From an uncultured bacterium (GTDB lineage Bacteria; Elusimicrobiota; Elusimicrobia; Elusimicrobiales; Elusimicrobiaceae), in contig CASFXV010000001.1 of assembly GCA_949298795.1 (NCBI GenBank), positions 1-64,000 of the forward strand: DNA of 64,000 bases, in the 5' to 3' direction. Below the pieces are notes generated by a model that ran no database searches, was not told the DNA's origin, and saw only the letters and a list, made by a program, of their open reading frames with translations. The translations under genes and the position numbers were made by a program. Positions 1-64,000 of this stretch are shown here, piece by piece (position 1 is the first letter of the stretch; every line of letters begins with the position of its first letter).

Positions 1-228
1 ATATGCTAAAGCCGTTGAATTGCTTTCATTAATGCTGACTGTTCCCGCAGAACGCACCTGCATAGACTGCGCCGTCAAGCCCCCTTGGAAAGTTGCCTTT
101 TCAGACACTTTCAACCGTTCATATTGGCCTAAACGCGCAGGGTTGAAGTTTATGGTTTGAATGACTTCCGCACGCAGCGGAAGTAAAGCAAAGACAAAAA
201 ATAGTCCTGTCAACAATATATGTTTCAT
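1..228 (-). CDS. Partial exported protein, C-terminus beyond the window
   Basis: The reading frame starts with ATG at 228 and is open to the window edge (76 codons seen). The start follows a good ribosome site (TAAGGAGAG) by a few bases. The first 20 residues form a clear Sec signal peptide: basic MKH, a hydrophobic stretch, then a cleavage-like LRA-EV junction. The mature part begins EVIQTINFNPARLGQYE and is rich in Ser, Thr and Gln, as in surface or periplasmic proteins. I do not recognise a family. It has its own promoter at 314-342 and a leader of about 80 nt. Confidence 0.7.
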   Translation of the reverse strand, partial: MKHILLTGLFFVFALLPLRAEVIQTINFNPARLGQYERLKVSEKATFQGGLTAQSMQVRSAGTVSINESNSTALAY

Positions 229-313
229 AGCCACTCTCCTTAGGGGCATAACAGCCTTAATAACGACACAGAAAACCTCCGCGTAACCCTTATACACGGC
301 TGCTTTAAAAGTT

Positions 314-342
314 AATCTAACAAAAAAAACCAAAAAAGTCAA
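314..342 (-). promoter_or_regulatory. Sigma70-type promoter for the partial exported gene
   Basis: On the minus strand a -35 TTGACT (342-337) and a -10 TAGATT (319-314) are separated by 17 bp. This lies about 85 bp before the start codon at 228, just beyond the terminator of the cca operon. Confidence 0.6.
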
Positions 343-354
343 GCCCTATTTAAA

Positions 355-389
355 CAAATAAAAAATCCGTTTGGGAAACCCAAACGGAT
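355..389 (-). terminator. Intrinsic terminator of the opp-cca operon
   Basis: An 11-bp perfect stem (365-375 with 379-389, ATCCGTTTGGG) closes a 3-nt loop. On the minus strand it is followed by a T-rich tract. It lies about 20 bp past the cca stop. Confidence 0.85.
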
Positions 390-408
390 TAATAACAAAA
401 CCTGTTTT

Positions 409-1905
409 CTATTTGCTTAGATGGGCAAGGAACGCCAGGGCGTCCTCCCGCGTGAGGACTTTGCCCTCCGCCTGCGCTTCCGCCACTTTTTCCAATATTT
501 CCCCTATTTGCGGGCCGGGCGGAAGATGCAGCGTATCCATCACGTCTTTGCCGTTAATCAAACGGGTGGGATTCATTTTTTTAGGCTGGTCAAAATATTT
601 GCTAAACAGTAAAGACAATACCTGCATATGCCGCAAGGTTTTGCCGATATTGGCGGTTTTTTTGGCGCGTTCCAAACTCATTATCCGTTCCCCGCTGCGG
701 GGAATGATGCGTTTTAGCTGGTAGTCCGTCACGTAGCTGGTATAATCGGCCCAGCATAATAATAATAAGGGAAGGGCGGCTTCTGACAAATCTTTAAAAA
801 AATGGTAGGCGCCGCGGTCTGTAATAACGTCGTTGCTGGCTAAATTGCTGGGGCGCAAATGCTGCCCTATCATGGCGCAAATAAGCCGTATATCCGCCCG
901 GCTGTAATGTAACTTCTCTAAAATGGCTTTAGCCATACGGGCGCCGCGCTCCTCGTGATAAAAGAAACGCAGCCTGTCCCCCACTTTTTTGGCGGTGGCG
1001 GGTTTGGCGATATCATGCAGCAAGGCCGCCATTTTTAGCAAGGATTTGTTGGCAACATAAGGTTTTAACTTTTTGGCATACTTAGGAAAAGCTCTATCCA
1101 AATGCTCCAGCAAATATTCCATGCGCTTAAATACCGCCAACGTGTGCGAAAGCACCCCGCCGGCCCCGTAATACACACGCGCGCAGGAGCGCTGTTCTTC
1201 CAACACCGGGAACAAAGCCGTAAGCAGGCCGCTCTTTTCCATTAACAGCAAATGCTCGTAGGATTTGGGGGTATTAAACAGGCGGGTCAGCTCTTCCTGT
1301 ATGCGTTCCCCGGCGCTTTGCCAAATAAGGGACGCATCTTTTTTTATTTGTTTTAATACGCCGGCGTCTATACTAAAATTTAATTCCGCCCCGCAGCGAA
1401 AAGCCCTTAGCATGCGCAAAGGGTCTTCTTTAAAAACTTTAGCGGAGGTAAGACGGATTTGGCGCTCTTTCACCGCCTGCAAGCCGCCGCAAAAGTCTAT
1501 AATTTGGCTGCGGCGCAGGCCCTTTAGCAAAACCTTGGTTTGTTTATTTTCTTTTTTAACGGCAACGCAAACCGGCTGGGTAACCGGGTAAGCCAAGGAG
1601 TTGAACGTAAAGTCCCTCCGAAGCAAATCCTCTTTTAAATTTTTGCCTTGCCAGGCGCACACGTCTATTTGAAGCCCTTCCCGCCGGGTTACCAAACGCC
1701 AAACGCCAAAGGCGGGGTCCATCTCAAACACGGCGGCATTTAGTTTTTTGCCCAAAGCCAGGGCCACGGTTTTTACGTCTTGCTGGGGAAGGGTGATATC
1801 CACATCGCCAGACCACCGTTTTAATAAACTGTTGCGCACCGCACCGCCTACGTAAAAGGCCTGCGGGGCTACTTCTTTTAAAACGGCGGCTAAATTGACA
1901 GACAT
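409..1905 (-). CDS. cca: CCA tRNA nucleotidyltransferase / poly(A) polymerase family with HD domain
   Basis: The protein (498 aa) has the class II nucleotidyltransferase head: GGAVRNSLL at about residues 20-28 and the metal-binding DVD at 34-36. The RRDFTFNSLA motif (about 95-104) and EDPLRMLRAFR (about 160-170) follow. A C-terminal HD-type domain has LLHDIAKP near 295-302. The usual last residue of the first motif (GGxVRD) is Asn here. Enzymes of this kind add or repair the 3' CCA of tRNAs, and the HD domain often carries phosphatase or phosphodiesterase activity. It is the last gene of the opp operon, 3 bp after the acyl-CoA ligase stop, and precedes a strong terminator. Poly(A) polymerase activity cannot be excluded from sequence alone. 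Confidence 0.9.
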   Translation of the reverse strand: MSVNLAAVLKEVAPQAFYVGGAVRNSLLKRWSGDVDITLPQQDVKTVALALGKKLNAAVFEMDPAFGVWRLVTRREGLQIDVCAWQGKNLKEDLLRRDFTFNSLAYPVTQPVCVAVKKENKQTKVLLKGLRRSQIIDFCGGLQAVKERQIRLTSAKVFKEDPLRMLRAFRCGAELNFSIDAGVLKQIKKDASLIWQSAGERIQEELTRLFNTPKSYEHLLLMEKSGLLTALFPVLEEQRSCARVYYGAGGVLSHTLAVFKRMEYLLEHLDRAFPKYAKKLKPYVANKSLLKMAALLHDIAKPATAKKVGDRLRFFYHEERGARMAKAILEKLHYSRADIRLICAMIGQHLRPSNLASNDVITDRGAYHFFKDLSEAALPLLLLCWADYTSYVTDYQLKRIIPRSGERIMSLERAKKTANIGKTLRHMQVLSLLFSKYFDQPKKMNPTRLINGKDVMDTLHLPPGPQIGEILEKVAEAQAEGKVLTREDALAFLAHLSK

Positions 1906-1908
1906 GAC

Positions 1909-3525
1909 TTAAAGCGTTTCCTCCGTCTTTACTTGACGCTCTGCCAGTTTGGCCACCGCATCTTTGCGAAGCTCGCGCTTTAATACCTTTTTAAGTGCAT
2001 TTTTAGGCAGTTCGTCCACAAATTCAAAATCGCGCGGGCGTTTATAGTTATCTAAATGTTGTTTTAAAAATTTGCGGAAGTCATTATCCGAAAGTTCCGC
2101 CCCTTCTTTTTTAACCGCGTAGCATTTTACAAATTCACCGCCGCGGCCGTCCGGCACGCCGATGATGGCGCACTCCTCAATGGCCGGGTGTTCGCAAATA
2201 ACGGCTTCCACCTGGGCGGAAAACACTTTAAGCCCTTTGATGATAATCATGTCTTTTTTGCGGTCTTTGATAAAGATAAAGCCGTCATCGTCAATTACGC
2301 CGATATCCCCCGTTTTAAACCAGCCGTCTTGGGTAAAAGCGTCCTGCGTGGCCTTAGGGTTATTAAAATAGCCTCTGAACACGTTGGGCCCTTTAATACA
2401 CAATTCCCCTTCCTGGTTGCGGGGAAGTTCTTTGCCGTCATCGTCCAACACTATTACGCTTACGGCAGGCAGAGCCGGCCCCACGGATTTGATTTTTTGA
2501 AGTTCCTCCGTATTCACGCTTACCACCGGGCTGGTTTCCGTTAAGCCGTATCCTTCCAATATAGGCACGCCTATTTTTTGTTCAAAGCGGTCTTTAATTT
2601 CCTGCGTAAGCGGGGCCGCGCCGGATACCGCAAAGCGCACATTTTTAAACGGCCAGAACTGTAAATACAGACGTTTAAACCCTTTGGCTTCTTTAGAAAG
2701 CACCGCGTAAATTTGCGGCACCGCCAAAATAAGGGTTACTTTTTCCGAACCCATTGCGCTAAGCCAATGGCTGGCGGGCATGATGTTAGCCACAATAACC
2801 ACTTTTAAGTTAAGGTACAGAGGGATAACCACGCACGTCGTCCACGCAAAAGAATGGAACATGGGCAGCAGACACAAAAACACGTCCTCATCGGTAATTT
2901 TAAAAATCTGCGCGGCGGAAATTACGTTGGAGGCCAAATTTCCGTGCGTCAACATGGCCCCTTTGGGCAGGCCGGTAGTGCCGGAAGTGTACAAAATAAA
3001 AGCCAAATCGTCCAAGCCGGCGCAGGGGTTGGAGGTTTCTTCGTGATAAGTGGATTTTTCCACCTCGTCCCAAAATGTAAGAACGGCCGGATTATCCTGC
3101 ACGGAAGAAGGGATTTCATCCGTAGAAAAAATGTATTTGATATCCGGCAGGCTGGGCAGCACTTTTACATAATGGCGGATAAACTCCGCCTGCGTTACCA
3201 CCGCTTTGGCGCCGGAATCCTTTAAAATAAATTCCAGTTCCTCCGGCTTGGTCACCATAAAATTCATGGGAATGCATACCGCCCCCAATTTATATAAACC
3301 GAAATTGGCCACTACCGTATCTATGGAATTGCGGTGCGCCACGGCTACGCGGTCCCCCTTGCGCACGCCATGTTCAAAAAACATATCGGCCGCACGGTCC
3401 ACTTTCATTAAAAGTTCCATGTAGGTAACCGAACGTTTTGTACCGGCTTCCACCAAAGCGGTTTTATCCGGAAAACGAAAAGCGCTGTCCGCCAACGCGG
3501 TGTACAAATCTTTGCGTCTAATCAT
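1909..3525 (-). CDS. Long-chain fatty acid-CoA ligase (AMP-binding)
   Basis: This is an ANL-superfamily adenylating enzyme of about 538 aa. It has the P-loop motif LYTSGTTGLPKGAML (about 178-192), the GYGLTETSP motif, the TGDIGVIDDDG motif with the adenylate-binding Asp, and the KDMIIIKG hinge region. The C-terminal lysine motif PKNALKKVLKR is present. It should activate fatty acids to acyl-CoA through acyl-AMP in the cytoplasm. I chose ATG at 3525, 6 nt after GAGGTG, over an in-frame GTG nine bases upstream. It lies between oppC and cca in one operon. The substrate chain length cannot be read from the sequence. It could supply acyl-CoA to the sphingolipid-like genes at 31-34 kb, but that is inference. 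Confidence 0.88.
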   Translation of the reverse strand: MIRRKDLYTALADSAFRFPDKTALVEAGTKRSVTYMELLMKVDRAADMFFEHGVRKGDRVAVAHRNSIDTVVANFGLYKLGAVCIPMNFMVTKPEELEFILKDSGAKAVVTQAEFIRHYVKVLPSLPDIKYIFSTDEIPSSVQDNPAVLTFWDEVEKSTYHEETSNPCAGLDDLAFILYTSGTTGLPKGAMLTHGNLASNVISAAQIFKITDEDVFLCLLPMFHSFAWTTCVVIPLYLNLKVVIVANIMPASHWLSAMGSEKVTLILAVPQIYAVLSKEAKGFKRLYLQFWPFKNVRFAVSGAAPLTQEIKDRFEQKIGVPILEGYGLTETSPVVSVNTEELQKIKSVGPALPAVSVIVLDDDGKELPRNQEGELCIKGPNVFRGYFNNPKATQDAFTQDGWFKTGDIGVIDDDGFIFIKDRKKDMIIIKGLKVFSAQVEAVICEHPAIEECAIIGVPDGRGGEFVKCYAVKKEGAELSDNDFRKFLKQHLDNYKRPRDFEFVDELPKNALKKVLKRELRKDAVAKLAERQVKTEETL

Positions 3526-3573
3526 GTGCTGCACCTCTGTAACACGATAAACTTTCTTTCTATTGTAGTAAAA

Positions 3574-4449
3574 TTAACCTTGGCGCGGGTCCAAAATATC
3601 CCGGAAGGCGTCCCCCAGCAGGTTCCAACCCAACACAAATAAAAAAATCGCCCCGCCGGGGATAAAAACCGTATACCAATAAGCCAACGTATTGCCGCTG
3701 GTGCCCAACACCCAGTTGCGCGCCATGGCAACCAGCTGCCCCCAGTCCGCCGTGCCGGGCTGAGCCCCCAACCCCAAGAAAGACAAAGAAGCCGCCGTAA
3801 GCACAATGTAACCTATATCCAAACTGGCTACCACTACGGAAGGATAAATGGAATTAGGCAAAATATGCCTTAACATAATGCGGGGCCCGCCGGCGCCCAA
3901 CGCGCGGGCGGCGGTAACAAAATCCCGCTGTTTAACAGATAAAATATCCCCCCTTACCAAACGGGCGTAAGAAGGCCACGCCACCGCGGTAAGGGCTATC
4001 ATCATATTTTTTATATCCGGCCCCAACATGGCGGCAATCACCATAGCCAGCACCAAAGAGGGCACGGCAAAAACCACATCGGTTAAACGCATAATAACTT
4101 CATCGGTCTTGCCGCCAAAATAAGCCGCCATGCTTCCCACCAACAGCCCAATTAAAAACGCAAAAAACGTAACGGTTATACCTATCTTAAACGCAAACCG
4201 GGTTCCCCATACTACGCCGTAATACAAATCATATTGCTGCTCCGTTGTGCCAAACCAGTGGGAAGCGGACGGCGCCTGCGGCTCAATGGCATAACTGCTT
4301 TGGGGCATTTGATACGGGTTACGGGCATTATCCACCGGCGCTAACACCGGGGCAAACAAAGCGATAAAAGCAAAAAAACAAACCAACAAAAGCCCCACTA
4401 AAGAAGTTTTATTTCTGGTAAAACGTTTAAAAATACGGTTCTGTAGCAT
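3574..4449 (-). CDS. oppC: Oligopeptide/dipeptide ABC transporter permease OppC/DppC
   Basis: The protein (291 aa) has the OppC layout: an N-terminal transmembrane helix preceded by basic residues (FKRFTRNKTS), a periplasmic segment, then about five further helices. The EAA loop around AARALGAGGPRIMLRHILPN contacts the ATPases. It forms the membrane channel with OppB. It begins 2 bp after oppB stops and is followed by the acyl-CoA ligase. Confidence 0.9.
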   Translation of the reverse strand: MLQNRIFKRFTRNKTSLVGLLLVCFFAFIALFAPVLAPVDNARNPYQMPQSSYAIEPQAPSASHWFGTTEQQYDLYYGVVWGTRFAFKIGITVTFFAFLIGLLVGSMAAYFGGKTDEVIMRLTDVVFAVPSLVLAMVIAAMLGPDIKNMMIALTAVAWPSYARLVRGDILSVKQRDFVTAARALGAGGPRIMLRHILPNSIYPSVVVASLDIGYIVLTAASLSFLGLGAQPGTADWGQLVAMARNWVLGTSGNTLAYWYTVFIPGGAIFLFVLGWNLLGDAFRDILDPRQG

Positions 4450-4451
4450 AA

Positions 4452-5477
4452 TTAATCCAACCTGATGCGCGGGTCAACCGCCGTATACAAAATGTCTGAA
4501 AACAAATTACCCAACACAAATAAAACCGCCACCATGAGCGAAAACCCCATAATGCCCGCAATATCCAGCTGCTGCGCGGCAATTACGCCGAAACGCCCGA
4601 TGCCGGGATATTCAAAAATCGTTTCCACAATAACCGTTCCCCCCAACAAACGGATAAATTGTATACTGGCCAGCGTGATAACGGGAATAACGGCATTTTT
4701 CCCCGCGTGTTTATAGGTAATTTGCCATGGGGCCAACCCTTTGGCGCGCGCCGTGCGCACATAATCTTTTCCTAATTCCTCCAGCATACTGGAACGCATC
4801 ACCCGCACCATTAAAGCAAAAGAGCCGATACACAGCGTAACCGCAGGCAACACCAAATGCGAAAGGACGTCCCCAAACACACGGAAATTTAAATTTAATA
4901 AAGAGTCCACCAACAAAAACCCGGTATAGGAGTGGAAGTCCCCCCCGTGTACAATCATATCCGTGTATACGGAATATCCCCCCGGTGAGAACCAACCCAG
5001 CCGTCCGTAAAACAACATTAAAAGCAAAAGCCCCAGCACAAATATCGGCAGGGAAAACCCCCCTACCGAAAACAACCTGGCCAGTATGTCTTGCCATTTG
5101 TCTTTTTTTACCGCCGATACGCAACCAAACCACACGCCAAAAAACACCACCAAAATAATGGTTGCCACCGCCAGCTGCACCGTGGCCGGCAAATACGCTT
5201 TAATCGCCTGCCCTACCGGCATATTGGCGCTTTGGCTATAGCCCAAATCCCCTTTTAACGCGTTAGCCAGCCAATGGCCGTATTGCTTAAAAACGCTGTC
5301 ACGCAGGCCGTATTTTTGGATGACTTCTTCCAGCGCGCCCATTTGGCGGGGGTCTTTAATGTACAAAGAAGCGCGCATTTCCGGGCTTAAACGCTGGGTG
5401 AGAAGAAAAAGCAAAAAGGTTACCCCCAGTATAACTACGGGTAACAACAAAAGCCGGCGCAAAACATAGTGAAACAT
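4452..5477 (-). CDS. oppB: Oligopeptide/dipeptide ABC transporter permease OppB/DppB
   Basis: A 341-aa permease with the typical start (MFHYVLRRLLLLPVVILGVT), a long periplasmic loop after helix 1 and about six helices. The cytoplasmic EAA-type loop reads DYVRTARAKGLAPWQI. The C-terminal FEYPGIGRFGV segment is characteristic of this subfamily. A ribosome site GAGAGGAAAA precedes the ATG. It lies directly downstream of the M20 peptidase gene, which fits import of peptides and their hydrolysis inside the cell. Confidence 0.9.
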   Translation of the reverse strand: MFHYVLRRLLLLPVVILGVTFLLFLLTQRLSPEMRASLYIKDPRQMGALEEVIQKYGLRDSVFKQYGHWLANALKGDLGYSQSANMPVGQAIKAYLPATVQLAVATIILVVFFGVWFGCVSAVKKDKWQDILARLFSVGGFSLPIFVLGLLLLMLFYGRLGWFSPGGYSVYTDMIVHGGDFHSYTGFLLVDSLLNLNFRVFGDVLSHLVLPAVTLCIGSFALMVRVMRSSMLEELGKDYVRTARAKGLAPWQITYKHAGKNAVIPVITLASIQFIRLLGGTVIVETIFEYPGIGRFGVIAAQQLDIAGIMGFSLMVAVLFVLGNLFSDILYTAVDPRIRLD

Positions 5478-5503
5478 AAAACGCTTTTTCCTCTCACTGG
5501 TGG

Positions 5504-6649
5504 TTATTTTTGGTATTTAAGTACGGTACCCATTACAATTTTAAAAGCCGTAAAAAAGGGTTTTAATTCCAAATATTCAGCCGTAGTATGGCATTTCTGC
5601 ACGCCTACGCCCAAGTTGGGGAGCGTAAAACCAAAATCGCTCAGCACATTGGCGTCACAACCGCCGCCGGAAGCACAAGCGCGCAGTTTAACGCCCTGTT
5701 CTTTGGCGGACTGGGTTACTAATTTTACGATGGGCGCGTTTTTGGCCACGCATACCGCCCCATAACGGCGGGACGTTACAAATTTAATTTGAGGGCGCAA
5801 AACTTTGCCGTCCACTTTTTTTACGAACAGTTTGGCTGCTTTATCAAAACAGTCTTTCATATGGGCAAGCTGCTTTTTTAGTTTGGCTTCATTTAAGCTG
5901 CGCGCTTCCCCTTTAATATAAATATCCTCGGTTACAATATTGGTAGCCGCTCCGCCTTTAATAATAGCAAAGTTAGCCACCGTTTCTTTATCTATGCGCC
6001 CAAGCTTCATGATAGAAAGTGCTTTGGCGGCCAGCTCCAGGGCGGAAATGCCTTTCTCCGGGCAGACACCCGCATGCGCCGGAACGCCCTTTATCCATAC
6101 TTCCACATCGCTTACGCACGGGCCCTGGATAAGCAGTTCATCGTATTCTTCATTATCTAAAATAAGGCCCTCGCGGCTTTTTAATTTTTTATAATCCAAA
6201 TTTTTGGCCCCGCGCATGCCGCTTTCTTCCGTAAGAGTAAACAAAATTTCCAGCGGGGCATGCGGAATTTTTTGTTCTTTCAAAGAGGCTAGCACCTCCA
6301 AAATAATGGCAATACCGGCTTTGTCGTCCCCGCCTAAAATGGTGGTCCCGTCAGAAGTAATACGGTCTTTTTTAACAATGGGTTTGATGCCCCGGCCCGG
6401 AGGGACGGTATCCATATGGCAGGATAAAATCATCGGCTGGCTTTTTTTACTGCCTTTAAAGGAAGCAATAATATTTCCTTTGGCGTTTGTTTCATACTTG
6501 GAGCCGGCATTATCTACATACACGCTGCAGCCCAACGCTTTTAATTTTTTTGTCAGTAATTCCTGCATGGGTTTTTCGTGAAAGGATTCGCTGTCCGTAC
6601 GGACCAGCTCCAAAAAAGTATCCACTAAACGCTTTTCATTTATTTTCAT
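5504..6649 (-). CDS. M20 family metallopeptidase (PepT-like/YqjE-like)
   Basis: The 381-aa protein has the di-zinc M20 motifs in order: SCHMDTVPPG with the first zinc His/Asp, GGDDKAG with the bridging Asp, TEESGMRGA with the catalytic Glu pair, and a late CHTTAEY. The ASGGGCDAN segment is like that of PepT-like peptidases. It has no signal peptide, so it should act in the cytosol on imported di- or tripeptides. A clean TAGGAGGAAGC site precedes ATG. It lies inside the opp operon between oppF and oppB, which strongly suggests peptide utilisation. Confidence 0.85.
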   Translation of the reverse strand: MKINEKRLVDTFLELVRTDSESFHEKPMQELLTKKLKALGCSVYVDNAGSKYETNAKGNIIASFKGSKKSQPMILSCHMDTVPPGRGIKPIVKKDRITSDGTTILGGDDKAGIAIILEVLASLKEQKIPHAPLEILFTLTEESGMRGAKNLDYKKLKSREGLILDNEEYDELLIQGPCVSDVEVWIKGVPAHAGVCPEKGISALELAAKALSIMKLGRIDKETVANFAIIKGGAATNIVTEDIYIKGEARSLNEAKLKKQLAHMKDCFDKAAKLFVKKVDGKVLRPQIKFVTSRRYGAVCVAKNAPIVKLVTQSAKEQGVKLRACASGGGCDANVLSDFGFTLPNLGVGVQKCHTTAEYLELKPFFTAFKIVMGTVLKYQK

Positions 6650-6657
6650 GCTTCCTC

Positions 6658-7647
6658 CTATACGGCAAAAGAGCTTTTTTTGTTCTTAAAAGGCAAGGCC
6701 GCGCACGCGCAAAAATGCCCGGGGCGCACTTCCTTAAGAAACGGCGGCGTTTGGCAAAACGCGCACGCATAAGCGCAGCGCGCAGCAAACGGACAGGGAT
6801 GATTTTCCATATCCGAACGGGATGAAAGAGAAACCGCCTCCCGCTTTTTTTGGCGGGCAGGATCCGGCACCGGTACGGCGGAAAACAGCGCCTCCGTGTA
6901 CGGGTGTTGGGGGTTGGAAAACAAATCCTCCGCCGGCGCATATTCCAAAATGAGCCCCTTATACATAACGGCTATCTCATCACACAAAAAACGCGCCACG
7001 GCAAAATCATGCGATACAAACACCATGGACAGCCGCCTTTTTTGTTTTATTTCTTTTAATAAATTTAAAATCTGCGCTTGTACGGACACATCCAGCGCCG
7101 ATACCGGTTCGTCCGCTATTAAAATTTTAGGGTCCAACGCCAAAGCCCGCGCAATGGCAATGCGCTGGCGCTGCCCGCCGGAAAATTCATGCGGGTAACG
7201 GGTTAAATGCTCGGCGGACAATCCCACTGACTTAAGCAAATCTTCCAACACTTTACGGCGGGAAGCTTTTTCTTTATACAAACCGTGTATATCCAGCGGC
7301 TCTGAAATAATCTGGCTGACGTTCATGCGCGGGTCTAAGCTGGAATATGGATCCTGAAAAATAACCTGCATCAGCCGGCGCATGTGTTTGAAACCCGCTT
7401 TAGACAGCTTGCTAATATCTTTCCCGTCTACAATTACTTGGCCGGAAGAAGCTTTTTCTAACCCCAAAATAATTTTAGACAGGGTTGTCTTTCCACAGCC
7501 GGATTCCCCCACCAGCCCCAACACTCGGTTTTCTTTTAAACAAAGCGATACATCTTTTAAAACCGGGGTTTCGTCTTTCTTGCCAAAGGACAAAAAACGT
7601 TTACGCGTATAGGTTTTATATACGTTTTTAATTTCTATCAAATTCAC
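6658..7647 (-). CDS. oppF: Oligopeptide ABC transporter ATP-binding protein OppF
   Basis: This ATPase has Walker A GESGCGKTT (about 46-54), Q-loop FQDPYSSLDPRM, signature FSGGQRQR, Walker B ILIADEP and the switch His in FVSHD. The C-terminal oligopeptide-family extension has the cysteine cluster CPFAARCAYACAFC. I chose the GTG at 7647 because GGAGG lies 7 nt upstream and its first bases overlap the oppD stop (GTGA), giving 329 aa. An upstream in-frame start at 7671 would lie inside oppD. Confidence 0.9.
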   Translation of the reverse strand: MNLIEIKNVYKTYTRKRFLSFGKKDETPVLKDVSLCLKENRVLGLVGESGCGKTTLSKIILGLEKASSGQVIVDGKDISKLSKAGFKHMRRLMQVIFQDPYSSLDPRMNVSQIISEPLDIHGLYKEKASRRKVLEDLLKSVGLSAEHLTRYPHEFSGGQRQRIAIARALALDPKILIADEPVSALDVSVQAQILNLLKEIKQKRRLSMVFVSHDFAVARFLCDEIAVMYKGLILEYAPAEDLFSNPQHPYTEALFSAVPVPDPARQKKREAVSLSSRSDMENHPCPFAARCAYACAFCQTPPFLKEVRPGHFCACAALPFKNKKSSFAV

Positions 7648-8621
7648 GCTTTTTCCTCCAGCAACCAGCAAGCCGCCTGATGGCCTTTTTTACCAAACAG
7701 CGGAGGACGGTCTTGAAAGCATTTTTTTAATGCACGGCTGCAGCGCGGTGCAAACGGGCAGCCGGGGCATTCCTTCCCCGGTATGGGCGGATGACCGGCA
7801 ATAGCAGGTAAAAAATCTTCTTTCTTGTTTATAGACACTAAAGAATTTAACAAACCTTGCGTATACGGATGAAGCGGGTTTTTAAAAATAGCCTGTACGG
7901 AAGCCTTTTCCATACATAACCCGCCATAAAGAACCAGCACTTCATCGGCCACGTCCGCCACCAGCGCCAAATTATGCGTAATAAACACGGCAGACATACC
8001 GGTCTGCTGCTGCAAATCTTTTATTAAACGCAAAATTTGGGCCTGAATGGTAACATCCAGCGCAGTGGTGGGCTCGTCGGCAATAAGTACTTGCGGTTTT
8101 AAGGCAAGGGCCATGGCTATCATCACGCGCTGGCACATCCCGCCGGAAAACTGGAAAGGATATTGGCCATAACGCCGGGCCGCGTCGGAAATACCCACTT
8201 TTTTAAGCAGGCGCACAGCCAGGGCTTTAGCGCGTAATTTGGAAATCTTGCGGTGGGCAAGGATTGTTTCCTGCAGCTGCTCTCCCACGGTAAGCACCGG
8301 GTTTAAGCTGGACATAGGGTCCTGAAAAATCATGGATATACGCGCCCCGCGCAGCTTACACAGCTGTTTTTCAGATAAAGCAACTAAGTCTTGCCCTTCA
8401 AACAAAACCCGCCCCCCCTCTATATTTGCAGTAGGGGGCAATAAACGCAAAAGGGAAAGCGCATGCACCGTTTTCCCGCTGCCCGATTCGCCCACCACAG
8501 CCAACACTTTTCCTTTGGGTAAAGAGTAGGACAAACCTTTAAGCACTTGTACGGTGCCTTCTTCGGTAGAGAAAGAAACGCGCAGGTCTTGCACGTCCAA
8601 CATAGCGGGGGAAGAAATCAT
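7644..8621 (-). CDS. oppD: Oligopeptide ABC transporter ATP-binding protein OppD
   Basis: A 325-aa ABC ATPase with Walker A GESGSGKT (about 41-48), Q-loop [12 protein letters not shown], signature FSGGMCQR, Walker B VLIADEP, H-loop FITHN and a C-terminal Cys cluster [10 protein letters not shown]. It is the first gene of the operon. No Shine-Dalgarno is seen before ATG. An extended -10 (TGGTATAAT) ends 7 nt before it, so the transcript may be leaderless. No substrate-binding protein gene (oppA) is in this operon. Confidence 0.9.
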
Positions 8622-8637
8622 CGTATTTATTATACCA
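8622..8637 (-). promoter_or_regulatory. Extended -10 promoter of the opp operon, probable leaderless start
   Basis: On the minus strand TGGTATAAT has its hexamer at 8634-8629 and is followed by only 7 nt before the oppD ATG. There is no ribosome site and no clear -35. Confidence 0.5.
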
Positions 8638-8654
8638 ATTTTACGGCGATATAT

Positions 8655-8689
8655 TAGAAGAAGAATCCCCGCCGTATCCCGGCGGGGAT
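8655..8689 (-). terminator. Terminator after the first pilin gene
   Basis: A 9-bp stem (8665-8673 with 8681-8689, ATCCCCGCC) is followed on the minus strand by a T-rich stretch TTCTTCTTCT. It separates the pilin gene from the opp operon. Confidence 0.7.
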
Positions 8690-8701
8690 GAAGATAAAAG
8701 C

Positions 8702-9235
8702 TTAATTATCTCTAGGTTCCGGGCAGGCTTCCATCCGTCCGTCCGTACAACAATACTCCGCCGGGGTATCCGTACCGCAGAAATCAGTACATAATTCCTG
8801 CCCGGCGGAGTTGATGCCGTGGCAGGTTAAATCTTTAGCTTGGTAAAATTGCATTAACTCATACTGATATTGCAGCTCCCCTTCCGAAGCGTGCCGGCGC
8901 GCGGTGGCGCTTCCTAAACGAAATTCGGTTTCCGGCTCTAAAATAATGGCAAAACCGTTGCCATGGTCTCCGGTGACAACATCCCCTTTCGTATAGTAAA
9001 CATTTCCCTGCGCCCCTTTCGGAGCGACCGAAAGGCCCCGGTAATCCGTAGCATACCGGTTAAATTCCATAAACTTATGGCGCTGGGTATCCGCCAAGGT
9101 ACCCAGTAAGTTTTGGGCCTCTGCCATGCGGCTTCTTTCCACCGCTTTAAAATACTGAGGCAACGCCATACCGGCCAGTATAGCTATAATTAACACCACA
9201 ATCAACAATTCTATTAACGTAAACCCTTTATGCAT
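8702..9235 (-). CDS. Type IV pilin/pseudopilin, six-cysteine type
   Basis: A type IV prepilin of 177 aa. The leader is MHKG followed by FTLIELLIVVLIIAIL, with the Glu at +5 that assembly needs, so a prepilin peptidase should cut after Gly4 and methylate Phe. The start at 9235 is preceded by GGGAGGA; a start 21 nt upstream would lengthen the leader. The C-terminal half has six cysteines in the pattern CHxxNxAGxxLCxDFCGxDTPxxxCCxDG...C, shared with the pilin at 46679-47188. It stands alone, with no pilus assembly genes beside it. Whether it is a major pilin or a minor pseudopilin cannot be told. Confidence 0.85.
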   Translation of the reverse strand: MHKGFTLIELLIVVLIIAILAGMALPQYFKAVERSRMAEAQNLLGTLADTQRHKFMEFNRYATDYRGLSVAPKGAQGNVYYTKGDVVTGDHGNGFAIILEPETEFRLGSATARRHASEGELQYQYELMQFYQAKDLTCHGINSAGQELCTDFCGTDTPAEYCCTDGRMEACPEPRDN

Positions 9236-9268
9236 GAATCCTCCCAACCGATACATACTATGCCTGTC

Positions 9269-9297
9269 AGTCTATCAAAAAGGGGGTATAACGTCAA
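9269..9297 (-). promoter_or_regulatory. Promoter of the first pilin gene
   Basis: The -35 is TTGACG (9297-9292) and the -10 is TAGACT (9274-9269), with a 17-bp spacer that ends in TTTTTGA. The same TTTTTGA directly before the -10 is present in all four pilin promoters of the window. Confidence 0.65.
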
Positions 9298-9327
9298 TCA
9301 TTTTTACTCCTCATTGAGCTGTATTTT

Positions 9328-9343
9328 TGCTACACTATTAAGT
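9328..9343 (+). promoter_or_regulatory. Extended -10 promoter, probable leaderless start of DUF192 gene
   Basis: TGCTACACT (hexamer 9331-9336) is followed by 7 nt and then the ATG at 9344. There is no Shine-Dalgarno. Transcription should start at or next to the start codon. Confidence 0.5.
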
Positions 9344-9784
9344 ATGAAGAACGTTTTTCTCCTTTTTCTAGCGGCGTTATTGTGCGCCTGCGGCCAACAC
9401 GCCACCACCCCGGTTACCCTGCCGGACGGATTTACCCTCAACGCGCGTGTAGCCGATACGCCGGAAAAAATAGAAAAGGGGCTCATGTTTGTTACCAAAT
9501 TGCCGGAAGGGGACGGAATGCTTTTTCTGATGGATGAAGAAGAAGAACAGGCCTTCTGGATGAAAAACACTTTAATAGATTTAGACATTATTTTTATAGG
9601 GGCGGACCACGTTGTCAACCAAGCCCATGAGTATGTACCCCATTCTTATACTTACACGCCGGATGCGGAAGTAGCCGTTGTGTATGGTTTTGGGCAATAT
9701 GTGCTGGAACTGCCGGCCGGGTCCATCTCCCGCCACGGCATAGTGCCCGGCTCTAAAGTTTTATTTACGGCGGATGAAAAATGA
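9344..9784 (+). CDS. DUF192 family lipoprotein
   Basis: The protein (146 aa) starts at ATG 9344. Upstream in-frame codons exist but encode no signal. Residues 1-17 (MKNVFLLFLAALLCACG) form a lipoprotein signal peptide with Cys near 16. The remainder matches the DUF192 family: RVADTPEKIEKGLMFV, GMLFLMD, FWMKNTLIDLDIIFIG and the terminal VLELPAGSISRHGI. The biochemical role of DUF192 is not established. Its stop overlaps the start of the exported M20 peptidase (ATGA), so they are co-transcribed and translationally coupled. Confidence 0.85.
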   Translation: MKNVFLLFLAALLCACGQHATTPVTLPDGFTLNARVADTPEKIEKGLMFVTKLPEGDGMLFLMDEEEEQAFWMKNTLIDLDIIFIGADHVVNQAHEYVPHSYTYTPDAEVAVVYGFGQYVLELPAGSISRHGIVPGSKVLFTADEK

Positions 9785-11217
9785 AAAAACTGTGCATTTT
9801 ATTAAGCGTATTCTGCTTGTGGCAGCCCGGGTTTGGAGAAAAAAACGCTTTTTCAGCCCTGGAAAAACGCGCACAGGACTATTTGGTGGGCCTCATCAAC
9901 ATAGACACTTCCGAACCGGAACCCAACGAACTGCAAGCCGCCCGTTTTATTTACAAACAGCTCAATAAATACGGCATAGACTGGGATATTTTAATCCCGC
10001 GCAAAAACCGCGCCAACTTGCTGGCCCGGCTAAAAGGGTCAGACCCGGAATTAGAACCGCTGCTTCTCATTTCCCATTTAGATACGGCCGCCGCGGCGGA
10101 CAACTGGACTTACCCTCCTTATAAAGCCACGGTGGAAGACGGGAAAATTTACGGCCTGGGCGCAACGGACGCAAAAAATTACACCGCCGTCTACTTGGCT
10201 TTATTTACGTGGTTAAAAGAACAGCAAATTCCGCTTAAGCGCGATGTGATTTTTCTGGCTACCTCCGGTGAAGAAGTAGGAAGCGACACCGGCCTAAAAT
10301 GGCTGGCCGGCAACCATTGGGATAAAATTAAGCCCGGTTTTGCATTAAACGAAGGCGGCGGGATTATTGTAGACAAAGACGGCGTATCCATTGTATTTGC
10401 CGAAGCGTCCACCAAAATGTATATGGACATCAAAGTAACGGCCTATGGCGTAGCCACGCACGCCGCCATGCCCACGGAAAACAACGCCGTGTACCGCCTG
10501 TCCCAAGCGCTTTCCAAAATAGCGGCATACAATCCCCCCGCACGCATGACGCCCACCGCTTTAAAATTTTTTAAAACCATCGCCCCCCTGCAAGATGAGG
10601 ACGGACGCACCACCATGCACTTTTTGCTATCCGGCAATGAAAAAAACAGCCAAATGGCCGCGGAAATTATTGCCATAGACCCGTTCTTCCGCTCCCAATT
10701 AAAAGACACGGTAAACCCCACCATTATTTCCAGCGGTAATGACGCCGGCACTTCCGGCGGGGAAGCCAGCGCCGTGTTAAACGCGCGCCTCTTGCCGGGA
10801 ACGGACCCCGACGCTTTCTTTGACGGTTTAAAATCTTTGTTTGAAGGGGACGAAAGCATCAGCCTGGAAATTATAGAAAAACCGCAAATGCCGTTTCCGG
10901 AGCCGATGGACGGATCTGATGAACTTTTTGTTTCCATAGAAAAAGCGGGCAACCGCCTGGTTCCCCATTCCATTACCGTGCCGGGCATGAGCCCCGCCTC
11001 GGGAGACAGTGAATTTTTACGCCGCTTAGGCGTTATAACTTACGGCCTGGGCCCCAATATGGACCCTACCGGCGAAAACCGCACCCACGCGGCGGACGAA
11101 TTTATCAGTTTGCAGGATTTGTCCGACCAATTAAAATTTGTAGGCAGCGTGGTGTATGATTTTGCCGCCGGGCAGGAATTCCCCATTAATGACGCGGCCC
11201 CCGCCGCCAAAAAATAA
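9781..11217 (+). CDS. Exported M20 family zinc peptidase
   Basis: A 478-aa protein with an N-terminal signal peptide (MKKLCILLSVFCLWQPGFG) and then an M20 fold. ISHLDTAAA (about 95-103) gives the first zinc ligand and catalytic Asp, GLGATDAKN the bridging Asp, ATSGEEVGSD the catalytic Glu pair, and the final His lies in NRTHAADE. The dimerisation lid lies around residues 220-350. It should act in the periplasm as a carboxy- or dipeptidase or an acyl-amino-acid hydrolase. It follows the DUF192 lipoprotein with an ATGA overlap. Confidence 0.83.
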   Translation: MKKLCILLSVFCLWQPGFGEKNAFSALEKRAQDYLVGLINIDTSEPEPNELQAARFIYKQLNKYGIDWDILIPRKNRANLLARLKGSDPELEPLLLISHLDTAAAADNWTYPPYKATVEDGKIYGLGATDAKNYTAVYLALFTWLKEQQIPLKRDVIFLATSGEEVGSDTGLKWLAGNHWDKIKPGFALNEGGGIIVDKDGVSIVFAEASTKMYMDIKVTAYGVATHAAMPTENNAVYRLSQALSKIAAYNPPARMTPTALKFFKTIAPLQDEDGRTTMHFLLSGNEKNSQMAAEIIAIDPFFRSQLKDTVNPTIISSGNDAGTSGGEASAVLNARLLPGTDPDAFFDGLKSLFEGDESISLEIIEKPQMPFPEPMDGSDELFVSIEKAGNRLVPHSITVPGMSPASGDSEFLRRLGVITYGLGPNMDPTGENRTHAADEFISLQDLSDQLKFVGSVVYDFAAGQEFPINDAAPAAKK

Positions 11218-11226
11218 CAGGACATT

Positions 11227-12102
11227 ATGACAAACACACCCGATACACAAACCTTAGCGCAGCTGCGCGCTTTTGCGCGCGCCGAAATAACCGAAAGCCG
11301 CATTTACCGCCGTTTAGCCGCGCGGGAAAAAAATCCGGATAACCGCCAAGTGCTGGAACAAATCGCCGCCGAAGAAGAAAAACATTACGAGCTTATTTAT
11401 AAAGAAAGCGGTGTAACCGCCCGGCCGAATAAATTTAAAATTTTTATATACTCCCTGCTGGCCCGCGTGCTGGGCCTTACTTTTGCCATTAAGTTAATGG
11501 AAAACGGGGAACATGGCGCGGTAAAAAATTACGCTCAATTTACCCAATACCCCACCATTTGCGAACTGGCCAAAGAAGAAGACGCGCACGAGCAAAAGCT
11601 CATCGCTTTAATTAACGAAGAAAGCCTGGCGTACATGGGCTCCGTGGTGCTGGGGTTATCGGACGCGCTGGTGGAATTTACCGGTGCGCTGGCCGGGTTT
11701 ACTTTTGCCCTGCGGGACCCTAAACTCATCGCGCTGACCGGGGCCATAACGGGCATAGCGGCGGCGCTGTCTATGGCGTCTTCGGAATATTTGTCCTCCA
11801 AGTCAGAAGACACCGGCAAACACCCCGTGAAAGCGGCCCTTTACACAGGGGCGGCCTATGTAATTACCGTAGCCGCATTGGTCAGCCCGTTTGCGCTGAT
11901 GCACAATGTGCTGGCGGCGCTGGGGGTGATGCTGGGGGCGGCCTTGGTGCTAATTGCGGCTTTCTCTTTTTACTATTCCGTAGCCCGCGGGGAAAATTTC
12001 CGCCGCCGCTTTGTGGAAATGGCCTGCCTTAGTTTTGGGGTAGCCGGGGTAAGCTTTTTTATAGGGTATTTGTTAAAAACCTTAACCGGCATAGAAGCTT
12101 AA
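11227..12102 (+). CDS. Rubrerythrin/ferritin-like plus VIT1/CCC1 membrane protein (MbfA-like)
   Basis: The N-terminal 140 residues form a ferritin-like di-iron helix bundle with EITESRIY, EEEKHYE and EEDAHEQ metal-ligand motifs. The C-terminal half is a five-helix VIT1/CCC1 domain (YMGSVVLGLSDALVEFTGAL, AAALSMASSEYLSSKSE). Proteins with this layout, such as MbfA, export or sequester iron or manganese and protect against peroxide. It has a CAGGACATT ribosome site and follows the M20 peptidase by 9 bp, ending in a bidirectional terminator. Iron is the likely substrate by family. Confidence 0.83.
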   Translation: MTNTPDTQTLAQLRAFARAEITESRIYRRLAAREKNPDNRQVLEQIAAEEEKHYELIYKESGVTARPNKFKIFIYSLLARVLGLTFAIKLMENGEHGAVKNYAQFTQYPTICELAKEEDAHEQKLIALINEESLAYMGSVVLGLSDALVEFTGALAGFTFALRDPKLIALTGAITGIAAALSMASSEYLSSKSEDTGKHPVKAALYTGAAYVITVAALVSPFALMHNVLAALGVMLGAALVLIAAFSFYYSVARGENFRRRFVEMACLSFGVAGVSFFIGYLLKTLTGIEA

Positions 12103-12109
12103 AAACTAC

Positions 12110-12150
12110 TTAAAACAAAAAAACCGGGTATAAAAACCCGGGGTTTTTTA
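12110..12150. terminator. Bidirectional terminator between the VIT-type gene and xth
   Basis: Stem CCGGGT/ACCCGG (12124-12129 with 12136-12141) has T runs after it on both strands. It serves both convergent genes. Confidence 0.8.
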
Positions 12151-12162
12151 GGAAAAATGATT

Positions 12163-12933
12163 TTACAGCTCCATAGTTAAATCTATGGGGCAGTGGTCAG
12201 AGCCTAAAATATCCGTCAGTATCTGCGCGCTTTTTACTTTAGGGGCGGAAGGCGCGTCCACCATAAAATAGTCTATCCGCCAGCCCACATTGCGTTCCCG
12301 CGCGCGGGTTTTGTAATCCCACCAGGAATAATGTCCGCCCTCTTTTTCAAACAACCTAAACGCGTCTACATACCCTTGGGTAAAAAATTTGTCCAGCCAG
12401 GCGCGTTCCTTGGGTAAAAATCCGGTTACGTCTTCGTTTTGTTTGGGGCGGGCCAGGTCCAGCTCGGTATGGGCGGTGTTTACGTCCCCGCAGGCAATCA
12501 CAGTTTTGCCGGTGGCAAAAAGTTCTTGGCTTTTTTTCAAAAACGCGTCGTAAAAACGCAGTTTAAAATCTATGCGGTCTTCCCCTTGCCCTCCATTGGG
12601 AAAATAAATATTTAAAAAATAAAAATCCGGGTATTCCAATATCAGGGTGCGCCCTTCGGCGTCAAACTCCTCTATACCTAAACCGGGCGTTACGTTTAAG
12701 GGTTCTTCTTTAACGTAACAAGCCACCCCGCTGTACCCTTTGCGCTGGGCGCTGGCAAAATAGGCATGGTATCCCTGAGGGTGGGTTAAAGCGGCGGAAA
12801 GCTGCTGCGGATCGGCCTTGGTTTCCTGTACGGCTAAAATATCCGCCTTGGACAGAGCCAAAAAATCCAAAAAACCTTTTTTTTCTATGGCGCGCAGGCC
12901 GTTTACATTCCAGGAAATAAAGCGTTTAAACAT
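12163..12933 (-). CDS. xth: Exodeoxyribonuclease III (AP endonuclease)
   Basis: A 256-aa EEP-fold nuclease. It begins FISWNVNGLRAIEKKGF and has QETKADP (metal Glu), YFPNGG, CGDVNTAHTELDL and SWWDYKTRARERNVGWRIDYFMV. The catalytic pair lies in GSDHCPIDL near the C-terminus. It cuts DNA at abasic sites in base-excision repair and degrades 3' ends. The GGGGGACATT site precedes ATG. It stands alone between a terminator and the divergent metK gene. Confidence 0.93.
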   Translation of the reverse strand: MFKRFISWNVNGLRAIEKKGFLDFLALSKADILAVQETKADPQQLSAALTHPQGYHAYFASAQRKGYSGVACYVKEEPLNVTPGLGIEEFDAEGRTLILEYPDFYFLNIYFPNGGQGEDRIDFKLRFYDAFLKKSQELFATGKTVIACGDVNTAHTELDLARPKQNEDVTGFLPKERAWLDKFFTQGYVDAFRLFEKEGGHYSWWDYKTRARERNVGWRIDYFMVDAPSAPKVKSAQILTDILGSDHCPIDLTMEL

Positions 12934-12963
12934 AATGTCCCCCCGGCATAAGCCGCAAGTAAA

Positions 12964-12973
12964 TTGGTATAAT
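12964..12973 (+). promoter_or_regulatory. Extended -10 promoter upstream of metK
   Basis: TTGGTATAAT lies about 70 bp before the metK ATG. The leader holds a small GGCGG...CCGCC hairpin at about 13001-13031. I see no SAM riboswitch consensus. Confidence 0.4.
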
Positions 12974-13045
12974 GATTATTATAATAAACTTCATAAATAA
13001 GGCGGTATCCCCCCTCAAAATTAAACCCGCCGGGAGTAACAAACC

Positions 13046-14206
13046 ATGATTAGAAAAGGAAAGTTCTATTTTACTTCTGAGTCCGTTTCCAAAGGGCACC
13101 CGGATAAAGTCTGCGATCAAATTTCAGACGCTATTTTAGATGAAATCTTATCCAAAGACAAAACCGCGCGCGTTGCCTGCGAAACGTACATCACGAGGGG
13201 ACTGGTTGTAGTAGGCGGGGAAATTACCACCCGCACCTGGGTAGACGTTGAACAAATCGCCCGCAACGTAATAAAAGACATCGGCTATACCGATTCCAAA
13301 TTCGGTTTTAACGGCGATACGTGCGCCGTGGTAAACGTAATCGGCAAGCAATCGCCAGACATCAGCCAAGGGGTGGACGTAGGCGGCGCCGGGGACCAGG
13401 GCCTTATGGTAGGCTACGCCGTGAACGAAACGCTGGAATACATGCCCCTGCCGCTGGTGTTGGCCAATGATATTTTGAAAAATTTGGAAAAAGCCCGCAA
13501 AACCAAAACCCTTCCCTATGTGGGGCCGGACGCCAAAAGCCAGGTAACCGTGGAATATGTGGACGGCAAACCGCAGCGCGTGGACACCATTGTTCTTTCC
13601 ACCCAGCACACCCAAGACATTTTGGATAAAACCGGCAATAAAATTACCGAAAAATCCAAAAAAGAAATTGAAGCCGTAGCCATTTTGCCCGCCGTCAAAA
13701 AATGGATAGACAAAGACACCAAAATTTACATTAACCCCACGGGCAAGTTTGTCATCGGCGGGCCGCAAAGCGATACGGGCCTCACCGGCCGCAAAATTAT
13801 TGTAGACACCTATGGAGGCCGCTGCCCGCACGGCGGGGGTGCCTTCTCCGGCAAGGACCCGACCAAGGTGGACCGCTCCGCCGCGTATATGGCGCGCTAT
13901 ATAGCCAAAAACATCGTGGCCGCCAAACTGGCCAGCGAATGCACCGTTCAAATCGCCTACGCCATCGGGCGCGATGAACCTGTAGGGTTTTACGTGGATA
14001 CGGACGGCACCGGCATAGTGGCCGATGAAAAACTGGCCGCCGTTGCCAGAAAAATTTTCCCGCTTACGCCGCGCGGCATTATTGAGCATTTTAAACTGCG
14101 CAGCCCCATTTATTTGCAAACGGCCGCTTACGGGCACTTCGGCCGCAAAGGCCTGCCCTGGGAAGCCACAGACAAAGTGTCCGCTTTGCAAAAAGCGGTT
14201 AAATAA
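13046..14206 (+). CDS. metK: S-adenosylmethionine synthetase
   Basis: The 386-aa protein matches MetK along its length: [21 protein letters not shown] at the start, [12 protein letters not shown], the methionine-site region [12 protein letters not shown], and the P-loop-like [20 protein letters not shown]. It makes SAM from methionine and ATP. The start follows GGGAG by a normal distance. A hairpin terminator follows. Confidence 0.97.
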
Positions 14207-14210
14207 TTGT

Positions 14211-14238
14211 TATCCCGGGTCACTCCGGGATATTTTTT
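14211..14238 (+). terminator. Terminator after metK
   Basis: Stem TATCCCGG/CCGGGATA (14211-14218 with 14225-14232) is followed by TTTTTT. It lies close upstream of the next gene, so some read-through is possible. Confidence 0.75.
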
Positions 14239-14252
14239 AAAGAGGAATCTTT

Positions 14253-14708
14253 ATGACTAAATCCAGAGTACAAGACGCAAAGAACCGCCATAAAAACGGT
14301 TACAACTGCGCACAGGCCGTAGCCTGTACGTATTGCGATTTACTGGGCATGGACGAAAAAACCGCCTTTCGCGCGGCGGAAGCTTACGGGCTAGGCATAT
14401 CCAAAAGATACGCTACCTGCGGCTCCGTGTGCGCAATGATTATGCTGGCCGGCCTTAAAAACAGCGACGCCAATTTGCAGGCCCCGGCGTCTAAATTTTC
14501 CACCTTTGAATTAGGCGGCAAAATGATGGACCAATTTGAAAAATGGAACACCTCCTGCCAATGCGCCGACCTGCGCGGCACGGACGGAAAAACAGACCGC
14601 CTGCGCTCCTGCCGCGGCTGCGTGGCGGACTGCGCCCGCCTGGTGGAAGACTTCCTGTTCCCCGGCCAGTTTGAAAAATACGAAGAACGTTCCCCCGAGG
14701 AGGAATAA
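14253..14708 (+). CDS. C-GCAxxG-C-C family protein
   Basis: The protein (151 aa) shows the features of this small family: GYNCAQAVACTYC near the N-terminus, the ATCGSVCAMIML segment near residues 50-62, and CQCADLRG, CRGCVADCARL in the C-terminal third. It has eleven cysteines and no signal peptide. The family is common in anaerobes and its function is unknown; the conserved Cys pairs suggest metal or redox chemistry. It is followed by a DJ-1 family gene 2 bp later, so the two are co-transcribed. Confidence 0.78.
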   Translation: MTKSRVQDAKNRHKNGYNCAQAVACTYCDLLGMDEKTAFRAAEAYGLGISKRYATCGSVCAMIMLAGLKNSDANLQAPASKFSTFELGGKMMDQFEKWNTSCQCADLRGTDGKTDRLRSCRGCVADCARLVEDFLFPGQFEKYEERSPEEE

Positions 14709-14710
14709 CA

Positions 14711-15253
14711 ATGACAAAAAAAGTTTGCATGATTGTAACCAATGGGTTTGAAGAAATTGAAGCCATCGGCACTTACGCCATTTTGCGCCGCGGCGGGCTG
14801 GACGTGGATATTTACAGCTTGGCCGGTTCTCAAGCCACCGGCCGTTTTGGCGTAACCTGCGCTAAATTAATGCCTTTTAACCAAATAGACACCGCCCATT
14901 ACGACGCGCTGGTTATCCCCGGCGGGCCGCAATTTAAAGAATTGGAGGCGGACGCGCACGTCCAACAAACCATACGGGACTTTATGGACACCGGCCGCAT
15001 CACCGCCGCCATCTGCGCCGGGCCCACTATCTTGGGCCGCGCGGGCTATTTAAAAGGGCGCAAATACACCTGTTTTACCGCCATGAACCAAGACTTTGGC
15101 GGCATGTATCAGGAAGATTACGCCGTAAAAGACGGCAATGTCATTACCGGCAAATCCGCCGCCGCCACCATAGACTTTGCCTTTATGGTGCTGGAAGCCG
15201 TAGCCGGCAAAGAAACGGCGGACCAAACCAAAAAAGAAATTTATTATAAGTAA
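14711..15253 (+). CDS. DJ-1/PfpI family protein
   Basis: A 180-aa class I glutamine amidotransferase-like protein of the DJ-1/YajL type. It has the start VCMIVTNGFEEIEAIG with the conserved Glu, VIPGGPQ, and the nucleophile elbow AAICAGPTIL with the reactive Cys. DJ-1 relatives act as redox-sensing chaperones or glyoxalase/deglycase-type enzymes; which applies here is not shown. GGAGGAATAACA precedes ATG. Pairing with a Cys-rich protein suggests a redox or carbonyl-stress role (inference). Confidence 0.85.
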   Translation: MTKKVCMIVTNGFEEIEAIGTYAILRRGGLDVDIYSLAGSQATGRFGVTCAKLMPFNQIDTAHYDALVIPGGPQFKELEADAHVQQTIRDFMDTGRITAAICAGPTILGRAGYLKGRKYTCFTAMNQDFGGMYQEDYAVKDGNVITGKSAAATIDFAFMVLEAVAGKETADQTKKEIYYK

Positions 15254-15263
15254 TTTCTTTAAG

Positions 15264-15305
15264 CAATCAAAAATATCCGGCCCCGCAAAGGCCGGATATT
15301 TTTAT
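15264..15305. terminator. Bidirectional terminator between the DJ-1 gene and second pilin
   Basis: Stem AAATATCCGGCC/GGCCGGATATTT (15271-15282 with 15290-15301) is flanked by T runs in both directions. Confidence 0.85.
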
Positions 15306-15323
15306 ATGTTTAGCTTAAATTTG

Positions 15324-15830
15324 TTATTGCAATAAATACATACTACCCTGCTGCACGCCTCCCATACTTTTGCATATCTTGGGGCCTAGGGTTGTACTTT
15401 TATTCCCGGGAATACAGAAAATTTTACTACTTCTACCACCACGCGAATGGTCTAAATACATACGCAAAACCACGGAATATGGTTCGCCGTAAGTAGAAGG
15501 GTATGCATCTACGTAATCATCAGTTTTGGTAGGGCCGCCCTCATAATTATAATGGGTATTTTCACAACGGTACTCTCCCCCGGCCTCATCTTCCGTACAA
15601 CCGGGCAGACTGATATCCAAGCCGCCAATTCTGTCCGGCGGATATTCTCCATTCGCCAAGCGGTATACTTCCAACGCGTTTTTAATGGTTCTGAGGTTAG
15701 GCATCAAAGAACCCGCACGGCTCTTTTCCACCGCTACCTGATACTGCGGGAGCGCCACCGAAGCCAAAATACCTATTATCAATACCACCACTAGCAGCTC
15801 TATAAGCGTAAATCCTGCGTTCTTGTTCAT
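15324..15830 (-). CDS. Type IV pilin/pseudopilin with T12 promoter
   Basis: A 168-aa prepilin. Leader MNKNAG precedes FTLIELLVVVLIIGIL, with Glu5 retained and ALPQYQVAVEKSRAG continuing the helix. The globular part contains four cysteines, including CTED and ENTHYN surroundings, and ends KICKSMGGVQQGSMYLLQ. It is closest within the window to the pilin at 40695-41192, which shares the leader type and promoter. AGGAGGGG precedes ATG. It is a lone gene between two terminators. Confidence 0.85.
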   Translation of the reverse strand: MNKNAGFTLIELLVVVLIIGILASVALPQYQVAVEKSRAGSLMPNLRTIKNALEVYRLANGEYPPDRIGGLDISLPGCTEDEAGGEYRCENTHYNYEGGPTKTDDYVDAYPSTYGEPYSVVLRMYLDHSRGGRSSKIFCIPGNKSTTLGPKICKSMGGVQQGSMYLLQ

Positions 15831-15865
15831 GGGTTGATCCCCTCCTCAACTCTTGTACAAACCCC

Positions 15866-15893
15866 ACTATATCAAAAAAAAAAAACAATGCAA
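15866..15893 (-). promoter_or_regulatory. Pilin promoter with a T12 tract in the spacer
   Basis: On the minus strand, -35 TTGCAT (15893-15888), a 16-bp spacer made of TG, twelve Ts and GA, then -10 TATAGT (15871-15866). Slippage of the T tract would change the -35/-10 distance. The same arrangement recurs at 41228-41255. Confidence 0.7.
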
Positions 15894-16059
15894 GACCCAT
15901 TAAAACAAACACCCCAAACTGGTTGCCGGGGAATGATTTTATTTAAAAACTTATAGTATGTTCTTTAACCTATTTTCACATAAACCATATTCCCCACATT
16001 AGACCGGGGAACACCCTCTTTACCTACGGGCTAAAATCCAAAACAGGTTGAAACATCAC

Positions 16060-16093
16060 AAAATAAACAAGGCGGAAAAAATATTTCCGCCTT
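16060..16093 (-). terminator. Terminator of the EIIA-permease operon
   Basis: Stem AAGGCGGAAA/TTTCCGCCTT (16069-16078 with 16084-16093) is followed on the minus strand by GTTTATTTTG. Confidence 0.8.
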
Positions 16094-16123
16094 GCAAATA
16101 TACCGCAACAAAAACTTCTTTTA

Positions 16124-18151
16124 TTAATTGGTAAACCGGTAGGAAATTTCCCGCCCTTCCCAAATAATGCGTACTTTGACGGGGTGGTTCAATTCATGCT
16201 CTTTTACCGCGCCCCACGCCATCACAATACGTTCCATTTGCGTTTGCGCGCCGTGCAGGCCGGAAACGCCCATAATAATTTCTTTCGCGTCTGCCACCGC
16301 CGCCACTTGGGCAATGGCGTAAAAAGCGTCGTTGGATTGCACCATCACCGGGGTAATGGGCAGGCCGTATTTTTCCGCCAGGAAAATAACTTGCGTAAAC
16401 AGTTCATGCTCGTCCACCGCGGCGGAGCGCATATCCTGCCGGTAAAGCAAATTTTCCACCGGTTTGGAATACAGCACAATAACGTCGGTATCGTCCGGGT
16501 TGACGGTACGCAGGGTCTCTTCCAAGTGATAAAGATGTTCGGGCGTTTTTACCGCCACCAATACGCGGTTAGGCTGGGATAAATCTTCCAGCGCGTCTTT
16601 TAAATCCAAAGACGTTTCCGCATTCACCCGTTCCCGGTAGCCTTCCTCAAACATGGTGTTGGCTTTTTTGGCGTTTAGCCGTTCCGAAAGCGTAAACACC
16701 GCATATAAAAAGATAGTAAAAGAAATACCCGCCACCGTGGCGATGGATTTGGTAAACAGGTTTACCACCGCAACAGAAAGCAAAAATAAACTCAATAATC
16801 CCAAACCCACGGGAATATAAAAATTTTCATAACGCACGTTTAACGGGAATAAAAAATCCCGCTTTTCCCCGCGGCGTTTAAAACGAAGCGCCATAATGGC
16901 GGCCGCCTCCAACACAAAACACCACATCACGCCAAACGCATATGCTTCACCCAGCAAATATACGTTTCCGCCGGAAAGCAAAATAATCACCGCCTGCAGC
17001 GCGGCAATCAGGTGTATCACATGATAAGTAGTTCCGTACTTGCGGTGTATTTTGCGGAACCAATCCGTCAAAATGCCGTCTTCGGCAATGCGGTTCATCA
17101 GCGCGTTGGAGCCGATAAGCGAAGTATTCACCGCCCCGCTCAACATCACCACACCGGCCACCACCACCAGGGTTTGCATGAGCAGCTTTAATAAGTTGGG
17201 CCCCGCCATGGACATAGCCAACCCGGAAAGCAAATTGTCCCCGTATTTGCTGGCAATTAAATCCGGCGGGATAATAACGGCAGATAAAAAGGTAAGCCCG
17301 CCTGTAAAAAGCAAAGCGAAAATAAAAATAAGCAGGGCGGCTTTCTTTAAATTTTGCGCTTTGGGATATTCAATTTCCCGGTACACCTGGGAAAGCGTTT
17401 CAATGCCGGACAGCGCCAAAATACTGTGCCCAAAAGCCATTATCATGCCCAATAGCCCCACGGCTTTCATCCAGTCTATTTTGCCGGCCCAGCCCAAAGC
17501 GTCCGGCGCAAAATTCAGCTGAGTGGGCGGTACATGCGCCCCCTGCAAAGCAATAGTGATAAAAGACCATATGGCCAGCAAAAAACAAACCGCTAAAGAA
17601 AACGCGATAATTTTGGCACTCTTAGAGCTGGACTCTTCTATCCCCTTTACGTTCTGACGCCAAAAATATCCGGTAACCAATAAACCAAAAACAACGGCAA
17701 CCCCTCTTTCCGGCAAATGAAAAGACGCGCCAAACTGCGTCAAAAAAGAATTAAACAGCCCCCCCAAGTAATGCCCGGCGGTTACGGCGCTGATAGGCCC
17801 GGTGAGAAGGAAATCAAACACCAGGGCGGAGGCGGCCAGTTTGGCCATGCGGTCCCCCAGCCCTTCCCGCACAATTTTATAAGCGCCCCCGCGCACAAAC
17901 AGGGAGCAGGCCTCCAGCTCCAACATAAGCAAAAGCCCCGCAAAAAGCATCACCGCCAAAATGTACCACGGGAAGGCCGGCCCAAACGCGCGCATGGCGA
18001 GGCCTCCCGCATAAAACGCGCTGGAGCCAAAATCACACAATACAATAGCGGCTGCTTTCCAAAAAGGAATAAAGGTTAACATGGCTGTAGTAATTACAAC
18101 CACTTTTTTAACACGCAAAGGACTTTGCGCAGAAGGTGTAGAAGAAGACAT
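16124..18151 (-). CDS. APC family amino acid permease with USP-like C-terminal domain
   Basis: This is a 675-aa protein. Residues 15-480 contain about 12 to 14 transmembrane helices of the APC type (FGSSAFYAGGLA near helix 1, SGIETLSQVYREIEYPKAQ). The last 170 residues are soluble and read like a universal stress protein domain (RVLVAVKTPEHLYHLEETL, DVIVLYSKPVENLLY, EIIMGVSGLHGAQTQMERI). It should move amino acids or amines, with a cytoplasmic regulatory domain. It starts 3 bp after the EIIA gene stop, so the two are one operon. Confidence 0.82.
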   Translation of the reverse strand: MSSSTPSAQSPLRVKKVVVITTAMLTFIPFWKAAAIVLCDFGSSAFYAGGLAMRAFGPAFPWYILAVMLFAGLLLMLELEACSLFVRGGAYKIVREGLGDRMAKLAASALVFDFLLTGPISAVTAGHYLGGLFNSFLTQFGASFHLPERGVAVVFGLLVTGYFWRQNVKGIEESSSKSAKIIAFSLAVCFLLAIWSFITIALQGAHVPPTQLNFAPDALGWAGKIDWMKAVGLLGMIMAFGHSILALSGIETLSQVYREIEYPKAQNLKKAALLIFIFALLFTGGLTFLSAVIIPPDLIASKYGDNLLSGLAMSMAGPNLLKLLMQTLVVVAGVVMLSGAVNTSLIGSNALMNRIAEDGILTDWFRKIHRKYGTTYHVIHLIAALQAVIILLSGGNVYLLGEAYAFGVMWCFVLEAAAIMALRFKRRGEKRDFLFPLNVRYENFYIPVGLGLLSLFLLSVAVVNLFTKSIATVAGISFTIFLYAVFTLSERLNAKKANTMFEEGYRERVNAETSLDLKDALEDLSQPNRVLVAVKTPEHLYHLEETLRTVNPDDTDVIVLYSKPVENLLYRQDMRSAAVDEHELFTQVIFLAEKYGLPITPVMVQSNDAFYAIAQVAAVADAKEIIMGVSGLHGAQTQMERIVMAWGAVKEHELNHPVKVRIIWEGREISYRFTN

Positions 18152-18154
18152 GGC

Positions 18155-18634
18155 TTAACGATGCCCTTTTAAACGGGCTAAAATTTCTTCCGGGCTGCCT
18201 AAAGCAGCCAATTCGTCTATAAACTCCGGCTTAAAGGTTTCCGCCAGGGAAGACAATATCTGCAAATGGCGCTGAAAAAACACCGGTTTAGCCGGAGACA
18301 AAAACAAAAACATGGCTTTGATAGACAAATTAGGATTTACCGGGTCTTGCGCCGCATTGGGCAAAACGGCCAAGGCGGCCTTAAAATCGGTAATTTCTTC
18401 CAGGCGTGCGTGCGGAATGGAAAGCCCGGTATCCAAAGTGGTACTGATGCCTTCCTCGCGCTTTAACACTTGGGCCAAAATGTCGGCCCCGTCCAGCTTG
18501 GGGTCCTGTTTGCAAACGGCGCTTACTAATTTTTTAATAAGCTCCGTTTTGGTACTATTTCCCCTTTCCACTATAATTTCCGCGGGGGAAAGCAAACGGC
18601 CTAAATTAAATTTATATGGTTCTTTTACTGACAT
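18155..18634 (-). CDS. PTS EIIA domain protein (fructose/nitrogen type)
   Basis: The 159-aa protein matches the PtsN/FruA EIIA fold. The region STTLDTGLSIPHARLEEI carries the phospho-acceptor His of the PHAR motif (about residue 85). LLSPAEIIVERGNSTKTELIKKLV at the start and VFFQRHLQILSSLAETF in the second half fit the family. There is no EIIB or EIIC nearby, so a regulatory role on the downstream permease is more likely than sugar uptake (inference). Confidence 0.82.
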   Translation of the reverse strand: MSVKEPYKFNLGRLLSPAEIIVERGNSTKTELIKKLVSAVCKQDPKLDGADILAQVLKREEGISTTLDTGLSIPHARLEEITDFKAALAVLPNAAQDPVNPNLSIKAMFLFLSPAKPVFFQRHLQILSSLAETFKPEFIDELAALGSPEEILARLKGHR

Positions 18635-18741
18635 ATCTATAGCATTTTTATGTTAACAAATATCTATTCCCCTTGGCAAGACGCGCCAAAAACAAAAAAG
18701 CGTTTCCTTACTGCCCGCAAAAGATATAAAATAGAATTAAG

Positions 18742-20241
18742 ATGTTAGAAAGCCTATATAACACCCTTTCTGCCGGAAGAACGCCAGGCAAGCAAGATTT
18801 TAACGCCTCCAAAATGTTTTCTTTGTTGGAAGACCCCTTTGGCATTTGGTGTTTCTTCCATGCCCCTAAAGAAGAAGCCGTAAACGAAATTAACCGTTAC
18901 GAAAATTTAAAAGTGCGTACGGACAGAAACGCCCGCGACGAATGGATTAAAGAAGAATTTCCGCAAGTGGTTTTTGTTGCCGGGGAAACCGAGTCCGAAC
19001 GTTTTAAAAATACCTTAAAAGCCATGTTGGAAGGCCAAAGCGCCATTGCCAACGCCGTGCTGTGGAACCTGCCGGAAAACGTATACGGAAGCATTAACCT
19101 GTTGGTAAAAAGCACAGACGCCAAAAGTAAACTGGGCGGCTGGTATTACCGCATTTTCCAGTTTAAGCGCGCGCATGACTTAAAGGAACATTACGCTTTG
19201 CAGGTAAGCCTGCTTAACCGCATTTTAGGCTGCGTGCAGGGCTTTACCCCTTACCAAACGCGCGTATTTTTGAAAGACAAAACCATAGACGTAGACTACC
19301 GGGACCATGAAGAACGCCTAAGCCGGGAACTGGCCTTCTGGCGTTTAATACGAGACGGCAAAGCCCGCCCGGAAGCCCATAAACCCCCCAAGGCCGCCAA
19401 TTCCCCTTGGCGGGTATACGCCAATAAAGTAGTGGCCCAAACCAAAGATTTACTGATGTTGCCGGCCTTAAGCGCACAAATGCGCCAGGCTTTAAAAATT
19501 AACGGTATTTTTACTACGGACGATTTAGCCAAGGCGGATTTAAAATTTTTAGAAACTTTTTTGGAAGAGCCTTATGCGCAAGACGCGTATTACAATTCCC
19601 TGGCTTACCTGCACAACAAACCGGTGCTGCGGGAAGCGGGGCACTTTCCCCCTCCCGCCAAAAAGCGCAATTTGTATTTTGATTTTGAGGCTACGGAAAC
19701 TTTCACCAAAAACAATGTTTCCTTTGTCTATTTAATAGGTATTTGGGATAAAGAAGAAAACAAATACGTCAGCTTTGTGGCCAAAACGCCGGAAGAAGAA
19801 ATACACATTTTTGAACAGTTTTACGATTATATTAAAGATTTTGACAACACCGTCCTGTACCACTGGACGGAATACGAAGTTAAAAAAATGCGTAGTTTAG
19901 CCGCCAAATACCCGCAGGACGCGGCCAAATTAAACGCCCTGTGCGATATTTGTTTTGATTTAAAAGTAGCCGTAAACAAGGCGTTCTATCTGCCGGCGCC
20001 CAGTTTTTCACTAAAGGCGGCGGCCCCGGCGTTTGGTTTTAAATGGCGCCAGGACGACTGCGGCGCCATGGACAGCATGGTCTATTTTACCAACTGGCTT
20101 AAAACCGGAAACGAGGACCTGCTTAAAAAAGTGCTTATGTATAACGAGGACGACTGCGTAGCCATGTTGTACTTGGAAGACAAATTAAAAAATGCGGAAG
20201 TATTGGACTTTAAACATGACGCTTCAAATGCAAACGCTTAA
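18742..20241 (+). CDS. TM0106-type RecB-like nuclease with RNase H-like C-terminal domain
   Basis: A 499-aa protein. The N-terminal 200 residues resemble a RecB-family nuclease (YGSINLLVKSTD, YALQVSLLNRILG). The C-terminal part has a DEDD-type exonuclease fold: YFDFEATET (about 313), VLYHWTEYEVKKM (about 371) and YNEDDCVAMLYLEDKL (about 469). Such proteins probably act on DNA or RNA ends but have no settled role. A TATAAA box ends 11 nt before ATG and there is no ribosome site. The next gene begins inside its 3' end. Confidence 0.75.
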   Translation: MLESLYNTLSAGRTPGKQDFNASKMFSLLEDPFGIWCFFHAPKEEAVNEINRYENLKVRTDRNARDEWIKEEFPQVVFVAGETESERFKNTLKAMLEGQSAIANAVLWNLPENVYGSINLLVKSTDAKSKLGGWYYRIFQFKRAHDLKEHYALQVSLLNRILGCVQGFTPYQTRVFLKDKTIDVDYRDHEERLSRELAFWRLIRDGKARPEAHKPPKAANSPWRVYANKVVAQTKDLLMLPALSAQMRQALKINGIFTTDDLAKADLKFLETFLEEPYAQDAYYNSLAYLHNKPVLREAGHFPPPAKKRNLYFDFEATETFTKNNVSFVYLIGIWDKEENKYVSFVAKTPEEEIHIFEQFYDYIKDFDNTVLYHWTEYEVKKMRSLAAKYPQDAAKLNALCDICFDLKVAVNKAFYLPAPSFSLKAAAPAFGFKWRQDDCGAMDSMVYFTNWLKTGNEDLLKKVLMYNEDDCVAMLYLEDKLKNAEVLDFKHDASNANA

Positions 20242-20992
20242 ACTGGCTTTAGAAACAGCCGGCCGCGCCGTGCGCCGCCGCTTTGGCAAAGTGGGCTACC
20301 GCTTAAAAGGGGAAGCCAATTTGGTAACAGAAGCGGACCTGGCCAGCCAAAAAGCGGCCATTCAAGTCATAAAAAAAGCGTTTCCCTCCCATGATTTTTT
20401 AGGGGAAGAAAACGCCCGCAAAAATACCGGCTCCCCCTACACCTGGGTGATTGACCCTATAGACGGCACCACCAACTTTGCCCATACTTTTCCCCAATGC
20501 AGCGTATCCATTGCGCTTTTTTATAAAAACCAAGTGATACTGGGCGGGGTGCTAAACCCCATTACCAATGAAATGTTTCTGGCTCAAAAAGGCAAAGGCG
20601 CCACGTTAAACGGTAAAAAAATACACGTGTCTAACGTAAAAAAAGTGCACGAGGCCCTGCTGGTGACCGGATTCCCCTACAACCGAAACGAAATCATGCC
20701 GGAACTTTTACACCGTTTTGAAAACTTCCTGCGCGCCGGGCATGACGTACGCCGCCTGGGCTCGGCCGCGTTGGATTTATGTTGGCTGGCCGCCGGCCGT
20801 TTGGACGGATACTGGGAACAAAACCTAAACCCCTGGGACGTTGCTGCCGGCACGCTGGTACTTACCGAAGCCGGCGGAAAAGTGACCGATTTTAGCGGAA
20901 AAAAATGGTCCAAAATGCAAAACTTTGGGCGGCAGGTGTTGGCCTCCAACGGCAAAATACATGCGGAAATGCTAACTGTCCTGTCCCGCTGA
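20216..20992 (+). CDS. Inositol monophosphatase family protein (SuhB-like)
   Basis: About 258 aa with the full metal-site set: GEENA, WVIDPIDGTTNFAH and WDVAAGTLVLTEAGG. It hydrolyses inositol-1-phosphate or a related sugar phosphate with magnesium. Several starts are possible (20192, 20216, 20228); I chose 20216 by length, and no strong ribosome site decides it. The start overlaps the upstream nuclease gene, so they are coupled. Confidence 0.88.
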   Translation: MTLQMQTLKLALETAGRAVRRRFGKVGYRLKGEANLVTEADLASQKAAIQVIKKAFPSHDFLGEENARKNTGSPYTWVIDPIDGTTNFAHTFPQCSVSIALFYKNQVILGGVLNPITNEMFLAQKGKGATLNGKKIHVSNVKKVHEALLVTGFPYNRNEIMPELLHRFENFLRAGHDVRRLGSAALDLCWLAAGRLDGYWEQNLNPWDVAAGTLVLTEAGGKVTDFSGKKWSKMQNFGRQVLASNGKIHAEMLTVLSR

Positions 20993-21050
20993 AAAGATAC
21001 TTTTCTATAAAAAGAAATGCTTTTAATATAAAGCTATTTTGCCCGATGTG

Positions 21051-21059
21051 TGCTATAAT
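21051..21059 (+). promoter_or_regulatory. Extended -10 promoter of the ACT gene
   Basis: TGCTATAAT ends about 45 nt before the start codon at 21104. A ribosome site AGGGG lies in the leader. Confidence 0.45.
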
Positions 21060-21103
21060 GAAAAGTGGAGCATGGGCCGTTCATTGCTCAAAAAGGGGTT
21101 TGC

Positions 21104-21514
21104 ATGTCTATCAGTGTTATCAAACAATACAGCGTGTTTTTAATTAACGAACCCGGCGCACTGAAAAACTTCGCCGAGCTTTTTGTGCGGGAAAATGTAA
21201 ACATTATTGCCATTTCCCAAGACGTCCGTTATGATGCGGCCGTGGTGCGTATTGCCGTAAAATACGACGAAGAAATCAGCCACGCGCTTACCAAAGCCGG
21301 CTTTACCAGCGTAAAGACGGACGCTATTTGCTTGGACGTGCAAGACCGCCCCGGCCTAGCCAGGGATATTGGCGCCGTGCTTTTTAAGCAAGGCATAAAC
21401 ATTACCACCATTTACGGCTCCGCCATGGAAGACGGCATGAGCCGCTGGATTATTGTGGTAAACGACATTACCAAAGCGCTCAACGCATTGGAAAGCAGCG
21501 GAGAATTTAATTAA
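21104..21514 (+). CDS. Tandem ACT-domain protein
   Basis: The protein (136 aa) starts at MSISVIKQYSVFL, behind AGGGGTTTGC. It consists of two ACT domains: residues 3-65 (YSVFLINEPGALKNFAELF) and 70-134 (LDVQDRPGLARDIGAVLFKQGINI). ACT pairs bind amino acids and regulate enzymes. Standalone proteins of this type are common in anaerobes, often near amino acid or phenylacetate genes, but nothing here points to a partner. It ends in its own terminator. Confidence 0.82.
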   Translation: MSISVIKQYSVFLINEPGALKNFAELFVRENVNIIAISQDVRYDAAVVRIAVKYDEEISHALTKAGFTSVKTDAICLDVQDRPGLARDIGAVLFKQGINITTIYGSAMEDGMSRWIIVVNDITKALNALESSGEFN

Positions 21515-21530
21515 TTCCCAATGATTATAA

Positions 21531-21573
21531 CAAACACGCTTCAGCCGTATGGCAGAAGCGTGTTTGTGTTTTA
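21531..21573 (+). terminator. Terminator after the ACT gene
   Basis: A 12-bp perfect stem CAAACACGCTTC/GAAGCGTGTTTG (21531-21542 with 21555-21566) is followed by TGTTTT. Confidence 0.8.
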
Positions 21574-21617
21574 AACGAAGATTTTCCAAATAATTAAACG
21601 TTTCGCATATAACAAAA

Positions 21618-21661
21618 ACCCATTAAAATACCGCCGGATATTTTCTTTCCGGCGGTATTTT
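21618..21661 (-). terminator. Terminator of the rlmN-queC operon
   Basis: A 14-bp stem AAAATACCGCCGGA (21625-21638) pairs with 21648-21661. On the minus strand it continues into TTTTAATG. Confidence 0.8.
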
Positions 21662-21674
21662 ATTTTTAAAAAAC

Positions 21675-22175
21675 TTAACGCATGATACGTTTTTGGTCTT
21701 TCATTTCTTTCTTCCAAGCTTTTTGGGCCAGTTTATATTTGCGCTCCGCCGCGCCGGAAAGCAAATCTTCCACCCGCTGGGCTTTTAAATCGTCCCACTG
21801 GGCTTCGCTTTCAGCTAATTTGCTTTCCCAATGGGCCAAGTTGGCTTTTTGCTGGGCAATGCGGGTCTTTATGCTGGAAAGGCCCAAATCCATACTTTCA
21901 GATACAATTTGATAAAGTTCTTCTTTAATGGCCGGTTTCTCTTCCGCGGAGGCTTTTCGGTAACGTTTTACCAATTTATTAATTTGTTTGCGGCGCTGTT
22001 TAAAAGCTTTTTTGGCTTCTTTTTCATTTTCAAAAACAGGCAACACTTTTTCTGTCCGCGCCTCTTGCTTTTGCTGCGCTTTAGGCTGGGGCGCCGCCTC
22101 CGTTTTTACTTCGTCCTGGGCCATACATACAATTCCCCACAACAACGGGAAAAACACCAATAAATACTTTTTCAT
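21675..22175 (-). CDS. Exported coiled-coil protein of unknown function
   Basis: The 166-aa protein has a signal peptide (MKKYLLVFFPLLWGIVCMAQ) and then a highly charged, helical body rich in Lys, Glu, Gln and Ala with no cysteines after the signal. Heptad-like runs (KAFKQRRKQINKLVKRYRKA, QKANLAHWESKLAESEAQW) suggest a coiled coil in the periplasm. I do not recognise a family. It is the last gene of the operon, 9 bp after the SMR transporter gene. Confidence 0.7.
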   Translation of the reverse strand: MKKYLLVFFPLLWGIVCMAQDEVKTEAAPQPKAQQKQEARTEKVLPVFENEKEAKKAFKQRRKQINKLVKRYRKASAEEKPAIKEELYQIVSESMDLGLSSIKTRIAQQKANLAHWESKLAESEAQWDDLKAQRVEDLLSGAAERKYKLAQKAWKKEMKDQKRIMR

Positions 22176-22184
22176 TTTTCCGCC

Positions 22185-22520
22185 TCAACTTCCCACCGTT
22201 TTAGAAAATAAATGAATCACCGCCACCCCGGCAATAATCAGCCCCATGCCCAGCATGGCGGGCGCGTCCGGCTTTTCATGAAAGACAATAAACGCCAAAA
22301 GAGCGGTAAGTATAATGCCTACCCCGGCCCAAATGGCGTACGCCACCCCTAAAGCCATTCCTTTTAACGTCATGCCCAACAAATAAAAAGAAGCTGCATA
22401 CCCGCACACCGTCAACACGGCGGGCCACAGGCGGGTAAAACCATGGGTGGCCTTTAACGCGTTGGTGCCAATAATCTCACACACAATGGCACCCATTAAA
22501 AAGGCATAATATTTCCACAT
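22185..22520 (-). CDS. SMR family small multidrug transporter (EmrE-like)
   Basis: About 111 aa with four transmembrane helices. It has the membrane Glu in helix 1 (AIVCEIIGTNALK), GFTRLWPA and the GVAYAIWAGVG motif of helix 3, all diagnostic of SMR proteins. It works as an antiparallel dimer exchanging cations for protons. I chose ATG 22520; a TTG at 22535 is in frame. The start lies just past the queC stop, so translation is coupled. The substrate could be quaternary amines or guanidinium; sequence does not decide. Confidence 0.85.
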   Translation of the reverse strand: MWKYYAFLMGAIVCEIIGTNALKATHGFTRLWPAVLTVCGYAASFYLLGMTLKGMALGVAYAIWAGVGIILTALLAFIVFHEKPDAPAMLGMGLIIAGVAVIHLFSKTVGS

Positions 22521-22524
22521 GCGG

Positions 22525-24243
22525 TTAATCTTCAACAGCCGGGTCTTTTATTCCGGCTTCGGCAAAGCCTTTGGCGCGTAATTTGCAGGAGTCGCAATGC
22601 CCGCACGGTTTTTGCCCGCCGGCGTAACAACTCCAAGTTAATTCAAACGGAACTTTCAGTTTGGCGCCCAAGCGCACAATATCCGTTTTAGACAGCCGCA
22701 TCAACGGGGCCAACACTTCCACCCCTTCACTGGTTCCCATTTTGGTACCGCGGTTAATGGCTTCCCCTGCCGCTTTGAAGAAAGCGGGCGTGCAATCCGG
22801 ATAACCGGAAAAATCCACCGCGTTCGGCCCGGCCACAATGGCGTTGGCACCCACCGAATCCATCAAAGAAGCCGCTATGGACAAAAACATCAAATTGCGC
22901 CCCGGCACGTACGTAGAAGGAATCTTGCCCCCTTCTATTTGTTCCAGCGTTAAATCCGGCAACGCTTGGTTTTTATCCACCAAAGAACTGCTTTTAAGCC
23001 AAGGGAAATGAAGCTCTATTTTATGTAATTTCACCCCTAGTTTCTTGGCGATAAACTCCGCGGAAACCACCTCCCGGTCATGACGCTGGCCGTAGGTAAT
23101 GGTAAGGGCTTCGCATTCATACCCCTGGTTAAGCGCCCAATACAAACAGGTGGTGGAGTCCAACCCGCCGGAAAAAAGCACAATGGCTTTTTTCTTTCCG
23201 CCGCGAGACGCTTCATGAACAGCGGGCATTTTTTCTTCCGTTTTCGCAGCGGGCTCCCCGCTTTGTAAAATAGAGTCTACCGGGTCCATTACGGGTTTTA
23301 TGGTGACGGTATGTTCCCCTTTTTTATTAAATGTTTTTAATAAATCTTCTTTTAATTCTTCTTCCTCTTTGCGCACCGTATTTAAAAACCCGCGGAACAA
23401 CCCCGATAATTTAAGGGAGGTGCTGGTTTTAGCTGGCGCGGACGAAGGCCGCTGAGGCTGCTGTTCAACAGTCCCCATAGAAGCCTCTTCCAAAGAAGGC
23501 ATGGTTACTTCCGGCTCTTGGGAAGATTGCATAGGGGCCTCCCCCGTCAAATGGCGGGGAGCCTGCTCCCCATACGGGAAACACACCGCAAAATCCTGCC
23601 CTTCCACAAACTGAAAGGTAGGAATAAGCGCAAGCCCATTCACCTGAAAAGCAATTTTGGCGTCTTCTTTAGCGGTTTTGGGCCCTTGTTTTAAAAACTC
23701 CATATACCGCAAGGTATTTTTGATGTCGGAAACGGTATTTTCCGCGTTGCCAAATCCCTGTAAAAAATCCTTTAGCGCGCTGACGCACATAAAGTCTTCC
23801 ACGTCTTCCGAATCCCCAAACAGCCCGCTGGGCACCAAAAGCACATCGCGGCTTAAACTTTTTAAATGCGTAGCCAATGTATAAAAGTTACAAAAACCGC
23901 CCATAAAAATACCGCAAGCCTGCTGGGCCGCAAATACGGCTTTGGTACCGGCCGTAGTGACCACTAAAGCCGGAGTTTTAGGGTCTGCTTTAGCGGCTAA
24001 CGCAGGAGAATTGTCTTTATGTTCAAAACCGGCCGGGAATTCCAACTCAGAATATACTTCAAACTGCGGGTGCTCCTCTCTAAATTTCATAGCGGTTTGC
24101 GTATCCTCAAAAACCAACACATCCCGCTTGCCCGCCTGCAACAGCTGGCAAACGGTGGTGGCGCTGCGAAGCACGTCCACCACTACGATGTAATCTTTCC
24201 ACAGTTTGCATTCTTCTTTGGTTTTAGCTATTAGTACGTTCAT
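22525..24243 (-). CDS. queC: Fusion of a ComB-like phosphatase domain and QueC
   Basis: The single 572-aa frame has three parts. Residues 1-225 match the ComB (2-phosphosulfolactate phosphatase) family: VVVDVLRSATTV, DNSPALAA, VVTTAGTKAV. Residues about 226-348 are a Pro/Ser/Lys-rich linker with no recognised fold. Residues 350-572 are QueC: PP-loop LFSGGLDSTTC, TYGQRHDRE, YVPGRNL, and the zinc site CYAGGQKPCGHCDSC. QueC makes preQ0 for queuosine. The ComB part is probably an Mg-dependent acid phosphatase; its substrate is unknown. The start overlaps the upstream lipoprotein gene by 20 bp. I know of no established ComB-QueC fusion. Confidence 0.85.
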   Translation of the reverse strand: MNVLIAKTKEECKLWKDYIVVVDVLRSATTVCQLLQAGKRDVLVFEDTQTAMKFREEHPQFEVYSELEFPAGFEHKDNSPALAAKADPKTPALVVTTAGTKAVFAAQQACGIFMGGFCNFYTLATHLKSLSRDVLLVPSGLFGDSEDVEDFMCVSALKDFLQGFGNAENTVSDIKNTLRYMEFLKQGPKTAKEDAKIAFQVNGLALIPTFQFVEGQDFAVCFPYGEQAPRHLTGEAPMQSSQEPEVTMPSLEEASMGTVEQQPQRPSSAPAKTSTSLKLSGLFRGFLNTVRKEEEELKEDLLKTFNKKGEHTVTIKPVMDPVDSILQSGEPAAKTEEKMPAVHEASRGGKKKAIVLFSGGLDSTTCLYWALNQGYECEALTITYGQRHDREVVSAEFIAKKLGVKLHKIELHFPWLKSSSLVDKNQALPDLTLEQIEGGKIPSTYVPGRNLMFLSIAASLMDSVGANAIVAGPNAVDFSGYPDCTPAFFKAAGEAINRGTKMGTSEGVEVLAPLMRLSKTDIVRLGAKLKVPFELTWSCYAGGQKPCGHCDSCKLRAKGFAEAGIKDPAVED

Positions 24244-24661
24244 TCAAAATCCCCAACACTTCAAAATCTTCAATGGCTTTTTTGTCTTCTTCGGACAAAT
24301 CATCCACATATTTTATGGCGTAAATAATTAACGTTACTTTGGGTACGGCGGCGCCGTCTTCGGCACTGTTATACTGGCCCAACAGCATGGCGTCCGCCCC
24401 TTTGGAAGCTACAAACTTACGCCCTCTTTCCACCCCGCGGCGCAGGGACTCCCGGTCCGGGTCTACATTTTTAATGCGAAGCAAGCCCAAATTCCCATAC
24501 GGGCGGGTAATATCATCCCGGCCGGTCACCAACTCCACTTTGCCCGATTTGTTAGGCGGAAAATCCGGCCCGATGGCAATCCAGTCCATATTTACATGGT
24601 CCAGCGTGGCACAGCCCGCTAATGCAAATAATACCGCAAATAATAAAATTAGTTTTTTCAT
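24224..24661 (-). CDS. Lipoprotein of unknown function
   Basis: A 145-aa protein with a lipobox signal (LLFAVLFALAGC, Cys near 17). The mature domain contains SLRRGVERGRKFVASKGADA and VTLIIYAIKYVDD, which look like an alpha/beta domain. I do not recognise a family. AGGGGAGGCGT precedes ATG. It lies between rlmN and the ComB-QueC fusion in one operon and overlaps the latter. Confidence 0.7.
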   Translation of the reverse strand: MKKLILLFAVLFALAGCATLDHVNMDWIAIGPDFPPNKSGKVELVTGRDDITRPYGNLGLLRIKNVDPDRESLRRGVERGRKFVASKGADAMLLGQYNSAEDGAAVPKVTLIIYAIKYVDDLSEEDKKAIEDFEVLGILNERTNS

Positions 24662-24679
24662 ACGCCTCCCCTAATATAT

Positions 24680-25699
24680 TTACTTGCGCGCAGCCAGCTG
24701 CCCGCAAGCGGCTAAAACGTCGTTCCCCATACTTTTGCGTATGGTAACGCCAATTCCCATCGCTTTAACGGCGGCGGCAAAATCTTTTACTATTTTGTCG
24801 TCCGTTTTGGCGCCGCGCCCCAAATTACACGCTATTAAATTTACGTGCAACAAATAATTGTCTTTAATGCCAAAAATCCATTTGGCCAGTTTACGGATAT
24901 GTTCCGGCCGGCTGTTTACATTTTCCAGCACGGAATACTCCAAAAATACCTGCCTGCCCGTCATGGCAATGTATTCTTCCACCGCTTTTTGCAGCTCTTC
25001 CAAATTAAAACGGCGGTTAACAGGCATCATCTTGCTACGTTCGCCGTCGTCGGCGTTGTGCAAGGACACGGCCAAATTGGCCTGCGGCAAGTCTACCGCC
25101 AGTTTATGCAGTTTATCGGCTATCCCCGCGGTAGAAATGGAAATATGCCGCGCGCCGATATTCAAATAATCCGGGTTGGATAAATCCCGCGCGGCTTTTA
25201 CAACATTTAAATAGTTTAACAGCGGTTCGCCCATACCCATAAACACCACGCTGGATATACGCTCGGCCAGTTTTTCTTTGCGCACGTATTGATACCACAT
25301 TAAAACCTGGTCCGTAATTTCTTCTTGTGTCAAATCCCGCTTAAAACCCATTTTGCCCGTACTGCAAAAAGAACACCGCAGCGGGCACCCCACCTGGCTG
25401 GATACGCACACGCTCCACGTATCCTGCGGTTTTAAAAGAACGGTTTCAATTTGAAGTCCGTCTCGCAAAGTAAGCAACGCCTTAGCGGCTTTGTCTTTCT
25501 GGGAGAAAACCATTTTGCTGACTGTAAAACTTAAAAGAGGATATTTTTGCTTTAGTTCTTCCCGTACGGAAGCGGGCAGAGAGGTGGCCTCATCCCAAGA
25601 GGAAATGCCTTTTTTAAAAACGGCCTCTTGTACTTGCGCTATGCGGAAGTTAGGCAGCCCCAGCTGTTTAATGTGTTCTTTTACGGCTTCAAAATTCAT
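24680..25699 (-). CDS. rlmN: 23S rRNA (adenine-C2)-methyltransferase RlmN
   Basis: A 339-aa radical SAM enzyme with the iron-sulfur motif CPLRCSFCSTGKMGF (CxxxCxxC), FMGMGEPLLNY, ISTAGI, AVSLHNADD and the C-terminal catalytic Cys in DVLAACGQLA. It methylates A2503 of 23S rRNA and A37 of some tRNAs. AGGTG lies 7 nt before ATG. It is the first gene of the operon with the lipoprotein and queC fusion. Confidence 0.95.
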   Translation of the reverse strand: MNFEAVKEHIKQLGLPNFRIAQVQEAVFKKGISSWDEATSLPASVREELKQKYPLLSFTVSKMVFSQKDKAAKALLTLRDGLQIETVLLKPQDTWSVCVSSQVGCPLRCSFCSTGKMGFKRDLTQEEITDQVLMWYQYVRKEKLAERISSVVFMGMGEPLLNYLNVVKAARDLSNPDYLNIGARHISISTAGIADKLHKLAVDLPQANLAVSLHNADDGERSKMMPVNRRFNLEELQKAVEEYIAMTGRQVFLEYSVLENVNSRPEHIRKLAKWIFGIKDNYLLHVNLIACNLGRGAKTDDKIVKDFAAAVKAMGIGVTIRKSMGNDVLAACGQLAARK

Positions 25700-25818
25700 A
25701 CATGTACACCTATATATAGATTATATTTATTTTACCATTTTATAATAGGCAAAAACCGGTTTAAAATTAGATTTTAAGACGGTTTTGCAACGAGGGTGAA
25801 AAAACGGCATTATTTTAG

Positions 25819-25833
25819 TATAATACCAGCACG
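25819..25833 (+). promoter_or_regulatory. -10 box close to the start of the phosphohexomutase gene
   Basis: TATAAT (25819-25824) is 9 nt before ATG 25834, with no ribosome site. A leader of only 2 or 3 nt is expected. Confidence 0.45.
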
Positions 25834-27321
25834 ATGACCCAAGAACTTAAATTCAGCACGGCCGGTTTCCGGACCGTTACCGCGGACGGCATGACCGCCC
25901 AGTCCGTACAACGTTTAGCTTACGGGATTTCCGAACATATTTTGGAGCATCCCTTCTATGGTTTTGAAGGTACCGGTTACCAAAAACACTGCCAGGAACG
26001 GGGTAAAAAACCTAAAAAACCATTGGTTTTGGTAGGGCATGACACGCGCTTTCTTTCCCGTCAGTTTGCGGCGGTGGCAGCCAACGCGCTGGTGCAAAGC
26101 GGCATTACCGTAAAAATGGCCGAGCTGCCCCTCCCCACCCCGGTGGCCGAATGGGCGGTGCTTAATGAATGCGCCGTGGGGGCCATTGTCATCACCGGAA
26201 GTGAAAGCGAATACTATGTAAACGGCATTAAATGGATTTCTTATTACGGCGGTATTGCCAACAATGAAATTGTAAGCGATATTGAACGCCGCATACCGGC
26301 GCCCTCTTCCCAAATTTTAAAAGCGTCTTCCACGGATTTTGATTATCTCAACGCGGCCGTCATCGTTACCAAAGATATGCGCAAAGACTATATTGCCCAT
26401 ATTGAAAAACTGCTGGATGTAAAAGCGTTAAAAAAATCCAAACTTAAAATAGCGGTGGACCCGCTTTACGGAACGGCTAAAAATTACTTCCGCGATTTGC
26501 TGGAAAAATACGGCGTTACCGTAGAAGGCATTCACGAAGAAACGGACGTGGTATTTGGCGGAAAAGTGCCCAACGCGGGGCCTGTCAGTCTGCAGGAATT
26601 AAAAAAATTAGTTATTTCCAAAAAAATGCATTTGGGCATTGCCTGCAACCCGGACTGCGATAAATTCGGTATTATTGACAGCGACGGAAATTGGGTTTCC
26701 CCCAATGAAATTATCCCCATGTTGCTGGAACACATTGTACGCAACAAAAATATTAAAGGGCGCGTATGCCGCAGCGTCATTACGTCTAATCTGTTAGACC
26801 AAGTGGCCAAAGCGCACGGTTTAATGCTGCGCGAAACCCCGGTAGGCTTTAAGTATATTACGGAACTAATGACCACCGGCCAATATTTGCTGGGAATGGA
26901 AGAATCCGGCGGGATTGCCATTGCAAACCATATCCCGGATAAAGACGGCCTGCTGGCCTGCTTTCTAATTGTGGATATGCTGGCCGTGGAAGGCAAAAGC
27001 TTAAAGCAGCTGCGCACCTCTTTCTACAAAAAATACAAACCGCTGTATGACAAAAAAGTCAGCATGCCCAAAACGGAAACGGAAATCAACCGCATTATGG
27101 AACGGCTGGATATTAAGCCGCCGCTTTCCATTAATAAAACGTCCGTTTGGCGCATTGACTCTACCGACGGGTTCAAATTTATTTTAAAAGGCGGCAGCTG
27201 GCTGGCTATACGCCCCTCCAGCACGGAACGCCTAATCCGCATGTACGCCGAAGCGCCGGAAGAAAAAACACCCGCCGCGCTGATTAAAGAAGGCAAAAAA
27301 ATTATAGACAGTATTATTTAG
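25834..27321 (+). CDS. Divergent phosphoglucomutase/phosphomannomutase family protein
   Basis: A 495-aa alpha-D-phosphohexomutase with all four loops recognisable but altered. The phosphoserine loop reads ITGSESEYYVNGIKW where TASHNPxxYNG is usual, so Ser is kept but His-Asn is lost. The metal loop is NPDCDKFGI where DGDADR is usual. The sugar loop is MEESGGIAI and the phosphate loop is RPSSTERLIRMY. It probably still interconverts hexose or hexosamine phosphates, but the changes make the substrate unsure. It leads an operon with eno, ftsB, an MBL gene, lgt and an RluA-type gene. Confidence 0.8.
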   Translation: MTQELKFSTAGFRTVTADGMTAQSVQRLAYGISEHILEHPFYGFEGTGYQKHCQERGKKPKKPLVLVGHDTRFLSRQFAAVAANALVQSGITVKMAELPLPTPVAEWAVLNECAVGAIVITGSESEYYVNGIKWISYYGGIANNEIVSDIERRIPAPSSQILKASSTDFDYLNAAVIVTKDMRKDYIAHIEKLLDVKALKKSKLKIAVDPLYGTAKNYFRDLLEKYGVTVEGIHEETDVVFGGKVPNAGPVSLQELKKLVISKKMHLGIACNPDCDKFGIIDSDGNWVSPNEIIPMLLEHIVRNKNIKGRVCRSVITSNLLDQVAKAHGLMLRETPVGFKYITELMTTGQYLLGMEESGGIAIANHIPDKDGLLACFLIVDMLAVEGKSLKQLRTSFYKKYKPLYDKKVSMPKTETEINRIMERLDIKPPLSINKTSVWRIDSTDGFKFILKGGSWLAIRPSSTERLIRMYAEAPEEKTPAALIKEGKKIIDSII

Positions 27322-27350
27322 CCCCGCTTTTTACGCGGGAGGGAGAAAGT

Positions 27351-28622
27351 ATGCCCCGCATTAAAAAAATAACCGCAAGAGAAATTTTAGATTCCCGCGG
27401 GTTTCCCACCGTGGCGGCGGACGTGTTGCTGGACGACGGCACCGTAGGAACCGCCAGCGTGCCCAGCGGGGCTTCCACCGGTTCCCATGAAGCGCTGGAA
27501 CTTAGAGACGGGGGAACACGCTATAACGGAAAAGGCGTTTTGAAAGCGGTGGAAAATGTGGAGCGTATTTCCCAACAACTGGCGGGGATGGACCCGTATG
27601 ACATCCGCCTGATTGACGACAGCCTGCTCGCCCTGGACGGGACGGAAAACAAAAGCAACCTGGGCGCAAACGCCATGTTGGCCGTTTCCATGGCGGTGCT
27701 GCGCGCCGGGTGCCACCACGCGCGCCTGCCTTTATACAAACACCTGCGCAACGTGTATGATTTGCATTTAGACACTTATCTGCTCCCCGCCCCCATGCTA
27801 AACATCATTAACGGCGGCAAGCATGCAGACTCCGGCCTAGACGTGCAGGAATTTATGATTTTGCCGCTTTCCTTTCCCACTTTTGCGCAAGCCCTGCGCG
27901 CCGCCAGCGAAACGTATCATACGTTAAAGGCGCTTCTTAAAGAACAAGGCATGGTAATCGCCGTGGGGGACGAAGGCGGCTTTGCCCCCAAAATAGCCAA
28001 ACATGAAGACGTATTCAAAGTTATTCTTGCCGCCGCCAAAAAAGCGGGATACCCCAACATGGCCTTGGCGATAGACTGCGCCGCCAGTGAATTTTATAAA
28101 AATAATCAATACCAGTTTGAACGCGCCTCTTACTCCGCCCAGCAAATGACGGATATTTACGCCTCTTGGTGCAAGCGCTATCCGTTGCTTTCCATAGAAG
28201 ACCCTTTGCAGGAGGACGACTGGGCCGGCTGGCAATACATTACCCAAAAACTGGGCAAGAAAATCAACCTGGTGGGGGATGACTTATTTGTTACCAACCC
28301 CCTGCGCCTGCAAAAAGGCATAGAAGAAAAGACCGCCAATTCTATTTTAATTAAGTTAAACCAAATAGGCACCGTATCGGAAACGGTAGATGTAATACAA
28401 AAAGCGCACGCCGCCGGATATACCGCCATCGTTTCCCACCGTTCCGGCGAAACGGAAGACAGTTTTATTGCGGACTTGTCCGTAGCCGTTAACGCGGGAG
28501 CCATAAAAACCGGCGCGCCCGCGCGGGCGGAACGCACGGCCAAATACAACCGCCTGCTGCAAATTGAACTGGAACTGGGCGAACAAGCCGTATACGCCAA
28601 AGACGCCGTATTTAAAAAATGA
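27351..28622 (+). CDS. eno: Enolase
   Basis: The 423-aa protein is a full enolase: ITAREILDSRGFPTV at the start, SGASTGSHEALELRDGG, NIINGGKHADSGLDVQEFM, the magnesium ligands in AIDCAASEFY, SIEDPLQEDDW and VGDDLFVTNP, and the catalytic loop IVSHRSGETEDSFIADL. It converts 2-phosphoglycerate to PEP. GGGAGGGAGAAAGT precedes ATG. Its stop overlaps the ftsB start. Confidence 0.97.
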   Translation: MPRIKKITAREILDSRGFPTVAADVLLDDGTVGTASVPSGASTGSHEALELRDGGTRYNGKGVLKAVENVERISQQLAGMDPYDIRLIDDSLLALDGTENKSNLGANAMLAVSMAVLRAGCHHARLPLYKHLRNVYDLHLDTYLLPAPMLNIINGGKHADSGLDVQEFMILPLSFPTFAQALRAASETYHTLKALLKEQGMVIAVGDEGGFAPKIAKHEDVFKVILAAAKKAGYPNMALAIDCAASEFYKNNQYQFERASYSAQQMTDIYASWCKRYPLLSIEDPLQEDDWAGWQYITQKLGKKINLVGDDLFVTNPLRLQKGIEEKTANSILIKLNQIGTVSETVDVIQKAHAAGYTAIVSHRSGETEDSFIADLSVAVNAGAIKTGAPARAERTAKYNRLLQIELELGEQAVYAKDAVFKK

Positions 28623-28921
28623 TTTCCAACGAACTGCGCCGTTTTATACACAAAAACAAAAAACCGCTGCTGGGGGTGGTGATACTCCTGGCGGTGGTTC
28701 TTGCGTTTTTGGGCGGAAGCATTTTAAGTTTGTTTCACAATAAAATGGAATTAAAAAAATTAACCCGCCAAACCATCCAGCTGGACGAAGAATACCAGCA
28801 ATTAACCCAACGCTTAAAACTGCTTAAGCAAGAAGACCCAAACTATTTGGAAGAGTTGGCCCGCACGCGTTACCATATGACCAAGCCGGGGGAAATGGAA
28901 TTTCGCTTTGAAAAGCCGTAA
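28619..28921 (+). CDS. ftsB: FtsB/DivIC-type septum formation protein
   Basis: The 100-aa protein has a short cytoplasmic N-terminus, one transmembrane helix (about 17-37) and a coiled coil (about 40-75), ending in the family-typical DPNYLEELARTRYHMTKPGE. It is part of the FtsQLB divisome subcomplex. It overlaps the eno stop by ATGA, and eno-ftsB is a widely conserved gene order. Confidence 0.87.
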   Translation: MISNELRRFIHKNKKPLLGVVILLAVVLAFLGGSILSLFHNKMELKKLTRQTIQLDEEYQQLTQRLKLLKQEDPNYLEELARTRYHMTKPGEMEFRFEKP

Positions 28922-28939
28922 CCATTTAAAGGAGTTATT

Positions 28940-29548
28940 ATGAATATTGACATTTTAAACCTGGGTCCGATGGATAACTGCACTTACTTAGTTACCGAGG
29001 GAAACCAAGCCCTTTTAATTGACCCCGCCTGGGATATGAATTTTATCAGTCATACATTAAAAACCAAAAATTTAAATTTGCTGGCCGTTTTGTTTACGCA
29101 CGGGCATTTTGACCATGTCAAATTTTCACAGGAATTATTAAAAGAGCATGGCCTAAAAGCCTATATTGAAGAGCAAGACGCCAATTTAAGCGGCATAGAC
29201 CCGCAATACTTACATACTTATTCTGGCGAGCAAAACCTGCAAATCGGCCCGTTTGCCGTACACATTATCCCCACCCCCGGGCACACGGCCGGCGGGGTTT
29301 GCATACAAATACAAAACGCGGTTTTTACGGGGGATACGCTTTTCCCCGGGGCGTGCGGGCGGGTGGATTTGCCCTCTTCTAACCCGCGCGATATGCGCAA
29401 AAGCCTGCTTACATTATCCAAACTGCCGGACGACACGCAAATTTTTTCCGGGCACAGTTACGGGGGGAAGTCCAGCTCGTTCATTCAATATGAGCGCCAG
29501 CACAACCCTTTTATGCGCAACGCCATTAAAGACGAGGATTTTATTTAA
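28940..29548 (+). CDS. Metallo-beta-lactamase fold hydrolase (glyoxalase II-like)
   Basis: The 202-aa protein has the metal motif THGHFDH (HxHxDH, about 53-59), a second His in PTPGHTAGG, the bridging Asp in FTGDTLFPGACGRVD and the final His in FSGHSYGG. It resembles the small glyoxalase II-like hydrolases of the MBL fold. The exact thioester substrate is unknown. AAAGGAGTTATT precedes ATG. Confidence 0.85.
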   Translation: MNIDILNLGPMDNCTYLVTEGNQALLIDPAWDMNFISHTLKTKNLNLLAVLFTHGHFDHVKFSQELLKEHGLKAYIEEQDANLSGIDPQYLHTYSGEQNLQIGPFAVHIIPTPGHTAGGVCIQIQNAVFTGDTLFPGACGRVDLPSSNPRDMRKSLLTLSKLPDDTQIFSGHSYGGKSSSFIQYERQHNPFMRNAIKDEDFI

Positions 29549-30333
29549 TGCACCCGGTACTTTTTAAAATAGGTTCTTTTGAAATGGCCAGCTACGGCCT
29601 GATGACCGCCCTGGGCTACGCGGCGGCGGCTTGGTATTTGGTAAGAAAGCTAAAAGAAATCCAACTGGACAAAGACACTTTTTGGAATTTGATTTTTATC
29701 GCCTTTGTAGGTGCCTTGGCCGGCAGCAAGCTGCTTTATATTATTGTATCTTGGCCGCTGTTAGGCGATACCCTGGCGCAAAAGCTAACCAATATTGTGC
29801 AAAATTTCCGGTACGGCTTTGTGTTTTTTGGCGGAATGATTGCTTCCGTGGGGGCGTTAGTTTGGTATATAAGAAAAAAGAAATTGCCGCTGCTGTCTAC
29901 GGCGGATTTTCTAATTGTGGGCCTGCCTTTGGGGCACGCGCTGGGGCGCATAGGCTGTTTTTTGGCAGGCTGCTGCTACGGCCGGCCTACCAGCTCCCCT
30001 TTAGGGGTAGTATTTACCAATCCGGATACGCTCGTTCCGCCCGAACTGCGCGGCATTCCTTTGCACCCCACGCAATTATATGAATCAGCCGGCAACATAC
30101 TTTTGTTTATTTGGCTGCATTACGCCTATAAAAAGAAACACAAACCCGGCAGCATTTTGCTGCAATACGTTACCGGTTATGCGGCTATGCGTTTTATCAT
30201 AGAGTTTTTCCGCGGGGATTACCGCGGGGCGTATATTTTAGGAATGTCCCCCTCCCAAGCGCTGGCGGTTTGCACGGTGTGCGCCGCGGCGGCTGTATAT
30301 TGGTTTTTTATGAAGGAGCCGAAACATGGCTGA
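29548..30333 (+). CDS. lgt: Prolipoprotein diacylglyceryl transferase
   Basis: A 261-aa membrane enzyme with about seven helices. It contains the Lgt signature region HALGRIGCFLAGCCYGRPT (about 131-149), LHPTQLYES, and FIIEFFRGDYRG with the conserved Arg. It transfers diacylglycerol to the lipobox Cys of prolipoproteins, of which at least three are encoded here. Its ATG overlaps the MBL gene stop and its end overlaps the RluA-type gene. Confidence 0.92.
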   Translation: MHPVLFKIGSFEMASYGLMTALGYAAAAWYLVRKLKEIQLDKDTFWNLIFIAFVGALAGSKLLYIIVSWPLLGDTLAQKLTNIVQNFRYGFVFFGGMIASVGALVWYIRKKKLPLLSTADFLIVGLPLGHALGRIGCFLAGCCYGRPTSSPLGVVFTNPDTLVPPELRGIPLHPTQLYESAGNILLFIWLHYAYKKKHKPGSILLQYVTGYAAMRFIIEFFRGDYRGAYILGMSPSQALAVCTVCAAAAVYWFFMKEPKHG

Positions 30334-31240
30334 AAAAAAGAAAATCGTGTTTGACGGGTACTCCCGCCGGTTAGACATTTTTGTATGTGACGAGTTGGAA
30401 AAATTCCCCCGCTCGCTTATCCAGCGTCTGATAAAAGACGGCAAAGTAACCGTTAACGGCAAAGCGGTAAAACCGTCTTGGCCGCTGACGCCGGGGGAAA
30501 CGGTGGAAATAGAAATGCCCTCCAACCAAAAGACCGCCTCCTCTTTAAAAGATTTGCTTATTTATGACGATGAAGATTTTTTTGTCATCGCCAAACCGGC
30601 CGGCATGCTGGTACATCCGCAAAGCCCCATTTGGGAAACCAACCCGGAGGCGGTGTTCTCGTTTGAAGAAACGTTGGTATCCGTTATTTTGGCTAATCCG
30701 CCCAAAGGGTTTGACATGTCCACCCCCCGCGCCGGCTTGGTGCACCGCTTGGACCGGGAAACCAGCGGGGTAATGCTGGTGGCCAAAAATGCCATTTTTC
30801 AAAACTGCATGACAGAGCTTTTTGCCCAGCGGGAAGTGCGCAAGACGTATCATTCCATCGCCTGCGGGGAAATACCCGATGATGAAGGCGTGATAGACGT
30901 ACCCATCGGCCGCGTAGCCGGCGGAAAAATAAAAGCGTCTGACCTGGGGCGCGAAGCCGTTACCGAGTACAAAGTATTAGAGCGCAAAAACGGCTTTACC
31001 CGCGTACAATTACACCCCGTTACCGGGCGCACCAACCAGCTGCGCGTGCACTTAAGCTGGCTGGGTTACCCCGTACTGGGGGACTGGCTGTATAAAGGGG
31101 CCACCGCGCCGCGGCTGATGCTTCACTCCCGCCAGGTGGAATTTAAACACCCCTACACCGGCAAAAAGCTAAAGTTTGAAGCGCCCGTCCCGCCGGATTT
31201 TACCGCCGCCTGGGAAAACGTTGCCCAAACTAAAAAATAA
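30326..31240 (+). CDS. RluA family 23S rRNA pseudouridine synthase
   Basis: The 304-aa protein has an N-terminal S4 domain (about 9-70) and the catalytic domain with the Asp motif HRLDRETSGVML (about 139-150), followed by VTGRTNQLRVHLSWLGYPVLGD. It isomerises uridines in large-subunit rRNA; the target site is not readable. It is the last gene of the operon and overlaps lgt by 8 bp. Confidence 0.88.
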   Translation: MAEKKKIVFDGYSRRLDIFVCDELEKFPRSLIQRLIKDGKVTVNGKAVKPSWPLTPGETVEIEMPSNQKTASSLKDLLIYDDEDFFVIAKPAGMLVHPQSPIWETNPEAVFSFEETLVSVILANPPKGFDMSTPRAGLVHRLDRETSGVMLVAKNAIFQNCMTELFAQREVRKTYHSIACGEIPDDEGVIDVPIGRVAGGKIKASDLGREAVTEYKVLERKNGFTRVQLHPVTGRTNQLRVHLSWLGYPVLGDWLYKGATAPRLMLHSRQVEFKHPYTGKKLKFEAPVPPDFTAAWENVAQTKK

Positions 31241-31252
31241 GCTCTTTTATCT

Positions 31253-31275
31253 CCCCGGGCAAACCCCGGGGTTTA
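31253..31275 (+). terminator. Weak hairpin after the RluA-type gene
   Basis: CCCGGG repeats at 31254-31259 and 31265-31270 form a GC-rich hairpin followed by only a short T run. A stronger terminator follows at 31333. Confidence 0.4.
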
Positions 31276-31321
31276 CCTGACAAAGAATAAATATACTTTG
31301 CCAAACAAAGAAAGATAGCCG

Positions 31322-31366
31322 CACAAAAAATAAAACCCGGGCTGCACGCCCGGGTTTCTATTTTTG
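31322..31366. terminator. Bidirectional terminator
   Basis: Stem AAACCCGGGC/GCCCGGGTTT (31333-31342 with 31348-31357) has T-rich flanks on both strands. It ends both the lgt operon and the YghO-like gene. Confidence 0.85.
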
Positions 31367-31377
31367 CAAAAAACCAA

Positions 31378-32484
31378 TTACAGGTTTTTTTGGTACAGCC
31401 GGTAGCGTTTGCTTTGCCAGCATCCGCATTCCAAAATGCCGCGTATAATGCCTTGGTTGTCTTCCAGCACCCAGGAAAGTTCCGCCTCATTCCATATGGC
31501 AACGCCATGGTCTATAATATGCTTAATTAAAATTAAATCAATGCCGCGGTGGCGGTGCTGCGGAGAAACGCCCAACATAATCAGCCGCGCGTCCTTAATC
31601 CGCCGCCACGCCCACAGCGCTTTTAACACGCGCCACGGGTTGCATAAAGAACCTTTCAGCTCTTTTAACGCGTGGTTCATATTGGGTATGGCAATATAAA
31701 AGCCGGCCGGCTCCCCATCCACTTCCAACACGCAGGTGCCTTCCGGGCGGACCACCATTTTCAGTTCCTGCACCATATCGGCCATTTCCTGCGCGGTAAG
31801 CGGAACAAAGCCCCAATTATCCGCCCAAGCTTTGTTGTAAATATCCCGGATGATTTGCGCTTCTTTCTCAATATTTTTTAAATCAATGCGCCGAAGCGTA
31901 ATACCCGGCTGGCGCGCACAGCGGGCGCATACTTTTAAAAACCGCTCGGAAAATTTTTCTTCTTTGGTGCGGTGAAAGGCCAGTACGTCTTTTATCTTGG
32001 TAAATCCTTCCGCCATAATCAAATCCGCATAATAGGGGTAATTATACGGCATCATGATAGCGGGCATTTTGTCAAAACTGTCCACCAACAAGCCGTATAC
32101 ATGGTTGCTGGAAGGGTTTGCCGGCCCGCGCATGGCGTTCACCCCGCGTGAGCGGAGCCAATTTTCCGCCGCTTCAAACAAAGCGTGGGAAACATCGTCA
32201 TCTTCCACACAGTCAAAAAATCCAAAAAAGCCGATGTGTTCGTTATGGTACTCGTTATGGGCACGGTTGATAAGCGCCATAATGCGCCCGGATAATTTGC
32301 CGTCTTTATAGGCCAGAAACATTTTATTTTCGCCGTGTTTCCAAAAAGCGTTATCCGGCGAAAGCAATTTGCGGGTATCAGCCTTCAGCTCCCCCACCCA
32401 ATACGGGCTTTTTTTATAAAGCTGAAAAGGAAAATCAATAAATTCGGTTACGTTCTCTTGGGTTACTTCTTTGATTTCAACCAT
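31378..32484 (-). CDS. YghO/bacterial ceramide synthase-like N-acyltransferase
   Basis: The 368-aa protein has a GNAT-like architecture. The N-terminal half includes YKKSPYWVGELKADTRKLL, RIMALINRAHNEYH, IGFFGFFDC, and MRGPANPSSNHVYGLLVD. The C-terminal half has EVDGEPAGFYIAIPNMNHAL and MLGVSPQHRHRGIDLILIK. This matches the YghO-type family, which as I recall includes the experimentally defined bacterial ceramide synthase. It lies 62 bp after a serine palmitoyltransferase-like gene, supporting N-acylation of a sphingoid base. A terminator lies between the two, so read-through or a separate promoter is needed. An unrelated acyltransferase role remains possible. Confidence 0.72.
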   Translation of the reverse strand: MVEIKEVTQENVTEFIDFPFQLYKKSPYWVGELKADTRKLLSPDNAFWKHGENKMFLAYKDGKLSGRIMALINRAHNEYHNEHIGFFGFFDCVEDDDVSHALFEAAENWLRSRGVNAMRGPANPSSNHVYGLLVDSFDKMPAIMMPYNYPYYADLIMAEGFTKIKDVLAFHRTKEEKFSERFLKVCARCARQPGITLRRIDLKNIEKEAQIIRDIYNKAWADNWGFVPLTAQEMADMVQELKMVVRPEGTCVLEVDGEPAGFYIAIPNMNHALKELKGSLCNPWRVLKALWAWRRIKDARLIMLGVSPQHRHRGIDLILIKHIIDHGVAIWNEAELSWVLEDNQGIIRGILECGCWQSKRYRLYQKNL

Positions 32485-32496
32485 AGGGGCCCCCTA

Positions 32497-32532
32497 TTAA
32501 AAGTACAAAACCCCGCCTAAGCGGGGTTTTGC
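32497..32532 (-). terminator. Terminator or attenuator after the spt-like gene
   Basis: Stem AAAACCCCGC/GCGGGGTTTT (32507-32516 with 32521-32530) is followed on the minus strand by GTACTTTTAAT, about 20 nt before the YghO-like start. Confidence 0.75.
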
Positions 32533-32545
32533 GTGTCTGATAAAT

Positions 32546-33736
32546 TTATTTAATTATGCCCACCGCGCGGCCCGCCTGGGCAAACGCGTTGATGATTTTT
32601 TCCACATGTTCATCCGTATGCGTAGCCATCAGCGTAAGGCGCATAAGCGCGTGGCCGGGGGGCACCGCCGGGCTGACCACCGGGTTAGAGAAAATACCCA
32701 GCTCGTGCAAGGCGCGCCACATCTTAAAGCAGTTTTCATTGCTGCCCACATGCACCGGAATAACCGGCGTGGTGCTGTGCCCTAAGTCAAAACCCAAGGC
32801 GCGCAAACCGGCTTTTAACTTATCCGTCATGCGGAATAAATTATCCCGGCGGGAAGTGTCGTTCTCAATCAATTCCAGCGCTTTGGTAATAGACGCAACC
32901 GAGGCCGGCGGCAGCGCCGCGGAAAAAATTTGGCTGCGCGCGTTGTGGCGGATAAAGTGAATGACGTCTTCGTCCCCCACCACAAAACCGCCCACCGTGG
33001 CAAACGTTTTAGAGCAGGTGCCCACCACCAGGTCCACCTCGCCGTTTTCCAAACCAAAATATTCACAGGTGCCGCGTCCCGTTTTGCCGATAATTCCCGT
33101 GGCGTGGGCGTCGTCCACAATAATGCGGGCCCCGTATTTCTTGCCGATTTTGACAATATCTGGCAGCGGGCAAATGTCCCCTTCCATGCTAAATACGCCG
33201 TCCACAATAATCAATTTACCGGCTTCTTGCGGCAGTTTGGATAGTACTCTTTCCAAATCAGCCATATCATTGTGTTTAAAGCGCACCATTTCCCCTTCGG
33301 AAAGTTTTACCCCGTCTAAAATGCTGGCGTGGTCCAACTTGTCCACAATGGCGTAATCGCCTTTTTTAAGCAGGCAGGAAACTACCCCTAAATTCATCTG
33401 GTATCCCGTAGAAAAAATAAGCCCCGCCTGTTTGCGTTTAAAACGCGCAATGCGCTGTTCCAGTTCATCGGCCGCTTTGGTGTTTCCGTTCAAAAAGCGG
33501 GAGCCCGCGCAGCCGGTGCCGTATTTTAAAGCGGCTTCGGAGGCGGCTTTTTTCATTTCCGGGTCATTGGCCAAACCCAAGTAGTTGTTGGAACCGGCCA
33601 TAATATACGTTTTCCCGCCGATAACCACTTCCGGCCCCTGCGCGGACTCAAGCGGCTGGAAATAGCCGTAAATGCCCATGCGCATGGCCAGTTTGGCGTC
33701 TTTATAATTCCTGCATTTCTCAAAAATATCAGACAT
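32546..33736 (-). CDS. Serine palmitoyltransferase-like alpha-oxoamine synthase
   Basis: The 396-aa PLP enzyme is of the AONS/KBL/SPT family, with LDHASILDG (stacking His about 136), the cofactor Asp in VDDAHATG (about 208-211) and the PLP Lys in GTCSKTFATVGG (about 243). Features that favour SPT over 2-amino-3-ketobutyrate CoA ligase are KHNDM, SKTFATVGGF (KBL has GKALGGASGG), NARSQIFSAALPP, NPVVSPAVPP and LTLMATHT. SPT condenses serine with acyl-CoA to give 3-ketosphinganine. AAGGGATAGAAA precedes ATG. The next gene is ceramide synthase-like. Glycine or alanine as co-substrate is not excluded. Confidence 0.8.
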   Translation of the reverse strand: MSDIFEKCRNYKDAKLAMRMGIYGYFQPLESAQGPEVVIGGKTYIMAGSNNYLGLANDPEMKKAASEAALKYGTGCAGSRFLNGNTKAADELEQRIARFKRKQAGLIFSTGYQMNLGVVSCLLKKGDYAIVDKLDHASILDGVKLSEGEMVRFKHNDMADLERVLSKLPQEAGKLIIVDGVFSMEGDICPLPDIVKIGKKYGARIIVDDAHATGIIGKTGRGTCEYFGLENGEVDLVVGTCSKTFATVGGFVVGDEDVIHFIRHNARSQIFSAALPPASVASITKALELIENDTSRRDNLFRMTDKLKAGLRALGFDLGHSTTPVIPVHVGSNENCFKMWRALHELGIFSNPVVSPAVPPGHALMRLTLMATHTDEHVEKIINAFAQAGRAVGIIK

Positions 33737-33794
33737 TTTCTATCCCTTCAGCAAAAAACCACACGCGCGCACGGCAAGCGCAGCGCGGGCGGCC

Positions 33795-34238
33795 TTACTT
33801 ACTTACCTTTTTAATAATATTGGTGGTGGAACGGCCTTTTAAAAGGGCAAAACGAACCACTTTCTTTGCAAACTCCCGCCCGACGATTTCAGAAGGTTTG
33901 TAGTCCCCTCCTTTTACCAGCACGTCCGGCTGCAGAAGTTTAATCAAATTGTACGGGGTGTCTTCCTCAAATATACACACGGCGGAAACGCTTTCCAGCG
34001 CGGCCAAAACCAAGGCGCGGTCCCCCTGCGGGTTTACCGGACGGGTGGGCCCTTTTAAACGGCGTACGGAATCATCGCTGTTTATTCCCACCACCAGCAC
34101 ATCCCCTTTAGAGCGGGAAAATTCCAACACGCTTACGTGCCCCGCGTGCAAAATATCAAAACATCCGTTAGTAAATACAACTTTTCGGCCCGCCGCGCGC
34201 TGGGCCTGCACAAATTTCTTTAAGGCGCGGCGGCCCAT
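33795..34238 (-). CDS. rfaE2: D-glycero-D-manno-heptose 1-phosphate nucleotidyltransferase (RfaE2/HldE C-terminal type)
   Basis: A standalone nucleotidyltransferase of about 147 aa with TNGCFDILHAGHV (HxGH), GINSDDSVRRLKGPTRPV and the terminal GRSTTNIIKK. In family members it activates heptose-1-phosphate for the LPS inner core, so the cell probably makes LPS. I used ATG 34238; a GTG at 34259 inside the accC end is in frame and has GAGG at a long distance. It follows accC closely. Confidence 0.88.
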   Translation of the reverse strand: MGRRALKKFVQAQRAAGRKVVFTNGCFDILHAGHVSVLEFSRSKGDVLVVGINSDDSVRRLKGPTRPVNPQGDRALVLAALESVSAVCIFEEDTPYNLIKLLQPDVLVKGGDYKPSEIVGREFAKKVVRFALLKGRSTTNIIKKVSK

Positions 34239-34242
34239 GATT

Positions 34243-35634
34243 TTATTTTTTGCTTTCACTGGCTTTTTTATCCTCAGCCATCATGCGTTCAATCAGGCCG
34301 GTATCCATATTCCCGGCAATAAAATCCGGGTTGTTTACTATTTTCTGATGAAAAGGAATGGTGGTATCCACCCCGCCTATTTGAAATTCACCCAAGCAGC
34401 GGCGGCAGCGGGCCAGCAGTTTGGTTCTGTCCGGCGCCGTTACAATCAGCTTGGCAATCAGGCTGTCATAATAGCTGGGGATGGTGTACCCCGTATATAC
34501 ATGGCTGTCCACCCGTACGCCCAAACCGCCGGCGGGAATCCATTCCGTAATGGTGCCGGGGCAGGGAGTGAAGTTGCGTTCGCTGTTTTCGGCATTAATG
34601 CGGTGTTCAATGGCGTGGCACTTGACCGCGCCGGCCTCTTTTTGCGTAACGTGCAGCGGCTCCCCTTGGGCAATTTGAATTTGCATTTTTACCAAATCAT
34701 ATCCGCAAACGGATTCCGTCACCGGGTGTTCCACCTGCAGACGGGTGTTTACTTCCATGAAATAAAATTCTTTATTTTGCGCCATTAAAAATTCCACCGT
34801 GCCCACCCCGCGGTAGTTGGCGGCTTTGGCCAGGCGGCAGGCGGCCTCCTGCAATTTGGCGCGGGTAGCTTCGTCCACAAACGGGGAGGGAGATTCCTCC
34901 ACCAATTTTTGGTGACGGCGCTGCATGCTGCAGTCACGCTCGGCAAAAGCAACCACGTTGCCGTAATTGTCAGCCGCCATTTGCACTTCAATATGGCGCG
35001 GGTTTAAAACCAGCTTTTCAAAATACATGCGGTCGTCGCCAAAGTTGGCTTTGGCTTCGCCCTGGGCGGTTTTCATCATGCGGTCCAGGTCTTCTTCGCG
35101 CAGGCATTCGCGCATGCCTTTTCCGCCGCCGCCAAGCGCCGCTTTAATCATAATGGGAAAACCGATTTTGCGCGCCACTTCGTGGTAATTCTTTCCCACC
35201 ACGCTATCAGAACCGGGGGTGATGGGCACACCGCCTTTTAAGGCAATCTCGCGCGCGGTGGATTTAACGCCCAACATTTCAATGGCTTGCGCCGTGGGCC
35301 CAATAAACACAAGACCGGCTTCGGTCACCGCGCGGGCAAAATCCGCATTTTCAGAAAGAAAGCCATACCCGGGGTGTACCGCGTCCGCCCCCGTTACTTT
35401 GGCGGCGGTTACCACGGCGTCTATATCCAAATAGCTCAGCGGAGAAGGCGCCGCCCCGATGCAGACGGCTTCGTCCGCCATGCGTACATGCAGGGAGCTG
35501 CGGTCCGCCTCGGAATAAATGGCGACAGACTTGATATTCATTTCCCGCAAGGTGCGAATGACCCTAAGGGCAATTTCACCGCGGTTGGCAATTAATACTT
35601 TTTTAAAAGGGGTTATGGTTACTTGGGTAGACAT
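34243..35634 (-). CDS. accC: Acetyl-CoA carboxylase biotin carboxylase
   Basis: The 463-aa ATP-grasp enzyme starts KKVLIANRGEIALRVIRTL and has GGGGKGMR, the HPVTE region MEVNTRLQVEHPVTE, and CHAIEHRINAE. It carboxylates biotin on the carrier protein with bicarbonate and ATP. The chosen ATG lies 8 nt after AGGAG; the in-frame TTG 6 nt upstream is less likely. It follows accB by about a dozen bases. The carrier beside it has an unusual biotin site. Confidence 0.95.
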   Translation of the reverse strand: MSTQVTITPFKKVLIANRGEIALRVIRTLREMNIKSVAIYSEADRSSLHVRMADEAVCIGAAPSPLSYLDIDAVVTAAKVTGADAVHPGYGFLSENADFARAVTEAGLVFIGPTAQAIEMLGVKSTAREIALKGGVPITPGSDSVVGKNYHEVARKIGFPIMIKAALGGGGKGMRECLREEDLDRMMKTAQGEAKANFGDDRMYFEKLVLNPRHIEVQMAADNYGNVVAFAERDCSMQRRHQKLVEESPSPFVDEATRAKLQEAACRLAKAANYRGVGTVEFLMAQNKEFYFMEVNTRLQVEHPVTESVCGYDLVKMQIQIAQGEPLHVTQKEAGAVKCHAIEHRINAENSERNFTPCPGTITEWIPAGGLGVRVDSHVYTGYTIPSYYDSLIAKLIVTAPDRTKLLARCRRCLGEFQIGGVDTTIPFHQKIVNNPDFIAGNMDTGLIERMMAEDKKASESKK

Positions 35635-35645
35635 GAACAACGCTC

Positions 35646-36020
35646 CTAGGGTTCAATGAAAAACAACGGCTGGTTAAATTCCACCGGTTTACCGTCTTCG
35701 GCAACGATAATGCGCAGCTTGCCCGATACTGGAGCGGTAACGGCATGCTGTTTGGAAACGCTTTCCACCAGGCCTAAACAATCCCCTTCTTTTACGGCGT
35801 CCCCTTCTTTTAAAACCAGATTTTTACCCTTGGCGGCCGTTTTATAAATGCCAATGGCCGGAGCGAATACAGCAGACAAAGAACAGGTAAACTGGGCGGG
35901 TTCCGGCAATGCCTCGCGCGTTTTTACTTCAATGGAGTCCCCGTCTTTTTCATAACAAAATTCAGCCAAATCAGTCGTTTTAAGCCAATCGGTTACTTCT
36001 TTAATTAACTTTGTATCCAT
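35646..36020 (-). CDS. accB: Biotin carboxyl carrier protein with non-canonical biotin site
   Basis: A 124-aa protein. The N-terminal helix region (TKLIKEVTDWLKTTDLAEF), a shortened linker, and the barrel domain FAPAIGIYKTA...VKEGDCLGLVES...APVSGKLRIIV...FNQPLFFIEP all fit AccB. At the hairpin where EAMKM is expected the protein reads E86-S-V-S-K90. Ungapped alignment puts Ser89 at the biotinyl-lysine position and a Lys one residue later. It is directly upstream of accC, which supports the AccB assignment. Biotinylation of Lys90 is uncertain. Confidence 0.82.
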   Translation of the reverse strand: MDTKLIKEVTDWLKTTDLAEFCYEKDGDSIEVKTREALPEPAQFTCSLSAVFAPAIGIYKTAAKGKNLVLKEGDAVKEGDCLGLVESVSKQHAVTAPVSGKLRIIVAEDGKPVEFNQPLFFIEP

Positions 36021-36131
36021 GGTTTCCTCTGGTTAATAAGTTAAAAAATCTTATTTTTTATTTTACCATTTTTATCCGTTACGCGCACAGGAGCCTAATC
36101 CTTTTATATATAAGCGCAAGCCCGATAAAAA

Positions 36132-36146
36132 TGCTAATGTGCCAAT
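36132..36146 (+). promoter_or_regulatory. Extended -10 promoter, probable leaderless start of tspO
   Basis: TGCTAATGT (hexamer 36135-36140) ends 6 nt before ATG 36147; no ribosome site is present. Confidence 0.45.
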
Positions 36147-36617
36147 ATGAAAAGAATCGTTCCAATTATTCACCTGTTGTTTTGGCTGGCCGTGTGCCAG
36201 CTGCCGGGTTTGGCGGGGGCGGGCGCCGTAAAAACAAATTTAGATTGGTACCACACGCTCAGCCGCCCGCCGTTCACCCCGCCGGACGCTGTCTTCGGAT
36301 TGGCCTGGGGCATATTATATATATTGCTGGGCATATGCGCCTGGCTGGTATTTAAAAACGGCGGGCAAAAACAGACCCAAGCCCTTGTTCTTTTTATTAT
36401 ACAACTTGCGTTAAACAGCTTATGGACCCCTCTGTTTTTTGGCGGGCACCTGCTTTGGCCGGCCCTATTGCTGCTTGTTTTGTTACTGGCCGAAGCCGTT
36501 TGGCTTTTTAAAGTAATCCGCGCCCGGCATTGCTTAAGCGCTTGGCTGTTGACTCCTTATATAGCGTGGCTGCTGTTTGCCTGTTATTTGAATGCAGGCT
36601 TTGCCGTACTAAACTAA
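36147..36617 (+). CDS. tspO: TspO/MBR family membrane protein
   Basis: A 156-aa protein with five transmembrane helices and the TspO signature: WYHTLSRPPFTPPDAVFGLAW, QLALNSLWTPLFFG and AWLLTPYIAWLLFACYLNAG. TspO proteins bind tetrapyrroles and act in stress signalling or porphyrin handling. It is a single-gene unit ending in a terminator. Confidence 0.9.
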   Translation: MKRIVPIIHLLFWLAVCQLPGLAGAGAVKTNLDWYHTLSRPPFTPPDAVFGLAWGILYILLGICAWLVFKNGGQKQTQALVLFIIQLALNSLWTPLFFGGHLLWPALLLLVLLLAEAVWLFKVIRARHCLSAWLLTPYIAWLLFACYLNAGFAVLN

Positions 36618-36655
36618 ACGCACAAAGGCCCGCGGCAGCGGGCCTTTGTATTTAT
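36618..36655. terminator. Terminator after tspO
   Basis: A 12-bp stem ACAAAGGCCCGC/GCGGGCCTTTGT (36622-36633 with 36638-36649) is followed by ATTTATT. It may also stop the convergent small gene. Confidence 0.75.
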
Positions 36656-36669
36656 TGCCAAATAAAGCG

Positions 36670-36927
36670 CTAACGGCGGCGGTACTTGTTTACCAAATCC
36701 ACCCCTAATTTCATGGCACGGTAAAACGTGCTGTCCAATAAAGTGGAAACATTTTCCACCAAGTCAAACGCAGAGCGGGTCTTTTCCACATTTTCCGCAG
36801 TGACAACCGTTAAATATTCCACCGATTCCGCCGTGCGGTACAGTTGCAGCATGGTACGTACGATAAAAATAACCATAACCACAAAAGCAATTACTGCCAC
36901 TAAAACACACCATTGATAGAAATCCAT
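36670..36927 (-). CDS. Small single-span membrane protein of unknown function
   Basis: The 85-aa protein has one N-terminal transmembrane helix (about 6-28) followed by a helical, DUF948-like soluble tail (VENVSTLLDSTFYRAMKLG) ending in KYRRR. AGGGGGCC precedes ATG. Comparable proteins are found near cell envelope genes but have no known role. It is convergent with tspO. Confidence 0.65.
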   Translation of the reverse strand: MDFYQWCVLVAVIAFVVMVIFIVRTMLQLYRTAESVEYLTVVTAENVEKTRSAFDLVENVSTLLDSTFYRAMKLGVDLVNKYRRR

Positions 36928-37367
36928 AAGGCCCCCTTATATTTTTTTAAATTAAACCAGTTTCACACCCAAGCGTCAAGTAAAAATAAAGAAAAAAGAC
37001 CTATTTTTCTTTCTAGGCCCGCCAACGGCTTTTTCATTTTTAGAAGAGAAAACTTCAAAATCACTTTTTTGCCAGTTTTTAGCCCTCCTTTTTTATCTAC
37101 CGACAGGTAAAGCAATTTTAACTATATTTTAAGCAAAAAAAAGCATTTTTCCACCCCCCCATGAAGCCCGGTTTGACAAAATGTTTTTTATAAATAATAA
37201 TGTTTCTTAGCCCGGTTTTAAAACATCTTTCAAAACAGGGCTTCGTTGTTAAAATCATATACAACACCCTTTTAAAAACGCCTCCGGTACGACGGAAACG
37301 GACCGGATAGGGTAACGCATAAAGTTTTATTGCGCGGCGGTAAAATTATTTAGGATTGGACAAAATT
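36928..37367 (+). promoter_or_regulatory. Intergenic region with nrdD promoter and folded leader
   Basis: No gene is visible in these 440 bp. A promoter with -35 TTGACA (37173-37178), 17-bp spacer and -10 AATAAT (37196-37201) gives a leader of about 160 nt. The leader can form AGCCC/GGGCT with an inner TTTT/AAAA helix (37209-37242) and TCCGGT/ACCGGA (37284-37308). No known riboswitch consensus and no paired NrdR boxes were recognised. The upstream part (36928-37170) is AT-rich with no features. Confidence 0.5.
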
Positions 37368-39428
37368 ATGGAAAACGCAGAAGTCATCACCAGTATCGTA
37401 AAAAGAGACGGAACCACCCAGCAATTTGACCCTAAAAAAATTACCAAGGCCATCGCCAAAGCGGCGGAAGCCACGGGCGAATTTGACCTGGAAACCGCTA
37501 AAAAGCTGACTATCCGCGCCATTAACATTATTCAGCAGCTCTACGCAGACACGATCCCCAACGTGGAAAACGTGCAGGATATTGTGGAAGACGTACTGCT
37601 TACGTCCAATTACCATAAAACCGCCAAAGCGTACATCTTATACCGTGACCAACACGCCCGCATGCGTGAAATATCTTCCAAGTTTAATGTGGACTTGGTA
37701 GACCAATACCTGCAAAAAATTGACTGGCAAGTAAATGAAAACAGCAATATGGGGTATTCCCTGCAGGGGCTGAACAACTATATCTCCTCTGAAATCAGCA
37801 AAGTGTACTGGTTAAATAAAATTTACCCGGAAAACGTGCGCCGCATGCATTCGGAAGGGGATTTTCACCTGCACGACTTAGGCCTGTTGGGCGCTTACTG
37901 CGTAGGCTGGGATTTGCAAGACCTGCTGCTCAGCGGTTTTAAAGGCGTGGTGGGCAAGGCCGAAAGCAAACCCGCCAAACACCTGCGCACCGCGTTGGGG
38001 CAAGTGGTGAACTTCTTTTACACCCTGCAAGGGGAAAGCGCCGGGGCGCAGGCTTTCAGCAATTTTGACACGCTGTTGGCCCCCTTTATCTATTACGATA
38101 AATTAACGTATGATGAAGTAAAACAAGCGCTGCAGGAATTTTTATTTAACGTAAACGTACCCACCCGCGTGGGCTTCCAAACGCCGTTTACCAACTTAAC
38201 CTTGGATTTAACGGTTCCTTCTTATTATAAGGACCAGCCGGTCATCATCGGCGGCAAACTGCAGGACAAGACGTATGGGGAATTCCAGGAAGAAATGGAT
38301 ATGCTTAACCGCGCGTTTTGCGAGGTGATGTTGGCGGGGGACGCCAAAGGCCGCGTGTTTACGTTCCCTATCCCTACGTATAACATCACCAAAGATTTTG
38401 ATTGGGACAACCCCAAACTGACCCCCTTATGGGAAATGACGGCCAAGTATGGTATTCCGTATTTTGCCAACTTTATTAATTCCGACATGAACCCGGAAGA
38501 CGCCCGTTCCATGTGCTGCCGCTTGCGCATTGACAACCGCGAACTGAGAAAACGCGGCGGCGGGTTATTCGGCTCCGCCCCGCTGACGGGCTCCATCGGC
38601 GTGGTAACCATCAACTTGCCGCGGCTGGGGTATTTGTCTAAAAATGAAGACGAATTCTTTAAAAATTTAAAAGACCGCATGGAAGTAGCCAAAACCAGTT
38701 TGGAAATTAAACGCAAAATCATTGAGCGCTTTACCTCGGGCAATTTGTACCCGTATATGAGCTTCTACCTGCGCACGATTAAGCAGCGTTTTAACGAATA
38801 CTGGAAGAACCACTTTTCCACCATTGGGCTTGTGGGTTTAAACGAAGCTTCCCTTAATTTAATAGGGGAAGACATCGGCACCGAAAAAGGCCGCGCGTTT
38901 GCGGAAAAAACGCTTACTTTCATGCGTGAAACCTTGGTTAAATTCCAAGAAGAAACGGGCAATAACTATAACTTGGAAGCCACCCCGGCGGAAGGCACCT
39001 CCTACCGCTTGGCTAAGCTGGACAAAGAACGTTACCCCGGTATCATCTGCGCCAACGAAGCGCTTTACAAACAAGGCCACCAGCCTTTTTACACCAACTC
39101 TTCCCAACTGCCCGTAAACTATACGGACGACGTGTTTGAAATGCTGGATTTGCAAAGCACCATCCAGTCCAAATACACCGGCGGCACCGTACAGCATATC
39201 TTTACGGGAGAAAGAATAAAAGATTTGGAAGCGATGAAGAAATTCATCAAAACCGTGTGCGAAAAATACACGCTGCCTTATTTTTCCATCACGCCTACGT
39301 TCAGCGTATGCCCCAAGTGCGGCTACATTGAAGGCGAACATTTTGAATGCCCCAAATGCAAAGCGGAACGCATGCAAGAATTGGAACACCAAATCAAACT
39401 GCTGGAAGAACAGCTTTACAGTAAATAG
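37368..39428 (+). CDS. nrdD: Class III anaerobic ribonucleotide reductase, large part lacking the glycyl-radical domain
   Basis: The 686-aa protein has an N-terminal ATP-cone (SIVKRDGTTQQFDPKKITKA; about 1-95), then the NrdD catalytic domain (SMCCRLRIDNRELRKRGGG, GSIGVVTINLPRLGY, YNLEATPAEGTSYRLAK). It ends just after the zinc site CPKCGYIEGEHFECPKCKAERM and a short helix. The usual C-terminal glycyl-radical loop is absent here and is encoded by the next gene. In-frame stops at 39426 and 39441 separate them. ATG 37368 follows TAGGA; a TTG at 37356 is less likely. It reduces ribonucleoside triphosphates under anoxia. Confidence 0.93.
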   Translation: MENAEVITSIVKRDGTTQQFDPKKITKAIAKAAEATGEFDLETAKKLTIRAINIIQQLYADTIPNVENVQDIVEDVLLTSNYHKTAKAYILYRDQHARMREISSKFNVDLVDQYLQKIDWQVNENSNMGYSLQGLNNYISSEISKVYWLNKIYPENVRRMHSEGDFHLHDLGLLGAYCVGWDLQDLLLSGFKGVVGKAESKPAKHLRTALGQVVNFFYTLQGESAGAQAFSNFDTLLAPFIYYDKLTYDEVKQALQEFLFNVNVPTRVGFQTPFTNLTLDLTVPSYYKDQPVIIGGKLQDKTYGEFQEEMDMLNRAFCEVMLAGDAKGRVFTFPIPTYNITKDFDWDNPKLTPLWEMTAKYGIPYFANFINSDMNPEDARSMCCRLRIDNRELRKRGGGLFGSAPLTGSIGVVTINLPRLGYLSKNEDEFFKNLKDRMEVAKTSLEIKRKIIERFTSGNLYPYMSFYLRTIKQRFNEYWKNHFSTIGLVGLNEASLNLIGEDIGTEKGRAFAEKTLTFMRETLVKFQEETGNNYNLEATPAEGTSYRLAKLDKERYPGIICANEALYKQGHQPFYTNSSQLPVNYTDDVFEMLDLQSTIQSKYTGGTVQHIFTGERIKDLEAMKKFIKTVCEKYTLPYFSITPTFSVCPKCGYIEGEHFECPKCKAERMQELEHQIKLLEEQLYSK

Positions 39429-39433
39429 TATTA

Positions 39434-39521
39434 CCTTTTTTAGGCAAAAAATAACCTAAAAAAGCAGTTGTAACCGCACGCATAAAACGCTATGCTTTAT
39501 AGTAAGGGTTGGCGTGCGGCC
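39434..39521 (+). other. Hairpins between the two nrdD parts
   Basis: The spacer between nrdD and the glycyl-radical gene holds TTTTTTAGG/CCTAAAAAA (about 39437-39463) and CCGCACGC/GCGTGCGG (about 39473-39521). The second encloses a long loop. They could set the ratio of the two subunits or protect mRNA ends. Confidence 0.5.
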
Positions 39522-39554
39522 AACAAAGAAGTAGACGTATTAGGAGAAAAGAAA

Positions 39555-39755
39555 ATGACCGCTCAAGAAAGACAAGTAGTTGAAAACAAAATTTCCGAAC
39601 TCAAAAAAGAGTTAAACGAAGTACACGGCTCCAAGTGTGAAGTTTACTCCCGCGTGGTGGGGTATTTGCGCCCGGTACAAAACTGGAACAAAGGCAAGAA
39701 AGAAGAATTTGCCCTGCGCAAAAATATGCATGTGGAATGCGGCTGCGGGGAATAA
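39555..39755 (+). CDS. Separate glycyl-radical domain of class III ribonucleotide reductase
   Basis: A 66-aa protein starting at ATG 39555 behind TAGGAGA. A charged helix (residues 1-25) is followed by YSRVVGYLRPVQNWNKGKKE, the NrdD glycyl-radical loop (RVxGYxxPVxxWNxGKxxEF) with the radical Gly in VVGY, and a C-terminal ECGCGE. It corresponds exactly to the piece missing from the upstream NrdD, in the same reading frame but behind several stop codons. It lies between nrdD and nrdG. It should bind the large part, and NrdG would place the radical on its glycine. Confidence 0.85.
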   Translation: MTAQERQVVENKISELKKELNEVHGSKCEVYSRVVGYLRPVQNWNKGKKEEFALRKNMHVECGCGE

Positions 39756-39787
39756 ATTAAGGTTATTTTCTAAAGGCACGGGTTCCC

Positions 39788-40411
39788 ATGAAGTTAGGCG
39801 GGCTGATTAAATTTACATTGATAGACTTTCCGGGCCGGCCGGCCGCCGTGGTATTTACGCAGGGGTGTAATTTCCGCTGCCGTTACTGCCACAACCCGGA
39901 ATTGGTTTACCCGCATTTATTCTTGGAACCCATGCCTGAAGAAGAATTATTCTCTTTCCTCAAACGCCGGCAAGGCACGCTGGAAGGCGTGGTAATCACC
40001 GGCGGAGAACCCACCCTACACGAAGACATACTGGATTTTACCTCTAGAATAAAAGAAATGGGCTTTGCCGTTAAATGGGACACCAACGGCACCCGGCCCG
40101 ACGTACTGCGCGAAGCATATAACCGTCATTTATTAGATTACGTAGCCATGGATTTAAAAGCCCCGCTGGAAAAATACTCCGTCATCACCGGGGTGGATTT
40201 TAACCCGGCCGTGTTAAAAGAGTCCATGAAACTCATTAAAGAATCCGGCATTCCCTACCAATTTCGTACCACGTACGATAAAGAAGTACTGACTGACGAA
40301 GATATTACTGCTATCCGTTCATTAACGGACGAACAACACTACCGTGTGCAGGAATGCCTGCCCGTGGCCAAAGAAAAAGCCGCCCTTAAAGTAATGCATG
40401 AAGAACTATAG
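39788..40411 (+). CDS. nrdG: Anaerobic ribonucleotide reductase activating protein
   Basis: The 207-aa radical SAM protein has the iron-sulfur motif CNFRCRYCHN (CxxxCxxC, about 27-34) and ITGGEPTLHEDI. The start, GGLIKFTLIDFPGRPAAVVF, is typical of NrdG/PflA-type activators. It forms the glycyl radical of NrdD. It lies 32 bp after the separate glycyl-radical gene. Confidence 0.9.
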   Translation: MKLGGLIKFTLIDFPGRPAAVVFTQGCNFRCRYCHNPELVYPHLFLEPMPEEELFSFLKRRQGTLEGVVITGGEPTLHEDILDFTSRIKEMGFAVKWDTNGTRPDVLREAYNRHLLDYVAMDLKAPLEKYSVITGVDFNPAVLKESMKLIKESGIPYQFRTTYDKEVLTDEDITAIRSLTDEQHYRVQECLPVAKEKAALKVMHEEL

Positions 40412-40621
40412 TAAGAACTTTTATTTTATCCTTTTTGGCGCGCGCCGCATCACAACCACCTTTTATTGTATAGGATGTGCATAATCTCAAAAGCAAAATT
40501 TCTATGCGGGCAAACGAAAATATATTTTGTATTTATTATTTGTTCCAGCATGCATAATAATCTAAAGAAAAATAATATACTTTGATCATATAAAGAATTT
40601 CACCTTCTTCCTATGTTACGG

Positions 40622-40657
40622 CCAATAAAAATCCCTTTGACCATTTAAGCCAAAGGG
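40622..40657 (-). terminator. Terminator after the third pilin gene
   Basis: Stem CCCTTTG/CAAAGGG (40633-40639 with 40651-40657) is followed on the minus strand by ATTTTTATT. The 210 bp between nrdG and this point are AT-rich with no gene seen. Confidence 0.7.
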
Positions 40658-40694
40658 CAGGCATTAGAAAAAGACTATACAAATAATACAGCTT

Positions 40695-41192
40695 TCACCA
40701 CAACCTATATACATCTGCACCGCTAACGCTAAAAGAAGGTTCAGTAAGACCTGTTAGGCTTTTGCACACACGGGTGGCAAAGTCCTTATTACTATAATAA
40801 GCATAACAGGAGGCATGTTGTGGTGATCTGTATAGATAAATGAGTAATACCCCCGAAACACGGGCATCAGAAGCCACCAGATATTGGGGCCCATTTTCTA
40901 GATGAGCAGAGGCTTTTCCTTTGCTGTCAAAATAACACCAACCGTCGTGCACCCCTGTACCATATACAGCACAATCAATATCTAAATCACGAATATCTTG
41001 GGCAAAACTGCCATTTGCCATATAATAACGTTCTTGGGCTTGTTGTATACTGCGCAACATGGGAATCATTGCAGATATACGCGTTTTGGCAACAGCTATT
41101 TGGTATTGCGGCAACGCTACCGAAGCTAAAACACCTATTATTAACACCACTACCAGCAGCTCTATTAACGTAAACCCCGCATTTTTTTTCAT
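40695..41192 (-). CDS. Type IV pilin/pseudopilin with T12 promoter
   Basis: A 165-aa prepilin with leader MKKNAG then FTLIELLVVVLIIGVL, Glu5 kept and ALPQYQIAVAKTRIS following. The globular part has four cysteines (DCAVYG, GWCYFD, HASCYAYY, RVCKSL) and ends SGADVYRLW. The start at 41192 follows GGGAGGGG; upstream codons to 41222 are not needed. Its sister in the window is the pilin at 15324-15830, with the same leader, the same ALPQYQ segment and a nearly identical promoter. Confidence 0.85.
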   Translation of the reverse strand: MKKNAGFTLIELLVVVLIIGVLASVALPQYQIAVAKTRISAMIPMLRSIQQAQERYYMANGSFAQDIRDLDIDCAVYGTGVHDGWCYFDSKGKASAHLENGPQYLVASDARVSGVLLIYLYRSPQHASCYAYYSNKDFATRVCKSLTGLTEPSFSVSGADVYRLW

Positions 41193-41227
41193 GACGTGTA
41201 CCCCTCCCTTTTGCGTGCACAAAACCC

Positions 41228-41255
41228 ACTATATCAAAAAAAAAAAACAACGCAA
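41228..41255 (-). promoter_or_regulatory. Pilin promoter with a T12 tract in the spacer
   Basis: -35 TTGCGT (41255-41250), a 16-bp spacer of TG-T12-GA and -10 TATAGT (41233-41228), matching 15866-15893 except for one base in the -35. The 41256-41419 stretch beyond it shows no gene. Confidence 0.7.
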
Positions 41256-41419
41256 GGGCTTTTTAAATAAAGACAAAAATAGACACCTATTCCCAACAAC
41301 AAGTAAAAATACAACGTGGCATATAGAGTAGGAAAGGAAGTTGGCAATAGGGGTTGTAAACTATATTAAGCTGCAATAAACATTCCCAGCTGGAGGTTTT
41401 AAAACATATAATAAAGAAA

Positions 41420-41480
41420 TCCGCCCTGAAGGCGGAGTTTTTATTGCAAAACAAAACCGCCCCTAAGGGCGGCTTTTATT
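41420..41480 (-). terminator. Tandem terminators after the duplicated-domain gene
   Basis: Two hairpins: CCGCCC/GGGCGG (41457-41462 with 41467-41472) and TCCGCC/GGCGGA (41420-41436). The first is followed on the minus strand by TTTTGTTTT and the second by TTTCTTTATT. The second also has a T run on the plus strand. Confidence 0.75.
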
Positions 41481-41493
41481 TATAGATAAACGG

Positions 41494-42276
41494 CTATTTA
41501 AGATCTTTTTCTATGGCTTGGGCCCAAGCGTCCAGCTCGTACTGCAAGGAACCGTACACATTTACGCTTTCCATATTTACAAAGCGGGATACCACCAAGT
41601 CCGCACCGCCAAAACCGGTTTTAATGGGTTTGTTAATTTCCTGGCTAAGCAAAGCGGCTAAAGCCGGGTTATTTTTACGAAGCGCATTATGCGCATCCAT
41701 CACGCCGGTTAAAGACTGCAAGATAATAGAAGCGTTGTAGTCTTTCGCCTTAGCAATATAACTGCGGCTGGAGGCCAAGCGGCTTAATACGGCGCGGGCA
41801 GCGGGGCTTTTTAAAGCAGCGGCCTGGTCTTGCGCCAACTGGGCGCCCCAGGCGTTAAACTCATCTTGCAAAGAGCCATACAACACAATGCTTTCACGGT
41901 TGATTAATTGGGTAACGGTCAACTTTTCCCCCCACCCGGCTTTAAAAGGAGCGTTCACTTCGGCCGATACCGCTACCGCCGCCGCCGGAGAAACTTGCCG
42001 CAAATCCTGGTAAGCTTCCATCACTTTCACCAAAGATTGGAACGCCCAGCTGAAATTGGGTTCTTTCATGCGGGCAATCTCATTTTTGGCTACAGCGGAA
42101 GAAGTAATAACGGCTTGTTTTAGATGGGTAAGATCCGGCTTTTGGTTAGCCACCGCCTTTGCAATAGCAGAAGCGACAGCCCCCGCCCCTTCCGGAGCAG
42201 CAGCCGCATTAGGAACAGCAAAAACAGCCGTTGCCACTAACAAACTAAAAACGGACATCAGTAAGTCTTTTTTCAT
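41494..42276 (-). CDS. Exported protein with an internal duplication
   Basis: The 260-aa protein starts at MKKDLLMSVFSLLVATAVFA behind AAAGGAGAATAT and has a signal peptide ending near AVFA or AAA. The mature part has two copies of an about 80-residue helical unit: LVKVMEAYQDLRQVSPAAA...INRESIVLYGSLQDEFNAW and LTGVMDAHNALRKNNPALA...VNMESVNVYGSLQYELDAW. No catalytic motif or cysteine is seen. I do not recognise the family. It is a single-gene unit. Confidence 0.72.
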   Translation of the reverse strand: MKKDLLMSVFSLLVATAVFAVPNAAAAPEGAGAVASAIAKAVANQKPDLTHLKQAVITSSAVAKNEIARMKEPNFSWAFQSLVKVMEAYQDLRQVSPAAAVAVSAEVNAPFKAGWGEKLTVTQLINRESIVLYGSLQDEFNAWGAQLAQDQAAALKSPAARAVLSRLASSRSYIAKAKDYNASIILQSLTGVMDAHNALRKNNPALAALLSQEINKPIKTGFGGADLVVSRFVNMESVNVYGSLQYELDAWAQAIEKDLK

Positions 42277-42382
42277 ATATTCTCCTTTATTAGAAATGCT
42301 TCTTACTATTAGGATAAAATTTACCTGCGTTTGAAACAAGAGACTTTAGACCTATCCCCAGCCTGGGCCCCATCTAGGACCT

Positions 42383-42417
42383 ACATAAAAAAACCCCTGT
42401 TTTATAAGGGGTTTTTA
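42383..42417. terminator. Terminator after the M29 aminopeptidase
   Basis: Stem AAACCCCT/AGGGGTTT (42391-42398 with 42407-42414) has T runs on both sides. Confidence 0.8.
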
Positions 42418-42429
42418 TCTTTCTCTCAC

Positions 42430-43635
42430 TTAGTATTTAAACTGGCCCTTTTCATACACCGTAATGACCTTGCCGCTTTTTAAACGGGCTTGGACCAGTT
42501 TATCCTCCGTATTAATTAAATCCCAATGCAGGGCGGAAGAGTTAAAACCCAGTTTCTTTTTTAACTCAGGCGTTAAGCGGGAAATATTCCCGCTATAAGT
42601 ATCGGCATAGCTGGCGCCCACCGCCACATGGCAGTTGCCGTATTTCCCGCCGAAATTTTCATCATATAAAATATCCGCCATAAACTTGGTAATTTTTGAA
42701 AAACGCCTGTCCGTTAAAGAAAATTCCCCAATTTGGCAGGCTCCTTCGTCCATAGCCAGCATTTTGCGCACAAAATTCTGCCCCTGCTGGGCGGTGGCCT
42801 TTACGGCGCGGCCGTTTTTAAATTCCAGCTTAATTCCTTTTACGTAGTTGCCGCTTCGGTAAGAGGACAAATCCGCAAAGTACACCCCGCGCGTGCCGCG
42901 CCAATCCGGCGAGGTAAAAATTTCAAACGAGGGGATATTGCACCCGCCGCCTGATATAAAGCGGCGTTTTTCCCCCAGCAATACTTCAAAATCCATATGG
43001 GCGGACTGCACGCGAAACGTCTCCACCGGCAAGGAAGACAGCCACTTGGCTATTTCTTCCATCTGGGCGGTTACTTCCTGCCATTTTTTGACGGGGTCCT
43101 TCTCATTTAAAAAGCAGGCGCGCGCAATTTGGGCCGCATATTCCTTTACGCTGAGCCCGGCGCGTTTAGCCAGCTCCGGCGTGGGGTAGTTGCACAATGT
43201 CCAGGAAAAAAGACCTTTCTGTTCGCGCGCGTCTAAAATTTCCCTAAGGGGCTTGCGCGCTACGGCCGCTTTCGCCAAGCGGGCGGGATTGGTATTTTTA
43301 AGGCTGGTTAAATCCGCCGGGGCGCGTAGAGAAATCAGCCCGTTAATTCCCTGCTGCAGTTCCTTATCCCACGGAGAAACAAAAGTTAATTGTTTATCGT
43401 CCCCCAGCGTGTAAAACAAACGGGAGAACTCTTCCGGGTTATCCTGCCGGGCGATGACGTGGAATTTATTTTTCAGCATTTTTTGGTACAAGCTTTGCGC
43501 CAAAGGCAGGGCTAAAGGTTCATACCGAAGCAACACCACATCATATGGTTTAAACTTGCCGTTGCGGCGGGCCGTTTGCAGGGCCCAAAGCATTACATCG
43601 GCGTATTTATCGGTTTGGGTTTTGGTTAAAAACAT
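42430..43635 (-). CDS. M29 family aminopeptidase
   Basis: The 401-aa protein matches the AmpS/PepS metalloaminopeptidase family: SGGGCNIPSFEIFTSPDWRG, GEFSLTDRR, LYDENFGGKYGNCHVAVGAS and the C-terminal SALHWDLI. These carry the Glu, His and Asp metal ligands. It has no signal peptide and should act on peptides in the cytosol. GAGGGGGAAACCA precedes ATG. It is divergent from the membrane protein gene at 43694. Confidence 0.87.
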   Translation of the reverse strand: MFLTKTQTDKYADVMLWALQTARRNGKFKPYDVVLLRYEPLALPLAQSLYQKMLKNKFHVIARQDNPEEFSRLFYTLGDDKQLTFVSPWDKELQQGINGLISLRAPADLTSLKNTNPARLAKAAVARKPLREILDAREQKGLFSWTLCNYPTPELAKRAGLSVKEYAAQIARACFLNEKDPVKKWQEVTAQMEEIAKWLSSLPVETFRVQSAHMDFEVLLGEKRRFISGGGCNIPSFEIFTSPDWRGTRGVYFADLSSYRSGNYVKGIKLEFKNGRAVKATAQQGQNFVRKMLAMDEGACQIGEFSLTDRRFSKITKFMADILYDENFGGKYGNCHVAVGASYADTYSGNISRLTPELKKKLGFNSSALHWDLINTEDKLVQARLKSGKVITVYEKGQFKY

Positions 43636-43654
43636 TGGTTTCCCCCTCTGTAAT

Positions 43655-43670
43655 TATAATGTTATAATAC
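43655..43670 (+). promoter_or_regulatory. -10 region between divergent genes
   Basis: The AT-rich stretch holds overlapping TATAAT-like boxes (TATAATGTTATAATA) about 25 to 35 bp before the start at 43694. Confidence 0.35.
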
Positions 43671-43693
43671 AAAAAAAGACACCGGGAGAAAAT

Positions 43694-44452
43694 ATGAAGA
43701 AATTTGTTTTATCCTTTTTACTGGCCTACACGGTGCTGCCTTTATGGGCCGACGTTTCCCCCAAGCCGGAAATGCAATTTAATTTTATCTACAATACGGC
43801 CGACAAAGCCCCCATCGCGCCGGACTCCAGCGAACAAATCCAATGCGAGGACAACCAGTGCATGGACCCCAAACCTCTGGGCACTTACGGTTTGCAAAAG
43901 CTATATTGTTCCCCGGAAAAATGCTTTTCCATTTCGTACGGATATGCCCACTACCAGAAGCTGATTATCGGTTTTAAAGATGGGAGCCAAAAAGAAAGTA
44001 ATATCTTTAAAACGCCCGCGGCCCTGCGTTCCACGTTTAACGTATATGTGAATGACGACGGGCTGGAAGTAAAACTCTCCCCCGAACAAAAACCGTACAG
44101 CAATATCACCCGGCGGGATGCTTGGGCTTCCTTATTAATTATTTTAGCGCTGGAACTGGCCGCCGCGTGGGCCTCCATTTCCTACATGCATAAACCGCTG
44201 CGCATTTTATACGCCGTGGCGGGAGCCAATATACTCAGCATGTTTGCCACGTGGTTTTTCTTGGCGGGATACATACGGGAAACGGCTTTCTTGTGGATAT
44301 TCTGCCTGTTGTTTGAAAGTGTTTTTATTTGGATTTTTAACCGCAAATACCTTACGTTAACCAATGCCTTTAACCTAAGTTTAGCCATGAACGTAACCAG
44401 CTATTCCTTGGGAATGATGATTTCCTTCTGGATAGCTCCCTGGCTGTTTTAA
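43694..44452 (+). CDS. Exported/membrane protein of unknown function
   Basis: The 252-aa protein starts at MKKFVLSFLLAYTVLPLWA behind GGGAGAA, a signal peptide. A periplasmic domain of about 120 residues follows with four cysteines in two close pairs (QCEDNQCMD and CSPEKCFSI), then four C-terminal transmembrane helices (about 147-250). The Cys pairs suggest disulfides. I do not recognise the family; the layout suggests a membrane-anchored sensor or transport accessory, without proof. Confidence 0.7.
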   Translation: MKKFVLSFLLAYTVLPLWADVSPKPEMQFNFIYNTADKAPIAPDSSEQIQCEDNQCMDPKPLGTYGLQKLYCSPEKCFSISYGYAHYQKLIIGFKDGSQKESNIFKTPAALRSTFNVYVNDDGLEVKLSPEQKPYSNITRRDAWASLLIILALELAAAWASISYMHKPLRILYAVAGANILSMFATWFFLAGYIRETAFLWIFCLLFESVFIWIFNRKYLTLTNAFNLSLAMNVTSYSLGMMISFWIAPWLF

Positions 44453-44454
44453 TC

Positions 44455-44492
44455 CATAAAAACCCCGCTTAAAAAGCGGGGTTTTTGTTTGT
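44455..44492. terminator. Bidirectional terminator
   Basis: A 12-bp stem AAAACCCCGCTT/AAGCGGGGTTTT (44459-44470 with 44474-44485) ends the membrane protein gene and zupT. Confidence 0.85.
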
Positions 44493-44494
44493 AT

Positions 44495-45268
44495 TCAAAA
44501 ACATTCAAGAGAGATTGCCATCACCATCATCCCAGCCACAACCCCCCAAATTACTTGGTGTCCGTCCCCATATTCATGGGCGGTGGGAAGCAGTTCGTCC
44601 AGCGCAATGTACACCATAATCCCGCTGATAAGCGCAAACATCACGCCAAAAGCGGCTTCGTTAAGTAAAGAACGCAAAAGCAAAAAGCCGATTAGCGCCC
44701 CCACCGGCTCCGCCAACCCGGAAAGGGCACTATACCAAAACGCTTTGCAGCGCCGGCCCGTGGCGTGATATACAGGCAGTGCGACAGCCACCCCTTCCGG
44801 TATATTGTGTATTCCCACCGCCACGGCAATAGAAATACCCAAAGAAGTATCATTCATAGACGCCATAAACGTGGCCAGCCCTTCCGGGAAGTTATGCGCC
44901 GCCAACGCCAACGCCGTAAAAATCCCCAAATGTTTTAACTTGGCGGATTTATCCAAAGTGTGTTCTTCCACATGGTGGGAAGGAAGCAGCGTGTCTATCA
45001 GCCATGCCAGCACAATGCCCGCAAAAAACAGGCCCACTCCCGTCCAGCCCGCCGTGCGCGCGCCATATAAGGCAGACAGGGCTTCTTTGGCTTGGGGTAA
45101 AAGTTCCATAAAAGAAACATAAATCATTACCCCGGCGGAAAACCCCAGCCCTAAAGACAAAACCCGCAAGTTTTCTTTTTTGATGACAAATGCCAGCGCC
45201 CCGCCAACAGAAGTAGCCGCGCCCGCCAAAAAACTTAAAAATAAAGCGTGTAATACTTGATTATTCAT
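44495..45268 (-). CDS. zupT: ZIP family zinc transporter
   Basis: The 257-aa protein has eight predicted helices with the paired metal motifs HNFPEGLATFMAS (about helix 4) and HNIPEGVAVALPVY (helix 5), which place it in the ZupT/ZIP family. It imports zinc and possibly iron or manganese. A His-rich loop (PSHHVEEH) lies between helices 3 and 4. A TATAGT box ends 6 nt before ATG and no ribosome site is seen. Confidence 0.9.
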   Translation of the reverse strand: MNNQVLHALFLSFLAGAATSVGGALAFVIKKENLRVLSLGLGFSAGVMIYVSFMELLPQAKEALSALYGARTAGWTGVGLFFAGIVLAWLIDTLLPSHHVEEHTLDKSAKLKHLGIFTALALAAHNFPEGLATFMASMNDTSLGISIAVAVGIHNIPEGVAVALPVYHATGRRCKAFWYSALSGLAEPVGALIGFLLLRSLLNEAAFGVMFALISGIMVYIALDELLPTAHEYGDGHQVIWGVVAGMMVMAISLECF

Positions 45269-45318
45269 ATGTATACTATACTAAAAATAAGTTTTTCCCA
45301 AAAAGATATAATACCTGT
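45269..45318. promoter_or_regulatory. Compact divergent promoter region, both genes probably leaderless
   Basis: Only 50 bp separate zupT and the helicase gene. The minus-strand -10 TATAGT (45280-45275) ends 6 nt before the zupT ATG. The plus-strand -10 TATAAT (45307-45312) ends 6 nt before ATG 45319. Neither gene has a Shine-Dalgarno. Confidence 0.55.
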
Positions 45319-46626
45319 ATGTCCGCAACAACCGATATCATTGTAACCGATGAATTTAAAGACGCCCTGGCCCTGCTGGAAAGCCGCCCCGCCATTAAGC
45401 CGCTTATTTTTATAACCGGCCGCGCGGGTACCGGCAAAACCACCCTGCTGAAATATTTTTCCGCCCATACCACGCGCAATTTGGTGGTGCTGGCCACCAC
45501 CGGCCTGGCGGCCATTAACGTACGCGGGCAAACGGTTCACTCCTTTTTTAGGCTAAAACCGGGCAATTTGCTGGACGCGGAAAATTTAAAACGCCTTCCG
45601 CGCAAAACGGTGGACGCGCTGGACACCATTATCATTGATGAAGCCTCCATGCTGCGCGCAGACCTGCTGGACGCGGTGGACCATATTTTGCGCATTTCCA
45701 CCCATTCGGACGAGCCCTTCGGCGGCAAACAACTCATTTTATTTGGGGATTTATACCAACTCCCCCCGGTGGAAGAAAAACCTTCCGGCGGGTTGTTTGA
45801 TTATTTCCGCGCCGTTTATAAAAGCCCTTATTTTTTTGAGGCCCGCGTTTGCCGCCGCCTGCCTACCGCCGTATTTGAACTAAAGCGCATCTTCCGCCAG
45901 CAGGCTGACCCGGCCTTTGCCCAACTGCTTAACAAAATACGCGAGGAAACCATCACACAGCCCGAACTGGACACCCTGCTTAACACCCGCAAAACCACCG
46001 CCTTGCCGGAAAGTTTTGACGGCAGCATCATTCTATCCCCCACCAACCGGGAAGCGTCCGCCCGCAACAATTTGTACCTGTCCAGCCTGCCCGATAAAGA
46101 ATTTACTTACGAAGCGCAAATAGTAGACGCTTTTAAAACCAAAACCCCTCCGGCGGAACAAACCCTGCGCCTTAAGCAAGGGGCCAAAATTATGATGCTG
46201 GTAAATGACGACAACTGGGTAAACGGAGACATAGGCACCGTATACGCTTTGGGGCCGGATTTTATTAAAGTGGAGCTAAAAGGCAACATTTACACCGTAG
46301 AGCCGCATATTTGGGAAGACATTAAATATGAGTTCAATCCCCTTACCCAAAAGCTGGAACCCAAAGTGCAAGGATTTTTTAAACAATATCCGTTAAAGCT
46401 GGCCTGGGCCATTACCATACACAAATCCCAGGGGCTTACGTTTGACAGTATTTATTTGGATATCGGCCGCGGCGCCTTTGCCCCGGGGCAAACCTATGTG
46501 GCCCTGAGCCGCTGCCGCACCCTGGCGGGTGTACACTTAAAAAAGGACATCACCGTGCGCGACGTATATTGCGACCCGCGCGTAAAAGCCTTTTTCAACT
46601 ATGTGCGCGCCAACCGCCCGCTGTAA
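45319..46626 (+). CDS. Pif1/RecD-like AAA helicase
   Basis: The 435-aa SF1B-type protein has Walker A GRAGTGKTTLL (about 34-44), TTGLAAINVRGQTVHSFF, Walker B IIDEASMLR, a Gln motif in LFGDLYQLPPV, and the C-terminal motifs WAITIHKSQGLTFD and YVALSRCRTLAGV. These are the signatures of Pif1-like 5'-3' DNA helicases. It probably unwinds structured DNA during replication or repair. It stands alone, divergent from zupT. Confidence 0.87.
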   Translation: MSATTDIIVTDEFKDALALLESRPAIKPLIFITGRAGTGKTTLLKYFSAHTTRNLVVLATTGLAAINVRGQTVHSFFRLKPGNLLDAENLKRLPRKTVDALDTIIIDEASMLRADLLDAVDHILRISTHSDEPFGGKQLILFGDLYQLPPVEEKPSGGLFDYFRAVYKSPYFFEARVCRRLPTAVFELKRIFRQQADPAFAQLLNKIREETITQPELDTLLNTRKTTALPESFDGSIILSPTNREASARNNLYLSSLPDKEFTYEAQIVDAFKTKTPPAEQTLRLKQGAKIMMLVNDDNWVNGDIGTVYALGPDFIKVELKGNIYTVEPHIWEDIKYEFNPLTQKLEPKVQGFFKQYPLKLAWAITIHKSQGLTFDSIYLDIGRGAFAPGQTYVALSRCRTLAGVHLKKDITVRDVYCDPRVKAFFNYVRANRPL

Positions 46627-46660
46627 CTTAAAAAAACCCCGTATGTACGGGGTTTTTATC
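46627..46660. terminator. Terminator after the helicase gene
   Basis: Stem AAAAACCCCGT/ACGGGGTTTTT (about 46632-46642 with 46647-46657), with T runs on both strands, also serves the convergent pilin gene. Confidence 0.8.
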
Positions 46661-46678
46661 ATAAAAGCGGCCTTACAA

Positions 46679-47188
46679 CTAATTAGCGCACCAACCGGCA
46701 GTTCCATCACTACAGCAGGCAGATACCGGCGTATCTATGCCGCAAAAATCAGCACACAAATCTTTTCCCGCATCATTTACGGCGTGACATATAATGTGTC
46801 TTTGGGTGTAATACCGATATAAATAATATTTATACTGCAAATCTTCCCCTGCGGAAACACGGTCAGCAGAAACGCCGGGCTCCCCCAATACAATATAGAA
46901 TCCGTTTTCACTGGTCCCAGAAACAGCATTCCCTTTTGTATAAAAGCTGTTCCCGCTCACATTTTTAAGAGCAATATCCAACCCTCGCAAAGAAGAGGCA
47001 TACCGATTTGTCTGCATATATTTGCGTTGCTGAGCCTGCACTAATATATTAATCATATTTACGGCTTCCGCCATGCGGCTGCGTTCTACTGCTTTCAAAT
47101 ATTGCGGCCATGCCATGGCAGCCAATATGCCTATAATTAATACCACCACCAACAACTCTATTAGGGTAAACCCGGCTTTTGGGACCAT
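46679..47188 (-). CDS. Type IV pilin/pseudopilin, six-cysteine type
   Basis: A 169-aa prepilin with leader MVPKAG then FTLIELLVVVLIIGIL and the AVERSRMAEAVN helix. The C-terminal region HIICHAVNDAGKDLCADFCG, followed by DTPVSACCSDG and WCAN, repeats the six-Cys pattern of the pilin at 8702-9235. The two also share NRYASSLRGLDIA-like and YTKGNAV-like segments. TGGAGGAGATTC precedes ATG 47188. It is a lone gene. Confidence 0.85.
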   Translation of the reverse strand: MVPKAGFTLIELLVVVLIIGILAAMAWPQYLKAVERSRMAEAVNMINILVQAQQRKYMQTNRYASSLRGLDIALKNVSGNSFYTKGNAVSGTSENGFYIVLGEPGVSADRVSAGEDLQYKYYLYRYYTQRHIICHAVNDAGKDLCADFCGIDTPVSACCSDGTAGWCAN

Positions 47189-47215
47189 GAATCTCCTCCA
47201 TATATACATGGTCTT

Positions 47216-47245
47216 ATTATATCAAAAACCATCAAAAGATAAACA
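47216..47245 (-). promoter_or_regulatory. Promoter of the fourth pilin gene
   Basis: -10 TATAAT (47221-47216) is directly preceded by TTTTTGA, as in the other pilin promoters. The -35 is weak. Confidence 0.5.
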
Positions 47246-47304
47246 AAATTTTATTCTAATAAAAATAATCTATAATAATAAACGTCTGCTAAAGAACCTA
47301 AATA

Positions 47305-47340
47305 TAAAAACCCCGGCGCAAAGGCCGGGGCTTTTTTAGC
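47305..47340. terminator. Terminator after the iron alcohol dehydrogenase
   Basis: Stem CCCCGGC/GCCGGGG (47311-47317 with 47324-47330), with A and T runs on both sides. Confidence 0.8.
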
Positions 47341-47350
47341 ATAAACAAAC

Positions 47351-48565
47351 TTATTTGTTATACGGGGTGAGGGACTCCGTATAAATGGTGCGAACGGCTT
47401 CTTTATCCGCCTTGGTAGGGGCAATGCCCAACAACCCGCCCAAAGAAGGCGTATTGAAAGCCAAGTCTACCAGTTTTTCCACATCGGAAGCTTTGAAGCC
47501 TTCATCTTCCAGCTTATGGGTGGAACCCACGGAGAACAGCCATTTTTCCACGCCTTTGGCTACGGCCTGTGCTTCCGCCGCGTCCCCTTTCAAACCGGGC
47601 ACGATAGGAGCCAATACGTCCGCCAAAGTGGCCGGGCGCGCCGTGTAAATGTTTTTAAGCACAGCCGGCAACAACATGGCCAACCCCAAGCCGTGGGTCA
47701 GGTTCGGGTTCACGCCGGAAAGCGGGTGCTCCAACGCGTGCGTATAGTGCAAGAGACCGTTGTCAAAGCTGATACCGGCGATTAAAGCCGCATACGCTAA
47801 GAAATAGCGGGCTTCCAAGTTGGACGGATCTTTTAAAGCCACCGGCAAATATTCGTGCACCAATTTCACCACGGAAATAGCTAGGTCAATAGCATACGGG
47901 GAAGCCACTAGTGTAGTGGACGCTTCCACCACGTGGTTTACCGCGTCAATAGACACGTAGCGGGTTTGGTCCTCAGACAGACCGGTCATCAAGGCCGGGT
48001 CGTCAATGGAATAGAGCGGGTAGATGCAATCGTAAGCAATGGCCGGTTTGAAGTTCTTTTCTTCAATGCTTACCACGGCAAAGCGGTTGGCTTCAGAGCC
48101 GGTTCCGTGGGTCAGGTTGATGGCGATAATCGGGGCGGCTTCGGTAGGAGTAAAAGTAAACTCGTAGAGTTCTTCCGCCGTTTTGCCCGGGTTCTTCATC
48201 AAAATAGCCACGCTTTTGCCCGCGTCAATAGCCGAGCCGCCGCCAATAGCCAGCATGGCCTTGGCGCCAAAATCAGCCGCCAGTTTGGCCGCTTCGTTTA
48301 CATGGTGCGTATTGGGGTTGGGGGTTACTTTGTCATAATGAACATAAGTAATGCCGTTATCGGCAAAGGCTTTGGTGACATGGTCCCACGCGCCAGTTTT
48401 TTTATAGGCGCCGCGGCCCGTCATTACAATCAGTTTATCCAATCCGCGCGCTTTTAAATCTTTACAAATATCCCCTATTTTGGCTATGGCCCCCACGCCA
48501 AAATAAACGGTGGTGCGGCTGCGGATTTCACGTACTTCGTTAATATTAATGTCTTTTTCCCACAT
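47351..48565 (-). CDS. Iron-containing alcohol dehydrogenase
   Basis: The 404-aa protein has the group III ADH fold: VYFGVGAI, AIGGGSAIDAGKSVAILM (NAD(P) site), INLTHGTGSEANRFAV, the metal region VSIDAVNHVVEASTT, and HALEHPLSGVNPNLTHGLG with two metal His residues. It probably reduces acetaldehyde or butyraldehyde during fermentation. TAGGAGGGTTTAT precedes ATG. The exact substrate is not readable. Confidence 0.9.
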   Translation of the reverse strand: MWEKDININEVREIRSRTTVYFGVGAIAKIGDICKDLKARGLDKLIVMTGRGAYKKTGAWDHVTKAFADNGITYVHYDKVTPNPNTHHVNEAAKLAADFGAKAMLAIGGGSAIDAGKSVAILMKNPGKTAEELYEFTFTPTEAAPIIAINLTHGTGSEANRFAVVSIEEKNFKPAIAYDCIYPLYSIDDPALMTGLSEDQTRYVSIDAVNHVVEASTTLVASPYAIDLAISVVKLVHEYLPVALKDPSNLEARYFLAYAALIAGISFDNGLLHYTHALEHPLSGVNPNLTHGLGLAMLLPAVLKNIYTARPATLADVLAPIVPGLKGDAAEAQAVAKGVEKWLFSVGSTHKLEDEGFKASDVEKLVDLAFNTPSLGGLLGIAPTKADKEAVRTIYTESLTPYNK

Positions 48566-48664
48566 ATAAACCCTCCTAAAAATATGCGACTGCCTTCCTA
48601 ATTACTATAACATTTTGCAGCCCGGAGTAAAAGACCTAACCGGGCCCTTGCAAAACCAAAATTT

Positions 48665-48697
48665 TCCGTTAAAAACCCGGGGCGTAAACCCCGGGCA
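48665..48697 (-). terminator. Terminator after the ankyrin gene
   Basis: Stem CCCGGGG/CCCCGGG (48676-48682 with 48689-48695) is followed on the minus strand by TTTTTAACGG. Confidence 0.75.
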
Positions 48698-48714
48698 ATT
48701 AAACTGCAGTATTG

Positions 48715-49440
48715 CTAATAACCAAATGGTTCTAAGAAACGGCGGTAGGAAACCTCGTCCCCGCCGCTGGCTTGGCGGGCCTGCTCTTCCAAATACGCTT
48801 TGGGGGATTTCCCGCCCAAGGCGGCAGAGGGCTGTTGGGCGTTGGCCCCGGCTTTAACCAATAACTTATAAGCGGCGGCTTTTTGCTGTTTGGCGGCTAA
48901 ATCAATGGGGCGAAGGCCGTTGTCGTCAGCCAAATCCGGGTTGCCTTTTTGCAAGGCAAGGCCTTCCAAAAGCATGGAAAACACATTGCTGTCTCCCACA
49001 GTGGCTAACAATAAATAAGGGGAATTTTTCCCGTCATTGACCCTGGGGTTTACATTGGCCCCGGCTTTAATCAGGTAGGCTATACGCGCAAAGCCCGCGC
49101 GGCGTTGGTTAGCCTGCGCTTCACGCTCGGATTGGCGGTCAGCGCTTCCGCCGTCCAATAAAATAAATTTGGCACCCACATTTTCCACCGCCACCATTAA
49201 CGCCGTGCGGCCGCCCTCAAAACTAAAAGCGTTGACGTCCGCCCCGCGCCGGATAAGCGCCTCCAGTTCCTGCCAGCTAAAGGCCTTGTTGCTGTTAATC
49301 AGCGCGACAAAATCCGCCTGGGCTTGTGCGGCTCCGTTTTGCTGGGCCTGCTGTACACGGCCGGAGAGCACCTCGCTCAACCCGGCCGCCTGCACAGGAA
49401 ATACCCCCAATAAAAAAAACAATGTAAATAAAATTTTCAT
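48715..49440 (-). CDS. Exported ankyrin-repeat protein
   Basis: The 241-aa protein has a signal peptide (MKILFTLFFLLGVFPVQA) and four to five ankyrin repeats, for example ALIRRGADVNAFSFEGGRTA, YLIKAGANVNPRVNDGKNS, and PDLADDNGLRPIDLAAKQQK. It is probably a periplasmic protein-binding module. AGAGGAAATAAACAT precedes ATG. It is a single-gene unit. Confidence 0.85.
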   Translation of the reverse strand: MKILFTLFFLLGVFPVQAAGLSEVLSGRVQQAQQNGAAQAQADFVALINSNKAFSWQELEALIRRGADVNAFSFEGGRTALMVAVENVGAKFILLDGGSADRQSEREAQANQRRAGFARIAYLIKAGANVNPRVNDGKNSPYLLLATVGDSNVFSMLLEGLALQKGNPDLADDNGLRPIDLAAKQQKAAAYKLLVKAGANAQQPSAALGGKSPKAYLEEQARQASGGDEVSYRRFLEPFGY

Positions 49441-49564
49441 ATGTTTATTTCCTCTTATAAAATGGCTTTATACTAATAAGTATATTAAATAAAAGGCTTT
49501 TATCAAGCGGGCCTAATTATTTATAACACTTTGCAAACCCAACCAATTATGCAAAAATATATAT

Positions 49565-49819
49565 ATGGTTAAAAATACCGAAAACAAAACAACTGTTATT
49601 GAACCGGAAATTTTGGACGAAAAAGGCCAAGTAATCCATAAACCGGCCGACCACGCCCGCCCCAAAGGGGACAACGGCGGCTTTTTTGGCGGCCTGCTGG
49701 TGCTGGCTTTTGGGTTTTTGATGACGCTTTTAGTGGGTATTTTTACCGTATGCGTGGTGCTGCCGCTTATGCTAATTGGCAAAATTTTAGGTTTTCAAAT
49801 ACATACTTTTCGCAAATAA
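49565..49819 (+). CDS. Small membrane protein of unknown function
   Basis: An 84-aa protein. The soluble, charged N-terminus (about 1-36) contains VIEPEILDEKGQV and a Gly-rich turn, and is followed by one or two transmembrane helices (about 40-78). No clear ribosome site precedes ATG. A good terminator follows, which supports a real gene. Confidence 0.6.
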   Translation: MVKNTENKTTVIEPEILDEKGQVIHKPADHARPKGDNGGFFGGLLVLAFGFLMTLLVGIFTVCVVLPLMLIGKILGFQIHTFRK

Positions 49820-49850
49820 AAAAGCCCCGGTTAAACCGGGGCTTTTTAAT
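49815..49850. terminator. Bidirectional terminator
   Basis: Stem AGCCCCGG/CCGGGGCT (within 49821-49845), flanked by A and T runs, serves two convergent genes. Confidence 0.8.
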
Positions 49851-49865
49851 AACAGCGGGCTATGA

Positions 49866-50624
49866 TTAGAAATATAAAATCTTAAAGCCCAGCATTAATT
49901 CCCAATCCTGCGAGTATTTATTCCCCGCCAAATGCCACCCGCCGCGGATATAGGCCGACGTGCCCACATTAATCATGGTACCCAATTCAAACTCACCAAT
50001 CAGTTCCGCCTCGGATTTATTTACATAATCCACCGTGTAGCGGGGGTCAAACTCAAACCACCAGTGGTTGGGGGATACATAACCCAAGATCATGCGGTAG
50101 CGGCTTTCGTTAATGTCTTCCCGGCCGGAGCTGCCCGCAAAAGAAAAAATATGGCGGTATTCCGTTTCCACAAAGAAACGCGGGCTTAACTTCCACACTA
50201 AAAATATTTCCGGCTCGACCACCCATTTGCCGTCACCCAAATCCCGGTGGGTAGCGGTGGGCATTACCAGTTCGGACCCAACCCCATAAGAAAACACTTT
50301 ATCCGGGGAGTATTGGGTATAATACCCGGCTACCATAATATCCCCCAAGCCTTTTTGGGTGTAATCCCCGTCCGACATACGCAAAACAGGAATTTCGGAC
50401 TGGAACTTCCAGTTTTTATTTAATTTAAAAGAAGGCTTTATTTCCACCGTAGCCACTGTTTTGTTGGCGCTGTCATCTTTGGCTTTAAAGCGGGGTTTAA
50501 TTTCCAAAGAAGTAATGTTTTCCGTAGGCAAAATCCCCCGTACGTATACCTCATCCTGCACATAGGCAAAGGCAGGGGCATACAGGCTGGCAAACAAAAC
50601 CAACCCCATTAATTTTTTCAACAT
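49866..50624 (-). CDS. Predicted outer-membrane beta-barrel protein
   Basis: The 252-aa protein has a signal peptide (MLKKLMGLVLFASLYAPAFA) and then alternating amphipathic strands rich in Tyr and Trp. It ends with an aromatic-terminated strand (LMLGFKILYF), typical of BAM-dependent barrels. The overall look is of the MetA/phenol-degradation-type barrel family. The cargo is unknown. TAGGAGCTTGT precedes ATG. Confidence 0.72.
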   Translation of the reverse strand: MLKKLMGLVLFASLYAPAFAYVQDEVYVRGILPTENITSLEIKPRFKAKDDSANKTVATVEIKPSFKLNKNWKFQSEIPVLRMSDGDYTQKGLGDIMVAGYYTQYSPDKVFSYGVGSELVMPTATHRDLGDGKWVVEPEIFLVWKLSPRFFVETEYRHIFSFAGSSGREDINESRYRMILGYVSPNHWWFEFDPRYTVDYVNKSEAELIGEFELGTMINVGTSAYIRGGWHLAGNKYSQDWELMLGFKILYF

Positions 50625-50762
50625 ACAAGCTCCTATTCAATGAATATACTGTGATACACTAATATAAGAGATAAAGGCAGTTTGAATATTGTAGCAAAAG
50701 AGCGTTTTGGCTTTCAAACCAAGCTTTTTAAAAGCAATTATGCCAAAGGCAAATTAATTTGA

Positions 50763-50768
50763 TATAAT
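50763..50768 (+). promoter_or_regulatory. -10 box upstream of tRNA-Ser
   Basis: TATAAT lies 33 bp before the tRNA 5' end; no good -35 is seen. Confidence 0.4.
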
Positions 50769-50801
50769 AATTAAGTATTTCTTATACCACACACCGTTTT
50801 T

Positions 50802-50891
50802 GGAGAGGTGGCCGAGTGGTTTAAGGCACAGTCCTGGAAAGACTGCATACGGGAAACCGTATCGAGAGTTCGAATCTCTCCCTCTCCGCCA
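50802..50891 (+). tRNA. tRNA-Ser (anticodon GGA)
   Basis: The acceptor stem GGAGAGG (50802-50808) pairs with CCTCTCC (50881-50887), then discriminator G and an encoded CCA. The anticodon loop CTGGAAA gives anticodon GGA, which reads UCC and UCU. The long variable arm (CATACGGGAAACCGTATC) and TTCGAAT T-loop are typical of tRNA-Ser. Confidence 0.97.
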
Positions 50892-50892
50892 T

Positions 50893-50932
50893 TTAAAAAA
50901 GCCCTTGGGTAAAACCAAGGGCTTTTTGTTTA
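50893..50932. terminator. Bidirectional terminator after tRNA-Ser
   Basis: A 12-bp stem AAAAGCCCTTGG/CCAAGGGCTTTT (50897-50908 with 50915-50926). It also ends the MerR-regulated operon on the minus strand. Confidence 0.85.
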
Positions 50933-50966
50933 CGCAAATTTTTGTTAAGCGCTGCGTTCAGTGGGC

Positions 50967-51629
50967 TTAATGAAACTGTTCCCCCACTAAAACCTCTTTC
51001 TCTGGGGAAGCCTGCAAGCCGTTTAACCATGTTACAATTTTATTATCCACCGCGCTGTTATAAGAGGCGTCTAAATTATTAAACGCCGCACCCGCCAGCA
51101 ATTGGGTGTTTTTGGCGTTGGCGCGCACGTCTTTAAAAAAAGATCCGTAATTGCTGCCCTGGGTGGAAAAAAAGGCCACCGGTTTGCCTTTAAAATCCAC
51201 CCGCTGCAAAAAAGCCAGCACAGGCGTAGCCGCCGTATACCACCATACCGGGGAACCCACAAAAACCGTATCATAAGCGCTCACGTCCGGCAACGGCTCC
51301 TGCAAGGCGGGGTACTCCCCTTTGCTCAGCTGTCTTTTAACAAGCAAGGCAAACCACGGCACTTTGCTAAACGGTTTTTGGGTTTGTATTTCATACAGCT
51401 CCCCGCCGGTGTAATGCTGTATGCGCCGGGCCACTTCCTGCGTGTTTCCGGTTTTGGAATAATAGATAATTAAAACTTTTCCCAAAGACGCGCTGTACGG
51501 CACGCTTTGCCCCATGTACGGGGCCATTTCCTTTTGGTTTCTGGCGGCCACTTTACGCAAATGGACAATTCCGCCCGCCGCACTGACTAGAGCAATAATA
51601 AGAATAATGCCCACTATAATTTTTAGCAT
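50967..51629 (-). CDS. Membrane-anchored flavodoxin
   Basis: The 220-aa protein has one N-terminal transmembrane helix (about 2-22) and then a flavodoxin domain. The FMN phosphate loop is YYSKTGNTQEVA (about 56-67), with VFVGSPVWWYTAATPVLAFL and FSTQGSNYG following. It probably carries electrons on the outer face of the inner membrane. It is the last gene of the five-gene MerR-linked operon and overlaps the DUF4405 gene by 7 bp. Confidence 0.85.
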   Translation of the reverse strand: MLKIIVGIILIIALVSAAGGIVHLRKVAARNQKEMAPYMGQSVPYSASLGKVLIIYYSKTGNTQEVARRIQHYTGGELYEIQTQKPFSKVPWFALLVKRQLSKGEYPALQEPLPDVSAYDTVFVGSPVWWYTAATPVLAFLQRVDFKGKPVAFFSTQGSNYGSFFKDVRANAKNTQLLAGAAFNNLDASYNSAVDNKIVTWLNGLQASPEKEVLVGEQFH

Positions 51630-52321
51630 GCTGAACCCTCCTTTTTATTCTTTTTTGAGGAAGCCTTTTTGCCCAGCCACCCAAACAAGCCGCCAGATAC
51701 ATAATAAGAAACCGCCGCATATAAACACCATATGGCAAAATGCTCCCAAATAAAACTACACAAACTGACGCCTTCCCAACTGCTAAACGCGCGCTGCAAC
51801 ACCAGTTTAGACCCTATATGCCAGACAAAAGAAGCTTTCACTCCATACAAAACCAAGCAAAGCATAAACAGGGCAAACGCCCACTGGCCCCATTTTCCCA
51901 GCCGCCGGCCCAGCCAGCCGGTAATCATACTGCCGTGTAAGCCTAAATGGACACCCGCCAAAATAAAGCCCCAATAAGCGGCCGCCGTATGCCAGCGGCG
52001 GGCCGTCCAACCGCCGGAAACAGGCAAAAAATCAAACACATCGCGCGAGATAAGCACCCCGCTTACCAGCACCGCCCCCATAGCCGCCAGCAAGAACAAA
52101 TTAATTACCGTCCATACACCGCGGTACAAGGTATAAGGGCCGCGGAATAAATTTTTATACCAAGCCCAGTTTAATATATTATGGACTATAAACAAAGCCC
52201 CCAGCAACGCACCTATAATTTCATGCGCCAAATTACCGGTGCCATGATGCGCCAAAGCCAACAGAAAGAGGGCGCTCATCAGCGCGTCCACCAGAATTTT
52301 CAGGAAAATTTTGTGCCGCAT
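51623..52321 (-). CDS. DUF4405 membrane protein (cytochrome b561-like)
   Basis: The 232-aa protein has about six transmembrane helices with His residues at positions expected for haem ligation: LAHEIIGALLGALFIVHNIL, RRWHTAAAYWGFILAGVHLG and LHGSMITGW. The DUF4405 family is often found beside flavodoxins and cytochromes. It may pass electrons between the quinone pool and the adjacent flavodoxins (inference). Confidence 0.78.
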   Translation of the reverse strand: MRHKIFLKILVDALMSALFLLALAHHGTGNLAHEIIGALLGALFIVHNILNWAWYKNLFRGPYTLYRGVWTVINLFLLAAMGAVLVSGVLISRDVFDFLPVSGGWTARRWHTAAAYWGFILAGVHLGLHGSMITGWLGRRLGKWGQWAFALFMLCLVLYGVKASFVWHIGSKLVLQRAFSSWEGVSLCSFIWEHFAIWCLYAAVSYYVSGGLFGWLGKKASSKKNKKEGSAC

Positions 52322-52351
52322 ACGGCGCCCTCCTTGCTATAAGCAATCTAT

Positions 52352-52972
52352 TTATTTAAGGCCTAATTGGGTTAACCAAGCCTGTAATTCTTTTTGCGGA
52401 GCGCCTGAAGAACGCCCGGCAAACGCCACGGGGGAAAGCACCTTCGCCCCAGGCAGCTGACGCTGCAAATCCCGCCCGCAGTTTTGCATTCCGCCTCCGC
52501 CGTGGGTAAAAAACCCGGCTACTTGTTTTCCCTCCCAATTATACTGGGACAGGAAAGACGACACCGCCGGGGCCACCGTCCCCCACCAGTTAGGGGAACC
52601 GATAAATACCACATCGTATTGTGCCATATTTTCCACCCGGCCGGAAAGCTGCGGCTTAAAACCGGCTTTTATTTCCCGCTGGGCCTGGTCCACCAAGTCC
52701 CCATAGGCGGAAGGGTATGTTTCCACCGTGTTGATTTCAAACAAATCCGCCCCCAGAGCCGCGGCTATCTGCCCCGCCACCGCTTTTGTATTGCCGGAAT
52801 AAGAATAATAGGCCACTAATATTTTTTTACCATTAGAGGCGGCTTTTGTTTCCTGTGAAACCGCAGCCGCCGCGCCGCCGGCCTGTTCCGGCTCCGCGGG
52901 CGCTTTTGCGCACGCCGCAACACCTAACAGCATCGCCCCGCCGCATAATACACTGCAAATATTTTTCCTCAT
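52352..52972 (-). CDS. Flavodoxin lipoprotein
   Basis: The 206-aa protein starts at MRKNICSVLCGG, directly after AAAGGAGT, and has a lipobox ending LLGVAAC. An Ala/Glu-rich linker leads to a flavodoxin domain with YYSYSGNTKAVAGQIA and VFIGSPNWWGTVAPAVSSFL, GFFTHGGGG. It is an exported FMN protein tethered by lipid. It lies 30 bp upstream of the DUF4405 gene in one operon. Confidence 0.85.
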   Translation of the reverse strand: MRKNICSVLCGGAMLLGVAACAKAPAEPEQAGGAAAAVSQETKAASNGKKILVAYYSYSGNTKAVAGQIAAALGADLFEINTVETYPSAYGDLVDQAQREIKAGFKPQLSGRVENMAQYDVVFIGSPNWWGTVAPAVSSFLSQYNWEGKQVAGFFTHGGGGMQNCGRDLQRQLPGAKVLSPVAFAGRSSGAPQKELQAWLTQLGLK

Positions 52973-53015
52973 TCTATTGACTCCTTTCATTACCTAAACA
53001 CAAATTTTTAAAAAT

Positions 53016-53516
53016 TTATTTATATTCTTTATCGCTCACCGGTTCCAGCCAAGCGGTAGAACCGTTTTTATGGGCATTGGTTTCCAAAGAAATATGCACA
53101 AACCAACTGTCCGGCGCGGCCCCGTGCCAATGTTCCACGTCCGGCGAAATAAGCACCACATCTCCTTTTTTAAGCGTTCTTATTTCTTTTCCTCTTTCCT
53201 GGTAACGCCCTTCCCCGTTAAGCACCAGCAAAATCTGTCCGCCGTCATGTTTATGCCAATGGGTGCGTGCGCCGGGCTCAAACGTAACATTGCCGATAGG
53301 GGCCTGAAACACTTCGTCTTTAGGGTTTAACATATTTAAATACGTGGTACCGGTGAAAAATTTACCGTAAGGGTTTACTTCTCCTTGCATAAAAATAGTA
53401 TCAATGGGTGACTTTTTCATTTGCTTTTTCTCCTTGTTATCAGCCTGCACAACCCCAACACCTATCACAAATAGTATAACTGCCGCTAAAGCCGCCTTTT
53501 TTATAAAAAAATACAT
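53016..53516 (-). CDS. Exported cupin protein
   Basis: The 166-aa protein has an N-terminal signal or anchor helix (about 7-25) and a cupin barrel with the metal motifs THWHKHDGGQILLVLNGEG and the second-motif His in SPDVEHWHGAAP. It has the look of the small cupins found beside carboxymuconolactone decarboxylase genes, whose reaction is mostly unknown. It lies 27 bp after the CMD gene. Confidence 0.83.
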   Translation of the reverse strand: MYFFIKKAALAAVILFVIGVGVVQADNKEKKQMKKSPIDTIFMQGEVNPYGKFFTGTTYLNMLNPKDEVFQAPIGNVTFEPGARTHWHKHDGGQILLVLNGEGRYQERGKEIRTLKKGDVVLISPDVEHWHGAAPDSWFVHISLETNAHKNGSTAWLEPVSDKEYK

Positions 53517-53543
53517 GCGCCCTCCTTGGTAAAGAATCCGGGA

Positions 53544-54269
53544 TTAATTTGCCCCTTTGCGGGCGTTTAATGCCTGTTCAAACACTTTCTGCGCGTTGGC
53601 GGCAATTTGGCGGCCCAGCTGGTTTTGCAAAACCGCTATAACGCCTTGCATTTCCGGCTCCGTAACGCCCACGTTCATCGCCATGCCCATATGGGCTTGC
53701 AGCTGCGGGTTCACATTGCCTAACGCGCCCAGCGCGGAAACGGTGGCAATTTCTCTGTCTTTAAAAGAAAGTACGCCGCGGGCAAAAATATCGGCAAACA
53801 AATGCTCCTTTAAAAAGGTGTCCGTGCCTTGGATAAACACTGGCGGGCGGGAAGGCAAAGAAGAAGCGGTAAGCACCTCTAAATTTTTCTTTCCCAACTC
53901 ATATTTGTCCGCCCCCTCAGGCAATGCCTGCGGGGCGGGGCCAGTTTCATCCTTTAAGCCTTTTTCAGCCCGCGCTTTTACTACGTTTTCCAACACGCCG
54001 GCCGCGTTTAAACACCGGGGAAAACCGGTATACGCATACAGCTGCAAGGTAATTTCTTTTAATTCATTAATGCTCAGCTTGGCGTTTAAAGCCTCATTGT
54101 AAGCGGCGGATAATTTCTCCAAATCGCCCACGGCAGCCAGCGCCGCCACGGCGGACACGGCCTCTTGTTTTTGTGTCAAACTTGTTGTCATATGCTCCTC
54201 TTTGGCGGATACCGCCGCCGGCAGCAACACTGCGCAGGCTAATACCCACAAAATTTTAACGGCTTTCAT
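53544..54269 (-). CDS. Exported carboxymuconolactone decarboxylase (CMD) family protein
   Basis: The 241-aa protein starts at MKAVKILWVLACAVLLPAAVSA behind GGGAGGA, with a signal peptide. Two CMD-like helical units follow: one around NELKEITLQLYAYTGFPRCLNA, the other around KDREIATVSALGALGNVNPQ. CMD proteins include AhpD-like peroxidases and stress proteins, but the usual CxxC pair is not seen here. It is the first gene behind the second MerR-type promoter. Confidence 0.83.
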   Translation of the reverse strand: MKAVKILWVLACAVLLPAAVSAKEEHMTTSLTQKQEAVSAVAALAAVGDLEKLSAAYNEALNAKLSINELKEITLQLYAYTGFPRCLNAAGVLENVVKARAEKGLKDETGPAPQALPEGADKYELGKKNLEVLTASSLPSRPPVFIQGTDTFLKEHLFADIFARGVLSFKDREIATVSALGALGNVNPQLQAHMGMAMNVGVTEPEMQGVIAVLQNQLGRQIAANAQKVFEQALNARKGAN

Positions 54270-54284
54270 GTATCCTCCCTGCAT

Positions 54285-54340
54285 TAAAACGCCAAAACAA
54301 ATCCTTTGCGGCGTTTTGGCCCCGCCAACCCGGGGCCTGC
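54285..54340 (-). other. Two-hairpin leader of the CMD operon
   Basis: After the promoter the minus-strand leader can form GGCCCCG/CGGGGCC (54337-54319) and then AAAACGCC/GGCGTTTT (54317-54286) followed directly by AATGC and the ribosome site. It could act as an mRNA stabiliser, attenuator or the end of the upstream transcript. Confidence 0.4.
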
Positions 54341-54347
54341 ACCAAAC

Positions 54348-54378
54348 AGTATAAACCCTGGAGTTAGCTCCAAGTCAA
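54348..54378 (-). promoter_or_regulatory. MerR-type promoter and operator of the CMD operon
   Basis: -35 TTGACT (54378-54373) and -10 TATACT (54353-54348) are 19 bp apart, the long spacer expected for MerR activation. The spacer holds the dyad TGGAGCTAACTCCA, nearly the same as at 55393-55411. Confidence 0.75.
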
Positions 54379-54438
54379 GCGTTTTTGCTAAAAACCGGGT
54401 TTCAAAGATTTTTAGGCACTCTTTTGGCGGGGTTTACT

Positions 54439-54978
54439 TTAGCAGTTTTTCCCGGCTTGATACGCTTCCTGCCAGGCCGGGGTGTTTTTCACTTCACCCG
54501 CCTGCCAGGCGCCCACCCCGTAAATAACGGCTTTTTCTTGGGAGTTTTCCAAACAATCCTCGGTAAACCCGCGCAGGGCTTCCAGCGTGCGGCGCAGGTT
54601 CTTTTTTTCGGTATCGGCGGCGGTTAAAATAAAATAAAAATCTTTGCCGGATATTTCCGTATAACGCGGAACGGTGCGGTCTATAAACGTTTTAAGCTGC
54701 CCGTCCATAGAATAAAAATAAACAGGCGTGGCCAATACAATCACGTCCGCCTCAACCAGCTTACCCAGCACGGGGGCCATATCGTCTTTTTGCACACAAC
54801 GGTGCGTATTGTTGCACACCCCGCAGCCCAAACAATAATGAATATTCTTTTCCCGAAGGGAAATTTTCTCCACGTCGTGCCCGGCCTCCCGCGCGCCGCA
54901 AATAAACCGCTCACACAAAGAATCGGAATTGCCTCCCTTTCTGGGGCTGGCGGAAATAACTAATACTTTTTTCTTCAT
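54439..54978 (-). CDS. Flavodoxin-fold NAD(P)H-dependent oxidoreductase
   Basis: The 179-aa protein begins VLVISASPRKGGNSDSL, an FMN-binding loop, and has the Cys cluster HYCLGCGVCNNTHRC typical of iron-sulfur flavoproteins/NADPH-dependent FMN reductases, followed by VLATPVYFYSMDGQLKTFID. It probably reduces quinones or other electrophiles. It lies 8 bp after merR and shares its promoter. Confidence 0.87.
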   Translation of the reverse strand: MKKKVLVISASPRKGGNSDSLCERFICGAREAGHDVEKISLREKNIHYCLGCGVCNNTHRCVQKDDMAPVLGKLVEADVIVLATPVYFYSMDGQLKTFIDRTVPRYTEISGKDFYFILTAADTEKKNLRRTLEALRGFTEDCLENSQEKAVIYGVGAWQAGEVKNTPAWQEAYQAGKNC

Positions 54979-54986
54979 AATTTCCT

Positions 54987-55364
54987 CTATTGCAATAATT
55001 TTTTCTCACACGCCACAATGCGCTCTTCATATACTTCCACTTTATAATTTAGGCGCTTTAACACCTGCTGCATTTGTTTAATGCGGGCTTGTAATTTGTC
55101 CCGCTCGTCAATAAGCAACTGTTTGCGCTGTTTTAAGGTGCGGTTTCCTTTGCGGTAAAGCGCCACGTAGCGTATCAGCGTTTCAATGGATAAGCCCGCT
55201 CCGCGCATACATTTAATAAATTCCACCCAGCCGCAGTCCTCCTGGGAATAATCCCGCACGCCGCTGTCCTTCCTGGTTACGGGCGGGATAAGACCCACTT
55301 TTTCGTAATAACGCAGGGTGTCGGCCGGCAGGCCGTATTTTTCGCTCACTTCAGATATGGTCAT
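54987..55364 (-). CDS. MerR family regulator, AdhR-like
   Basis: The 125-aa protein has an N-terminal winged HTH (MTISEVSEKYGLPADTLRYY EKVGLIPP), then a coiled-coil dimer helix (LIDERDKLQARIKQMQQVL). A Cys at position 52 (FIKC) is where the thiol sensor of Bacillus AdhR lies, which responds to aldehydes. It should bend the 19-bp-spacer promoters at 55387-55417 (its own) and 54348-54378 on activation. GGAGGCGCC precedes ATG. Confidence 0.87.
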   Translation of the reverse strand: MTISEVSEKYGLPADTLRYYEKVGLIPPVTRKDSGVRDYSQEDCGWVEFIKCMRGAGLSIETLIRYVALYRKGNRTLKQRKQLLIDERDKLQARIKQMQQVLKRLNYKVEVYEERIVACEKKLLQ

Positions 55365-55386
55365 AAAGGCGCCTCCTTACCAACTT

Positions 55387-55417
55387 ATTATAGTACTTGG
55401 AGTTAACTCTAAGTCAA
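55387..55417 (-). promoter_or_regulatory. MerR-type autoregulated promoter and operator
   Basis: -35 TTGACT (55417-55412) and -10 TATAAT (55392-55387) are 19 bp apart. The spacer contains the dyad CTTGGAGTTAACTCTAAG (overlapping the -35), the sequence type bound by AdhR-like MerR proteins. Confidence 0.8.
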
Positions 55418-55419
55418 GC

Positions 55420-55452
55420 CTAAAAAAAACGCCCGTAATTATTTACGGGCGC
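55420..55452 (-). terminator. Terminator after the MFS gene
   Basis: Stem CGCCCGTAA/TTACGGGCG (55430-55438 with 55443-55451) is followed on the minus strand by eight Ts. Confidence 0.85.
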
Positions 55453-55469
55453 AAAGCAAACACTTTCAC

Positions 55470-56708
55470 TCAAACAGATACGGCAGATTGCCGGGTTTTC
55501 CCTCTCTCACTCCCTGTGCAACGCGCCAACAGCGCGCACGCGCCGGAACATGCCGCACAAGCCACAAAAACAATCCCGGTGGAAAGTAAAATGTTCCCCA
55601 TACCCACTAAAGGGGACACAATGCTCCCCAACAAAAACCCGCCCGCGCCAAGCACGGCCGAACCGGTGCCGGCTTGATTGCGCACGCAGTCCATCGCCAG
55701 CGCGGTGGCAGACGTAAAACCAAGCCCCAACATAAAAAGCATAGCAAACAAAATCCCTTCAAAAACCCATATTCCGGCCCCGGCCAACAATACGCCCATG
55801 ACAGCCGCGCCGCATATCAAGGCGCCGGCGCAGCTGGCCAGCACGGCGCTTTCCTGCCTCTTAAACTTGGCTGACACCGCGGCCCCCGCCCCAATAGCCA
55901 CCGCGTTGACGGCAAAAAATAAGCTAAACGCAAAGGGAGAAAAACCGTAATGCTCCTGTATAATAAAAGGGGAAGAGGCTATATAACCAAACAATATTCC
56001 CTGCGCAAAAGCCGTTTGCAAAACGTAAAAAACAAACTTGCGGTTGCGCAATACCTGTTTAAATAAAGAGAAGCTTTTCCACAAGCTTTCCCGGGAACGT
56101 TTTGCATGGGACAAAGATTCATTAAAATGCACGCAAGCCCCCAACAATACCAGCCCCAACGCCAACAATACCGCAAACACGCCGCGCCAAGTGGTTACTT
56201 TTAACACGGCGCCGCCCAACACCGGGGCCGCCACGGGAGCAATGCCGTTAATGGCCGCCACCACCGCCAAAGCTTTGGCTAAGTTTTGGCCTTTGAATTT
56301 ATCGGTAGCAATAGAACGGGAAATAACAATTCCCCCCGCACCGGCCACGCCTTGCACAAAACGCAGCAAAACAAACAGTTCTATGGTGGGAGAAAAAATA
56401 CACCCCAGCGTGGAAAACAAAAACAACACCATAGACGCCAAAAGCGGCACCCGGCGGCCGTATTTATCGCTAAGCGGGCCAAACACCAACTGGCCAGACG
56501 CCAGCCCCAGCATGGAAAACGTCAGTCCCAGCTGCACCATGGAAATGCTGGTTCCAAAATATTGAGTCATGGACGGCAGACTGGGCAAATACATATCGGT
56601 CACAAACGGGCCGAAAGCCGTCAGCATACTCAAAAAGACAAATAAAAAAAAGGCAGAATTGTGCCTTTTTGCGGAGTGTCCCTGCCAGGTTTTTTGTATT
56701 TGTTTCAT
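55470..56708 (-). CDS. Bcr/CflA-type MFS drug exporter
   Basis: The protein (412 aa) has 12 predicted helices with the MFS motif A region GPLSDKYGRRVPLLAS and the Bcr/CflA features FVTDMYLPSLPSM and RFVQGVAGAGGIVISRSIATD. It exports drugs or metabolites with proton antiport. I chose ATG 56708; a TTG at 56744 lies inside its -35 element. A -10 box ends 6 nt before the ATG, so a leaderless mRNA is likely. Confidence 0.88.
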   Translation of the reverse strand: MKQIQKTWQGHSAKRHNSAFFLFVFLSMLTAFGPFVTDMYLPSLPSMTQYFGTSISMVQLGLTFSMLGLASGQLVFGPLSDKYGRRVPLLASMVLFLFSTLGCIFSPTIELFVLLRFVQGVAGAGGIVISRSIATDKFKGQNLAKALAVVAAINGIAPVAAPVLGGAVLKVTTWRGVFAVLLALGLVLLGACVHFNESLSHAKRSRESLWKSFSLFKQVLRNRKFVFYVLQTAFAQGILFGYIASSPFIIQEHYGFSPFAFSLFFAVNAVAIGAGAAVSAKFKRQESAVLASCAGALICGAAVMGVLLAGAGIWVFEGILFAMLFMLGLGFTSATALAMDCVRNQAGTGSAVLGAGGFLLGSIVSPLVGMGNILLSTGIVFVACAACSGACALLARCTGSERGKTRQSAVSV

Positions 56709-56744
56709 ATAAATAGTGTATCTTTTTTGAACGTGTTTTTTCAA
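56709..56744 (-). promoter_or_regulatory. Promoter of the MFS gene, probable leaderless start
   Basis: -35 TTGAAA (56744-56739), 18-bp spacer, -10 TACACT (56720-56715), then 6 nt to ATG 56708. Confidence 0.55.
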
Positions 56745-56869
56745 AAATCAACGCTTTGCCGCACCCGGTATGCCGCGCACAAATCTAACCCAAATACGCC
56801 CCTTGAAAACAGAACCTTTTAATATATAATTAAGAAGCCTGAACATTACTTTATACACAAGGGGATTAT

Positions 56870-57955
56870 ATGGACAGAATTATTTATTCACCTATGAAAT
56901 ACGTACAAGGCCCGGGTGCCTTAACGCGCCTGCCGCAATACGCCGCCGGCCTAAGCCAAAGCGGCGCCTACGCCGTTATGGGGCCGCATATGGTAAAATA
57001 CCACGGGGCCGGGCTGGAAGAAGCCTTTAAAAAAGAAGGAGTATCCTTAGCCATACATACGTTTGGCGGGGAATGCTCCCAAACGGAAATTAACCGCATA
57101 CTGGCGGATTTGAAAGCAAAAAAGGCGGGGGTAATTATCGGCATAGGAGGAGGCAAAACCTTAGATACCGCCAAAGCCGTGGCCTATCACGCCGGGCTGC
57201 CGGTGATTATTGCCCCCTCTATCGCTTCTACCGACGCGCCCTGCAGCGCCCTCTCCGTCATTTACACGGACGAAGGCGTTTTTGAAAGCTACCTCATTTT
57301 AAAACATAACCCCAACGTGGTGCTGGTAGACACAGATATTATAGCCAGTTCCCCCGTACGCATGTTGGTGGCCGGCATGGGGGACGCGCTGGCTACGTAT
57401 TACGAAGCCCGCGCCTGTTTTGCCTCCGGCAAGATTACCACGGCGGGCGGCGCGTCTTCCATCACCGCTTTAGCCATAGCCAAAGCCTGCCGCGACAGCC
57501 TGTTTAAAGACGGCCTGCGCGCCAAGCTGGCGGCGGAAGCCAAAACCGTTTCCGCCGCGCTGGAAAATATTGTAGAAACCAACACCTATATGAGCGGGGT
57601 GGGTTTTGAAAGCGGCGGCCTGGCCGCGGCCCACGCCATACACAACGGGCTGACGGTGCTTCCCGGCGGGCACGGCGCCATGCACGGGGAGAAAGTGGCA
57701 TTCGGCTTGTTAACCCAGCTGGTGCTGGAAAACGCCCCGGAAGAAGAAATAAACCAAGTGCTTCATTTCTGCCGGCAGGTGGGGCTGCCCACCACGCTGG
57801 AAATGTTGGGCCTCAAAGACGTGTCTGACGAAGACCTTAAAAAAGCCGCCCAAGCCAGCTGCGCCGAGGGTGAAACCATACACAATATGCCCTTTGCCGT
57901 CACGCCGCAGGCGGTGTTTAGCGCATTAAAAGTGGCTGACGCGCTGGGGCATTAA
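56870..57955 (+). CDS. gldA: Glycerol dehydrogenase
   Basis: The 361-aa protein starts IIYSPMKYVQGPGALTRLP, the hallmark of GldA, with GIGGGKTLDTAKAVAY (NAD site), PSIASTDAPCSALSVIYT, GMGDALATYYEAR and the zinc His residues in AAAHAIHNGLT and GGHGAMHGEKVAFG. It oxidises glycerol to dihydroxyacetone or runs in reverse. AAGGGGATTAT precedes ATG. Confidence 0.93.
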   Translation: MDRIIYSPMKYVQGPGALTRLPQYAAGLSQSGAYAVMGPHMVKYHGAGLEEAFKKEGVSLAIHTFGGECSQTEINRILADLKAKKAGVIIGIGGGKTLDTAKAVAYHAGLPVIIAPSIASTDAPCSALSVIYTDEGVFESYLILKHNPNVVLVDTDIIASSPVRMLVAGMGDALATYYEARACFASGKITTAGGASSITALAIAKACRDSLFKDGLRAKLAAEAKTVSAALENIVETNTYMSGVGFESGGLAAAHAIHNGLTVLPGGHGAMHGEKVAFGLLTQLVLENAPEEEINQVLHFCRQVGLPTTLEMLGLKDVSDEDLKKAAQASCAEGETIHNMPFAVTPQAVFSALKVADALGH

Positions 57956-57967
57956 TAAACACGCTTC

Positions 57968-58003
57968 TTTAAAAAGGCGCTTCAAAACGGGGCGCCTTTT
58001 TTG
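57968..58003 (+). terminator. Terminator after gldA
   Basis: Stem AAAAGGCGC/GCGCCTTTT (57972-57980 with 57992-58000) runs into TTTTTTGC. Confidence 0.85.
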
Positions 58004-58029
58004 CGCCCTTTGGAAACCAGCCCCCTATA

Positions 58030-58071
58030 AATTGGTAAAATATAAATAAGCGCGTAAAGTCACATTACGCG
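58030..58071 (+). promoter_or_regulatory. valS promoter region and leader hairpin
   Basis: TTGGTAAAAT at about 58032-58041 is an extended -10. The leader has a CGCGTAA/TTACGCG hairpin (58051-58057 with 58065-58071). No T-box consensus is seen. Confidence 0.35.
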
Positions 58072-58101
58072 AAGAAATTAATTAAGCAAGAGGACTTAAT
58101 C

Positions 58102-60819
58102 ATGTTACCCAAAGCGTATGAACCGCAGGAAGTAGAAAAAAAATTAGTGGATAAATGGCAGCAGGCCAAATTATTTGCCGCCCATATTGACCCCAATAAA
58201 AAACCGTTTGTTATTGTCATTCCGCCGCCAAACATTACCGGCGCCTTGCATATGGGGCACGCGTTAAACGATACCTTGCAGGACGTGCTTATCCGCTCCC
58301 ACCGTATGTTTGGGGAATGCGCTTTTTGGGTACCGGGGACGGACCACGGCGGCATTGCCACCCAAAACGTAATTGAAAAGAAACTGGCCAAAGAAGAACA
58401 TAAATCCCGCCATGACCTGGGCCGCGAAGAATTTGTAAAAACCGTGTGGAATTGGTATAACGACTGCGGCAACGCCATATTCAACCAATTTAAAAAAATG
58501 GGTTGGAGCATAGACTTAGACCCCGAAAATCTCCGCTTTACCATGGACGAGGAGCGCGCCCAATCCGTTTATGAATGTTTCCGCCGTTTGTGGGAGAAAA
58601 AATATATTTACCGCGGCAAACGCTTAATCAACTGGTGCGTGCGCTGTTCTACCGCTTTGTCCGATATTGAAGTGGAGCACGAACAGCACGCCGGCAAATT
58701 ATGGTATCTGCGTTATAAAGGGGAAGACGGCTCTGACGGCATCGTCATCGCCACCACCCGCCCGGAAACCATTTACGCAGACGCGGCCATCGCCGTAAAC
58801 CCCAAAGATGACCGCTATAAAGACATGGTGGGCAAGAAAGTAATTATCCCGCTGGCCAACCGCGCTATTCCCGTCATTGCCGATGAAGCCGTAGAACTGG
58901 GATTTGGTACGGGCGCTTTAAAAATCACCCCCGCGCACGACGCGACCGACTACGAAGTGGGCCAACGCCACAACCTACCCATTATGACCGTCATTAACGA
59001 CAAGGGCAAGATGACGAACTGCCCCGAAAAATACGTGGGTATGGACCGCGAACTCTGCCGTAAAGAAACCGTAAAAGATTTGGAAACCGCCGGCCTTTTG
59101 GTAAAAGAAGAAAAATACAACAACGCCGTTTCCACCTGCTACCGCTGCCATAACGCCATTGAGCCGTTTATGAGCGAACAGTGGTTTGTAAAAATGGACG
59201 AGCTGGCCAAACCCGCCATTGAAGCGGCCGAATCCGGCGAATTGCGCTTCCACCCCCAGTCTTGGAAAACGCCCTTTGTAAACTGGCTTAAAAACATACA
59301 GGATTGGTGCATTTCCCGCCAAATTTGGTGGGGGCACCGCATACCGGTATGGTATTGCCGCCACTGCAGCCAGGGCGGCCTGACCTTTGCCACAGACCAG
59401 CAAGGGCACGAGCAACTGACCAAAGTTTCTTTTGAAGACGGTGCCAAACCCATTGTTTCCTATAACAAACCGGAAAAATGCCCCGTCTGCGGCGGGCACG
59501 ATTTGGTGCAAGACCCGGATGTGCTGGATACCTGGTTTTCTTCCGCCCTGTGGCCGATGTCCGTCTTCGGCTGGCCGAAAGATACCCCGGAACTCAATTA
59601 TTTCTACCCCACCACCACCATGGTTACCGGTTATGAAATTTTGTATCTGTGGGTGGCGCGTATGGTAATGACCGGACTTGAGTTTAAAGGAGAGCTTCCC
59701 TTTAAAGACGTATTCTTAAACGGCATTGTGCGTGACAAGCACGGGCAGAAAATGTCCAAATCTAAGGGTAACGTCATTGACCCGTTGGACATGACCGCCA
59801 AATACGGGACAGACGCGGTGCGCTTTTCGCTCTTAATGCAGGCCATACCGGGTAAAGACATCCCGTATTCCGAAGACAGCATCACCGGCGCGCGCAACTT
59901 CTGCAATAAAATTTACAATGCTTCGCGCTTTATCTTAATGAATATGGAAGGCATTGAGGGCCCGCTTTCCATGCCCAAAGACATTACCGAACTGGCCGAC
60001 CGCTGGATTTTGGACCGCTACACCCACGCTATAAAAACCGCCCGCGAAGGCATAGAAAAATACAACTTGGCGCTTACCGCCAATACGCTCTACCACTTCC
60101 TGTGGGGCGATTTTTGCGACTGGTACGTAGAACTGGCCAAACAACGTTTCCAAACCGCCGATAAAGCAAAAGTAATGGCCTTGTGCGTAAACATCTTATA
60201 CGGCACGTTAAAAGCCTTGCACCCGCTTATCCCGTTTATTACGGAAGAAATAGCCGCCTCCCTGCGGCCTTATGTGGGGGAGAAGGAAGAATTCCTGCTC
60301 AACCAGGCCTATCCTCAGTTTGACCCGGCCTTAACGGATAAAGAAGCCGTGGAAAAAATGACGCTTTTGCAAGGCGTTATCAGTCAAATCCGCACGATAC
60401 GCTCCCAATTCAACGTGCCGCCGGCTTTAAAAATTACGGCGGTTCTCTCCGCCAAGACGGAAGATGAGCTGGAAGTGCTTAAAGCGTATGAAAATTACAT
60501 TACGCTCATGGCCAAGGTGGGCGATTTGCGCATCGGCGTAAATATGGAAAAACCCAAACAAACCGCCACCGCCGTGTATGAAAACATCACCATATACGTG
60601 CCGTTAACCGGGCTGATTGATTTTGAAAAAGAAAGAAAACGCCTGGAAAAAGACCTGGGTTTGGCCAAAGCCAACATCGCCTCGCGCGAGGCGCGCTTGG
60701 CGCAGGAGAATTTCATTAAAAACGCGCCCAAAGAACAAGTGGAAAAAACGCGCGAAGAACTGGCCGCCGCCAAACTGGCGCTGGCCCAAGTAACCGCTTC
60801 CCTGGAGGATTTAGCCTAA
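58102..60819 (+). CDS. valS: Valyl-tRNA synthetase
   Basis: The 905-aa class Ia synthetase has PPPNITGALHMGHAL (HIGH, about 41-55), the editing domain with TTRPETIYADAAIAVNP, WCISRQIWWGHRIPVW, the KMSKSKGN motif (about 550-557) and a C-terminal coiled coil (LEKDLGLAKANIASREARL). It charges tRNA-Val. AAGAGGACTTAATC precedes ATG. Its stop overlaps the pepT start (TAATG). Confidence 0.97.
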   Translation: MLPKAYEPQEVEKKLVDKWQQAKLFAAHIDPNKKPFVIVIPPPNITGALHMGHALNDTLQDVLIRSHRMFGECAFWVPGTDHGGIATQNVIEKKLAKEEHKSRHDLGREEFVKTVWNWYNDCGNAIFNQFKKMGWSIDLDPENLRFTMDEERAQSVYECFRRLWEKKYIYRGKRLINWCVRCSTALSDIEVEHEQHAGKLWYLRYKGEDGSDGIVIATTRPETIYADAAIAVNPKDDRYKDMVGKKVIIPLANRAIPVIADEAVELGFGTGALKITPAHDATDYEVGQRHNLPIMTVINDKGKMTNCPEKYVGMDRELCRKETVKDLETAGLLVKEEKYNNAVSTCYRCHNAIEPFMSEQWFVKMDELAKPAIEAAESGELRFHPQSWKTPFVNWLKNIQDWCISRQIWWGHRIPVWYCRHCSQGGLTFATDQQGHEQLTKVSFEDGAKPIVSYNKPEKCPVCGGHDLVQDPDVLDTWFSSALWPMSVFGWPKDTPELNYFYPTTTMVTGYEILYLWVARMVMTGLEFKGELPFKDVFLNGIVRDKHGQKMSKSKGNVIDPLDMTAKYGTDAVRFSLLMQAIPGKDIPYSEDSITGARNFCNKIYNASRFILMNMEGIEGPLSMPKDITELADRWILDRYTHAIKTAREGIEKYNLALTANTLYHFLWGDFCDWYVELAKQRFQTADKAKVMALCVNILYGTLKALHPLIPFITEEIAASLRPYVGEKEEFLLNQAYPQFDPALTDKEAVEKMTLLQGVISQIRTIRSQFNVPPALKITAVLSAKTEDELEVLKAYENYITLMAKVGDLRIGVNMEKPKQTATAVYENITIYVPLTGLIDFEKERKRLEKDLGLAKANIASREARLAQENFIKNAPKEQVEKTREELAAAKLALAQVTASLEDLA

Positions 60820-62195
60820 TGAACAAACGCACCCTTATTTCCGCCCTGCTTGGCGCAGGGCTGGCCTTGGGGCCGATATGCGCCCACGGGCAGGATTGGA
60901 AAACCATCACCCGTTATGAAAAAGCCCCCGTTAAAGAACAATTAACCGAGCGCTTTTTAAAATACGTAAAAATGGATACCCAAAGCAGCTCCGATACGGA
61001 CCAAGTCCCCAGCACCAAAGGCCAAAAACAAATGGCCAAGCAGCTGGCTAAAGAACTTAAAAAGTACGGCGTGCAAGATGTAAAAGTAAACGAGTATTCC
61101 ATCGTTACGGGGCAAATTCCCTCCAATATAAAAAAGGAGGTCCCCGCCATTGCTTTTTTGGCGCATATGGATACGGCGCCTGAAATTTCCGGCAAAGACG
61201 TCAAACCTCGCGTCATCCGCAAATACAACGGGCAGGAAATTGTGATTAACGCGGAAAGCAAACTGGCTTTAAACTCCTACACCGCCCCGCTTTTAACCAA
61301 AGCCCACGGGCATGATTTAATTGTGGCTTCCGGCGGTACTCTATTGGGAGCGGACGACAAGACCGGCCTGTCCATTATTATGACCATGGTGCAGTATTTG
61401 TATGACCACCCGGCCATTTCCCACGGGCCCATTACCATTGTGTTTACGCCGGATGAGGAAACCGGCGCCGGCATTGAAAAACTGGATATTGCCTCTTTGG
61501 GGGTGGACTACGCCTACACCGTAGACGGAGAAGATTTGGGCGAATTAATGACCGAAAACTTTAACGCCAAAGCCTTTACCATTGTATTTAAAGGCAACAG
61601 GGCCGTACACCCGGGTGCGGCGCAAAACTCCGCCTTTGCCGACAATTTGCTTATGGCGTCTGACTTCCACACGTTACTGCCCCGCCAGCAGCGGCCGGAA
61701 ACCACGGCGGACAAACGCGGCTTTATTTATGTGGACGAAATATCCAACCAAGGGGATACTTCTACCATCAAAGGCATTATCCGCGCGTTTTCTGACGAGG
61801 AATTTGCTTCTTTAACCTCCACCGTGCAGAACGCTTTTAATACCGTAAAAGCCATGAACCCGCGCGCCGCGGGGGCCACGCTGGAATTTAAAGACGAATA
61901 TAAAAATATGAAAAATTCCCTCCCGCCGGATATGATTGCGTTAACCAAAACCGCCATGCAGGCAGAAGAAATCACCCCCAAAGAAGTTTCCGCCCGCGGC
62001 GGGACGGACGGCGCCACTCTGGCCGCCGCCGGCATACCCGCGCCGGACATTTTTGCCGGCATGTACAATATCCACAGCGAGTTGGAATACGCCGATGTGG
62101 ACGTAATGGAAGCTTCTTTCCGCACGCTGATGCGGCTGGTTACCCTGTGGGCCCAGCAGAATCCATCAAACAACGCAAGCCAAGCCGCCAATTAG
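60819..62195 (+). CDS. pepT: Exported peptidase T-like M20 peptidase
   Basis: The 458-aa protein matches PepT (tripeptidase): LERF-like TERFLKYVKMDTQSSSDT, AFLAHMDTAPEISGKDVKP (zinc His and Asp), GGTLLGADDKTGLSIIM, FTPDEETGAGIEKLDI and FAGMYNIHSELEY. Unlike typical PepT it begins with a signal peptide (MNKRTLISALLGAGLALGPICAHG), so the enzyme is probably periplasmic. It overlaps valS and ends in a terminator. Confidence 0.88.
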   Translation: MNKRTLISALLGAGLALGPICAHGQDWKTITRYEKAPVKEQLTERFLKYVKMDTQSSSDTDQVPSTKGQKQMAKQLAKELKKYGVQDVKVNEYSIVTGQIPSNIKKEVPAIAFLAHMDTAPEISGKDVKPRVIRKYNGQEIVINAESKLALNSYTAPLLTKAHGHDLIVASGGTLLGADDKTGLSIIMTMVQYLYDHPAISHGPITIVFTPDEETGAGIEKLDIASLGVDYAYTVDGEDLGELMTENFNAKAFTIVFKGNRAVHPGAAQNSAFADNLLMASDFHTLLPRQQRPETTADKRGFIYVDEISNQGDTSTIKGIIRAFSDEEFASLTSTVQNAFNTVKAMNPRAAGATLEFKDEYKNMKNSLPPDMIALTKTAMQAEEITPKEVSARGGTDGATLAAAGIPAPDIFAGMYNIHSELEYADVDVMEASFRTLMRLVTLWAQQNPSNNASQAAN

Positions 62196-62216
62196 CCCGT
62201 GCGTTTGCTTTAATTA

Positions 62217-62255
62217 CCCCGCCCGCCTACCAAAAAAGCGGGCGGTTTTTATTTC
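62217..62255 (+). terminator. Terminator after pepT
   Basis: Stem CCGCCCGC/GCGGGCGG (62219-62226 with 62238-62245) is followed by TTTTTATTT. The next 85 bp show no gene. Confidence 0.85.
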
Positions 62256-62340
62256 CCCGCTATAAAAATCTAAGGCAAACGAACTAGCTGAACAAATAAT
62301 ATTTTTCTATAATTTAAAGGTTAAAGCAGTTTTTTAGCAA

Positions 62341-62370
62341 ATAAGCCTTTTTATACGGCTTATATATAAT
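62341..62370 (+). promoter_or_regulatory. Promoter with inverted repeat ahead of the structured RNA
   Basis: The -10 TATAAT is at 62365-62370. No consensus -35 is seen. Instead an inverted repeat ATAAGCC (62341-62347)/GGCTTAT (62357-62363) covers the -35 and spacer, as an operator would. Start of transcription is expected near 62377. Confidence 0.5.
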
Positions 62371-62376
62371 TTGAAT

Positions 62377-62586
62377 CTGTTTTTGGAACCGTATGAAGAA
62401 TACGGTGAGCTGCTGGGATACCGGCGGCACAATGGAAATCCAAAAACAGTCGTTTTAAGCACAAGACAAACGGCCTAATTACCCGGTTGTTTTGTGCTGA
62501 GTGCTTTCTGCCATAATTTTATGGCAGAAGGCCACGGCTGTTATTATTTGGGTTATTTCCATTGGCTCAAATATAACAGCCGTTTT
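62377..62586 (+). ncRNA. Predicted structured RNA of about 210 nt, class unknown
   Basis: Six helices can be drawn by eye. P1 is 62377-62387 with 62439-62449 (11 bp). P2 is 62388-62394 with 62400-62406 (7 bp, GAAGA loop). P3 is 62409-62416 with 62421-62428 (8 bp, GATA loop). P1 to P3 form a three-way junction. P4 is 62458-62473 with 62483-62498 (15 bp, one mismatch). P5 is 62503-62514 with 62521-62532. P6 is 62535-62550 with 62568-62582 (15 bp, one bulge) and is followed by TTTT. P1 begins where transcription should start, and P6 looks like an intrinsic terminator. It may be a free small RNA or a riboswitch/attenuator for the downstream gene. It matches no class I know. Confidence 0.6.
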
Positions 62587-62588
62587 AT
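62535..62588 (+). terminator. Terminator-like last hairpin of the structured RNA
   Basis: CGGCTGTTA pairs with TAACAGCCG, extended by TATTTG/CAAATA past a bulged T, followed by TTTTATC. It lies about 55 nt before the start of the pyruvyl transferase gene. Confidence 0.6.
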
Positions 62589-62641
62589 CATCTCGCCTTA
62601 TCTCCTGTTATACAGAGCCCTTTTTAAACTGGAGATAAAAG

Positions 62642-63883
62642 ATGACTTTATTTAATCCATTTTTTATTAACACGAATTTATGTTACACCCAAAAGGATTG
62701 CCAAGACTTACCTACTTTCTTAAATAATATTGCAGGCAATACAGGGAACTCTTACATTGCCTACAGTGTACTTAAATTACTGTACGGGAAAATATTTCCT
62801 GTAGCAGAAATAAAAAATTTATGGTCTTATAATTTTGATAAACAAGACGAATTAATTGCGCAAATAAATAATCAATACTCGCATGTTATTTTATTTTTAC
62901 AAGACCAAATCCGATTGGAACAATCCTATGGAGTCCAACCAGACTGGAAAAAGATAAACGGGTTCTTATCCAAGCTTAAAAAGCCGTTTATTGTATTTAG
63001 TTTAGGTGCCAATGATTTTGGGCAAAACGGCCCGGACTGGTGGAAAAAACTGCCAAAAGATTTTCTGCAATTTTTACATATTGTATCCGAGCACAGCGTT
63101 TCGCTTGGGGTCAGAGGCTTGCAGACCTTGGAAATTTTAGAAAAACTAGGAATAAAAAATGCAAAAGCAGTGGGCTGCCCCACTTTCTTTGAAACAGGCC
63201 CTAACAAACAAATAATAAAAAAACCATTAACAAAGAGTACGGATATTTTGAGGGCCGGTTCTTTAGATTTTAGAAGCCAGCGCCTTTTATCAGGAGTAAT
63301 ACAAGATGAAACCGCTCTGATCGAATTACTGTATTTCAAACAATTTTCCACAACCCCGTTAGCAACAAAACCGTCTTTCCCTTTTTTGTTATCGATAGCC
63401 ACAGGGGGAATGCGTTGCTTTGCGGGAATAGAAAAATGGAAAGAATTCGTTTCCCAATTTACCTGCTGTATAAGCTCCAGGATGCACGGCGGGATTTTAG
63501 CCTTAAACTGCGGGGTACCCGCCGTTTTGGTAAATAAAGATTTGCGCGCCAAGGAAATGTGTCAATTATTTAAAATACCTAACTTTGCCCAAACAGCCCG
63601 CCAATATAGCTGGGAAGAACTTTACCAGCAAGCAGACTTTGAGCCTTTAAACAAACAATATCCTGTTCTTTATAAAGCTTTTACCAGCTGGCTGGCGGAA
63701 AACGGCCTGACTACTGAGATAATAAAACAAGCCCGTCAAACAGCCGAAAATATTCCCCCCATACAAGAACCGGAACTGCCGCCCAGCCCACATTTTTCAC
63801 AGTGGTTGGATGACATACTAAAAACCAAATACTATTACATTCCCACACAGGAACTTATCAAACTGCTCATACAGAAAATATGA
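62642..63883 (+). CDS. Polysaccharide pyruvyl transferase family protein
   Basis: The 413-aa protein has family features: NIAGNTGNSYIAYSVLKLL near the start, FSLGANDFG, EHSVSLGVRGLQTLEIL (about 148-164), GCPTFFE and CCISSRMHGGILALNCGVPA (about 279-298). Members add pyruvate ketals to exopolysaccharide or cell-wall sugars. CTGGAG precedes ATG. The gene is visibly more AT-rich than its neighbours and uses more AAA, AAT and TTA codons, which suggests acquisition by transfer. It lies downstream of the structured RNA. Confidence 0.83.
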   Translation: MTLFNPFFINTNLCYTQKDCQDLPTFLNNIAGNTGNSYIAYSVLKLLYGKIFPVAEIKNLWSYNFDKQDELIAQINNQYSHVILFLQDQIRLEQSYGVQPDWKKINGFLSKLKKPFIVFSLGANDFGQNGPDWWKKLPKDFLQFLHIVSEHSVSLGVRGLQTLEILEKLGIKNAKAVGCPTFFETGPNKQIIKKPLTKSTDILRAGSLDFRSQRLLSGVIQDETALIELLYFKQFSTTPLATKPSFPFLLSIATGGMRCFAGIEKWKEFVSQFTCCISSRMHGGILALNCGVPAVLVNKDLRAKEMCQLFKIPNFAQTARQYSWEELYQQADFEPLNKQYPVLYKAFTSWLAENGLTTEIIKQARQTAENIPPIQEPELPPSPHFSQWLDDILKTKYYYIPTQELIKLLIQKI

Positions 63884-63949
63884 CATGCCGTCATAAAAAA
63901 CGTTCAAGCTGGCAACAATACCCCCCTGACTACTCTTTAGTATGCCATA

Positions 63950-63985
63950 TACAAAAACCCCGGAGATTAAACTCCGGGGTTTTTC
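63950..63985. terminator. Terminator at the end of the window
   Basis: Stem AAAACCCCGGAG/CTCCGGGGTTTT (63954-63965 with 63972-63983), with T runs on both strands, ends the pyruvyl transferase gene. Confidence 0.85.
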
Positions 63986-64000
63986 ACCAGGTTACAAGTG

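Follow-up and report, generated by a model that had tools for sequence, protein, structure and literature searches.

Bacterial attenuators are well known, and self-complementary codes are otherwise familiar from engineered toehold switches. In transcription-terminating riboswitches and protein attenuators, a 5' leader carries an intrinsic terminator before the gene, a mutually exclusive antiterminator, and an upstream junction that acts as, or resembles, a sensor. The RNA described here, found in a 64,000-nt stretch of DNA (the window) from an uncultured member of the Elusimicrobiaceae, shares these features, but its antiterminator is predicted to open with a hypervariable, strictly Watson-Crick 10-mer that is unique to each copy, and a second-stage complement lies in the leader beyond the terminator. 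It resembles the c-di-GMP riboswitches (GEMM in Rfam) in its many copies per genome and its regulon of pilin and surface genes, yet its architecture is different and matches nothing in Rfam. As in RfaH/ops, LoaP/dfn, and EAR antitermination of surface operons, the predicted control of horizontally spread surface genes resides in the 5' leader; unlike those systems, the terminator is inside the leader, the genes are mostly single, and no specialised NusG was found in the genomes searched. Variable yet complementary single-stranded segments are likewise a property of GOLLD, ROOL, and phi29 pRNA, with their covarying loop-loop contacts, whereas the segments in this RNA begin a long predicted intramolecular antiterminator.

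We propose that this RNA is probably a cis-acting transcription attenuator, a leader with two mutually exclusive folds, that constitutes a new family. The class of mechanism (a terminator/antiterminator leader) is already known; what appears to be new is the family itself, together with its architecture, the private address carried by each copy, and the way in which the module spreads. A search of the open-access literature returned no earlier description of the RNA.

Architecture and covariation of the RNA

The segment at 62341-62640 has a minimum free energy of -121.2 kcal/mol, compared with -70.1 +/- 5.5 kcal/mol for shuffled sequences (z = -9.3; 0 of 200 shuffles as good). The structured stretch spans approximately 220 nt of the forward strand (62371-62590) and consists of a three-way junction formed by P1, P2, and P3, followed by the hairpins P4 and P5 and the terminator hairpin P6. 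P1 (62377-62387 paired with 62439-62449) closes the junction (62377-62449), a candidate sensor domain in which P2 (62388-62394 with 62400-62406) is capped by a GAAGA loop and P3 (62409-62416 with 62421-62428) by a GATA loop; the P1 5' strand, CTGTTTTTGGA, is almost invariant among homologues. Between P3 and P1 is a hypervariable 10-mer, N10 (62430-62439), which has a perfect 10-nt inverted match, N10' (62555-62564), in the loop of P6. The P1 3' strand and its linker (CCAAAAACAGTCGT, 62440-62453) have two potential partners, the P1 5' strand in a predicted OFF form and the P6 5' strand in a predicted ON form, where they would make up the core of the antiterminator. Downstream are P4 (62458-62498; helix 62458-62468 with 62488-62498), with the loop CTAATTACC and, in other copies, the alternative loop CTGATCC; P5 (62503-62532; helix 62503-62515 with 62520-62532); and P6 with its T-run (62534-62587; helix 62534-62553 with 62565-62583, then TTTT). 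The post-terminator leader (62588-62641) precedes the putatively regulated gene, also on the forward strand (62642-63883), whose product is a polysaccharide pyruvyl transferase of 413 aa (PF04230, E = 2e-24). The GGAG Shine-Dalgarno sequence of this gene is buried in a hairpin of the leader (62598-62609 with 62627-62638), which suggests an additional, translation-level layer in the window copy.

A preliminary description of this locus had given the hairpin positions, the GAAGA and GATA loops, and the trailing TTTT, all of which are borne out here, and the inverted repeat that it reported upstream (TAAGCC..GGCTTA) is indeed present. Its account of the fold was nevertheless incomplete, having overlooked the mutually exclusive pairing of 62430-62453 with 62534-62564. 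Nor did it anticipate the self-matching hypervariable 10-mer, the multi-copy regulon in which prepilin-like genes predominate, or the recurrence of the module next to unrelated genes.

Homologues were collected first by BLASTN and then by searching with a covariance model of 29 sequences. In these 29 distinct sequences, 95.8% of cells are paired when all helices, including N10, are counted, and two-sided changes occur in 51 of 82 pairs; the covariation score is 0.415, as against 0.184 for shuffled alignments and 0.07-0.11 for slid partners. Variation is greatest in the N10 helix, with two-sided changes in all ten pairs, one-sided changes in none, 97.2% of cells paired, and not one G-U among the cells counted. 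Two-sided changes are also frequent in P2 (6/7 pairs), P3 (6/8), and P5 (11/14, with 98.6% paired). P1 has no pair that is changed on both sides, and its 5' strand is therefore apparently constrained beyond pairing. The loops of P2 and P3 show free variation, and the junction has few invariant unpaired bases. The stem of P4 is variable and its loop is common to both families of the phylum in which the RNA is found; this loop (62474-62482 in the window), CUAAUUACC or CUGAUCC, is a possible site of protein or tertiary contact. A T-rich tail follows P6 in 191 of 203 copies. None of the 4227 families of Rfam 15, among them GEMM, 6S, tmRNA, GOLLD, ROOL, and T-box, scored above its gathering threshold over the RNA in the window or at 20 homologue loci, and permissive thresholds yielded only chance matches below the gathering scores. 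With no family matched and hundreds of homologues with compensatory changes recovered, the suggestion that this is an undescribed structured RNA holds.

The likely promoter is TAGCTG (62285-62290) and TATAAT (62308-62313), separated by 17 nt, on the forward strand. It matches the TAGCCA-N17-TATAAT block that class II relatives have approximately 70-75 nt before the RNA, and the transcript therefore probably begins near 62320. Upstream of 188 homologues there are 100 exact matches to TATAAT, compared with 8 in control windows, and their positions bunch near -70 and at -30 to -15. The -10 box had been placed at 62365-62370, with transcription starting at the first base of P1; an exact TATAAT starting at -6 is present in just 2 of the 188 homologues, and the block at 62285-62313 is, on these comparisons, likely the better candidate. 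The upstream hairpin P0 (TAAGCC..GGCTTA, 62342-62364, forward strand) is probably transcribed; its motif occurs in many non-pilin copies (26 of 78) and is rare before pilin genes (3 of 110). In 50 of 188 copies, compared with 1.6% of control windows, AGGAG is found approximately 20-70 nt upstream of the RNA, often preceding a hairpin of variable sequence. We considered a short leader peptide (translational attenuation) and rejected it, as inspection by eye found no consistent start codon after the upstream AGGAG of class II copies.

Distribution, gene context, and module spread

With the covariance model, 57 of the 61 genomes sampled within the genus contain the RNA (E <= 0.01), as do 100 of 341 Elusimicrobiota genomes. 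The positives belong to the family of the window (gut Elusimicrobiaceae, f1) and to a second family, f21, which is presumably the Endomicrobiaceae; there is one weak match in f29, and the order-level sister family, f2, is absent from the matches listed for the 341 genomes. Copies per genome range from 1 to at least 38. In an exact-pattern search of 84,980 species, the named records among the matches listed are Elusimicrobiota bar three; they include gut Elusimicrobiaceae and Elusimicrobium MAGs recovered from animals, ruminants among them, and the Elusimicrobiota MAGs Cc175 and Cd354, and some records are labelled only 'uncultured bacterium'. Pattern matches in Eubacterium, Acetobacter, and Calditrichaceae were discarded, scoring 9.8 bits or nothing with the model. 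No credible homologue was found in phage and plasmid collections, and four pattern matches in viral contigs reached at most 18.5 bits; the best of these (L277, 3278-3455, reverse strand, 18.5 bits) is weak.

On the contig of the window, the model matches solely at 62371-62590. The same genome has a second copy elsewhere (G000:C2:53556-53761, L110; 60 bits), with an altered P1 sequence, which precedes a GmrSD-type (PF03235) restriction gene and is a close relative of a locus in another genome (L109 in G047). Seven divergent members (L259, L260, and L262-L266) are without P4 and have a different terminator sequence, and they retain the three-way junction and the N10 match; these could serve to delimit the minimal core.

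Copies lie on the sense strand, directly upstream of a gene, with a median of 40 nt from the end of the RNA to the start codon (5th-95th percentile, 29-130). A Shine-Dalgarno sequence is present in 180 of 203 copies, and the usual gap of 30-60 nt between terminator and start codon includes it. Because this fixed spacing is too tight for a promoter in most copies, expression should need read-through of P6, which we infer to be the sole route to the gene.

A prepilin-like gene (with the FTLIELLVVVLIIG motif) is downstream of 112 of 203 distinct copies, and in two genomes in which the RNA is expanded nearly all of the downstream genes are of this type. Pfam matches among 56 non-pilin products include GT2 and GT8 glycosyltransferases, outer-membrane barrels, LicD, TupA, pyruvyl transferase, EcoRI-type and type III methylases, GmrSD, and sulfatase; another product is an HsdR N-terminal-like protein, and many of the remainder have signal or lipoprotein peptides as judged by eye. 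The RNA is not a marker of all pilin genes: the window genome has 56 prepilin-motif matches and two copies of the RNA, neither of them before a pilin gene. Within the window, prepilin-like N-methylation motifs occur at 15750-15830, 41112-41192, and 47111-47179, all on the reverse strand, in genes without the RNA. Across the genus, the number of prepilin motifs per genome ranges from 53 to at least 150. One genome (G041; loci L062, L067-L070, L072, L074, L076, L077, and L079) encodes an expanded family of prepilin-like proteins, 300-400 aa long, that contain cysteine-rich repeats of the type NGSICVSN..GTC.

Units that are 92-97% identical recur in different species, where the genes flanking them on either side are unrelated (L020/L025, L017/L020, L017/L025, and L244/L178). 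The shared block begins 104-175 nt before the RNA, near the promoter, and its 3' end is fairly constant at +31 to +44 (approximately 32 nt past the RNA), before the Shine-Dalgarno sequence. With the limits of identity at the promoter and before the Shine-Dalgarno sequence, promoter and RNA can therefore recur without the gene. Inspection of the shared blocks by eye showed neither terminal repeats nor target duplications.

The predicted antiterminator fold and the N10 match

The second fold is a predicted 24-bp antiterminator helix (62430-62453 with 62534-62564) that is incompatible with P1 and P6 and compatible with P2 through P5. It arises because the P1 3' strand and linker (CCAAAAACAGUCGU) complement the P6 5' strand (ACGGCUGUU..UUUGG), so that the N10/N10' match lengthens to 24 bp. 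Taken alone, this helix is 96.1% paired across homologues and has a covariation score of 0.474, compared with 0.147 when shuffled; its covariation derives from N10, the core being near-invariant in the main group of homologues. A pseudoknot within the OFF form could also accommodate the pairing of N10 with N10', and N10 covariation alone is therefore insufficient to establish an antiterminator, making additional support from the core necessary. Since the core hardly varies in the main group, we chose 18 members with a differing P6 base. In these, the core duplex formed with the member's own strand has an energy of -15.4 kcal/mol, compared with -11.2 kcal/mol when strands are combined across divergent members (p = 5e-5) and -12.3 kcal/mol when they are combined with main-type strands (p = 0.009). 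Re-matching is exemplified by L266, L264, L104, and L105; in L189, L076, L259, and L260 the own core is no better than the cross controls. As read from these alignments, both folds are conserved and the core is re-matched where it has diverged.

The two folds are close in predicted energy, although the calculation excludes cotranscriptional kinetics and tertiary contacts. For the RNA alone, the antiterminator fold is less stable than the terminator fold by a median of 3.2 kcal/mol (195 copies, in molecules of approximately -100 kcal/mol). When each copy is folded with its own 45-nt leader the difference becomes -1.8 kcal/mol, compared with +0.4 kcal/mol with shuffled leaders (p = 8e-10), an effect that is statistical and absent in one third of copies. 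Homologue leaders are complementary to the P1 5' or P6 3' strands, and predictions of the ON fold pair the released P1 5' strand with the leader in 149 of 195 cases. The best leader complement falls on the P1 5' strand in 48% of cases, compared with 24% of dinucleotide shuffles (62% versus 27% for pilin copies), and complementarity is above the 99th percentile in 40 of 190 copies, where 1.9 would be expected. The window copy leans toward OFF, its terminator fold being 7.5 kcal/mol more stable, and its own leader shifts the balance slightly.

N10 has a complement of at least 9 in 188 of 203 copies, compared with 0.9% of shuffles. The codes differ among paralogues: in two genomes, with 30 and 28 paralogues, none of 813 pairs have an identical N10, and pairing energies are about -14 kcal/mol with the own partner and about -2 kcal/mol with either cross or shuffled partners. 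Paralogue N10 identity is 0.35, compared with 0.36 expected from base composition, even among RNAs that are 80-85% identical overall; this value was obtained by ungapped, anchored comparison, as gapped alignment inflates it to approximately 0.7. N10/N10' is thus apparently a private self-address of each copy, orthogonal to those of its paralogues. Selection for non-crossing codes would be the simplest reading of this divergence, which may also have come about by block exchange and neutral drift.

Proposed mechanism and rival explanations

In the OFF state of the proposed attenuator, P1 would close the three-way junction, and P6 with its T-run would terminate transcription after approximately 220-270 nt. 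In the ON state, once the P6 5' strand and loop have emerged from the polymerase, N10' in the loop would pair with N10 beside P1, and the pairing would zip through the P1 3' strand to form the 24-bp antiterminator, opening P1 and blocking the terminator so that the gene is read. The ON form could then be held by the freed P1 5' or P6 3' strand pairing with the post-terminator leader. Private N10 codes would keep dozens of similar leaders in one cell from cross-pairing. We infer that the folds interconvert during transcription and that the signal is carried by the stability of P1, acting through the three-way junction or through P4 and a protein. It is also possible that N10 strength sets the expression level kinetically, free of any signal. 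A more specific proposal, that a spreading module confined to the phylum combines promoter and two-state leader and that its private 10-nt address opens its own terminator by strand invasion, is plausible but tentative.

Several other explanations have to be weighed against, or within, this attenuator. A riboswitch, in which a small molecule bound by the three-way junction stabilizes P1 and turns the gene off, would be a specific form of it, and a second messenger such as a cyclic dinucleotide would be a fitting ligand for a regulon of pilin and surface genes. That regulon, the many copies per genome, and the retention of the junction in members without P4 agree with this idea, and c-di-GMP riboswitches known upstream of pilin genes (for example, PMC6366702) provide a precedent. 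The freely varying P2 and P3 loops and the scarcity of invariant unpaired junction bases are, however, unlike most aptamers, and with no riboswitch family of Rfam 15 matched we regard this form as rather unlikely. Control by an RNA-binding protein that shifts the balance at the P4 loop or the three-way junction is unlikely as well: it would explain why the P4 loop is common to two families of the phylum while the stem varies, but divergent members that have lost P4 retain both folds. An RfaH- or LoaP-type partner is unlikely in particular, as a NusG paralogue was not found among 12 genomes searched, 11 of which have one NusG, with none found in the incomplete G026.

The remaining rivals depart from attenuation. 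That N10 and N10' mediate association, through a pseudoknot or from one molecule to another in the manner of phi29 pRNA and GOLLD/ROOL, with self-sorting of paralogues during assembly, is suggested by the position of N10' in a hairpin loop and by orthogonal codes that would sort like with like; it is improbable given that the match runs past N10 into strands of P1 and P6 in a single 24-bp helix, an extension that a loop-loop contact would not require. The preliminary description had left the choice between a free regulatory RNA and an attenuator for the downstream gene. A stand-alone, trans-acting small RNA, with downstream genes that are chance neighbors or separately promoted, could account for the complete terminator and the compact fold, and the leader complementarity to the P1 5' strand might mark a trans target. 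This is very unlikely when copies are always in sense and close before a gene, the space between terminator and Shine-Dalgarno sequence is too small for a promoter, and an antiterminator would serve no purpose in a free RNA. The attenuator half of that choice gains support from the promoter-less gap and from a conserved antiterminator predicted to compete with the terminator, and the free RNA is the less favored as the main function. Equally doubtful is the idea that the unit is mobile or repeat DNA (MITE- or attC-like), structured for its own movement and regulatory only secondarily, if at all. The nearly identical units beside unrelated genes in different species, their sharp ends, and the large differences in copy number would be expected of such an element; on the other hand, the shared block has no fixed starting point on its 5' side, by-eye inspection gave no sign of the repeats or duplications that movement might leave, position and orientation relative to genes are strict, and the ends fall outside the promoter and before the Shine-Dalgarno sequence, as for shuffled regulatory modules.

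The Elusimicrobiota are a phylum with few cultured members. If the proposed attenuator operates as described, a single genome can carry dozens of natural switches working in parallel, seemingly kept apart by hypervariable self-complementary codes, and a small genome could run them side by side, free of cross-talk, over a variable repertoire of surface, pilus, and defense genes. The recurrence of the module beside unrelated genes suggests that promoters and leaders spread apart from the genes that they control, and the RNA points to a hidden regulatory layer over the large repertoire of pilin-like, glycan, and restriction genes that gut Elusimicrobiota possess.
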